Positions 1 to 33,291 of a stretch of DNA of 33,291 nt are shown piece by piece. Source of the DNA: Bacillota bacterium (GTDB lineage Bacteria > Bacillota > UBA4882 > UBA8346); contig JAAYHS010000201.1 of assembly GCA_012735315.1 (NCBI GenBank), positions 1 through 33,291 of the forward strand. The letters run 5' to 3'. The notes beneath the pieces are model-generated. The model was not told the DNA's origin and searched no databases. It worked only from the letters and a program-made list of their open reading frames with translations. Position 1 is the stretch's first letter. Each line of letters opens with the position of its first letter. Position numbers and translations under genes: made by a program.

Positions 1-17
1 ACCGCATTATCAGCCAT
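1..17 (-). CDS. 5' end of a minus-strand gene, truncated by the window edge
   Basis: Reading the minus strand, an ATG at 17-15 begins M-A-D-N-A before the window ends. A strong ribosome binding site (AAAGGAGG, complement of 27-34) lies 9 nt upstream, so this is very probably a true start. Only five full codons are visible, so no product can be named. Confidence 0.6.
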
Positions 18-34
18 GCTTCGCGACCTCCTTT

Positions 35-283
35 ATTTAATTCAAGGACCAAACCGTCCTCTATTATCCATCATATGTTTCATTCAACTTCTTGGAATCG
101 GGCTGATGTAACGTTAATCAAACCCTATCCGCTTGGTTCGTTTGTCCAATATCAAACTGATACAATTGATAAAAAGTCCCGATCAAAATCCGGATAACCG
201 CCGAATTCCGTTTAATTCGGTTTCGATTCCCTTTTGGGGATAAATACGTAAACTATTATAAAAACCGGTTACGGAGTTTTAAG
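35..283. other. Intergenic region between divergent genes
   Basis: This non-coding stretch separates the truncated minus-strand gene from the NlpC/P60 gene. The only structure seen is an inverted repeat CCGAATT (201-207) / AATTCGG (214-220) with a 6-nt loop, about 60 nt before the NlpC/P60 start. It has no T-run on either side, so it could be an operator rather than a terminator. AT-rich strings near 250-262 could hold a -10 box, but I see no convincing -35. Confidence 0.4.
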
Positions 284-694
284 ATGGATCCTTCGAAAAT
301 CGAACAAATCGTCCGTAAGTATCTTGGCGTCCCCTACCGCCACGGCGGCCGGGACTTAAACGGTCTCGATTGTTTGGGCCTAATTCACCTTTTCTACCGG
401 GACTGCGGCATCGCGATCCCGGACGGCGACGGCAAACCGTATTCCCCCAATTGGGTCTATGAAGACCCCGGGCGCTATCTCCGGGGAATCAAAAAAATCG
501 GCAAGGAAGTTCCTTTGAACATGATTCAGCCGTTGGATCTGGTCTATTTTCGGCTTGGCGCTTTCATCTCCCATGGCGGCGTAATGGTGGACTCCCATTA
601 TTTTATTCACGTTTTGCAAAAAGGAGTGGTCCGTTTAACCCCTTTAAACCGGGCTTGGCGGAGACGCTTGGTTGGAGCAAGACGACTTATCTAA
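284..694 (+). CDS. NlpC/P60 family cysteine peptidase (putative cell-wall endopeptidase)
   Basis: A 136-residue single-domain NlpC/P60 protein. The family cleaves peptide bonds in peptidoglycan stem peptides. The fold's landmarks are visible: YLGVPYRHGG at 13-22, catalytic Cys30 in GLDCLGL, His97 in SHGGVM, and a third polar residue at His109 (YFIHV). There is no signal peptide, transmembrane segment or wall-binding domain, so export would need another route; a protein released inside the mother cell during sporulation, or a phage-tail-type NlpC domain, would both fit. The start is supported by GGAG at 273-276, 7 nt upstream. The gene converges on the S8 protease and has no operon partner. 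The C-terminus is Arg-rich. The family call is firm; the cellular role is inference. Confidence 0.85.
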   Translation: MDPSKIEQIVRKYLGVPYRHGGRDLNGLDCLGLIHLFYRDCGIAIPDGDGKPYSPNWVYEDPGRYLRGIKKIGKEVPLNMIQPLDLVYFRLGAFISHGGVMVDSHYFIHVLQKGVVRLTPLNRAWRRRLVGARRLI

Positions 695-757
695 AAATAA
701 GGGGGGCCGCCAAAAAGACTGTTGACGACACCCCTGAAGACCTGCCTTTTATGATTT

Positions 758-2101
758 TTAACTTCCCAAGAGATTCACAATCAGCTTTAAAATGTCGTTT
801 CCGAGGTTTGTATTTCGCTTGGATGCCGAATTATTCTTAAAAACCAATTTTAAAAACGCTTTGAGCAACATCCCGCCGAGATTGGGACCGGTATCATTAT
901 TATGGGAACGGTTCTTCTCGATTTCTTCCTCAAAGATGGCTTCCAGATCCAAAGCTCCCGCCCCTTGAAGATTAGGACCGACTCCGAGGTCCCTCGCTTT
1001 CCGGAGGAGCAGCCTTTTAATCTGATCCGGCTTGAGCTCGGACCATTTTTGGAGGATTAACGCGGCCGCTCCCGATACCAACGGTGTCGCCATTGAGGTG
1101 CCGCTTAAGGTGGTATACCCCCCTCCTACTTTTAACGATGTGATCCTGGTTCCCGGGGCTACCAAATCGGGCTTTAGTATTCCCTCCAGGGTCGGCCCCC
1201 TGCTGGAACTGGGGTTTATAAAATCGTCAATATTGGTAAGCGTATTTTGGTCGTCGAGATTGCCGACGGTGATGATTACCGGGTTGATTCCAGGAGTATT
1301 GATGGTTGCCGACTCGGGACCGCTATTTCCAGCTGCCGCGCATACCGTTATCCCGTGCCTCCAGGCAGCCGTCGTTACCCTGCACAAGGGATCCGCGCGA
1401 AAAGACTCCTGGGCTTCGGAGCCGATCGACAGATTGATTACCCTGATGTTTAAAGCCGCCAAACTATTGATACACCATTCAATACCGGAGATAACATCCG
1501 ATAAAAGACCGCTGCCTTCTTCATCTAAGATTTTCACCCCCACCAACAAGGCGTCCGGCGCGATCCCTTTGTATTTCCCACCGGAGGTCCGGCCGTTGCC
1601 GGCGATTATTCCGGCGACATGGGTGCCGTGCCCGTTGTCATCATAAGGCGAATCTTCCTCATTAAGCAGGTCTTTCCAAGCAAAAATCCGGTTTGAAGGC
1701 GTGGTTAAATCCGGGTGAGGATCGATGCCGGTATCCAAAACCGCTATTACTACCCCTTTTCCGGTGATCCCCGCCTGGTGGGGGATTAAAGCTCCGGAAG
1801 TGGGTACGGCTACATCCAGTTGAGCATAGACCGGGACATCCCGCCAAATTTTAAAGACATAGCGGGAATGCGCCAATTCTTCCAAAGCGGAAAACGGTAA
1901 TTCAGCCACCAGTGAAGACAGCATTTTGATTTCCTTATGGATTTTGCCTTGATTGGCGTCGATTAGCGCCGCGATTCGATCAAAGCCCCGGCCGTTCATT
2001 GTCTCCACGATGATTCGTTGTTCCGAATCCGTATCGCTTAAAGCTTTAATATTCCGAAGCGACGGGGAAAGCTTTCCCATCCAGTAATTTTTCGGCGCCA
2101 T
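758..2101 (-). CDS. S8 family subtilisin-like serine protease, apparently intracellular
   Basis: A 447-residue subtilase. The triad is complete: Asp123 (VLDTGIDPHPDL), His158 (DDNGHGTHVAG) and Ser336 (LSGTSMATPLVSG), with oxyanion Asn259 in AAAGNSGP. Residues 1-110 form a prodomain-like region. The ORF can be extended to 2248, but the ATG at 2101 is chosen because AAGGGGAGGTG lies 3 nt upstream and the family-like sequence begins there. No signal peptide follows this start, so the enzyme resembles cytoplasmic subtilases of the AprX type rather than secreted subtilisins. The C-terminal tail (about 395-447) is charged and unlike the catalytic core. Known for the family: protein degradation or processing. 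Inferred: housekeeping or sporulation-stage proteolysis. Confidence 0.9.
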   Translation of the reverse strand: MAPKNYWMGKLSPSLRNIKALSDTDSEQRIIVETMNGRGFDRIAALIDANQGKIHKEIKMLSSLVAELPFSALEELAHSRYVFKIWRDVPVYAQLDVAVPTSGALIPHQAGITGKGVVIAVLDTGIDPHPDLTTPSNRIFAWKDLLNEEDSPYDDNGHGTHVAGIIAGNGRTSGGKYKGIAPDALLVGVKILDEEGSGLLSDVISGIEWCINSLAALNIRVINLSIGSEAQESFRADPLCRVTTAAWRHGITVCAAAGNSGPESATINTPGINPVIITVGNLDDQNTLTNIDDFINPSSSRGPTLEGILKPDLVAPGTRITSLKVGGGYTTLSGTSMATPLVSGAAALILQKWSELKPDQIKRLLLRKARDLGVGPNLQGAGALDLEAIFEEEIEKNRSHNNDTGPNLGGMLLKAFLKLVFKNNSASKRNTNLGNDILKLIVNLLGS

Positions 2102-2134
2102 TTGCACCTCCCCTTCTTGTTTGGAGATTTGTAC

Positions 2135-2163
2135 ATTATATAATATTACTTCAGATGATAAGA
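2135..2163 (-). promoter_or_regulatory. Possible promoter of the S8 protease gene
   Basis: On the minus strand a perfect TATAAT (complement of 2135-2140) lies about 34 nt before the protease start. The hexamer at 17-bp spacing is TCTTAT, a poor -35 match, so a housekeeping promoter is uncertain. Confidence 0.35.
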
Positions 2164-2374
2164 TTTCCGGGGAAAAGGCATGACTAATACCAAAAAAAGC
2201 GATTAGCCCACCGAATAATCGGATAACCGGCACAAGTCCGCCGTTCACCGTCTCGCGCCGTTAGTCTTCCAGCCCATTAATAATATTGATAGTGAGCGTA
2301 CCGATATCGTTTAATGTTATGACCTGCCGATCGCTGAATTCAACGAAAACAAGGCTTTTTAAAACTTAAAAACT

Positions 2375-2400
2375 AAACCCCGATTCTTTTCGGGGTTTTT
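2375..2400 (-). terminator. Rho-independent terminator after the LysM gene
   Basis: AAACCCCG (2375-2382) and CGGGGTTT (2391-2398) form a perfect 8-bp stem with an 8-nt loop. On the minus strand, the direction of the LysM gene ending at 2417, the stem is followed by a T-rich tract. The plus strand also has a T-run after the stem. The rest of the 315-nt gap 2102-2416 holds only the protease promoter region. Confidence 0.8.
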
Positions 2401-2416
2401 CTAATTAATTCCTGAT

Positions 2417-3118
2417 TTATCTCGGTATACAAACCGGCTGGCCTATTTGCAAAGCATCCGGGTTGGTAATATCGGGATTAGCTTCGAGTAACCGCGTAAG
2501 AGTTAATCCGTAACGGCGAGCGATGGAATATAAAGTATCCCCGGCTTGAACCCGATAGATGGTCCCGCCGAAGCACGGAAAAGGACCGCCGCCGGGGGAA
2601 GGGGGCAGGCAGATTTGTTGGCCGATTTGGAGACGATCCGGGTCCACTCCGGGATTGATAGCCAATAGAGCGTCTAAGGTGTAACCGAAACGGCGAGCGA
2701 TTCCGATGAACGTATCGCCGGCTTGAATGGTATAGAGCATACCTGGACACGGTTCCGGTCTGGGCGGAGCCGGAATACAGACCCGTTGCCCTACTTGCAG
2801 TCGGTCGGGGTCTACGCCCGGGTTGGCTGCCAGCAGCGCCGCTACGGAGATACCGTACCGCCTGGCCAGACTGAAAAAGGTATCTCCGGCTAAAATCGTA
2901 TAATTAAAGCCTCCGGGGCAAGGCCCGGGTACGCTGGGGACCGGAATACAGATCTGTTGGCCGATTTGTAAGTTGGTGAGGTCAACTCCGGGGTTCGCGG
3001 CTTGGAGGGCGGCAATAGTGGTGTTAAAACGTCCGGCCAAAAGGTAAAAGGCATCCCCCGGGCGAATCGTGTATAAAAAGCCCCCGGGGCACGATATTTG
3101 GTTTTGGTTCATGGACAT
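2417..3118 (-). CDS. Protein of four LysM domains (SafA-like, putative spore envelope protein)
   Basis: A 233-residue protein made almost wholly of four LysM repeats, at about 15-59, 73-115, 129-172 and 187-232. Each has the pattern YTI-x-PGD/AGDT…AR-RYG…L-x-ANPGVDPDRLQIGQ-x-ICIP. Linkers are short and Pro/Gly-rich, and each repeat has a Cys in its (I/V)C(I/L)P end. LysM binds N-acetylglucosamine polymers such as peptidoglycan. There is no signal peptide. The start at 3118 is preferred to the longer ORF (3208) because GGAGG lies 8 nt upstream. Signal-less multi-LysM proteins in spore-formers often sit at the cortex/coat boundary, as SafA does; that role here is inference. It lies 95 nt downstream of the glutamate-synthase-like gene on the same strand and is followed by a good terminator. 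Confidence 0.85.
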   Translation of the reverse strand: MSMNQNQISCPGGFLYTIRPGDAFYLLAGRFNTTIAALQAANPGVDLTNLQIGQQICIPVPSVPGPCPGGFNYTILAGDTFFSLARRYGISVAALLAANPGVDPDRLQVGQRVCIPAPPRPEPCPGMLYTIQAGDTFIGIARRFGYTLDALLAINPGVDPDRLQIGQQICLPPSPGGGPFPCFGGTIYRVQAGDTLYSIARRYGLTLTRLLEANPDITNPDALQIGQPVCIPR

Positions 3119-3213
3119 GCGGGCATCCTCCGTCACATTGTATTGATTCCGGTGTCGATAGTTTACCGGTATCAGTTCATGATATGAGGCTGCCCGCTGA
3201 TCGGACAATGGAA

Positions 3214-4569
3214 TTAAGAAGAAGACACGTAATCCACCCCGGCTATTTTAGCGTAAAGCGGATCCAAAGCCACCATGTCGGAAGGGTTCAGCTCCCGTAA
3301 ACTACTTTTACCGAGGGTCCGGGCCAGCAATATCATTTCCGCGATACAGCTTTGAAAAAAATTATGCAAATGTTGGGCCCCTAAATCCGGGTCATATTGA
3401 TGCTTTGCTTTACCGTCGTTATTAAGCAGTCCGGTCGGCGGCTCCCAGGGAACGACCTTATCAATTTGAACATTGGCTTGGGCCACCGCCGTAATGGTTC
3501 CGACGATGATCGCATCCGCGCCCAAGGCCAGACATTTGGAAAAGTCCCCCGGAGTAACCAAGCCGCCGCCCACCACCAAAGAAACCCGGCCTTTTAGGCC
3601 CCGCTCCCTTAAATATCTGGCTGCCCGGCATAAGGCCGGTAAAATCGGCACTCCGGAGTCATCCATCAATATCGACGCCCCGCCGTGGGTGCCGCCCTCG
3701 GTCCCGTCAAAAATGAGCACATCGGCTCCGCCTTCGATAAAAATCCGCATTTCTTCCTCTAAGTAATTGCTGGCTCCAAATTTAACGCCGATTGGGACCC
3801 CTCCGGTCACCTCTTTTAAATATTGAATCAAGCCTTTCCATTGTTCCGGGGTTTCAACTTCCGGCAGGCGCGCGTCCATCAACAGATCCAATCCCGGAAT
3901 TGCGCCATATCTGGCGGCCGCTTCCGGAGTTATTTTTTTGCCGCTAATCCTAACCGGCGCCGAACCGCGGGCCGAATGTCCCAAGGCGATTTCGATCATA
4001 TCCGCTTGTTTAAGGAAGGTTTCGCTCTTAGACCAAAAACCGCGGGTATATTGGAGAATATATTTGGCGGCGTAATGTCGTTCCTCCTCTAAAAAAGGAC
4101 CGTTGCCGGAATTGGCGGCAGTACCCACCATCGCCGCCGCCTTGGCCAAGGCGATCTTCGCCGCCAAACTATAACCGCTGCCGTAAGCCATCCCGCCGAT
4201 CAAGATCGGTATTTTAAGCGCCAGCGGTTTTTGAGCGCCAGGCCCCAACACGACGCTGGTGTCGATTTCACGGTCATTGTTTATAGGGGTTTTGGTCAAG
4301 TAAACCGGGTTAAACTGAAACTTGTCAAAGCTCAAGATGCCCCGTTTCGCGCCGTAGGGCCGATTTAGCGCTTTCCCGGTTTCGGCCCTCAAATTGGCTT
4401 CGCAATAACCCCGCCAAGTTATTTTGCGAATGATGGTGAGCCATTCAATTAGATGTTCCCGTTTGGGGAGCAATGCCGGTAAATATACCAGCGTCATAAC
4501 GGCTAAAAACCCTGCGCCTAAGGTTATACCTAAGACTGTGCCGCTTAAATTCAATAAAAAGTTACTCAT
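3214..4569 (-). CDS. Membrane-anchored FMN-binding glutamate-synthase-family protein
   Basis: A 451-residue protein with an N-terminal transmembrane segment (about 5-32) and a domain like the FMN-binding half of the glutamate synthase large subunit. Recognisable blocks are GGMAYGSGYSLAAKIALAKAA, GVKFGASNYLEEE, VLIFDGTEGGTHGGAS and VVGGGLVTPGDF…LGADAIIVGT. The glutaminase domain is absent, as in YerD-type proteins. The Cys cluster that holds the 3Fe-4S centre in true glutamate synthases is missing: the stretch after LGADAIIVGT reads TAVAQANVQID without Cys. It may therefore be a flavin oxidoreductase of unknown substrate. ATG 4569 is used; an in-frame TTG directly before it (4572) is possible. 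The ribosome binding site is weak. Confidence 0.8.
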   Translation of the reverse strand: MSNFLLNLSGTVLGITLGAGFLAVMTLVYLPALLPKREHLIEWLTIIRKITWRGYCEANLRAETGKALNRPYGAKRGILSFDKFQFNPVYLTKTPINNDREIDTSVVLGPGAQKPLALKIPILIGGMAYGSGYSLAAKIALAKAAAMVGTAANSGNGPFLEEERHYAAKYILQYTRGFWSKSETFLKQADMIEIALGHSARGSAPVRISGKKITPEAAARYGAIPGLDLLMDARLPEVETPEQWKGLIQYLKEVTGGVPIGVKFGASNYLEEEMRIFIEGGADVLIFDGTEGGTHGGASILMDDSGVPILPALCRAARYLRERGLKGRVSLVVGGGLVTPGDFSKCLALGADAIIVGTITAVAQANVQIDKVVPWEPPTGLLNNDGKAKHQYDPDLGAQHLHNFFQSCIAEMILLARTLGKSSLRELNPSDMVALDPLYAKIAGVDYVSSS

Positions 4570-4732
4570 CAAATTTTTTCTCTTTTGTTTTTCTTAATAC
4601 GACCTTCTTCAAATAATTTTTCCCGGTCGATATTTTTGATACCCGGATTTAGGTTTCAAAAGCCGTTAATGCGGCCTGCACGTTACATTTTGCGCTCCAA
4701 AACATAAAATGCTTCCGAAAGGAGGTTGACAC

Positions 4733-5212
4733 ATGAATTCCAATCAGACCGTTATTCAAGTGGGTTCCGAATCATACCCTGGAACTATGTCGGCTTCTTG
4801 CAGCAACCCCTCAGTTGAGGCTTTCCCAAAAAAACCGGAACCGCCAAAAGAGCCGGAGTGTGTCAAAAAACCGGACCCTCCCGAACCTCCTCCCCGGGAC
4901 CCATGCCAGACCCATGTTCACGAGTTTCAAGGAAGCACCAAGCTTGCCAAATCAGGAGCGGACCGGCATAACCACCGTTTCGCCGGAGTGAGCGGTTCGG
5001 TGATCCCTTACGGTAATAGTCATGTGCATGGCGTGTTTGTTAATACCGATTTTTTTGAGGAACACCTTCATGAAATCGCAACGATTTCGGGACCCGCCAT
5101 TGAAGTGGGCGGCGGGAAACATATTCATTTCGCCAAAAATATTACAACCGTCGATGACGGACATTTTCATGAGTTCCAATTCGCCAGTCTGATCGAGGAC
5201 CCATTAACCTAA
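4733..5212 (+). CDS. YmaF family protein with six HxH pairs
   Basis: A 159-residue YmaF-like protein. From residue 59 it carries six His-x-His pairs: HVH 61-63, HNH 79-81, HVH 97-99, HLH 111-113, HIH 130-132 and HFH 144-146. They alternate with Gly-rich strands such as FAGVSGSVIPYGNSHVHG and GPAIEVGGGKHIHF, typical of the family, which is common in spore-formers and has no proven function. Residues 31-58 are an unusual Pro/Glu/Lys linker (PKKPEPPKEPE…PPEPPPRDPC). There is no signal peptide. A very strong ribosome binding site, AAAGGAGGTTG, precedes the ATG. Regular HxH pairs suggest metal binding or a repeated beta structure; both are inference. Confidence 0.85.
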   Translation: MNSNQTVIQVGSESYPGTMSASCSNPSVEAFPKKPEPPKEPECVKKPDPPEPPPRDPCQTHVHEFQGSTKLAKSGADRHNHRFAGVSGSVIPYGNSHVHGVFVNTDFFEEHLHEIATISGPAIEVGGGKHIHFAKNITTVDDGHFHEFQFASLIEDPLT

Positions 5213-5237
5213 ATCTTAAATATAAAGTTATTTTTGA

Positions 5238-5264
5238 GCCCCTGTCCGGTTATTGGTCAGGGGC
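5238..5264 (+). terminator. Possible terminator hairpin after the ymaF-like gene
   Basis: GCCCCTG (5238-5244) pairs with CAGGGGC (5258-5264) around a 13-nt loop, 26 nt after the YmaF stop. There is no good T-tract behind it on the plus strand, so termination is uncertain. Confidence 0.4.
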
Positions 5265-5354
5265 CGCTTATAATTTCATCGTAATTGCTTTGTCTTAGTC
5301 CGCCTCTTACCTTAGCTATTATCCCGTATTATTCAAAATCCGAGAAATCACTTA

Positions 5355-5449
5355 ATCGGTGCAATCCGCGGTATCCACCACATCTGCGTTATCAGCGCCA
5401 TCAGCGAAAATCCGTGGTATCCGTGCAATCCGTATAATCCGTCTAATCC
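5355..5449. repeat. 9-bp-period degenerate tandem repeat (ATCCGTGNN-like)
   Basis: About ten units starting at 5355, 5364, 5373, 5382, 5391, 5400, 5410, 5419, 5428 and 5437, plus a partial unit at 5446. All begin ATC; the best-conserved ones read ATCCGTGGT, ATCCGTGCA, ATCCGTATA and ATCCGTCTA. One unit is 10 nt, the rest 9. The array lies just past the stop of spoVAE. No start codon or ribosome binding site suggests that it is translated. Confidence 0.75.
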
Positions 5450-5452
5450 TGG

Positions 5453-5806
5453 TCAGCCTTTGGGTTTAAATATCAACGCCCCCAAAAAGCCGAAAATGAT
5501 CGCCGCCGAGATGCCGGCGCTGGTCACCTCGAAGATCCCGGTTAATACTCCGATAATCCCGCTTCGTTCCGCTTCAGCCATGGCGCCCTTAAACAACGAA
5601 TTGCCGAAACTGCTGATTGGAACCGTCGCTCCGGCGCCGACGAATTTGATCAGCGGTTCATATAATCCGAGCCCTCCCAACACCGCCCCGGTCACCACCA
5701 AGGCACACATGGTGTGGGCGGGAGTCAATTTTAAAACGTCCATTAACAATTGGCCGATGACGCATATCCCGCCGCCGACCAGAAACGCGAAAATGATTTT
5801 CTCCAA
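5453..5806 (-). CDS. spoVAE: Stage V sporulation protein AE (SpoVAE)
   Basis: A 117-residue membrane protein with the SpoVAE hallmark [16 protein letters not shown] near its N-terminus, three or four hydrophobic segments and the central [17 protein letters not shown] motif. With SpoVAC and SpoVAD it moves Ca-dipicolinate across the spore inner membrane. The ORF opens at TTG 5812, but GAGGGG (5818-5813) abuts that codon; the next TTG, at 5806, has 6-nt spacing and is chosen. It is the third gene of the spoVAC-spoVAD-spoVAE cluster, with the spoVAD stop only a few bases upstream. The sequence is strongly like SpoVAC (shared GGIICAIGQ and GAGTAVPVTGFANS motifs), as known for these paralogues. 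Confidence 0.93.
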
Positions 5807-5817
5807 AGTCAACCCCT

Positions 5818-6822
5818 CTATTCGTTCTCAATCGCCACCGCATGGGCGATACAAGGAATGCTTTCCTTTTGTTGATAAGATATCGGGGAAAGCAACGCTC
5901 CGGTGGCAACGACCAGAATTTTGCGCAATTCTCCTTTACGGAGCTTTTTCAAAAAATGTCCGTAAGTAACCGTGGCCGAACAAGCGCAGCCGCTGCCCCC
6001 GGCGAATACCGGCTGCTCTTTTTTATAGATCAGCACCCCGCAGTCGGTGAATTTCTCCTTGGGAATCGGCGCTCCGTGTTTCTCCAATAGATCCGCGGCG
6101 ATTTGATGGCCGAGCCTGCCCAGGTCCCCGGTGGCAATCAAATCATAGTAAGCATGATCCCGCCCTAAATCCCGGAAATGAGCCTCGATGGTATCTACCG
6201 CCGCCGGGGCCATCGCCGCTCCCATGTTAAACGGATCGGACAGCCCCATATCCACCACCCGTCCGATGGTAGCCGCCGTGACCCTCGGGCCGTCGCCCTC
6301 CACGGACACCACCGCCGCGCCGGCGCCGGTAACGGTCCATTGGGCGGTGGGAGGCTTTTGGGAGCCGTATTCGGTAGGATAGCGGAACTGTTTTTCAGCG
6401 GCTGCGTTATGACTGGAAGTCGCGGCTAAAACATTTCGGGCGTAACCGCCGTCAACCAACAACGAAGCTAAGGCCAAACCTTCCATGGCGCTGGAACAAG
6501 CGCCGTATAATCCGAGAAAGGGAACCCCGATCGTCCGGGCGGTAAAACTGCTGGTAATGATCTGGTTCATCAGATCGCCGCATAAAAAGAACTGGAGATC
6601 TTCTTTTTTCAGCCCGGACCGTTCAATCGCGATTTCGCAAGCCTGTTCCATCAGTTTTTTTTCCGCTTTTTCAAAACTGGTTTCCCCCAGCCAGATGTCG
6701 CCGTGAAGCAGATCGAAATCCTCGGCGATCGCCCCCTCGGCTTCAAAGGGTCCCCCCACCGCGCCCGTAGCCCGAATTACCGGTCTCGACTGGAACAACC
6801 AGCTTTGCTGACCCTTTAACAT
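5818..6822 (-). CDS. spoVAD: Stage V sporulation protein AD (SpoVAD)
   Basis: A 334-residue SpoVAD with the family's thiolase-like fold: it opens [20 protein letters not shown] and has [19 protein letters not shown] around the thiolase-like Cys, and [17 protein letters not shown] near the C-terminus. SpoVAD binds dipicolinic acid on the outer face of the forespore membrane. The ATG at 6822 overlaps the spoVAC stop by one base (TAATG), showing translational coupling. The same frame stays open upstream to 7029, but that part is antisense-like Arg/Gly-rich reading inside spoVAC and is not used. No residue loss or frameshift is visible. Confidence 0.95.
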
Positions 6823-7304
6823 TAGATACCACCCAAAGCCTTTATCGTTAATTTGATCAGCGCCACCACAAAGGCGGCGAAGACGCCGAAGACTATCACC
6901 GAACCGGCCAACTCGAACATTTTCGCGCTTACCCCCAGCACCAATCCTTCGCTGCGATGTTCCATGGCCGCGGAAACGACCGAATTGGCAAACCCGGTGA
7001 CCGGCACGGCGGTTCCCGCCCCGGCCCATTGGGCGATATGATCATAAATCCCGAATCCGGTTAACAACACTGAAATGAAGATCAGTACCGCCACGGTGGG
7101 GTTGCCGGCGGTGACTTCCGTAAAATTAAAATACTTGATGAAAAATTCCTGAATACCCTGGCCGATCGCGCAGATAATCCCTCCGGCGATAAACGCCCGC
7201 AGCGCGTTGGACCAGACCGGCCGTTTCATTTCCCTTGCTTTGGCGAATCTTTGATACTCTTGCTGAGCGGGGGTTAATTTCTTCTTTTTTTTCCGGTTCG
7301 ACAT
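6822..7304 (-). CDS. spoVAC: Stage V sporulation protein AC (SpoVAC)
   Basis: A 160-residue membrane protein with a Lys-rich cytoplasmic N-terminus (MSNRKKKKKLTPAQQEY), the signature FIAGGIICAIGQGIQEFF and AGAGTAVPVTGFANSVVSAAMEHRSEG, and a final hydrophobic segment. SpoVAC of Bacillus subtilis acts as a mechanosensitive channel for dipicolinic acid. It is the first gene of a three-gene cluster; the SpoVAA, AB and AF genes found in Bacillus are absent here, as in many clostridia. The ribosome binding site is modest (AAGG about 10 nt upstream). I looked for a forespore sigma-G promoter in 7305-7420 and saw only a partial match. Confidence 0.95.
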   Translation of the reverse strand: MSNRKKKKKLTPAQQEYQRFAKAREMKRPVWSNALRAFIAGGIICAIGQGIQEFFIKYFNFTEVTAGNPTVAVLIFISVLLTGFGIYDHIAQWAGAGTAVPVTGFANSVVSAAMEHRSEGLVLGVSAKMFELAGSVIVFGVFAAFVVALIKLTIKALGGI

Positions 7305-7542
7305 TTCCGCGCCTTAACGTAGTTAGAACTTCTTTCGCCAATATTATTTTTTAAGATCCGCGTTTTAATTCGGCTTAATCCGGCTTTTAAAATGGATATA
7401 TTTGTTAACCGCTTTTCCTTCAAGTATCCCTTCGGCTCCCCGGCGACCTTCCCCAAACCGCGGATGATAAGATGACCTTTGACAGCCCCGGATTCCCGGC
7501 CCCTTTCCGGCGGCAGCATCCCCGGAATCGGTTCCTCAGGGC

Positions 7543-7575
7543 GTATTTTTCAGCGAAAAATAAACACTATATAAT
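7543..7575 (+). promoter_or_regulatory. Candidate promoter of the DUF421-DUF4363 operon
   Basis: TATAAT at 7570-7575 has TTTTCA 17 bp upstream (7547-7552), a fair sigma-A promoter. Overlapping it, GTATT (7543-7547) and CACTATA (7565-7571) are spaced 17 bp and resemble the forespore sigma-G pattern (GYATR, CAnnnTA). The sequence cannot decide between them. The rest of the divergent gap 7305-7664 shows nothing else. Confidence 0.45.
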
Positions 7576-7664
7576 AGAGGTTCTCCTGCAACAACTTCAG
7601 TTTTGGCTGAGTTTACGGGAATCTTGCCTAGTTAAAACCAGCGGAAGTTTTAGGGGGCATAAGC

Positions 7665-8378
7665 TTGCCGATCATCCTGGTAGTAGTGATCCGTTCGTTC
7701 ATTTCCTTTTTTGTCTTATTAGTCTTAATCCGCTTAATGGGAAAACAACAGGTGTCCCAGTTGACCTTCTTCGATTATGTGGTGGGAATCACCATCGGTT
7801 CGATCGCCTCCACTTTGTCGGTCCAATTAAATCAAAACACTACGGCCACCCTGGCCGGCCTGTTGGTTTGGACCGCGCTTCCGATCATGCTTGCCTTTTT
7901 AAGCTTAAAAAATGTCTGGATCCGAAAGGTTGTCGAAGGCGAAGCCACGGTGGTGGTGGAGAACGGGAAAATTCTAGAGCGTAACCTCGCCAAGTTGCGC
8001 CTTTCCACCGATGACCTCATCGCTCAATTGCGGACGAAAAATGTCTTCAATCTCGCCGATGTGGAATTCGCGCTTCTTGAGAACAACGGCAAGCTCAGTG
8101 TGGAGTTGAAATCGCAAAAACAGCCCCTGACGCCCGGCGACCTTCAAATCCCGACCCGGTATGCCGGTTTGCCGACTACCTTGATCGCCGACGGCAAACT
8201 GCTTAAGGACGCCCTTAAATCCTTGAATTTGAGCCAAGCCTGGCTCCAACATCAACTGGAAAAACAGCAGATTAAGGATATCACCCAAGTTTCTTTAGCC
8301 CAACTGGATACCACCGGGAACTTGTATGTCGATTTAGAAGGCGATCAGTGCTACTACATTATTCCGACCAACGGTTAA
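7665..8378 (+). CDS. DUF421 (YetF-like) membrane protein
   Basis: A 237-residue DUF421 protein with three transmembrane segments (about 3-24, 35-53 and 60-83), then two related soluble units (about 90-150 and 155-235). Typical family blocks are RLMGKQQVSQLTFFDYVVGITIGSIAS and the partly repeated 'L…LR…D…V..A.L…G.L.V' pattern. DUF421 proteins occur in spore inner membranes; the related 2Duf protein, encoded in spoVA2mob operons of Bacillus, raises spore heat resistance. The TTG start at 7665 has AGGGGG 7 nt upstream. It is the first gene of a pair with the DUF4363 gene (13-nt gap) and is divergent from spoVACDE, which supports a spore role by context only. Confidence 0.88.
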   Translation: MPIILVVVIRSFISFFVLLVLIRLMGKQQVSQLTFFDYVVGITIGSIASTLSVQLNQNTTATLAGLLVWTALPIMLAFLSLKNVWIRKVVEGEATVVVENGKILERNLAKLRLSTDDLIAQLRTKNVFNLADVEFALLENNGKLSVELKSQKQPLTPGDLQIPTRYAGLPTTLIADGKLLKDALKSLNLSQAWLQHQLEKQQIKDITQVSLAQLDTTGNLYVDLEGDQCYYIIPTNG

Positions 8379-8391
8379 GAAGGGTTTAACA

Positions 8392-8751
8392 TTGAAAAAA
8401 CTAGGATTGTTATTGTTAATCATATTGTGGTGCGCCGTCACGGTCAGTTCCTGCGCCTTTTTCCGGGGGCAATTGGACCGGATGAGCGGGTTTTCAAATT
8501 ATTTGGAGGAAACGGAGCGCTATATCCGAAACGAGCAGTGGCAAAAGGCGGCGGTCAGTCTGGATAAGGCCACCAAGGCCTGGTACCGGGTCAAACCTTA
8601 TTTGCAAGTGGATATCGACCATGACTATGTGAATGACATCGAGAACGATTTTATCCGGCTGCGGGGCAATATCGAGACCGGGGAAAAGCCGAATTCGCTG
8701 GCGTTGGTTTTATTGATCAGGAACAATTGGCGGAATATCGGTTCCATGTGA
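8392..8751 (+). CDS. DUF4363 family membrane-anchored protein
   Basis: A 119-residue protein with an N-terminal hydrophobic segment (about 3-20). It ends in VSSC at 18-21, which could be a lipobox, though DUF4363 proteins are usually described as simply membrane-anchored. The remainder is helical: 'YLEETERYIRNEQWQKAA' and 'RLRGNIETGEK' are characteristic. DUF4363 genes often follow DUF421 genes. It starts at TTG 8392 with AGAAGGG 7 nt upstream, 13 nt after the DUF421 stop. Its function is unknown; being co-encoded suggests an extracytoplasmic partner of the DUF421 protein. Confidence 0.8.
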   Translation: MKKLGLLLLIILWCAVTVSSCAFFRGQLDRMSGFSNYLEETERYIRNEQWQKAAVSLDKATKAWYRVKPYLQVDIDHDYVNDIENDFIRLRGNIETGEKPNSLALVLLIRNNWRNIGSM

Positions 8752-8752
8752 C

Positions 8753-8863
8753 CGCCTCGCCCCTCCAATTAGTTGAGTGCTTGTAAACATCCGGCTGACT
8801 TAGATCACTATCCTGCGTCGCCTCACCCCTCCAGTCAGTTGGGTGCTTGTAAACATCCGGTTG
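8753..8863. repeat. Two 45-bp direct repeats in the convergent gap 8752-9067
   Basis: Copy 1 is 8753-8797 and copy 2 is 8819-8863, with 21 bp between them. They match at 40 of 45 positions and share the block GTGCTTGTAAACATCCGG. No open frame or ribosome binding site links them to a protein. The rest of the gap holds the C-rich hairpin listed next and otherwise nothing recognisable. Confidence 0.85.
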
Positions 8864-8867
8864 CCGC

Positions 8868-8913
8868 TCCCCTCTCCCGCAACGTAAACATTTTTGAAGG
8901 CCGGGAGAGGGGA
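8868..8913. repeat. Perfect 12-bp hairpin with C-rich/G-rich arms
   Basis: CCCCTCTCCCG (8869-8879) pairs exactly with CGGGAGAGGGG (8902-8912), plus one more T-A pair outside; the loop is 22 nt. No T-run follows on either strand, so it is not a classical terminator. Its arms resemble those of the palindromic element at 10102-10318. Confidence 0.75.
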
Positions 8914-9067
8914 AGCATGGTTGAGGCGTTTTTCCGCGTTTATTTTTAATAGTTTTTTAATAGACCCGGCCGCAAAATAACTAAAACCACAAATAAAGCA
9001 TGCTGTCCCTCTCCGAACAGTCAGAACTGGATAACGTTCGCGGAGAGAAAGCGTTGCTGCCGGATAA

Positions 9068-9946
9068 CTAAGACTGATCGGATAACGGGTGGGGTGAGGA
9101 GGTTTTCGCTCCGCCACCGGCGGCATAGCAATAGATACAGCCCGCCCGGCAAGTGCCATAAACCCCCATATCGACCGAGACGGCGCAGCGGCAACATTTC
9201 CGCTGCGCGGGGTCCTTTTTCCATCTCTTATTGAGCCCGAAGACTTCATTGATCAACTCCCCGTCGATACAACTTCCGGGAAGGATGCCGGACTGCCGCA
9301 GATCAACCGCTTCGCAACAGGTAAAGGTTTGCATTCCATTCTCTTTTACCGACGCCGCGACTTGGGCGGCGAATTGCTCGAGCAATTCCGAGTTGGCGCT
9401 ATCCAGCCAATCTTCAAACTTGACCCCTTTGGACTGGGTCAACCGGTTCAAATTCCGGCGGACCTTGCCGTAAAAGTCGAGAAAACTGATGACCAGCCGT
9501 TCGGTATAACCGGATAGTTCCCGGGCCAGCGCGGCTATTTTCTCAAGATGGTATTCCGGCGGCGTCAAGGAGCTTAAAATGACCGGATCATACCTCCAAA
9601 CGACCCGTTTCGGTCCGATGCGCCCGCTCAACTCTTTAAAGGCGTCGATTCGCTGGGAAATGGGAGGAACTCCCGGTTCGAAGTCCATTGGATAATCGTT
9701 GAGGGTGAAATGGAACAGGTAATTATAGCCCATCCCGTCGATCAGGTCCAGATGTTTGAAGAAATGCCGGGGATTTTTGGTCCAGAATACGAAAGCGTCG
9801 ACCTCCTCCGGGCGGAGGCTGAAGCTTTTAACCTGGTTCGGGTTGAAAGGGTTGATCCGATCAAAATAGCCCGCTTTGACGCGGTTGATGAACCATTCGC
9901 CGTAGAAAGCGGGGATGTCCGTCCTCCGGCTGGCGCTGATGAGCAA
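9068..9946 (-). CDS. DUF1848 family protein with a radical-SAM-like cysteine motif
   Basis: A 292-residue DUF1848 protein. It opens MLISASRRTDIPAFYGEWFINR, typical of the family, followed by VFWTKNPRHF and GPKRVVWRYDPVIL. Near the C-terminus it has Cys251, Cys252 and Cys254, then Cys266-x3-Cys270-x2-Cys273 (CRAGCIYCY). That is the CX3CX2C spacing with which radical SAM enzymes bind a 4Fe-4S cluster, but here at the wrong end of the protein; the resemblance is a known remark on this family. The function is unknown. The TTG start at 9946 is fixed by AAGGAGGA 5 nt upstream. The gene stands alone and converges on DUF4363. Confidence 0.85.
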   Translation of the reverse strand: MLISASRRTDIPAFYGEWFINRVKAGYFDRINPFNPNQVKSFSLRPEEVDAFVFWTKNPRHFFKHLDLIDGMGYNYLFHFTLNDYPMDFEPGVPPISQRIDAFKELSGRIGPKRVVWRYDPVILSSLTPPEYHLEKIAALARELSGYTERLVISFLDFYGKVRRNLNRLTQSKGVKFEDWLDSANSELLEQFAAQVAASVKENGMQTFTCCEAVDLRQSGILPGSCIDGELINEVFGLNKRWKKDPAQRKCCRCAVSVDMGVYGTCRAGCIYCYAAGGGAKTSSPHPLSDQS

Positions 9947-10101
9947 GGCGGTCCTCCTTGTAAAAAGTTAAAATTGAAAAGGGAAAAGATTTACGCCCGG
10001 AAACTCGCTTCGAAAATCTTTATGAGGTTTTCATGCCTTAATTTATTTTAAAGACTTAAGTCGATTTTATCATAAAATTGAAGGTAATGAATTATGAATC
10101 G

Positions 10102-10318
10102 ACTCACCCCCTTGATCCCCCTCTCTATAATGAAGCAATTAACTTAAAGCAGCTCAATAGAGAGGGGGCATTGGGCCGAGTCAGTCGGTTTCGAGGCTCA
10201 TTGGTGAAATGGCGCTAAAATTGCGTGCCCCTCTTTATTGACAAGGCAATTTTAGCCGCTTCAAGATAGAGAGGGGCAAGATCAAGTAACTTAAAGCACT
10301 GTTTGACGTGGGGTGAGT
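10102..10318. mobile_element. MITE-like 217-bp nested palindromic element
   Basis: Terminal inverted repeats ACTCACCCC (10102-10110) and GGGGTGAGT (10310-10318) enclose two hairpins. The first is CCCCCTCTCTAT (10117-10128) with ATAGAGAGGGGG (10157-10168), perfect over 12 bp. The second is GCCCCTCTTTAT (10227-10238) with ATAGAGAGGGGC (10266-10277), one G-T pair. GCTAAAATTGC (10214-10224) also pairs with GCAATTTTAGC (10246-10256), and AACTTAAAGCA is repeated directly at 10141 and 10288. There is no coding capacity and no clear target duplication. The surrounding gap 9961-10558 holds nothing else except a small GC hairpin (10523-10541) just before the next gene. Confidence 0.7.
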
Positions 10319-10558
10319 TATGGTTAGACTTCATGGCCGGGCAATCTTGTTGATCAAAGCTTATTATCGGATAATTTTAGATAATTTTATCCGAAACAAC
10401 TACGCGAAACAGGAAAACGTGGAATTTTTAGAGAATTTACATAGGTAAGTTCCAGTTGGTTTTTATTAAAATGGGTTCAGTGATAAAGGAATTATTCAAA
10501 ATACTCACCCAATTAGGATCGACGGCGGCATCGTACCGCCGCATTAAAGGAGAAAACC

Positions 10559-11134
10559 ATGAAAAAAAGAACCAAAAATCTTCTGGTTGTTTGTTTAGTT
10601 CTAATCATTGTAGCTTTGGCAATATGTCTGTTTTATGACGTATTGGGGAAAAGTTCATTAAGTATGGATGATAAAAGTATAAATGAAAAAAAGAGTATAT
10701 CAAACAAAGAACTAAGTAATTCAGAAAGGATTCAAATTTTAGCAGAGGATGCTCAATTCAATTCAATAAATAATTACAGAAGGGAAGAATTTAAAAAAGT
10801 TTTTGGCGAACCCAATGATATAAAAGTGACAAATTATGAAGGTTGCGTAATAACTGAAGTGTTTTTTGATGGCCTATATTATCAACATTATAAAGATACA
10901 ATAAAAGAGCAGATTGTTTTTCTTTCGGTATCAACTTCAAAATATAAGATGAAATTTGATTTGGATATAGGAGTTTCAAGAGAATATGTAAAAAACATTT
11001 TAGGAGAACCGATGAAAATTGAAAATGGAGTGTACATATATCAATATGAAACCGAAGTTGCGGTAGATTATATAAAATTCTATTTTGATAATGACAAGCT
11101 AGTTAAAGTTGAATGGGAACTGGGTCTAATCTAG
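10559..11134 (+). CDS. Membrane-anchored protein with two BamE/SmpA-like units, function unknown
   Basis: A 191-residue protein that I cannot name to family. It has a Lys-rich N-terminus and one hydrophobic segment (about 8-26), a polar Ser/Lys linker, then two similar units. Both contain an FGEP/LGEP turn (EEFKKVFGEPNDIK and REYVKNILGEPMKIEN) followed by beta strands (FYFDNDKLVKVEWE). This helix-turn-strand pattern is that of small BamE/SmpA-like or BLIP-like domains, outside the membrane. The start has AAAGGAG 6 nt upstream. Codon use is clearly more AT-rich than in the genes to the left, marking the start of an accessory island. It stands alone; transfer is likely but its origin is not visible. 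Confidence 0.7.
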   Translation: MKKRTKNLLVVCLVLIIVALAICLFYDVLGKSSLSMDDKSINEKKSISNKELSNSERIQILAEDAQFNSINNYRREEFKKVFGEPNDIKVTNYEGCVITEVFFDGLYYQHYKDTIKEQIVFLSVSTSKYKMKFDLDIGVSREYVKNILGEPMKIENGVYIYQYETEVAVDYIKFYFDNDKLVKVEWELGLI

Positions 11135-11145
11135 TAAAGTAATGG

Positions 11146-11315
11146 CTATCCATGGCTTAAAATCTTTCTGCGGGATGGGCGAATACTTAGTGTAATAGCA
11201 AAGGTTCCCGCTCCGGGCGCATCTAGTAATGTCACAGAATCACGCCACACGCCTTCGTTAAGTCCTGTAACAATAAACTCAAGTGCGTCACAGATGCCAA
11301 AACGTTAGTTGCCAT
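11146..11315 (-). pseudogene. Small frameshifted gene of unknown family
   Basis: On the minus strand an ATG at 11315 has GGAGA 7 nt upstream and begins MATNV. After a one-base shift in the T-run near 11303, the frame continues to a TAG at 11148-11146 with a protein-like sequence: CDALEFIVTGLNEGVWRDS followed by TLLDAPGAGTFAITLSIRPS. Without the shift the first frame stops soon after. The whole would be about 56 residues, with no signal peptide or membrane segment. I do not recognise the family. The sequence may be a decayed gene or contain a base-calling error. It is convergent with the BamE-like gene. Confidence 0.5.
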
Positions 11316-11377
11316 GAGCAAGTCTCCGCGGTCATCCGGGCCGCCGGATAAAAATTTAAAAAAAGGAGTGTAACAGA

Positions 11378-11770
11378 ATGCCCTTAGTTAAAGTAGAAAT
11401 TCTGAAAGGCAAAACCCAGGAGTATAAAAAAGCCATCTTGGACGGGATTCATTCCGCTTTGGTTGAAGCTTTTAAGATTCCGGATCATGACCGGATGCAG
11501 CGATTATATGAATTGGAAAAAGACTGTTTTGAAATCTCACCGAATAATACGGATAAAATAACTCTAATAGAAATCACTGTTTTTAAGGGAAGAAGCCTTG
11601 AAGCCAAGAGAAATTTATATTCCGCCATTGTAAGAAATTTGGCCCAATCTCCGGGTATTGAAGGAAAGGATATTTTTATAGTTATTAATGAACAGCCTTT
11701 GGAGAATTGGGGAGTTAAAGGCGGATTACCTGCCAGTGAAGTTGATTTTGGGTTCAAAATAGAAGTCTAG
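11378..11770 (+). CDS. Tautomerase family protein
   Basis: A 130-residue tautomerase-superfamily protein. It begins MPLVKVEILKGKTQEYKKAI, so Pro2 becomes the catalytic N-terminal proline after Met removal, and it has two beta-alpha-beta units, the second beginning at about residue 62 (KITLIEITVFKGRSLEAKRN). Length and the ending (NEQPLENWGVKGGLPASEVDFGF) match the longer tautomerase group rather than the 62-residue 4-oxalocrotonate type. The substrate is unknown. The ribosome binding site AAAAGGAG lies about 9 nt upstream. It is the first gene of a tight cluster: HicB starts 11 nt after its stop. Base composition is AT-rich like the rest of the island. Confidence 0.85.
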   Translation: MPLVKVEILKGKTQEYKKAILDGIHSALVEAFKIPDHDRMQRLYELEKDCFEISPNNTDKITLIEITVFKGRSLEAKRNLYSAIVRNLAQSPGIEGKDIFIVINEQPLENWGVKGGLPASEVDFGFKIEV

Positions 11771-11781
11771 AGGTTTTTATT

Positions 11782-12096
11782 TTGGACAGATACATTTTCC
11801 CGGCAATTTTTGAGCCTGGTGCGAAAAAAGGATATACCGTAAGTTTTCCGGATTTGCCTGGATGCATAACTGAAGGCGACACCATGGAAGAGGCTTTGCA
11901 TATGGCAAAAGAAGCTTTGGAACTTCATTTATATGGAATGGAAGAAGATGGAGATGAAATTCCCAATCCCTCTCGGCCTGAAGAATTAAAAATTCCTGAG
12001 AAATCCTTTGTAAGCCTGGTAGAGGTTTGGATGCCGGTTATTCGGGACGAGATGCAGAATAAAGCGATCAAAAAAACCGTGGAGGTTAATCTTTAA
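11782..12096 (+). CDS. HicB-like antitoxin domain protein lacking the DNA-binding tail
   Basis: A 104-residue HicB-family protein: YIFPAIFEPGAKKGYTVSFP, then DLPGCITEGDTMEEALHMAK, is the typical partial RNase-H-like HicB fold. Common HicB antitoxins continue after 'KK(T/R)VxVP' into a helix-turn-helix or ribbon-helix-helix domain; here the protein stops at KKTVEVNL, just where that part should begin. No hicA toxin (about 60 residues, dsRBD-like) lies next to it. The TTG start at 11782 has AGAGG 8 nt upstream. Its stop overlaps the transglutaminase start (TAATG), so the two are co-translated. It may be an orphan HicB domain with a new partner, or a remnant of a toxin-antitoxin pair. Confidence 0.8.
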   Translation: MDRYIFPAIFEPGAKKGYTVSFPDLPGCITEGDTMEEALHMAKEALELHLYGMEEDGDEIPNPSRPEELKIPEKSFVSLVEVWMPVIRDEMQNKAIKKTVEVNL

Positions 12097-12698
12097 TGAG
12101 CTTATTATTGGAAAAAGATGATTTAAACGAATATCTCAAGCCATCGGAAATTATTGATTTTCAATCCCGAGAAATTATGGATTGCGCAAACTTATTAGTA
12201 CGGGGTATAAATGATGAAGTATTAAAGATCAAGCGTATTTATGAATTCGTTAGGGATAAGATCCATCATACATTTGATATAAATGGGAATGAAATAACAT
12301 GTAAAGCCTCTGAAGTTCTAAAATATAGACAAGGAATCTGTTACGCAAAATCACATTTACTGGCGGCATTATTGAGATATTTGGGAATCCCTACCGGCTT
12401 TTGTTATCAGAAACTGATTTTTTCAGCTGAAAATCCAATTATTATTTTACATGGATTAAATGCAGTTTATATAAAGCAAATCAATAAATGGCTAAGACTG
12501 GATTCAAGGGGTAATAAAGAAGGTATAAATGCTCAGTTTTCAACGGAAAGGGAGATGCTGGCATTTCCGGTACGGAGCGAATTGGGAGAAGAAGATGGGA
12601 AAATAATCTATGCGGCTCCCAACGCGAAAGTCATTTCAGCCTTGGAAAACTCTAAAACCAGAGAAGAATTAATAAAGAATTTACCTACCGAACTTTGA
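12096..12698 (+). CDS. Transglutaminase-like cysteine peptidase domain protein
   Basis: A 200-residue transglutaminase-like protein with the papain-like triad in order: Cys82 (YRQGICYAKSHLLAALLRYLG), His119 (LHGLNAVYI) and Asp136 (WLRLDSRGN). IYEFVRDKIHHTFD at 49-61 is the usual helix before the catalytic Cys. There is no signal peptide or membrane segment, so it should act in the cytoplasm. It starts at ATG 12096 by 1-nt overlap with the hicB stop and is the third gene of the tautomerase-HicB-transglutaminase operon. Proteins of this kind act as proteases, deamidases or peptide cyclisers; the substrate is unknown. Confidence 0.85.
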   Translation: MSLLLEKDDLNEYLKPSEIIDFQSREIMDCANLLVRGINDEVLKIKRIYEFVRDKIHHTFDINGNEITCKASEVLKYRQGICYAKSHLLAALLRYLGIPTGFCYQKLIFSAENPIIILHGLNAVYIKQINKWLRLDSRGNKEGINAQFSTEREMLAFPVRSELGEEDGKIIYAAPNAKVISALENSKTREELIKNLPTEL

Positions 12699-12766
12699 AA
12701 AATGCCATAATCCTACATCCTATACTCAAAATTATCTCGAAACATAGAATAGAAAGGAAATCGCTA

Positions 12767-12960
12767 ATGCATATCTTTATCGTATACGCTCACCCTGATG
12801 AAAAGTCGTTTACCCATTCCGTCTTGGATTCATTCCTTCGCGGGATTACCGAAGCGGGCCATACCTATGAAATATCGGATCTATATAAAATGGACTTCCG
12901 GACCGATATGAGTTTGGATGAATATCATCGAGAATCAAGCCGGAATATTTCCTTGTATTT
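12767..12960 (+). pseudogene. Truncated flavodoxin-like NAD(P)H dehydrogenase (quinone) gene
   Basis: From ATG 12767 (AGAAAGGA 8 nt upstream) the frame reads MHIFIVYAHPDEKSFTHSVL, then RGITEAGHTYEISDLYKMDF…SLDEYHRES. This is the N-terminal quarter of a flavodoxin-fold quinone reductase (about 190-250 residues when whole), including the phosphate-binding loop YAHPDEKSFTHS. Homology ends near residue 57. The same frame stays open to 13258, but that part runs through palindromic repeats and antisense to the MATE gene, so it is not real coding. The rest of the gene is not in the window. An in-frame earlier start at 12695 has no ribosome binding site. Confidence 0.8.
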
Positions 12961-12973
12961 GTCCAATTTAATT

Positions 12974-13117
12974 CTTCGAAGCATTTTCTATAATCGCTCA
13001 CCAGCACTACTATCGGGATGGCTGCCGTTCTCTATTAGCTTCGAAGCATTACGGAGCCCGGTGAAACCGGGCTTTGGAATGCTTCTTTATTACTTAACCG
13101 CGGGTTTCAACCCGTGG
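12974..13117. repeat. REP-like palindrome cluster inside the broken quinone reductase gene
   Basis: CTTCGAAGCATT occurs twice (12974-12985 and 13039-13050). The second copy begins a nested hairpin: GAAGCATT (13043-13050) pairs with AATGCTTC (13078-13085), enclosing AGCCCGG (13055-13061) with CCGGGCT (13067-13073). A second palindrome follows, CCGCGGGTT (13098-13106) with AACCCGTGG (13109-13117). Such GGGTT/AACCC palindromes are typical of REP-like dispersed elements. No transposase is present. Confidence 0.7.
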
Positions 13118-13141
13118 CGAACAAAATCGCATCTTCCGACC

Positions 13142-14542
13142 TCACGATTCACAAACACCGGGCGTCTCTTTTATCAGCCTGAAATTCTTCCATTTCCCGG
13201 ACAGGAAATAAATCATCCCCGGCACTCCGGTCCCGTAAGCAGCCAGGCCATATCCTAAAAAGAACCCGAATAGTCCCAGATTGAAAATAACGCCCAACAA
13301 ATAACTCAAGCCGATCCGGAGCACAAAAGCGTCCAGCAGTCCCAATGCCAAACTGAGCTTCGCGTTTCCCAACCCCCGGATAAACCCGTGGCTGCCGCGC
13401 ATTAAAGTCATTGCCGGGAAACTCCAGACAATGGCGGATACGAAAGTGAATGATAATTCAAGCACATTCGGATCATCGGTAAAGATCCCGAACATTTGGC
13501 GATACTTGGTCAAATATATTACGGTAAATATCAGGTAGCATAGCGAACAATAAAGCAGCGTCATGTAAACTGTTTTACGCGTCCGTTTATAATGACCCGC
13601 CGCCAGATTTTGAGCGCACATGGTCGAATTGGCGAAGGCCATTCCTTGGGTGGTTTTGTTGATAATGTCGTCGATTTTTATTCCTACCCCGAAGACCGCC
13701 GCCGCGTAAACACCGAATTTATTCACCAGACTGTTCACGAACATCATCGATACATTGATGGCGCAGCTTTGCACCGCAAAAGGGATCCCCAGTTTGACGA
13801 GAAGGCCCGAAATCTCCGGATCAATCCCTAGGCTCTCCTTTTTAAAATCGAAACCCAGTTCCTCTTTTCTTTTATATAAAAAGCACAAGGAAAATATGAA
13901 TGAAATAGCCTGGCCGAGGATCGTCGCTAGGGCGGCGCCTTTGGTTCCCCACTCCCAGACGCCTATGAACAGCAGATCCCCGATTAGGTTTAATACGGAG
14001 GCAATGGCGACAAATAAAAACGGATGTTTGGAATCGCCCAACCCTCTCAAAACCGCCGCCACCATATTATAACCATAGGTAAAAACGATCCCGAGACTGC
14101 AGATGAACGTATAATCCCAGGCCATACCATAAGCTTCAGCCGGTGTGTTGAGCAGCGTTAAAATGTTTTTGCCGCAACCGAGCCCGATGACGGTCATCAA
14201 CAGACCCATACCCATCAAGAGCGAAAAAAGCGTTCCGATCGCCCGCTTCATCCGGTCGTGTTGTTTGGCGCCGATATATTGAGCGACCAATACCTGTCCG
14301 CCGTTGGCAAAGCCCAGGCCGAGCATGGTCATGAAGATAAACAGCTGGCTGGCTATGGAAACCGCCGCCAGTCCGCGGCTGCCGATGAATTTTCCGACCA
14401 CCATCATATCCACCAGCGAATATAACACCTGAAGCGCGTTGGACATCATGAACGGTATTGAAAATGTCAGTAATTGTTTGGGTATATTTCCGGATGTAAA
14501 ATCGTTAATTATCGTTTTTCGATTCGCTTCCGCTTCTCCCAT
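13142..14542 (-). CDS. MATE family efflux transporter
   Basis: A 466-residue membrane protein with about twelve transmembrane segments and the two-half MATE fold. The first half shows FSIPFMMSNALQVLYSLVDMMVVGKFIGSRGLAAVSI and GFANGGQVLVAQYIGA; AAVLRGLGDSKHPF ends the first half; the second half has KLGIPFAVQSCAINVSMMFVNSLVNKFG and RGSHGFIRGLGNAK. MATE proteins export organic cations or drugs using Na+ or H+ gradients; the substrate is not predictable. The ATG at 14542 is used although the best ribosome binding site (AAAGGA) is about 15 nt away, so the start is uncertain by a few residues. The gene is monocistronic, with a terminator between it and typA. Confidence 0.93.
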   Translation of the reverse strand: MGEAEANRKTIINDFTSGNIPKQLLTFSIPFMMSNALQVLYSLVDMMVVGKFIGSRGLAAVSIASQLFIFMTMLGLGFANGGQVLVAQYIGAKQHDRMKRAIGTLFSLLMGMGLLMTVIGLGCGKNILTLLNTPAEAYGMAWDYTFICSLGIVFTYGYNMVAAVLRGLGDSKHPFLFVAIASVLNLIGDLLFIGVWEWGTKGAALATILGQAISFIFSLCFLYKRKEELGFDFKKESLGIDPEISGLLVKLGIPFAVQSCAINVSMMFVNSLVNKFGVYAAAVFGVGIKIDDIINKTTQGMAFANSTMCAQNLAAGHYKRTRKTVYMTLLYCSLCYLIFTVIYLTKYRQMFGIFTDDPNVLELSFTFVSAIVWSFPAMTLMRGSHGFIRGLGNAKLSLALGLLDAFVLRIGLSYLLGVIFNLGLFGFFLGYGLAAYGTGVPGMIYFLSGKWKNFRLIKETPGVCES

Positions 14543-14655
14543 AGCGGCATGAACGCTTCCTTTCTTGGGTACTATTTGGTCATAAACCCTAATAGCCTTA
14601 AGCGCAAACTAGTGAAAGCCGTATAAATCCGGCGGTCCGTAATCTCATATTAAAT

Positions 14656-14710
14656 GAAAAAATGAAGGGTATCTTCAAGATGTTCTCTTAGAACCCCAAA
14701 GATACCTTCA
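14656..14710 (-). terminator. Rho-independent terminator of typA
   Basis: TGAAGGGTATCTT (14663-14675) pairs with AAAGATACCTTCA (14698-14710), with one bulged G, and an inner hairpin GTTCT/AGAAC (14682-14694) extends it. On the minus strand the stem is followed by TTTTTT. It lies 40 nt past the typA stop. Confidence 0.88.
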
Positions 14711-14748
14711 CCTAATTATCTTCATCTTCTTTCTTCCAAGTTATTTTA

Positions 14749-16590
14749 TCAGCTCGCTTCTTGATCCCGGCTGCGCTTCGCCGCCCTTTCCCGTTCGCTC
14801 CGGTCGAGGATCTTCTTGCGCATCCTGATTGCTTTCGGAGTCACTTCCACCAGTTCGTCGTCTTCAATATATTCCATGGCCTGTTCCAAACTGAAAACTA
14901 CCGGCGGCGTTAACCTGATTCCTTCCTCAGCGGTACTGGAACGCATATTGGTCAAGTGTTTTTTCTTACAGACGTTTACGTCCAGATCGCCCTCCCGTGA
15001 ATTTTCACCGACGATCATTCCCGCGTAAACCGGCTCCATCGGACGGATGAAAAGCGTCCCCCTGTCTTCCACATTATGAATGGCATAAGCGGTGGCCTCC
15101 CCGCTTTCGAAGGCTACCAACACTCCGCGGCTCCGGCCGGGGATTTCCCCTTTCCAAGGCCCATAATGGTCGAATAGGTGGTGCATGATCCCCTCGCCTT
15201 TGGTATCGGTCAGAAATTCGGAACGAAAGCCGATCAACCCGCGGGCCGGGATCAGAAACTCCAGTTTAACATGGTTCTTCCCTGCCGGTTGCATATTGAC
15301 GAGCTCGCCGCGGCGGTTGCCGAGGTTCTCGATGACCCGGCCGGAAAATTCTTCGGGTATATTGATGAAAAGCCGTTCATATGGTTCGCATAATTGATCG
15401 TTGATTTGTTTCAGGATCGGTTTCGGCTTCGAGATTTGAAGCTCGTAGCCTTCGCGGCGCATAGTTTCGATCAGAATCCCGAGATGCAGTTCGCCCCGGC
15501 CGGATACTTGAAAGGCGTCGGGACTATCGGTTTCCGCCACTCTGAGGCTGACGTTGGTCTCCGCTTCTTTCCAAAGCCTGCTCCGAAGGTGGCGGGAGGT
15601 GACATACTTGCCGTCCTTACCGGCAAAAGGACTATCGTTAACCATGAAAGTCATGGTCATGGTAGGTTCATCTACACTCAAAAGCGGCAAGGGAAGCGGG
15701 TTTTCGGGATCGCTGACCGTCTCTCCGATATTGACTTGGCCCAAACCGGCCACGGCGACGATCTCGCCGGCATCGGCCCGTTCAACCTCCCGGCGTTTTA
15801 AACCTTCAAATGTCCAGAGCTTGCCGATTTTAATCGTTTCTACGCGACCGTCCCGTTTACAGAGGCCCACCGGCTGTCCCGCATTCAAACAACCGCTATA
15901 AATCCGCCCGATCCCGATCCGGCCGACATAATCATCGTAATCCAAGGTATTGATCTGCAACTGGAGAATTCCGTCGGGATTCACCGTCGGAGCTGGAATC
16001 TCCTTCACGATCATCTCAAAGAGCGGCTGCATATTACGGCCCGGTTGCCGAGGGTCCAATGTGGCCACACCTTGACGGGAGGAAGTATAAACCACCGGGA
16101 AGTCCAATTGCCGGTCATCAGCTTCCAGTTCTACGAAAAGATCAAAGACTTCATTTAAGACTTCGTCGGGCCGGGCGTCGGGCCGGTCGATCTTATTTAT
16201 GACAACGATGATCCGCAGGCCCACTTCGAGCGCTTTTCGCAGCACGAACTTGGTCTGGGCCATCGGACCTTCAAAAGCGTCGACTAAAAGCAATGCTCCG
16301 TCCACCATCCGTAGCACCCGTTCCACTTCGCCGCCGAAATCGGCATGGCCGGGAGTGTCGACGATATTGATTTTGGTCGAGCCATAGGTAACCGAAGCAT
16401 TCTTCGATAAGATGGTAATGCCCCGTTCCCGCTCAAGTTCGTTGGAATCCATCACCCGTTCGACTACCCGTTCGTTTTCCCGGAAGATACCGGCCTGGCG
16501 AAGCAGGCAGTCCACCAGGGTCGTTTTACCGTGGTCCACATGGGCGATGATGGCGATATTGCGAATATTCTTAATTGTCTTGGATGTCAA
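14749..16590 (-). CDS. typA: Translational GTPase TypA/BipA
   Basis: A 613-residue GTPase of the TypA/BipA family, which binds the 70S ribosome at the EF-G site and aids ribosome assembly and stress adaptation. Visible motifs are the P-loop AHVDHGKTT (16-24), ERERGITI (switch region), [11 protein letters not shown] (G3) and NKID (G4). They are followed by EF-Tu-like domain 2, EF-G-like domains III and V ([21 protein letters not shown]) and the BipA-specific C-terminus ([17 protein letters not shown]). The frame opens at TTG 16611, but the TTG at 16590 gives the normal family N-terminus ([19 protein letters not shown]) and has GGTGAG 4 nt upstream, so it is preferred. A TTGACA at 16639-16634 with a weak -10 would place transcription just upstream of it. 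Confidence 0.95.
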
Positions 16591-16748
16591 TCGGCTCACC
16601 CGCGCTTTCAAATTAAAGTTCAGTTTATCTAATTGTCAATTCGGTTAACTTCGATTCACAAATAAATATTAAATCATGATTAATTCCGGATTGCAAGTAA
16701 ATAAAGCCAAATTTAACTGGGGTTTAAAAATCCCCGCCGCCGTTTCTT

Positions 16749-16777
16749 TTGACAATCGCTACCCGGTCCGCTATAAT
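16749..16777 (+). promoter_or_regulatory. Consensus sigma-A promoter for the HAD gene pair
   Basis: TTGACA (16749-16754) and TATAAT (16772-16777) are separated by exactly 17 bp, a perfect housekeeping promoter. A GGAGGT (16795-16800) follows but has no start codon at a useful distance; the ribosome binding site actually used is GAAAGGA at 16838-16844. Confidence 0.88.
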
Positions 16778-16853
16778 TACTCATGTCATGATCCGGAGGT
16801 AATCCTATAAAACAATCGCGCTTTGTTTGCCGAAACAGAAAGGATATTATCAT

Positions 16854-17528
16854 TTGAAGTATACGGCAATAATTTTCGATCTCGACGGCACATTATTAAA
16901 TACTTTGGAAGATCTGGCGGATTCGGTAAACGCCGTTCTGCAACAAAACGGCTTCTCCGTCCATGATCTTGAAATGTATAAATATTTTATCGGCGATGGA
17001 ATCGCGAATCTAGTCCGCAGGGCATTGCCCCCGGGAGCTGATAACGCTATTATTTCGAAACTCATTAACTCCGTAAAAGAGGAATACAACAGACGCTGGG
17101 CGAGAAAGACCAAACCCTATCCGGGGATCCCGGAGTTATTAAGAGAACTCCAAACTCTAAAAATACCGGTAGCCATTTTAACTAACAAACCGGATTCCGC
17201 CGCCCAAAATGTAGTCCGCCATTTTTTCCCGGACTCTCGGTTTGAAATCATTCAAGGCGCTATCCCCTCATTGCCGCTCAAACCCGACCCATCGGGCGCT
17301 TTGGCTATCGCCGCGGCAATGAAAATCGCTCCGGATCAGTTCTTATATTTGGGTGATACGGGAACCGATATGCAAACCGCCGTCGCGGCCGGAATGCATC
17401 CGGTAGGGGTCTTGTGGGGATTTCGAACCGGAGCCGAACTGCTCCAAAACGGCGCCGAATTGTTATTGGAAAAACCTGTACAATTGCTCGATATATTAAA
17501 AGAAGGCAGCGAGGCAAAGAATGATTAA
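16854..17528 (+). CDS. HAD-superfamily phosphatase (phosphoglycolate phosphatase/PpaX-like)
   Basis: A 224-residue HAD subfamily IA enzyme with all four motifs: FDLDGT (Asp9 nucleophile, Asp11 acid/base), AILTNKP, the motif III Lys in LPLKPDPSG and YLGDTGTDM for Mg2+. The helical cap (about 14-80) is of the phosphoglycolate phosphatase/PpaX kind, so it probably removes phosphate from phosphoglycolate or a similar small metabolite. TTG 16854 is preferred (GAAAGGA 9 nt upstream, normal family N-terminus) over the longer in-frame TTG at 16827. Its 3' end overlaps the next HAD gene by 8 nt in another frame, so the two are a coupled operon under the consensus promoter upstream. Confidence 0.88.
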   Translation: MKYTAIIFDLDGTLLNTLEDLADSVNAVLQQNGFSVHDLEMYKYFIGDGIANLVRRALPPGADNAIISKLINSVKEEYNRRWARKTKPYPGIPELLRELQTLKIPVAILTNKPDSAAQNVVRHFFPDSRFEIIQGAIPSLPLKPDPSGALAIAAAMKIAPDQFLYLGDTGTDMQTAVAAGMHPVGVLWGFRTGAELLQNGAELLLEKPVQLLDILKEGSEAKND

Positions 17529-18180
17529 AGCGGTTATTTTCGACTTCGACGGGCTGATTATCGCCACCGAGACCCCTTGGTTTAAAGCTTTTTCCGAAAT
17601 CTACCGGGAACACGGGGCCTATCTCCCATTGGAAACCTGGGCTCAATGCGTGGGCGCGGATGAAAAACATTTCGACCCCTATGATTATCTGGAGCGGTGT
17701 ATCCGGCGGCCGGTCGACCGCGACTCGCTGCGGGAGCTTTCCAAACAAAAATTTGCTGCGTATTTTAAGGATAAAAGCGTCAATCCCGGAGTGGAAAACT
17801 GTCTGGCAACGGCAAAATCATTGGGCTTGAAAATCGGTCTGGCTTCCAGTTCCAACCGGGAATGGGTGGAAGGCTATTTAAGGGAACTCAACCTCTATGA
17901 CTATTTCGATTATCTTTGCACCAAAGAACAAGTGAAGAAGATCAAACCCGACCCGGAGCTTTTTTTGAATGTTTTAAACCACTTCGGGATCAGCGGAACG
18001 GAGGCCGTCGCCTTTGAAGACTCTCCCAATGGGGCCAAAGCCGCCAAACGGGCCGGGGTCTATTGCGTGGTTATCCCCAACGAGCTGACCGTCAATTTGC
18101 CTTTCGAAACTTATGATCTAAAATTGGCCTCCCTGGCAGACTTTGACCTGGCTGCTTTTGTGGAACGAAATTCATCCTAA
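17521..18180 (+). CDS. HAD-superfamily hydrolase (beta-phosphoglucomutase-like)
   Basis: A 219-residue HAD-IA protein: FDFDGLI (Asp8, Asp10), GLASSSNREWVEGYL (motif II), KKIKPDPELF (Lys) and AFEDSPNGAKAAKRAG (Mg2+ site). The cap and the SSSNRE and EDSPNG motifs group it with the beta-phosphoglucomutase/YhcW-like branch, which acts on sugar phosphates; a phosphatase role is at least as likely as a mutase. The ATG lies inside the end of the preceding HAD gene (8-nt overlap), with GAGGCAAAG as a weak ribosome binding site. It converges on the M16 gene 3 nt after its stop. Confidence 0.88.
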   Translation: MIKAVIFDFDGLIIATETPWFKAFSEIYREHGAYLPLETWAQCVGADEKHFDPYDYLERCIRRPVDRDSLRELSKQKFAAYFKDKSVNPGVENCLATAKSLGLKIGLASSSNREWVEGYLRELNLYDYFDYLCTKEQVKKIKPDPELFLNVLNHFGISGTEAVAFEDSPNGAKAAKRAGVYCVVIPNELTVNLPFETYDLKLASLADFDLAAFVERNSS

Positions 18181-18182
18181 CT

Positions 18183-19661
18183 TCAATTCGCAACCTCGAT
18201 TACCTTTACCTCAATCCCGGCTTCAAGGAATTGAGGCAATAGCGCTTCTTTTTTGCCCACGATCACCGTGAAAAACTTTTCCGGGAAAGCGTGTTTCGCG
18301 AATGCTTTCTGAGTTTTCGCGGCGGTCACCCGGTTGTAGATCCGGATATAATGGTTGAGATAGTCCGGGTCCCTCTTTTTAAGTTCGACATTGGCGATCA
18401 AATTGCGGATGACACTGTCCCGATGCCTGAAGGCTTCCGGGAAAAACGCGTTTCGCTGGTTGATTACTTTAAAAACCTCTTCCTCCGAAAATCTTTTCCT
18501 TCCGGTTTTCACGTCACTCATTATTCTTTTGATCGTCGCCACCGTATCGAAGGCCCGCTCCGGTTTAACGCTGGTAGTAATGAAATAAGCCCCGCCCAGC
18601 GGCCGGTTGAAAAAGTCGGCGCTGATATCATAGGCGTATCCCTTTTCGGAGCGAATCTCGTCCATCAAATAACTTTCAAAATCACCGCCGCCGAAGATCA
18701 GATTAGCGATCTCAAACGACGCTCTTTCTTCCAAGTTCCGATCGAGAAACCGCTCATCATAAAAGGGATAACCCATTTTAATCTTGGCTTGGGTGGCGTC
18801 GGGCTTGTCAACGATCAACACCCGGCCGTAAATCTCCTTATTCTCTTTCACCTTGGCCGGTTTAACCTTGATCTCTTTTTTCTCCCAATCTCCAAAATAC
18901 CGCTTAATGAGTTCTTCCATCCGGTCGGTATCGAAATCGCCGTAAACGAATAAAATGGTGTGATTGGGCAGGATCGCCCGGTTATAATACTCCGTCAAAC
19001 TTTGGGGAGTGATCCGCTCCAAAGCGACCAACCGCAAATCCAGATCATGGTTGAAACTGTACGGATGATCCCCCATCAGGTTTTTATAAAAATACATGTT
19101 CAGCAAATTATTTTCTCTGGTTTTGGCATGTCTTAAACCCTTCTCCCACTCGCTTTTCTTCCGGTTAAAATAATCGGCTTCAAAATTCGGCCGCCGCAAA
19201 ACCTCCGCCATTAGGGAAATCAACCCTTCACCCTCGGAAATAAGGGCATTACCGTTAAAAGTAAAATAATTATCCTCCGCCTGAAGACTAACAGCGATGG
19301 CGTGCCTTTCAAGATACCGGTCAAATTCTTTCTCCGAGTAATTTTTTGTGCCGGTGGTCATCAGATCCGCCATCCAGTCGGATATCCCGGCGATTTCCTT
19401 ACTTTCCAAGCTTCTCCCCCAACGAATCGTTCCATTGACCATTAAAATCGGGAGTTGGCGGTCTTCCACCAAATATAAAATCATCCCGTTTTTCAAAACG
19501 GTTCTCCGGTACTCCGGGATCTCAATCCGGGGAATCGGATTTTGGTTTTGGGACAACTTTTGATAAAGCTCCCGGCTGAATTCCACCTTCGCCGCGGCCG
19601 GCTGCAGAATTGTTAGTAAAATAATCAATACCGCGATAATACTTCGCAAGCTTCGCTTCAT
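18183..19661 (-). CDS. M16 family peptidase-like protein, catalytically dead subunit
   Basis: A 492-residue secreted M16 protein. A signal peptide (KRSLRSIIAVLIILLTILQPAAA) precedes two M16 half-domains. Where active members have HxxEH, this one reads D95-W-M-A98-D99, so the zinc site is lost. The C-terminal half keeps the substrate-binding pair Arg337…Tyr344 (RSEKGYAYDIS). In two-subunit M16 peptidases, one protein supplies the zinc site and the other this R/Y pair; the active partner is the gene just upstream, 84 nt away. ATG 19661 is chosen over GTG 19676 because GGTGGG lies 10 nt before it and the signal peptide starts there. The pair likely degrades or processes peptides outside the membrane. 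Confidence 0.9.
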   Translation of the reverse strand: MKRSLRSIIAVLIILLTILQPAAAKVEFSRELYQKLSQNQNPIPRIEIPEYRRTVLKNGMILYLVEDRQLPILMVNGTIRWGRSLESKEIAGISDWMADLMTTGTKNYSEKEFDRYLERHAIAVSLQAEDNYFTFNGNALISEGEGLISLMAEVLRRPNFEADYFNRKKSEWEKGLRHAKTRENNLLNMYFYKNLMGDHPYSFNHDLDLRLVALERITPQSLTEYYNRAILPNHTILFVYGDFDTDRMEELIKRYFGDWEKKEIKVKPAKVKENKEIYGRVLIVDKPDATQAKIKMGYPFYDERFLDRNLEERASFEIANLIFGGGDFESYLMDEIRSEKGYAYDISADFFNRPLGGAYFITTSVKPERAFDTVATIKRIMSDVKTGRKRFSEEEVFKVINQRNAFFPEAFRHRDSVIRNLIANVELKKRDPDYLNHYIRIYNRVTAAKTQKAFAKHAFPEKFFTVIVGKKEALLPQFLEAGIEVKVIEVAN

Positions 19662-19745
19662 CTCTTCTTTTCCCACCTCGATAAATCGGTTACGCTTAAA
19701 CGAATCACAATATAGGTTTTTTAAACCGCGCCCATTCTATAGCCT

Positions 19746-21140
19746 TTACGGCTCGATATCCTGCCGGTTGTTTATCGATTTCCGACCCTGGGGCACGATA
19801 TACCCGATGGTGCGCTTTCCCTTAACAAAATACTTTTCAGCCGCCCGCACGATATCTTCCGGCGTCAACTCGTTGATGGCCCGGATCTCTTCTTGATATT
19901 GTCCGGCATTGTTATAATGGAGATGTCCATAAATAATCCGGTTCTTAAAATTCCCCGGATCCCTTTGGGCGAAAGCCAATTCCTTTAAAACCGCTTTTTT
20001 GACCGCCCCGATCTCTTCAGCGGACACCCCGGTGTCGATTAACCTTTTTAATTCGCGATCAAAACCCCGGATGACTTCCTCGATTTGATCCGTCCCAACC
20101 GGCGCCAAAACGATCTGCGCATAGCCGGGTATCGGTAAACGGTGAACCCAGGCATCGGCCCCCAGAATAATTTCCTGCTTTTGTTTCAGCTCCGTATTGA
20201 TCCTTGAGGAAGCCTTATTCACCAATATTTCCAGCGCAAACTCGACGGCGGTCATCTCCGGATGATTCCCGGCCGGGAGTTTATAAATCATAATAATATA
20301 AGGAATATTAATCAATTTCTTGATTACGATCGAGCGTTCCTCGTTTTGTTCGGGTTCCGTGACCGCGATCCGTTCGATTTTCTGCGGTTGATATCCTCCG
20401 AAATAACGTTCCGCCAGTTGCTTGACAACTTGGGGTTCGGCCGCGCCCGATACCACTAAAACCGCATTATTGGGGGCGTAATATTGACGGTAGAATGAAT
20501 TGATTTGCTCAACGGTTATTCCCTTGATATCCTCCATCCAGCCGATTATTTGATGACGCAACGGCGAACGCTGAAAAGCCACGGTCATCAGTTCCTCATA
20601 GGCCGAGCGGATGGCGTCGTTTTCAATGCTCCTTCTTCGTTCCTGCATCACGACTTCTTTTTCCCGCTCGAACTCCTCCGGATCGAACTTCAAATTGCGC
20701 ATCCGATCCGCTTCGATGGCGATCCCCAGTTCCAAGTTGGAGGCGGGAAGTTCTTCGTAATATTTGGTGTAAGTGAAACTGGTGACGGCGTTATTAAAAC
20801 CGCCGACTTTTTTAACCAGTTGGTGAATCTGATCTTTCTCCAAGGTTTCCGTGCCCAAAAACATCGTGTGTTCGAGTAAATGAGAGATCCCGGTAAGGCC
20901 CTCGGGTTCATCCAGGGAACCAACCTTATACCAGAGACTCACCTCAACCAACGGTACTTGATGATCTTCAAATACAAAAATCTCCAAACCGTTATCCAAC
21001 TTAAAAAACGAATACTTGATTTCCGGTATGTTTATTTGACCGTCATTAGCGGCCGTTTCTCCCAACACCAAGCCGCTGAAAATACTGACCGTTAACAAAA
21101 CCGCTAAGATAAATCTAAGGTAATTTCTGAAAAACTTCAA
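19746..21140 (-). CDS. M16 family zinc metallopeptidase, catalytic subunit
   Basis: A 464-residue secreted M16 peptidase. A signal peptide or anchor spans about 1-30. The zinc site is complete: His87-L-L-Glu90-His91 in GISHLLEHTMFLGT, with the distal ligand Glu167 exactly 76 residues after His91 (EKEVVMQERRR). The second half lacks a strong R/Y pair, which the downstream inactive M16 protein supplies; the two should form a heterodimer. The TTG start at 21140 has AAAAAGGAGG 9 nt upstream. It is the first gene of the M16 pair. Confidence 0.92.
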   Translation of the reverse strand: MKFFRNYLRFILAVLLTVSIFSGLVLGETAANDGQINIPEIKYSFFKLDNGLEIFVFEDHQVPLVEVSLWYKVGSLDEPEGLTGISHLLEHTMFLGTETLEKDQIHQLVKKVGGFNNAVTSFTYTKYYEELPASNLELGIAIEADRMRNLKFDPEEFEREKEVVMQERRRSIENDAIRSAYEELMTVAFQRSPLRHQIIGWMEDIKGITVEQINSFYRQYYAPNNAVLVVSGAAEPQVVKQLAERYFGGYQPQKIERIAVTEPEQNEERSIVIKKLINIPYIIMIYKLPAGNHPEMTAVEFALEILVNKASSRINTELKQKQEIILGADAWVHRLPIPGYAQIVLAPVGTDQIEEVIRGFDRELKRLIDTGVSAEEIGAVKKAVLKELAFAQRDPGNFKNRIIYGHLHYNNAGQYQEEIRAINELTPEDIVRAAEKYFVKGKRTIGYIVPQGRKSINNRQDIEP

Positions 21141-21544
21141 ACCGGGTTTCCTCCTTTTTGAATAATCCGGCTAGAAACAAACCCGAAGTCCGGGTGAGAG
21201 ATTGCTACGGATCTATTCCATGAGTGACCATAAATTCCTACAATCCATTAAAAACCATTTGTTATCAAATTCATTAACTTGCATTCAATAACTGAATACT
21301 ATATTATTTTGTTGAGTAAATTTCTAAATCCCGAATTATATTCTTGAAGCGGCTTCAGTCAAAGATTAGGCCTATTTCGCCGCAACTCCGATTGGCTATG
21401 CCGAACTATGGTCATACTAGCCTTATTTTATAATCCGTTAAAATACGACATCTAAAATCAAATATCTCAATTATAATATCAATTTGAGAAGTTTTTCAAT
21501 CCTTACAGAGGCAATTTCTAGTTTGCAGACCGGAGGTAAAAGCG
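21141..21544. promoter_or_regulatory. 404-bp divergent intergenic region with a possible operator
   Basis: No gene is seen. TATAAT at 21472-21477 lies about 70 nt before the HD-GYP start but has no convincing -35. It sits inside an inverted repeat, TCTCAA (21465-21470) / TTGAGA (21484-21489), as an operator overlapping a -10 would. The rest is AT-rich without clear structure. Confidence 0.35.
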
Positions 21545-22594
21545 ATGCAAATCATTCCCACCGATGCCATTAAGCCGGGAATGATCCTGGCGAAGCCGAT
21601 TTACAGAAAAACCGACGGCGTGGTTTTATTACAAGAAAACGTCGAACTCCGTGAGAGTTATATTGATAAAATTAAACAATTGGACTACGACTATGTCTGG
21701 ATCCATGATTATGACAGTTCCGAAACCGAAACGGCCGAGCTTTTGGAGCCAATTAAAGCCGAAACCAGGGAAAAAGCCCTTTCCATGATGCGTATAACAT
21801 TCAGTCAGTTTAAACAACACGTTTCGATAAATATTGAAAAGTTGCAAACCTTGATCAAAGATATGCTCAATTACATCCTCGGCGATTCCCGGATCGTATA
21901 CATAATCTCCCAAATTCGAAGTTATGATCATTATACTTTTCTCCACTCGGTTGATGTCTGTGTGATTGCGATGCTTATCGGTTCGATAATGGGGTTGAAC
22001 CGGAACCAATTGGAGATTTTAGGGGTCAGCGCCATCTTACACGATATCGGTAAAGCGCTAACCGACTTTCGAATTTTGAACAAACCGGCAAAACTAAAAC
22101 CGGACGAATACGAAAAAGTGAAACTCCATGCCAGAGAGGGATATGAATTGCTCAAATCCCGGACCAGTCTCAGTTTTGTTATTCCGCACATGGCTTTGCA
22201 ACACCATGAACGGGAAGACGGTTCCGGTTATCCGCGCGGGCTGACCGGAAAACGAATTCACCCTTATGCCAAAATTATCGCCGTGGCGGATGTCTTTGCG
22301 GCCATGACCGCCGAACGGATTTATCAACGCCCGGTCCATCCTTTTTTGGCCATCCGCGAAATCTGCAGTAATGCGCCTACCAAATTTCATCAAGCCACGG
22401 TTGATTGTTTTACCAAAATCGCGGCCCCTTACGTCAGAGGAGACATATTGCGGTTGAGCAACAACCAAACCGTTACCGTCACCTATATTTCCCGTAATAA
22501 ATGTTTGGTGAAGGTGATCAGCGGGGTCAACGAAGGTGAAATATTCGATCTCTACCGGCGGCCCGAACTTGCCGTAACCCAGTTGGTTAAATGA
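21545..22594 (+). CDS. HD-GYP domain protein (putative cyclic-di-GMP phosphodiesterase)
   Basis: A 349-residue protein. Residues 1-55 resemble the DUF3391-like N-terminal part (DAIKPGMILAKPIY). Residues 125-280 form the HD-GYP domain with the His-Asp pair HDIGK (166-170), LLHAREGYELL-type helix and HHEREDGSGYPRGLTG (220-235), which includes the GYP motif. Residues 298-340 look like a PilZ-like or SH3-like beta tail. HD-GYP proteins hydrolyse cyclic di-GMP to GMP; the key residues here are intact. There is no receiver or membrane domain, so input would come from another protein. A strong GGAGGT lies 7 nt before the ATG. The gene is single and converges on the chromate transporter pair. Confidence 0.92.
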   Translation: MQIIPTDAIKPGMILAKPIYRKTDGVVLLQENVELRESYIDKIKQLDYDYVWIHDYDSSETETAELLEPIKAETREKALSMMRITFSQFKQHVSINIEKLQTLIKDMLNYILGDSRIVYIISQIRSYDHYTFLHSVDVCVIAMLIGSIMGLNRNQLEILGVSAILHDIGKALTDFRILNKPAKLKPDEYEKVKLHAREGYELLKSRTSLSFVIPHMALQHHEREDGSGYPRGLTGKRIHPYAKIIAVADVFAAMTAERIYQRPVHPFLAIREICSNAPTKFHQATVDCFTKIAAPYVRGDILRLSNNQTVTVTYISRNKCLVKVISGVNEGEIFDLYRRPELAVTQLVK

Positions 22595-22631
22595 GCCGAT
22601 GGCCAACAATCGGCTTTTGGAAACTCCTTTA

Positions 22632-23201
22632 TTATAAGAATAACCCTCCCAGTATTCCCGCCAGGATGGTCAAGGCGATCGGTCCCAATTTGAACCTGAC
22701 GGCGCCGATGATTGTCAGTGTAAAAATGGCCAACGGGGCCGGGTCAAAAGCCTGCCACGGTTCTTTCAAGAACTCCGTTACGGAAAAGCCTCCCGTAAAA
22801 ATTGAGGTCTTCGCGAAAAATATTACCGCGGAAGCGATCATTCCGACCGTCGCCGGTCTTATGCCGGAAAGAATCGCTTTTACCGCCATACTTTCTTTGA
22901 ATTTCGTAAAAATTGAATCAATAATCAAGATTATCAGGAAGGAAGGCAAGGTCACCCCGACGGTCGCCACGGTCGCCCCCCAAAAAAGGGCGGACTTATA
23001 TCCAACATAAGTAGCGGCGTTAACCGCGATCGGTCCCGGCGTCATCTGGGACAAAGCTACAATGTCCGAAAACTCTTTAACCGGCATTAATCCCAACACT
23101 AGAATTTCTTTAAAAATTAACGGCAGCATCGCATATCCGCCGCCAAAACTGAAAATCCCGATTTTAAAAAAAACCCAAAATAATGTCGCTAGCATAATCA
23201 A
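22632..23201 (-). CDS. Chromate transporter (CHR) half-protein, downstream copy
   Basis: A 189-residue short CHR protein: WVFFKIGIFSFGGGYAMLPLI at the N-terminus and SQMTPGPIAVNAATYVGYK are the family signature, with about five to six transmembrane segments. Short-chain CHR proteins work as pairs of opposite orientation; the partner is the preceding gene, which it overlaps by 4 nt (ATGA). Known role: chromate or sulfate-like anion export. Whether this pair moves chromate cannot be told from sequence. It is the last gene of a three-gene operon with the sirtuin. Confidence 0.9.
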   Translation of the reverse strand: MIMLATLFWVFFKIGIFSFGGGYAMLPLIFKEILVLGLMPVKEFSDIVALSQMTPGPIAVNAATYVGYKSALFWGATVATVGVTLPSFLIILIIDSIFTKFKESMAVKAILSGIRPATVGMIASAVIFFAKTSIFTGGFSVTEFLKEPWQAFDPAPLAIFTLTIIGAVRFKLGPIALTILAGILGGLFL

Positions 23202-23743
23202 CGTCCTTTATTAATCAGCCAAACGGCGAGTCCAGTCGCTCCGCCAAATATTACCGCCCACATGGCGTGGATATTAAAAATCACGATCATTCCGAAAGCG
23301 ATGACAGCGATCAGATAACCGATTTTTCCTTGCATGGCCGTTTTCCCAAGCTTCAAAGCGGCCAGTAGTATCAAAGCCGCCGCTGCGGCCCGAATTCCGG
23401 TAAATACTTTCTCGACGATCACATTTCCCCTCAAACCGGTTAGAATCGTGATTACTATTATTATGGAAAGAAACGCCGGCAATACGACGCCTAAAGTAGC
23501 CGCTACGGCGCCGCTTGTCCCAAGTAACCGGTTGCCGATAAAAATGGCGGAATTGATGGCGATTACTCCCGGCACTGATTGAGAGATCGCAAAAATATCC
23601 AAAATTTCAACTTCAGTCACCCAATCGCGCTTGTCCACCACTTCCCTTTGGATCAAAGGCAGCATCGCCAACCCCCCTCCAAAAGTAAAAGCGCCGATCT
23701 TAAAGAAAATCCAAAAAATATTCCATAATCGCTTCAGTTTCAT
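23198..23743 (-). CDS. Chromate transporter (CHR) half-protein, upstream copy
   Basis: A 181-residue short CHR protein with FFKIGAFTFGGGLAMLPLIQREVV, DIFAISQSVPGVIAINSAIFIG and four to six transmembrane segments. It pairs with the following CHR gene (4-nt overlap) and is itself coupled to the sirtuin gene by a second 4-nt overlap (ATGA at 23743-23740). Key signature residues of both halves are intact. Confidence 0.9.
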   Translation of the reverse strand: MKLKRLWNIFWIFFKIGAFTFGGGLAMLPLIQREVVDKRDWVTEVEILDIFAISQSVPGVIAINSAIFIGNRLLGTSGAVAATLGVVLPAFLSIIIVITILTGLRGNVIVEKVFTGIRAAAAALILLAALKLGKTAMQGKIGYLIAVIAFGMIVIFNIHAMWAVIFGGATGLAVWLINKGR

Positions 23744-24345
23744 GATCCGACGTTCTCTTTCAAAAATTCAGGGACTTTAGTCTCGGAACTTTGGTTAATT
23801 ATTTCCACCCTACAACCGATGGAACGAGCGTAATCCACTATGTAGCCGGCGGTGGATGTAAAGAAGGACGTTCCGATGACCAACAGCAACTCCGCCTCAT
23901 CCACCAATTGAATCGCCCTAGGGAGTTCGTGAAGTTCATCTCCGTAAAGAACCACATTTGATTCATAAATACGATTGCATTTCGGGCAACAAATTCTTTT
24001 TCCAATAATTTCAAACGGTTCTTTCCTTTGACATTTCGGGCAAGTAACCCACTCCAGATTGCCGTGGATTTCGATTATATTATCGGTTCCCGCCCGGCGA
24101 TGTAATCCGTCCACATTCATGGTAATCACCGGAATAGCCAATTTGGCCAATGCCACATGAGCCGGGTTCGGTGCGGCTTGTCGGATCCGGTTGTATAGTT
24201 GCCAAAGATTTTCATAAAACTTTGCCGGCTCACGTTGAAAATAATCACGGGTCAAATAATCCCGAATCCCCGGCATTTCTTCAAAGGTGGGAATCCCGCT
24301 GGCTTTGGAAATGCCGGCCCCCGTAAAAGCGACGATTCGTTTCAT
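23740..24345 (-). CDS. Sir2 family NAD-dependent deacylase
   Basis: A 201-residue small sirtuin. NAD-binding GAGIS (9-13) and GIPTF are present, the catalytic His94 lies in EIHGN, and a zinc ribbon is formed by Cys102, Cys105, Cys119 or 120 and Cys123 (CPKC…CCPKC). VIGTSF and the late NQ motif complete the Rossmann fold. The usual TQNxD motif is TMNVD (75-79), with Gln replaced by Met, and the usual FR after GIP(S/T) is FE; both touch the NAD or base-exchange region, so activity may be altered. It starts at ATG 24345 with GAGGGG 5 nt upstream and leads the coupled sirtuin-ChrA-ChrA operon. Confidence 0.88.
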   Translation of the reverse strand: MKRIVAFTGAGISKASGIPTFEEMPGIRDYLTRDYFQREPAKFYENLWQLYNRIRQAAPNPAHVALAKLAIPVITMNVDGLHRRAGTDNIIEIHGNLEWVTCPKCQRKEPFEIIGKRICCPKCNRIYESNVVLYGDELHELPRAIQLVDEAELLLVIGTSFFTSTAGYIVDYARSIGCRVEIINQSSETKVPEFLKENVGS

Positions 24346-24728
24346 ATTTTCCCCTCACTTTCATGGAAAGCTCCATAAAGTATTTCTATGTAATTATCAG
24401 TTTTCCTATCCCTTTTTTTAAATCAGGCGGGAATTTAGACTGCTATTGAGCAGTGATCCCCTTCTGCGCCGTTCTTGGCAAACAAAGGGCCCCAGCGAAA
24501 CGGACTTTTGCCGTTCTTTCCACCGGCTTAATACCCTGGGCTGGGTAAAAAAAAACCCGTTAAACGGGCGCTGATAATTCGGAGCGTTAACCAAGCTTCA
24601 TTTCATGGGGCTTAAGAATGGTTTTATATGCCCGGCTGGGTCCTTTAGAGCCTGGAGAAGATATGGGTATCTGGTTGTTGTCTATTTTTACAACAGCCTC
24701 TTAGAATTTTTTTTATCCTTAAACATCA
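24346..24728. other. 383-bp non-coding gap between minus-strand genes
   Basis: This holds the terminator listed next, plus a weaker hairpin near 24675-24703 (GTTGT/ACAAC arms) with a T-run further on. Strings such as GGCAAAC and CGAAA at about 24477-24505 recall a GEMM riboswitch core, but the pairing does not work. The region upstream of the sirtuin start must hold that operon's promoter, which I cannot place. Confidence 0.4.
24547..24569 (-). terminator. Rho-independent terminator of the charged secreted-protein gene
   Basis: CCCGTT (24556-24561) and AACGGG (24563-24568) form a tight palindrome followed on the minus strand by nine T residues (complement of 24547-24555). It lies about 160 nt after the stop of the gene at 24729. 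Confidence 0.8.
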
Positions 24729-25364
24729 CTAGAGATCCAAGTCAATCGAAATCCTTACCGCCTCTTTGTCGCCGATTTTACTAAAATCGATCCTGATATC
24801 GAGATCTTTATCTTTGGGGGAGTTGCGCCGGTATTTTTCCTCCCTGGCGTCCCAAGAACCTGACCATTTCCCCCTGTTTCCCTCAATAACCGCGATCGCA
24901 ATTCGCCGCGCTCTTAAAGAATGATGAATGGCATCCAGGTATGATCCAGCCCGATGTAATCGGCACGCTTTTTGCTGATGGGCGACTGCCTGAGCCATTC
25001 CTTTATAGTAATGCCCGCGCTTGGTCGACTGTTGCGCGGCGCTGATTACCTTAGCGGTCCGTTGAATTATGTGGCGGGAGTCGTTTTTCCGTTCTTCCCT
25101 TAACTTACGTTCCCGTTCCCGGCGCTCCTTCTCGCGGCGTTCCTTCTCCTTGCGTTCTTTTTCTTTCCGTTCTTTCTCACGCCGGTCATGATCGCGTTTA
25201 TCCTCTTTTTTATGCTTGGGTCCTTGATCCTTTTTATGTTGCTGGCTAACCATAATCGGCGCCTTCACCGTTTGAACAAACAAACCGTTACCGGCCGCCG
25301 ATGTATTTAACGGAACCGCACCAATCAGACCCGCCATTAAAAAACCGATGATTTTCTTAGTCAT
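24729..25364 (-). CDS. Secreted, highly charged protein of unknown function
   Basis: A 211-residue protein I do not recognise. A signal peptide (TKKIIGFLMAGLIGAVPLNTSAAG) is followed by a His/Lys-rich linker, a long run of Lys/Arg-Glu repeats (about 60-95; KERKEKERREKERRERERK) predicted to be a single charged helix, and a region with several His and Ala (QSTKRGHYYKGMAQAVAHQQ). The C-terminal part has alternating acidic and hydrophobic residues (DLDIRIDFSKIG…VRISIDLDL) that look like beta strands. ATG 25364 is chosen over ATG 25370 because AAAGGGG sits 7 nt from it. The gene is single, with a terminator downstream. Confidence 0.7.
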   Translation of the reverse strand: MTKKIIGFLMAGLIGAVPLNTSAAGNGLFVQTVKAPIMVSQQHKKDQGPKHKKEDKRDHDRREKERKEKERKEKERREKERRERERKLREERKNDSRHIIQRTAKVISAAQQSTKRGHYYKGMAQAVAHQQKACRLHRAGSYLDAIHHSLRARRIAIAVIEGNRGKWSGSWDAREEKYRRNSPKDKDLDIRIDFSKIGDKEAVRISIDLDL

Positions 25365-25455
25365 AACCATGCCCCTTTCTTAACTTTTGATGGTTTGATT
25401 TTAGCTGGAAAGAATGAATTAAAAATAAATTAAAAATTAAGATTTATTAAGAAAA

Positions 25456-25498
25456 GCCGCCGGACCGTTTATGAAAAGTCCGAATCCGTTAAAGCGGC
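25456..25498. repeat. Two-part inverted repeat in the gap 25365-25709
   Basis: GCCGC (25456-25460) pairs with GCGGC (25494-25498), and inside it CGGAC (25461-25465) pairs with GTCCG (25478-25482). There is no T-run. The rest of this 345-bp gap holds the azlC promoter; a 63-codon minus-strand frame there has no ribosome binding site and is not called. Confidence 0.5.
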
Positions 25499-25569
25499 GT
25501 CCATTCATCATATGCAAAGAAAGACCGGTATTTCCGTGTCGTTGGTCCTCGGTTTTTCCCTTTTTCGAA

Positions 25570-25598
25570 TTCAGGTCAATTACAAGATGTGGTATAAT
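25570..25598 (+). promoter_or_regulatory. Extended -10 promoter upstream of azlCD
   Basis: TGGTATAAT (25590-25598) is an extended -10 element; TTCAGG lies 17 bp upstream as a weak -35. It is about 110 nt before the azlC start, leaving room for a leader. Confidence 0.55.
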
Positions 25599-25709
25599 AA
25601 TGAAGATTGCTATTGCTGGTTCAATCATCGAACGCTGAACCGGGAGTACTAAAAATCAATCAATAAAAGATCGAAAATCTAGTCAATTAGGAGCCGTGAC
25701 GATAACAAC

Positions 25710-26444
25710 ATGATTGACGGCGCAATTCTCAAGGAAAGAAAAATCGAGTTGACTGAATTTAGCCGGGGAATTAAACAGGGGATCCCGATCGCTTTAGGTT
25801 ACATTCCGGTCTCCTTCACCTTCGGACTGATGGCGGTCAACGGCGGGATACCGGTTTGGATTGCAATATTGATATCCCTAACCAACCTTACCTCCGCCGG
25901 TCAATTTGCCGGAGTCGGTCTGATCATCGCCGACGCTTCCCTTTTCGAGATTACCCTGACTACCTTTGTGATCAATATTCGATATATGCTGATGTCGCTC
26001 TCCCTTTCTCAAAAAATCACCCGGATGCCGTTGTTTAAAAAATGCATTATGGCGTTTGGGATAACCGATGAGACCTTTGCCGTCGCCTCCCTGGAAAAAA
26101 AGGAGGTATCCTTCGCTTACATGATGGGGTTGATTACTTGTCCCTATTGGGGGTGGGCTCTAGGCACCGTACTGGGCGCGGTTACCACATCGGTATTGCC
26201 GGAAAAACTTCAAAGCGCAATGGGAATCGCCTTATATGCCATGTTCATCGCGTTGTTTGTCCCGGCGTCGAAAAAATCGAAAGCCGCATTGGTAGTGGTG
26301 ATCCTGGCCGTCTGCTGGAGCTCGGTTTTTAAATGGGCGCCGTATTTAAATCGAATATCCTCCGGATGGAGCATTATTATCGCCGCCATTATCGCTGCAA
26401 CCGCCGGAGCGATCCTCTTCCCAAGGAAGGAGGAGCAATTATGA
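25710..26444 (+). CDS. azlC: AzlC family branched-chain amino acid exporter subunit
   Basis: A 244-residue AzlC protein with about seven transmembrane segments and the family signature GIKQGIPIALGYIPVSFTFGLMA, NLTSAGQFAGVGLI and FVINIRYMLMSLSLSQK. AzlC and AzlD together export branched-chain amino acids and their analogues. The ATG at 25710 has AGGAG 16 nt away, which is too far; TTG 25749 (AAGGAAAG about 10 nt upstream) would give the usual short N-terminus and is a real alternative. azlD overlaps its stop by 4 nt. Confidence 0.92.
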   Translation: MIDGAILKERKIELTEFSRGIKQGIPIALGYIPVSFTFGLMAVNGGIPVWIAILISLTNLTSAGQFAGVGLIIADASLFEITLTTFVINIRYMLMSLSLSQKITRMPLFKKCIMAFGITDETFAVASLEKKEVSFAYMMGLITCPYWGWALGTVLGAVTTSVLPEKLQSAMGIALYAMFIALFVPASKKSKAALVVVILAVCWSSVFKWAPYLNRISSGWSIIIAAIIAATAGAILFPRKEEQL

Positions 26445-26749
26445 ACAAAGTACTGACGGCCGTCTTCTTAATGGCGCTGGTCACCTATATCCCGAGGGTT
26501 TTCCCGCTCGCGATTTTTACGCGCAAAATTGAATCCCGCTTTTTTAAGTCATTTTTATACTACATCCCCTTTGCGGTTTTAGGAGCGATGACTTTTCCCA
26601 GCATCCTCGAGGCGACCGCCAATTTTTACAGTTCCTTGGTGGGATTGGTCGTAGCCTTGGTTCTGGCATATTGCGAACAAGGATTGATGAAAGTGGCTAT
26701 GGGAGCGGTATTGGCTGTGTATCTTTGTGAATTATTGATCACTGTTTAA
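26441..26749 (+). CDS. azlD: AzlD family branched-chain amino acid exporter subunit
   Basis: A 102-residue AzlD protein with three to four transmembrane segments: VFLMALVTYIPRVFPLAIF and YYIPFAVLGAMTFPSIL are typical. It works with AzlC. The ATG at 26441 lies in ATGA overlapping the azlC stop and has a strong AAGGAGGAG upstream; the longer frame from 26333 is azlC read out of frame. Its stop overlaps the stop of the convergent repeat/beta-lactamase gene by a few bases. Confidence 0.92.
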   Translation: MNKVLTAVFLMALVTYIPRVFPLAIFTRKIESRFFKSFLYYIPFAVLGAMTFPSILEATANFYSSLVGLVVALVLAYCEQGLMKVAMGAVLAVYLCELLITV

Positions 26750-28593
26750 TTATTGAATAAATCATAATCCGGCCAACTGGGGATGGTTCTCACAATGGCC
26801 CACATTAGGTTGTCAAGATCGGCGCGCATCGCATTTAAACGACCGTCGTCTCTGGAATTGACTAAGACCGCCCAGCCGAACCGGCCGGAAGTACTGACCA
26901 GAATACCGGCGGTTCCGGGTAAATCCCCGTCGTGCCAGTGGTTGCCTAAGGCATTAGTCACCCATCCCTTGGCATAACCTACCGGATCTCCGCTCGGAGT
27001 AACCGCCGTCGTCGGCGTAAACATCGTGGTAATAGAGGCGGGCGACAAAATATCGACTTTCGATGGGAAACCATCGACACGTACCAAGAACCGTAAAAGA
27101 TCTTTGGGAGTGGCGATCCAACCGCCGTGGGCGTCCATCCTCGAAACACGGATCGTATATGGCCCCGGCGTACCTTGAGCATAATATACCACCTCGTTAG
27201 GCCTCCGGGCGGCTAAAGTATCGCCGGCGATCTCCATATTATTGATCCCGCATGGAGTAAGTATTTGTTGTTGAACATAGGTGGCGTAGGGGAGGCCGGA
27301 GACCGCTTCGATAACCCGCCCCAACACACAATAGCCAAAGTTTAGATACTCAAAGGTGGCGCCTGGGACATGGGTCAGAGCTTCGTTATCCAACATCCAG
27401 TCGATCAAGCCGTCCTGATCCAGATCGAAATGACCGAACATCGGATCCTGGGCCGTTGCCCAACCACTGGTATGTTCCAAGAGATTTTGAACGGTTATTT
27501 GGGTAATCCCGGCGCCGTAGGGAGTTGTTCCATACCTTGTCCCTAGAATGTTCCCCGTACCGAAAACTCGATCGCCCAGATTAAGAAGACCCGACTCAAT
27601 TAAGCGGAAAACCGCCGCTGCGGTGATCGGTTTCGAGATACTGGCAATCCGAAACCGGTGATTGATCGTGACCGCCTCATTGGTAGAACGATCGGCAAGG
27701 CCGAAACTTTGGGCAAAGACCAGCCGGCCTTGGTTTGTCAAGGCCAAAGAAGCGCCGGGGATTCGGTAATTAGTCATAAAGGTATTAACCGTATTGTTGA
27801 TAAATGTAAGATCTCCATCAGAAAAATAAGGGTTATGCCAGATGGCGGCAAACCGCGCTTGTCCTTGAAGGGAATAACCGTTGACTTTAACCGGGCGGAA
27901 TCCGCGGTGCAACAAGGCGTCAAACTCCGATTGATATCCGGTTGCCGACAAACCATGTCTGGCCTGCCAGGTAATGGTCGGCCCTTTGAGCCATATCGCC
28001 GCATAGTAGTCTACTCCGCCGACTTCATAACCGCTAACCCGCCATAATGTATAACCTTGATTCACCCAATAATCGAACTGGGATTGATATTCCGCCGCGG
28101 TTAACCCGTGCCGGGCCACCCAGCCTTCGATGGGCGAATTGTCCCAGATTGCGGCGAACCGGGTTTGCCCGGCGACCGTATAACCGCAAATATCAATGGG
28201 ATGAAATCCTTGAGGCGTTAATGCATCATATTCGGCTTGAAGTTCGGCGGCGGTTATTCCATGCCGGGCGATCCAGGCCGCGCCGTTAATCCTTTGCCAA
28301 AGGGACGCGTAATGGGCTGAACCGCCGCTTTCGTATCCGCTGACGATAACCGGCCGGTAACCTTCAACCGTTAAGGTTGAAAAAAGCTGTTGATGTTCGA
28401 TAGCGGTCAAACCATGCCGCGCTTGCCAGTCCGGCCCCGGCGACTGCTCCCAAATGGCGGCGTAGCGTTCGATTCCATTTACGCTGTACCCATTAATATC
28501 AATCAGTCGGTATCCTTGTGCCACCAGTCTGTCAAATTCGGTTTGATACTGAGCGCCCGTAAGTCCGTGACGGGCTTGCCATGCATATGCCAT
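26746..28593 (-). CDS. Five 51-residue tandem repeats plus beta-lactamase-fold serine hydrolase
   Basis: A 615-residue protein. Residues 5-259 are five repeats with exact 51-residue spacing (Trp5, 56, 107, 158, 209): W-x-ARHGLT…YQ…FD…GYR…GY…G…RFAAIW, the bacterial tandem repeat domain 1 type. Residues 260-615 form a beta-lactamase/class C-type hydrolase domain with Ser318-I-S-Lys321 (SxxK), Tyr416-L-Asn418 (YxN) and His554-D-Gly556 (HxG in place of KTG). An inserted DLDQDGLID (390-398) has calcium-loop spacing. There is no signal peptide: ATG 28593 is fixed by AAGGAG 8 nt upstream and the first repeat starts at once. Fungal polyglycine hydrolases have the same domain order; a peptidase role is inference. 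No promoter or other gene is seen in 28594-28962. Confidence 0.9.
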   Translation of the reverse strand: MAYAWQARHGLTGAQYQTEFDRLVAQGYRLIDINGYSVNGIERYAAIWEQSPGPDWQARHGLTAIEHQQLFSTLTVEGYRPVIVSGYESGGSAHYASLWQRINGAAWIARHGITAAELQAEYDALTPQGFHPIDICGYTVAGQTRFAAIWDNSPIEGWVARHGLTAAEYQSQFDYWVNQGYTLWRVSGYEVGGVDYYAAIWLKGPTITWQARHGLSATGYQSEFDALLHRGFRPVKVNGYSLQGQARFAAIWHNPYFSDGDLTFINNTVNTFMTNYRIPGASLALTNQGRLVFAQSFGLADRSTNEAVTINHRFRIASISKPITAAAVFRLIESGLLNLGDRVFGTGNILGTRYGTTPYGAGITQITVQNLLEHTSGWATAQDPMFGHFDLDQDGLIDWMLDNEALTHVPGATFEYLNFGYCVLGRVIEAVSGLPYATYVQQQILTPCGINNMEIAGDTLAARRPNEVVYYAQGTPGPYTIRVSRMDAHGGWIATPKDLLRFLVRVDGFPSKVDILSPASITTMFTPTTAVTPSGDPVGYAKGWVTNALGNHWHDGDLPGTAGILVSTSGRFGWAVLVNSRDDGRLNAMRADLDNLMWAIVRTIPSWPDYDLFNN

Positions 28594-28962
28594 ATCGACA
28601 TCTCCTTTCTTAAAGTTGTCACCCACACTAAAGTCACCAATAACACCAAGCGAAAAAGGTTCTCTTGGCGTCCTTCCTTTTCAACGAACTTTACTCTTGC
28701 CGAAGATTGGAGTACTGCCGGAATATCCAAGGAATAATTTGTATTACCCTATGATTAACGAGATCATTGTGGAACGGGCGGAAAAAACATTGATCTAAGC
28801 GGAATTGATTTTTAGATTGGAGGAAAACGAACGTAGAAAGAAGAATTTACCATTGATTGACTACGATTCAGTAATCCGTGTACGAAACTGCGCCCGGACA
28901 GGTGTTCCTTAAAATCAGGATCACGGCCTGGCGGTCAAATACTTTTTGGAGACTTCCTTTAA

Positions 28963-30003
28963 ATGATGAACCTAAAAAAACTTTTGATAATTCCTTTAGG
29001 TCTGATTACTTTCTTCATTCTTCTAAAAGGCTTTAATACATTGCTTCGCCTGAGTGAAACGCCCGCGCCGTCAAATTTGCCGCAAAAGCCGAGAATACTG
29101 GTTTTTTACGAAGAAGGATGGGGCGGTATTTACGCCGGTTCATGGTCAAGGTTAAACGAAGTTAAGGAAAAAGTGGCGATCGTCAGCCCGGTATGGCTCG
29201 GTCTCAAAGCCGACGGCAGAGTGAACTGGGATAAAACGGACTCCGCTACGGTTAAATTTTTGAAGGAAAATAATCTGCAATTTTTAGTGCTGGTTACGGC
29301 CGGTTCCGGAAAAAACGCTTCCTCGATCCTTACCGATCCGGATTATCATTCGAATGCTTTAAACTCCATTGCCGCTTACCTTCAAAGAGTCGATGCCGCC
29401 GGCGTTTGTCTTGATTTTGAGTATCTTAATCCGGTCTTAAGAGAAGAATTCGTCAAATTTGTGGCTGAACTAAAAGAAAGTTTGGCCGGAAAAAAGCTGT
29501 TTGTGGCCGTTTTCCCCTATGTGGACTGGGCGGAACCCAGTAAAGAAGTATATGATTATCAACGGCTGGGACAAATCTGCGACGGCGTCGTGGTGATGAC
29601 TTACGACCAACACCGGCCGGGAGATCCGCCGGGACCGGTCGCCGCGCTGCCTTGGGTAAACGCTAATTTGAATTATTTCTTAACCCAAATCGATGCCAAA
29701 AAGCTATGGTTGGGAATTGCGGGCTACGGTTACCGCTGGCGGACAGATCAGAAGCGGGCGACGGCTTTACCGGCCTGGTATTGCCGGAAGAAAGCGCTCC
29801 AAAAGGGGAGCGGGGACACCTACCGCCCGGAACAAGGAAATGATTACCTTGAATATTGGGAAGCAGGCGTTCGCCATCAAATCTGGTGGGAAAGCTCACG
29901 AGGAATGAAGGAAAAATTGGAGCTGGCCGCGGAAAATCGCCTGGCCGGTGTCGCTCTGTGGCGTTTGGGATATGAGGAGGAAGAGTTTTGGAATGATCTT
30001 TGA
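28963..30003 (+). CDS. Membrane-anchored glycoside hydrolase family 18-like protein
   Basis: A 346-residue protein with an N-terminal membrane anchor or signal segment (about 5-22) and a GH18 TIM-barrel domain from about 42. The catalytic strand reads VDAAGVCLDFEYLNP with Asp151 and Glu153; in the usual DxxDxDxE motif the middle Asp is Cys149 here, and the acid Glu153 is kept. VVVMTYDQH is the usual MxYD strand, and GVALWRLGYEE the last barrel strand. It is close to spore GH18 enzymes (YaaH/YdhD/SleL type) that act on cortex peptidoglycan, but has no LysM domain. The start is ATG 28963 or 28966, with GGAG about 11 nt upstream. A bidirectional terminator follows. Confidence 0.88.
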   Translation: MMNLKKLLIIPLGLITFFILLKGFNTLLRLSETPAPSNLPQKPRILVFYEEGWGGIYAGSWSRLNEVKEKVAIVSPVWLGLKADGRVNWDKTDSATVKFLKENNLQFLVLVTAGSGKNASSILTDPDYHSNALNSIAAYLQRVDAAGVCLDFEYLNPVLREEFVKFVAELKESLAGKKLFVAVFPYVDWAEPSKEVYDYQRLGQICDGVVVMTYDQHRPGDPPGPVAALPWVNANLNYFLTQIDAKKLWLGIAGYGYRWRTDQKRATALPAWYCRKKALQKGSGDTYRPEQGNDYLEYWEAGVRHQIWWESSRGMKEKLELAAENRLAGVALWRLGYEEEEFWNDL

Positions 30004-30142
30004 ATTTTCGTCGTCGGACGGCCGTCGGACGTAGTCGGCTTGACTAATGAAAAATCAACTGAAATGAATCTACTGTTTTGCTAATCTCGATAAATTACGG
30101 CTTATCGGAATCGCTTGCAGCGAATCATCAACACCGCTAATC

Positions 30143-30175
30143 AAAAAACCATCATTGCATTGCCGATGGTTTTTT
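30143..30175. terminator. Bidirectional terminator between the GH18 gene and nagB
   Basis: AAAAAACCATC (30143-30153) and GATGGTTTTTT (30165-30175) form a perfect 11-bp stem with an 11-nt loop and a T-run on both strands, serving the convergent genes on either side. Confidence 0.88.
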
Positions 30176-30184
30176 AATAAGCCG

Positions 30185-31009
30185 TCAATTTCGATGAAAT
30201 CCATATTCCCGCTTTAATCTTTCAACCTCGAGATAATGTTCGAGATGTTCAAGTTTGGAAGCCGCCGCCCGATCAAGCGCCACCGTAATTCCCCCACTGT
30301 GAAGCTGAATAGCGGTAGCGGTTATTTGAGACGTAACCGGCCCTTCGAGACATTTGGCCACAATATCGGCTTTTTTGGCCCCGTTTACAATCATCAGGAT
30401 GTTTTTGGCCTCAAGTATGGTTCCAATTCCCATGGTGATGGCAAAATGCGGCATTTGTTCCCTGGGGATATTCGCCTTTTTATAAAAGGCTTCATAATTA
30501 TCATCTAAGGTCTGCTTATTTAACGCCTGGATTCTTGTCCGCGAGCCCAGCGAAGAACCGGGTTCGTTGAATCCCCAATGTCCGTCACGGCCTAAGCCTA
30601 AAAGCTGTAAATCAATTCCTCCCGCCTTTTTTATCTGATCTTCATACCATTTGCAGTAGGCCTCCGGGTCTTTGGCGAGACCGTCGGGAATATAGATGTT
30701 TTCTTTTTTAATGTTAATATGCTTAAAAAGTTCCTCATGCATAAAACGGGCGTAACTCTGATCCAAATGATACGGCTTCTCGAGATCCATTCCGATTCCG
30801 TAGTACTCATCGAGGTTAAAGGTTTTGACCCGGGAAAAGTCCAGGCCTTCTTCTCGGTGCATCCGGATCAGCCTTTTGTAGGTACCGATGGGCGTGCTGC
30901 CCGTGGCCAGCCCGAGAACGCAATCCGGTTTCGACCTGACAAAGCCGGCGATAACCTCCGCCGCGTAATCGCTCATTGCTTCATAATCTTCTCTAATAAT
31001 AATATCCAT
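30185..31009 (-). CDS. nagB: Glucosamine-6-phosphate deaminase
   Basis: A 274-residue NagB. It converts glucosamine 6-phosphate to fructose 6-phosphate and ammonia. Visible: LGLATGSTPIGTYKRLI (phosphate loop), FNLDEYYG with catalytic Asp67, and GLGRDGHWGFNEPG with Asp142, His144 and Glu149, matching Asp72, Asp141, His143 and Glu148 of E. coli. The usual GH(I)(A)FNEP is GHWGFNEP, a mild variant. The start has AGAGGTGG upstream. The gene is single; no nagA lies beside it. A promoter and an inverted repeat lie in its leader. Confidence 0.95.
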   Translation of the reverse strand: MDIIIREDYEAMSDYAAEVIAGFVRSKPDCVLGLATGSTPIGTYKRLIRMHREEGLDFSRVKTFNLDEYYGIGMDLEKPYHLDQSYARFMHEELFKHINIKKENIYIPDGLAKDPEAYCKWYEDQIKKAGGIDLQLLGLGRDGHWGFNEPGSSLGSRTRIQALNKQTLDDNYEAFYKKANIPREQMPHFAITMGIGTILEAKNILMIVNGAKKADIVAKCLEGPVTSQITATAIQLHSGGITVALDRAAASKLEHLEHYLEVERLKREYGFHRN

Positions 31010-31025
31010 GCGCCACCTCTATTAT

Positions 31026-31061
31026 GGCTTGATAACACCGGCAGCAACCGGTATTCAAGCC
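31026..31061 (-). promoter_or_regulatory. Inverted repeat in the nagB leader (possible operator)
   Basis: GGCTTGA (31026-31032) and TCAAGCC (31055-31061) are inverted, with a second inverted pair, ACCGG and CCGGT, inside. It lies between the nagB promoter and its start, where a repressor site or an RNA hairpin could act. Confidence 0.5.
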
Positions 31062-31081
31062 TAATCTGCGAACCATATTAT

Positions 31082-31109
31082 ATTATACACTTATCATCTT
31101 GATTGCAAA
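31082..31109 (-). promoter_or_regulatory. nagB promoter
   Basis: On the minus strand TTTGCA (complement of 31104-31109) and TATAAT (complement of 31082-31087) are spaced 16 bp, about 75 nt before the nagB start. Confidence 0.6.
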
Positions 31110-31231
31110 AGAAGGATTACTAAAAATCTTATTACAGATCAGGACCCTCATTTTCCCATTTCCATGAACTAAACCTTTTCAGAGAAAAAAACCGGGGAAA
31201 TGCGTTCGAAATTTAACCGGATTCGTCGTTA

Positions 31232-31261
31232 AAATAAAAAAACCGGCTATCCTACGCCGGT
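31232..31261 (-). terminator. Terminator of tRNA-Arg(CCU)
   Basis: ACCGGC (31242-31247) and GCCGGT (31256-31261) form a 6-bp stem followed on the minus strand by a T-rich run (complement of 31232-31241). Confidence 0.75.
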
Positions 31262-31296
31262 CTCAAAAATTGTCGATTACCCTTAAATATAAAAAA

Positions 31297-31372
31297 TGGC
31301 GGCCCCGAGACGAGTCGAACGTCCGACACGCGGTTTAGGAAACCGCTGCTCTATCCTCTGAGCTACGGGGCC
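31297..31372 (-). tRNA. tRNA-Arg, anticodon CCU
   Basis: On the minus strand a 76-nt cloverleaf: acceptor GGCCCCG/CGGGGCC, D-arm GCTCAGAGGATAGAGC, anticodon stem GCGGT/ACCGC around TTCCTAA (anticodon CCT, reading AGG), T-loop TTCGACT and encoded CCA (complement of 31297-31299). It has its own promoter. Confidence 0.93.
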
Positions 31373-31390
31373 GTTATTTTAAGTATTAAT

Positions 31391-31419
31391 ATTATAACAA
31401 ACTACTCACTCTTTTACAA
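31391..31419 (-). promoter_or_regulatory. Promoter of tRNA-Arg(CCU)
   Basis: TTGTAA (complement of 31414-31419) and TATAAT (complement of 31391-31396) with exact 17-bp spacing, about 18 nt before the tRNA. Confidence 0.75.
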
Positions 31420-31526
31420 CTTGTATTCCCTCCCAAAACCCGTCCTTTTTGTTTTCTAATCCAAGCATATTCCCAGTCATACTAGGACATACTTAAATAT
31501 AAACCTTTAAAAGCGGCGGGAATCAC

Positions 31527-32648
31527 ATGCTCAAAACGACCTTTCCCCACATGGGAACCTTGTACATCCCCATGAAATCCCTGCTTTCTACTCTGGGTCT
31601 TGAACCGGTAGCGCCGCCTCCCACTTCCCAACGGACCATCGCTATAGGAACCAAATTAGCGCCGGAATTTGCTTGTTTACCCTTAAAAGTGAATTTGGGA
31701 AACTATGTGGAAGCCATTGCCGACGGCGCTGAACTTATCATGATGGCCGGAGGAGTCGGCCCTTGCCGCTTCGGTTATTATTCTCAAGTACAACGGGAAG
31801 CCCTAGCCGAAGCCGGGTATCGGGCCGAACTGATTACCCTTGAAGCTCCCAACGCGGATTTAAGAGAATTGCTCCGCGCGATTAAAAAGTATATTCCGCG
31901 CCACAACTTGAGTGCGCTTTTCCAAGCCCTCCATATGTTTTGGAAAAAGGCCGAAGCCATTGATGTTTTCGACCGGCTGGCAAATCGAATCCGGGCCAAA
32001 GAACAAGCACCCGGCAGTGCTTCCCTGATTCAAAACCGCTTTTACCGGGCCATCGATAACGCCGCCACTCTTAATGACATTAAAGCCGTCCTCGACACGG
32101 GGATCCAAGAGTTGCAAGCGATTCCTATCGATCAAGAACGAAAGCCTTTAAAGGTGATGTTGTTGGGTGAAATTTATATGGTTTTAGAGCCGAAGGTAAA
32201 CTTTCAGATCGAGCGTTTACTGGGGGAAATGGGGGTTGAGGTTATCAGGAGCATTTATCTCAGCCAATGGATTCGGGAGCATTTTTTTCAAAACCCGATT
32301 ACCGGTAAATCCCGGACCCATCTCTTACAACTCGCCCGGCCTTACCTTGAAAGCCATGTCGGCGGTCATGGTCTTGAATCCGTAGCTCATACCATTGAAG
32401 CGGGAGTCAACCGGTTGGACGGAGTCGTTCAAGTAGCGCCCTTTACCTGTATGCCGGAAATAATCGCGATGCAGGTAATTCCGGCGATATCAACTCATTT
32501 CTCCATTCCGGCGCTTCATCTAATCATTGATGAGCATTCCGGAGAAGCGGGAATCAAAACCCGTATAGAGGCATTCATCGATCTGTTGAACCACCGTAAA
32601 TCCAAACGTCAGTCTAAACGGGAGCCGGTTTTAACGGGAGGATCTTAA
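31527..32648 (+). CDS. Acyl-CoA dehydratase activase-related protein (CoA protein activase)
   Basis: A 373-residue protein of the family related to 2-hydroxyacyl-CoA dehydratase components and their activators (DUF2229-like). It begins FPHMGTLYIPMKSLLSTLG and has FACLPLKVNLGNYVEAIADGA, GGVGPCRFGYYSQVQREAL, HVGGHGLESVAHTI and APFTCMPEIIAMQVIPAIS. Cys50, Cys80 and Cys308 are the conserved cysteines that probably hold an iron-sulfur cluster. Such genes usually come with a second copy and an ATP-binding activator; here only this one is present, as a single gene. The ribosome binding site is weak (GGCGGG about 7 nt upstream). The substrate is unknown. Confidence 0.85.
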   Translation: MLKTTFPHMGTLYIPMKSLLSTLGLEPVAPPPTSQRTIAIGTKLAPEFACLPLKVNLGNYVEAIADGAELIMMAGGVGPCRFGYYSQVQREALAEAGYRAELITLEAPNADLRELLRAIKKYIPRHNLSALFQALHMFWKKAEAIDVFDRLANRIRAKEQAPGSASLIQNRFYRAIDNAATLNDIKAVLDTGIQELQAIPIDQERKPLKVMLLGEIYMVLEPKVNFQIERLLGEMGVEVIRSIYLSQWIREHFFQNPITGKSRTHLLQLARPYLESHVGGHGLESVAHTIEAGVNRLDGVVQVAPFTCMPEIIAMQVIPAISTHFSIPALHLIIDEHSGEAGIKTRIEAFIDLLNHRKSKRQSKREPVLTGGS

Positions 32649-32654
32649 ATCACA

Positions 32655-32684
32655 AAAACCGCTCCAAACTAAGAAAGCGGTTTT
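32655..32684. terminator. Bidirectional terminator after the CoA-activase-like gene
   Basis: AAAACCGCT (32655-32663) and AGCGGTTTT (32676-32684) form a perfect 9-bp stem 7 nt after the stop, with short T-runs on both strands. Confidence 0.75.
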
Positions 32685-32702
32685 CGATAATTGGCTTCAA
32701 AA

Positions 32703-32730
32703 GGTTGTCTATTTCAACCCTTGATTTTTT
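32703..32730. terminator. Short hairpin next to tRNA-Arg(ACG), possible terminator
   Basis: GGTTG (32703-32707) and CAACC (32715-32719). Six T residues follow on the plus strand (32725-32730); on the minus strand, the tRNA's direction, TTTT follows. Confidence 0.45.
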
Positions 32731-32734
32731 TAAA

Positions 32735-32810
32735 TGGCGCGCCCGGGAGGACTTGAACCTCCGACCTACTGATTCGTAGTCAGGCACTCTATCCACTGAG
32801 CTACGGGCGC
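32735..32810 (-). tRNA. tRNA-Arg, anticodon ACG
   Basis: A 76-nt cloverleaf on the minus strand: acceptor GCGCCCG/CGGGCGC, D-arm GCTCAGTGGATAGAGT, anticodon loop CTACGAA (anticodon ACG, normally edited to ICG), T-arm GGAGGTTCAAGTCCTCC and encoded CCA. The first pair of the anticodon stem is a C-T mismatch. Confidence 0.93.
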
Positions 32811-32829
32811 ATTATATTAACGAATTTAA

Positions 32830-32858
32830 ATTATACCATAAAACTGTTTAAAAGTAAA
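32830..32858 (-). promoter_or_regulatory. Promoter of tRNA-Arg(ACG)
   Basis: TTTACT (complement of 32853-32858), a 17-bp spacer and TGGTATAAT, an extended -10 (TATAAT is the complement of 32830-32835), about 20 nt before the tRNA. Confidence 0.65.
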
Positions 32859-32985
32859 TAAACCGATTTTATCCATACCGGTAAAATTCTTTCCAGGCAA
32901 TAGTATAACACTTTAAAAAAGTAAGTCAATAAGTACAAAGCAAGAGTTCCCACCGACAAGGAACAACTTCACCGAATCAATCATC

Positions 32986-33014
32986 AAAAAGAGTCCCTAC
33001 CTAGCTTGGGACTC
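32986..33014 (-). terminator. Terminator of the tRNA-Ser pair
   Basis: GAGTCCC (32991-32997) and GGGACTC (33008-33014) form a 7-bp stem followed on the minus strand by TTTTT (complement of 32986-32990), just after tRNA-Ser(GCU). Confidence 0.85.
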
Positions 33015-33023
33015 ATTATCAAC

Positions 33024-33115
33024 TGGCGGAGAGAGAGGGATTCGAACCCTCGCTAGGATTGCTCCTACTAACGGTTTAGCAAACCGTCCCCTTCAACCGG
33101 CTTGGGTACCTCTCC
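33024..33115 (-). tRNA. tRNA-Ser, anticodon GCU
   Basis: A 92-nt class II tRNA on the minus strand: acceptor GGAGAGG/TCTCTCC (one G-U pair), anticodon stem ACGGT/ACCGT around TTGCTAA (GCT, reading AGC/AGU), a long variable arm (TAGTAGGAGCAATCCTAGC), T-arm GAGGGTTCGAATCCCTC and encoded CCA. Confidence 0.93.
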
Positions 33116-33132
33116 GTTTAAATATTCTGTAC

Positions 33133-33152
33133 GGGCGATTCATGAATCGCCC
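33133..33152. repeat. Perfect 20-bp palindrome between the serine tRNAs
   Basis: GGGCGATTCATGAATCGCCC reads the same on both strands. It sits in the 51-bp spacer between the two tRNA-Ser genes. Short GGGCGATTC palindromes are found as dispersed elements in many bacterial genomes. There is no T-run, so it is probably not a terminator. Confidence 0.8.
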
Positions 33153-33165
33153 CTATCCGCATTGT

Positions 33166-33254
<89 letters not shown>

Positions 33255-33291
33255 GAGTTCCCATCGAATGCATGAATAATTCTAACATATA

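Follow-up and report, generated by a model that had tools for sequence, protein, structure and literature searches.

A BTRD1-repeat serine hydrolase without a signal peptide in a Bacillota genome

Introduction

Fungal polyglycine hydrolase cuts a plant defense protein. A gene on a contig of a Bacillota bacterium (JAAYHS010000201.1) encodes a protein of the same general plan, with repeats first and a hydrolase domain second. Here we asked what kind of enzyme this is, where in or on the cell it would act, and how the gene came to be in this genome. The stretch analyzed, 33,291 nucleotides in all, is referred to as the window.

26746..28593, minus strand: gene for a two-domain hydrolase of 615 aa, with a BTRD1 array of five repeats ahead of a serine hydrolase domain of the beta-lactamase fold (open reading frame, start, Pfam)
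28591..28611, minus strand: start codon ATG (28593) preceded by the ribosome-binding site AAGAAAGGAG at 28611-28602 (sequence read)
27820..28584, minus strand: BTRD1 array, residues 4-258, made of five repeats of 51 residues, each strand-helix-strand-strand (PF17660, AlphaFold2, periodicity)
26818..27798, minus strand: PF00144 beta-lactamase-fold domain of the peptidase S12 type, with Ser318-x-x-Lys321, Tyr416-x-Asn418 and His554-x-Gly556 (Pfam, motifs, alignment)

Results

The gene, its start and its surroundings

The ATG of the 615-residue reading frame is separated from the upstream AAGAAAGGAG by 8 bases. Residues 1-60 contain no hydrophobic segment of signal grade (maximum 15-residue mean hydropathy 0.25), and the in-frame codons 5' of the ATG bring in no signal peptide either. 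The absence of a signal peptide reported in the first-pass annotation is therefore borne out, and it extends to the nearest homolog, from Streptomyces musisoli. The worry that a wrong start had hidden a secretion signal is not supported here or in S. musisoli, as each of the two genes has its own ribosome-binding site; the Saprospiraceae homologs do carry signals. An out-of-frame reading frame with a hydrophobic stretch (28503-28730, minus strand) overlaps the gene start; we rejected it as a signal, as the stretch is followed by RKE and has no recognizable cleavage site. The protein is probably cytoplasmic, as far as the missing signal indicates, and may instead be exported by a route without a classical signal.

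Upstream and divergent lies a gene for a GH18 protein (28963-30003). Downstream and convergent are genes of AzlC/AzlD type; this name, like that of the SpoVA-type genes elsewhere in the window, is one we assume. The hydrolase gene forms no operon with its neighbors, no sigma-70-like promoter stands out upstream of it, and Rfam found only four tRNAs in the window. Nearby, 24729-25370 (minus strand) encodes a secreted-looking protein of 213 residues with a long Lys/Arg/Glu-rich stretch and no Pfam match.

The repeat array and its predicted fold

Trp5, 56, 107, 158 and 209 are spaced by exactly 51 residues. Identity at a lag of 51 residues is 0.39, above every one of 2000 shuffles (mean 0.064, maximum 0.125), so the periodicity is far beyond chance. 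Pairwise identity between repeats is 35-55% for protein and 48-58% for DNA, and at 12 positions every repeat has the same residue. The repeats had been described as five exact copies of 51 residues; the number and the constant period stand, while "exact" fits the period only and not the diverged copies. The PF17660 (BTRD1) profile search suggested at that time matched all five repeats as five stretches, far above the Pfam cut-off (329.7 bits against 23, E = 1.2e-100). Pfam's title for this family is "Polyglycine hydrolase-like, structural repeat". Repeats 1, 2, 4 and 5 each best match the same-numbered repeat of the S. musisoli protein, and repeat 3 ties, so the five repeats were passed on together as one fixed array. 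Separately, DUF4177 gives matches to BTRD1 arrays, and a stand-alone DUF4177 protein of 64 residues (L010:1438-1632) in turn passes the threshold of the BTRD1 profile; a kinship between the repeat and this small domain is possible.

AlphaFold2 predicted the N-domain as five strand-helix-strand-strand units (pLDDT 92.7). Units of this kind make up the N-domain of the fungal polyglycine hydrolase Fvan-cmp (crystal structure 7tpu; PMC9912923), so that the structural comparison proposed in the first-pass annotation returned the units of the fungal polyglycine hydrolase N-domain. Against the PDB, 7tpu was the sole significant fold match to the N-domain model (E = 3.3e-11), at a modest TM-score of 0.52 by query and a high rmsd of 20, values at which the array in its entirety superposes only loosely. 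For the full-length model, 7tpu was again the best fold match (E = 2.2e-21), and it was also the best PDB chain for a profile of four homologs, through both domains together. The fungal order of repeats followed by a beta-lactamase-like domain is thus supported by the five PF17660 matches, by PF00144 and by the fold match to 7tpu. The accompanying remark that such a protein had not been seen described was too strong, given Pfam's naming of the repeat after polyglycine hydrolase and the statement in PMC9912923 that bacteria account for most proteins with such an N-domain fold. Apart from that paper, the literature search found PF17660 mentioned only in a structure-modeling table. The protein does have the polyglycine-hydrolase-like architecture, but this architecture was on record before, and the window protein is a further example of it, in a rare place and without a signal.

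The hydrolase domain

The C-domain matches PF00144 at 189 bits against a cut-off of 27 (E = 1.6e-55), an assignment that rests on sequence, as AlphaFold2 predicted this domain poorly with so few sequences. The anticipated SxxK, YxN and HxG motifs are present at residues 318, 416 and 554 as SISK (Ser318-Lys321), YLN and HDG, and the alignment shows them kept in all four full-length homologs. A class C beta-lactamase was considered and rejected: the NCBIfam class C models score far below their cut-offs (52.9 bits against 415), which places the protein outside the named beta-lactamase classes, and there is no KxG and so no KTG. When a profile of the domain was compared with the PDB, FLP scored 116 bits, 2qmi 99, the D-peptidase 4y7p 94 and 7tpu 68.5. 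Judged by these profile scores, generic S12 peptidases are closer to the domain than the fungal enzyme is.

Homologs

A scan with exact peptide patterns over one genome from each of 84,980 species, which reaches close relatives only, matched a full-length homolog in S. musisoli, one locus in a Saprospiraceae metagenome-assembled genome (MAG), and, in two Paractinoplanes, proteins that consist of repeats only. The S. musisoli protein (L006) is 65% identical to the window protein, and the two tandem BTRD1-hydrolase genes of the Saprospiraceae MAG (L007:3876-7827) encode homologs at 48% and 45%. All share the two-domain architecture. In S. musisoli, as here, the first repeat begins right at the start of a signal-less protein behind its own ribosome-binding site, whereas both Saprospiraceae copies carry signal peptides. 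A tree of nine rows, which says little on deeper origin, joined the window and S. musisoli proteins at 100/99 and then the Saprospiraceae pair at 95/93.

More distant proteins resemble one domain or the other. Secreted S12 proteins annotated "serine hydrolase domain-containing" in Gemmatirosa, Halocatena, Nonomuraea and Persicobacter have hydrolase domains 33-39% identical to that of the window protein and share its C-terminal tail WPxxDLF, in the form WPxxDL(F), but lack BTRD1 repeats. Conversely, the BTRD1-only proteins of Paractinoplanes, Acaryochloris, Cupriavidus and Nonomuraea have the array, which comprises five repeats in the Acaryochloris and Cupriavidus proteins. Unlike the window protein, they have signals, and their reading frames include no hydrolase domain. 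The Acaryochloris protein is plasmid-encoded (L013:3833-4759) with a probable signal, and four of its five repeats are nearly identical, which indicates that they were probably copied recently. Viral contigs contained no relative of the window protein, by protein or by alignment, and viral structures no significant fold match to the N-domain; in phages there were only weak matches to the hydrolase domain, for example among mycobacteriophage minor tail proteins.

Distribution and transfer

Among 399 genomes sampled from the phylum, 3 match PF17660 at E 0.001. One is the window's own; the match in G400 is a DUF4177 protein and was rejected, and that in G302 is a chance match to what we take to be UvrA. 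A true BTRD1-hydrolase case therefore occurs in 1 of the 399. The window's own genome likewise accounts for the single occurrence among 29 genomes of the class and among 10 of the family; one further genome was sampled from the genus, and it lacks the gene. Another class that was searched yielded one degenerate PF17660 case of different architecture. A 662-residue protein in another phylum genome (L019:1027-3015, minus strand) has about five degenerate BTRD1 repeats after an unassigned N-terminal part, no obvious signal and no relative in 300 sampled genomes; by eye only, the Cys/His pattern of the N-terminal part recalls papain-like or C39 peptidases.

The 65% identity to a Streptomyces protein, taken with the absence from sampled relatives in genus, family and class and the single case in the phylum, points to horizontal spread of the gene between distant bacteria. 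Its GC3 of 0.55 falls within the 0.51-0.63 of the SpoVA-type genes on the same contig, so a transfer in either direction would not be visible as foreign base composition. Misassembly or contamination is an unlikely source, since the gene shares one contig and a similar GC3 with those genes.

Discussion

We think it reasonably likely that the gene has spread horizontally and encodes a serine enzyme of the S12/beta-lactamase fold (a peptidase, amidase or esterase) that is probably cytoplasmic, with a five-unit docking domain and a role outside the sporulation program. With Lys321 and Tyr416 as its activating residues, Ser318 would be the nucleophile on a peptide, amide or ester bond, and water would then resolve the acyl-enzyme formed on Ser318. 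An acyl-enzyme route through Ser, with Lys and Tyr assisting, is the standard one for S12 enzymes, and the motifs together with this family knowledge are what lead us to expect catalysis by the window protein. The five BTRD1 repeats may keep a binding partner, or a substrate of some length, beside the active site, by analogy with the docking proposed for the fungal N-domain, which is itself speculative for a domain without established function (PMC9912923).

Several other readings of activity and location were weighed against this one. The enzyme is unlikely to be, instead of a peptidase, an esterase or acyltransferase like the family VIII carboxylesterases: family VIII esterases and EstG do appear among the fold and sequence matches, but they rank under the peptidases in the profile search, and the sole studied relative with the repeat domain is a protease. 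It is more doubtful still that this is a true bacterial polyglycine hydrolase, whose repeats would dock a Gly-rich protein while the hydrolase cuts its internal Gly-Gly bonds. Domain order, repeat number and topology are those of Fvan-cmp, and four lipoprotein-like proteins encoded in the same genome (L024, L026, L028 and L029) have runs of 6-7 glycines straight after the lipobox cysteine. These proteins look exported, however, and the window protein has no signal; moreover, its motif 3 differs from that of Fvan-cmp, and FLP, 2qmi and 4y7p all fit the domain profile better than 7tpu. A secreted enzyme with a lost or misread signal, to which the upstream hydrophobic stretch in another frame (LFRLVLLVTLVWVTTL) would be joined by frameshift, would agree with the clear Sec or Tat signals on the Saprospiraceae homologs and the BTRD1-only proteins. 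We consider it highly improbable in view of the well-placed ribosome-binding site before the ATG, the RKE and missing cleavage site after the stretch, and the equally signal-less S. musisoli protein with its own ribosome-binding site.

The first-pass annotation had also linked the protein to sporulation, as a mother-cell or spore peptidase. SpoVA-type genes do lie in the same window, and one sigma-K-like -10 (CATAGGGTA, 28753-28745, minus strand) is found about 150 bp upstream of the gene. Sigma-K-like motifs are nevertheless at chance in the window (11 found, 10.4 expected), as is the count of sigma-E-like motifs, and the gene stands outside any operon and is missing from sampled relatives. 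The nearest homologs, in Streptomyces and Saprospiraceae, belong to bacteria without endospores. The link is thus unsupported, and membership of the sporulation program is very unlikely.

Returning to the docking-domain hydrolase, it is possible, though we lean against it, that in the signal-less clade of this spore-former and a Streptomyces a formerly secreted peptidase with a docking domain came to work in the cytoplasm, on an intracellular target new for S12 enzymes. With its well-conserved repeats and no signal, the bacterial version could in any case be a handy protein for finding the ligand of the BTRD1 N-domain; otherwise, this is an ordinary case of a rare, horizontally spread accessory hydrolase.

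Comparison with fungal polyglycine hydrolases

In Fvan-cmp, as in the window protein, an N-domain of five strand-helix-strand-strand units precedes a hydrolase of the beta-lactamase fold, and the two have the catalytic Ser and the motif-2 Tyr in common. Domain order is therefore shared with the polyglycine hydrolases, while the closest C-domain, motif 3 and secretion are not. The fungal C-domain is only distantly similar to the hydrolase domain described here, and motif 3 is RDG in Fvan-cmp (Arg563-Asp564 in the numbering of PMC9912923) and HDG in the window protein. The fungal enzymes are secreted and glycosylated, whereas the window protein starts without a signal. Finally, the repeats of the fungal enzymes show little sequence conservation, in contrast to the 35-55% identity among the five repeats of the window protein.
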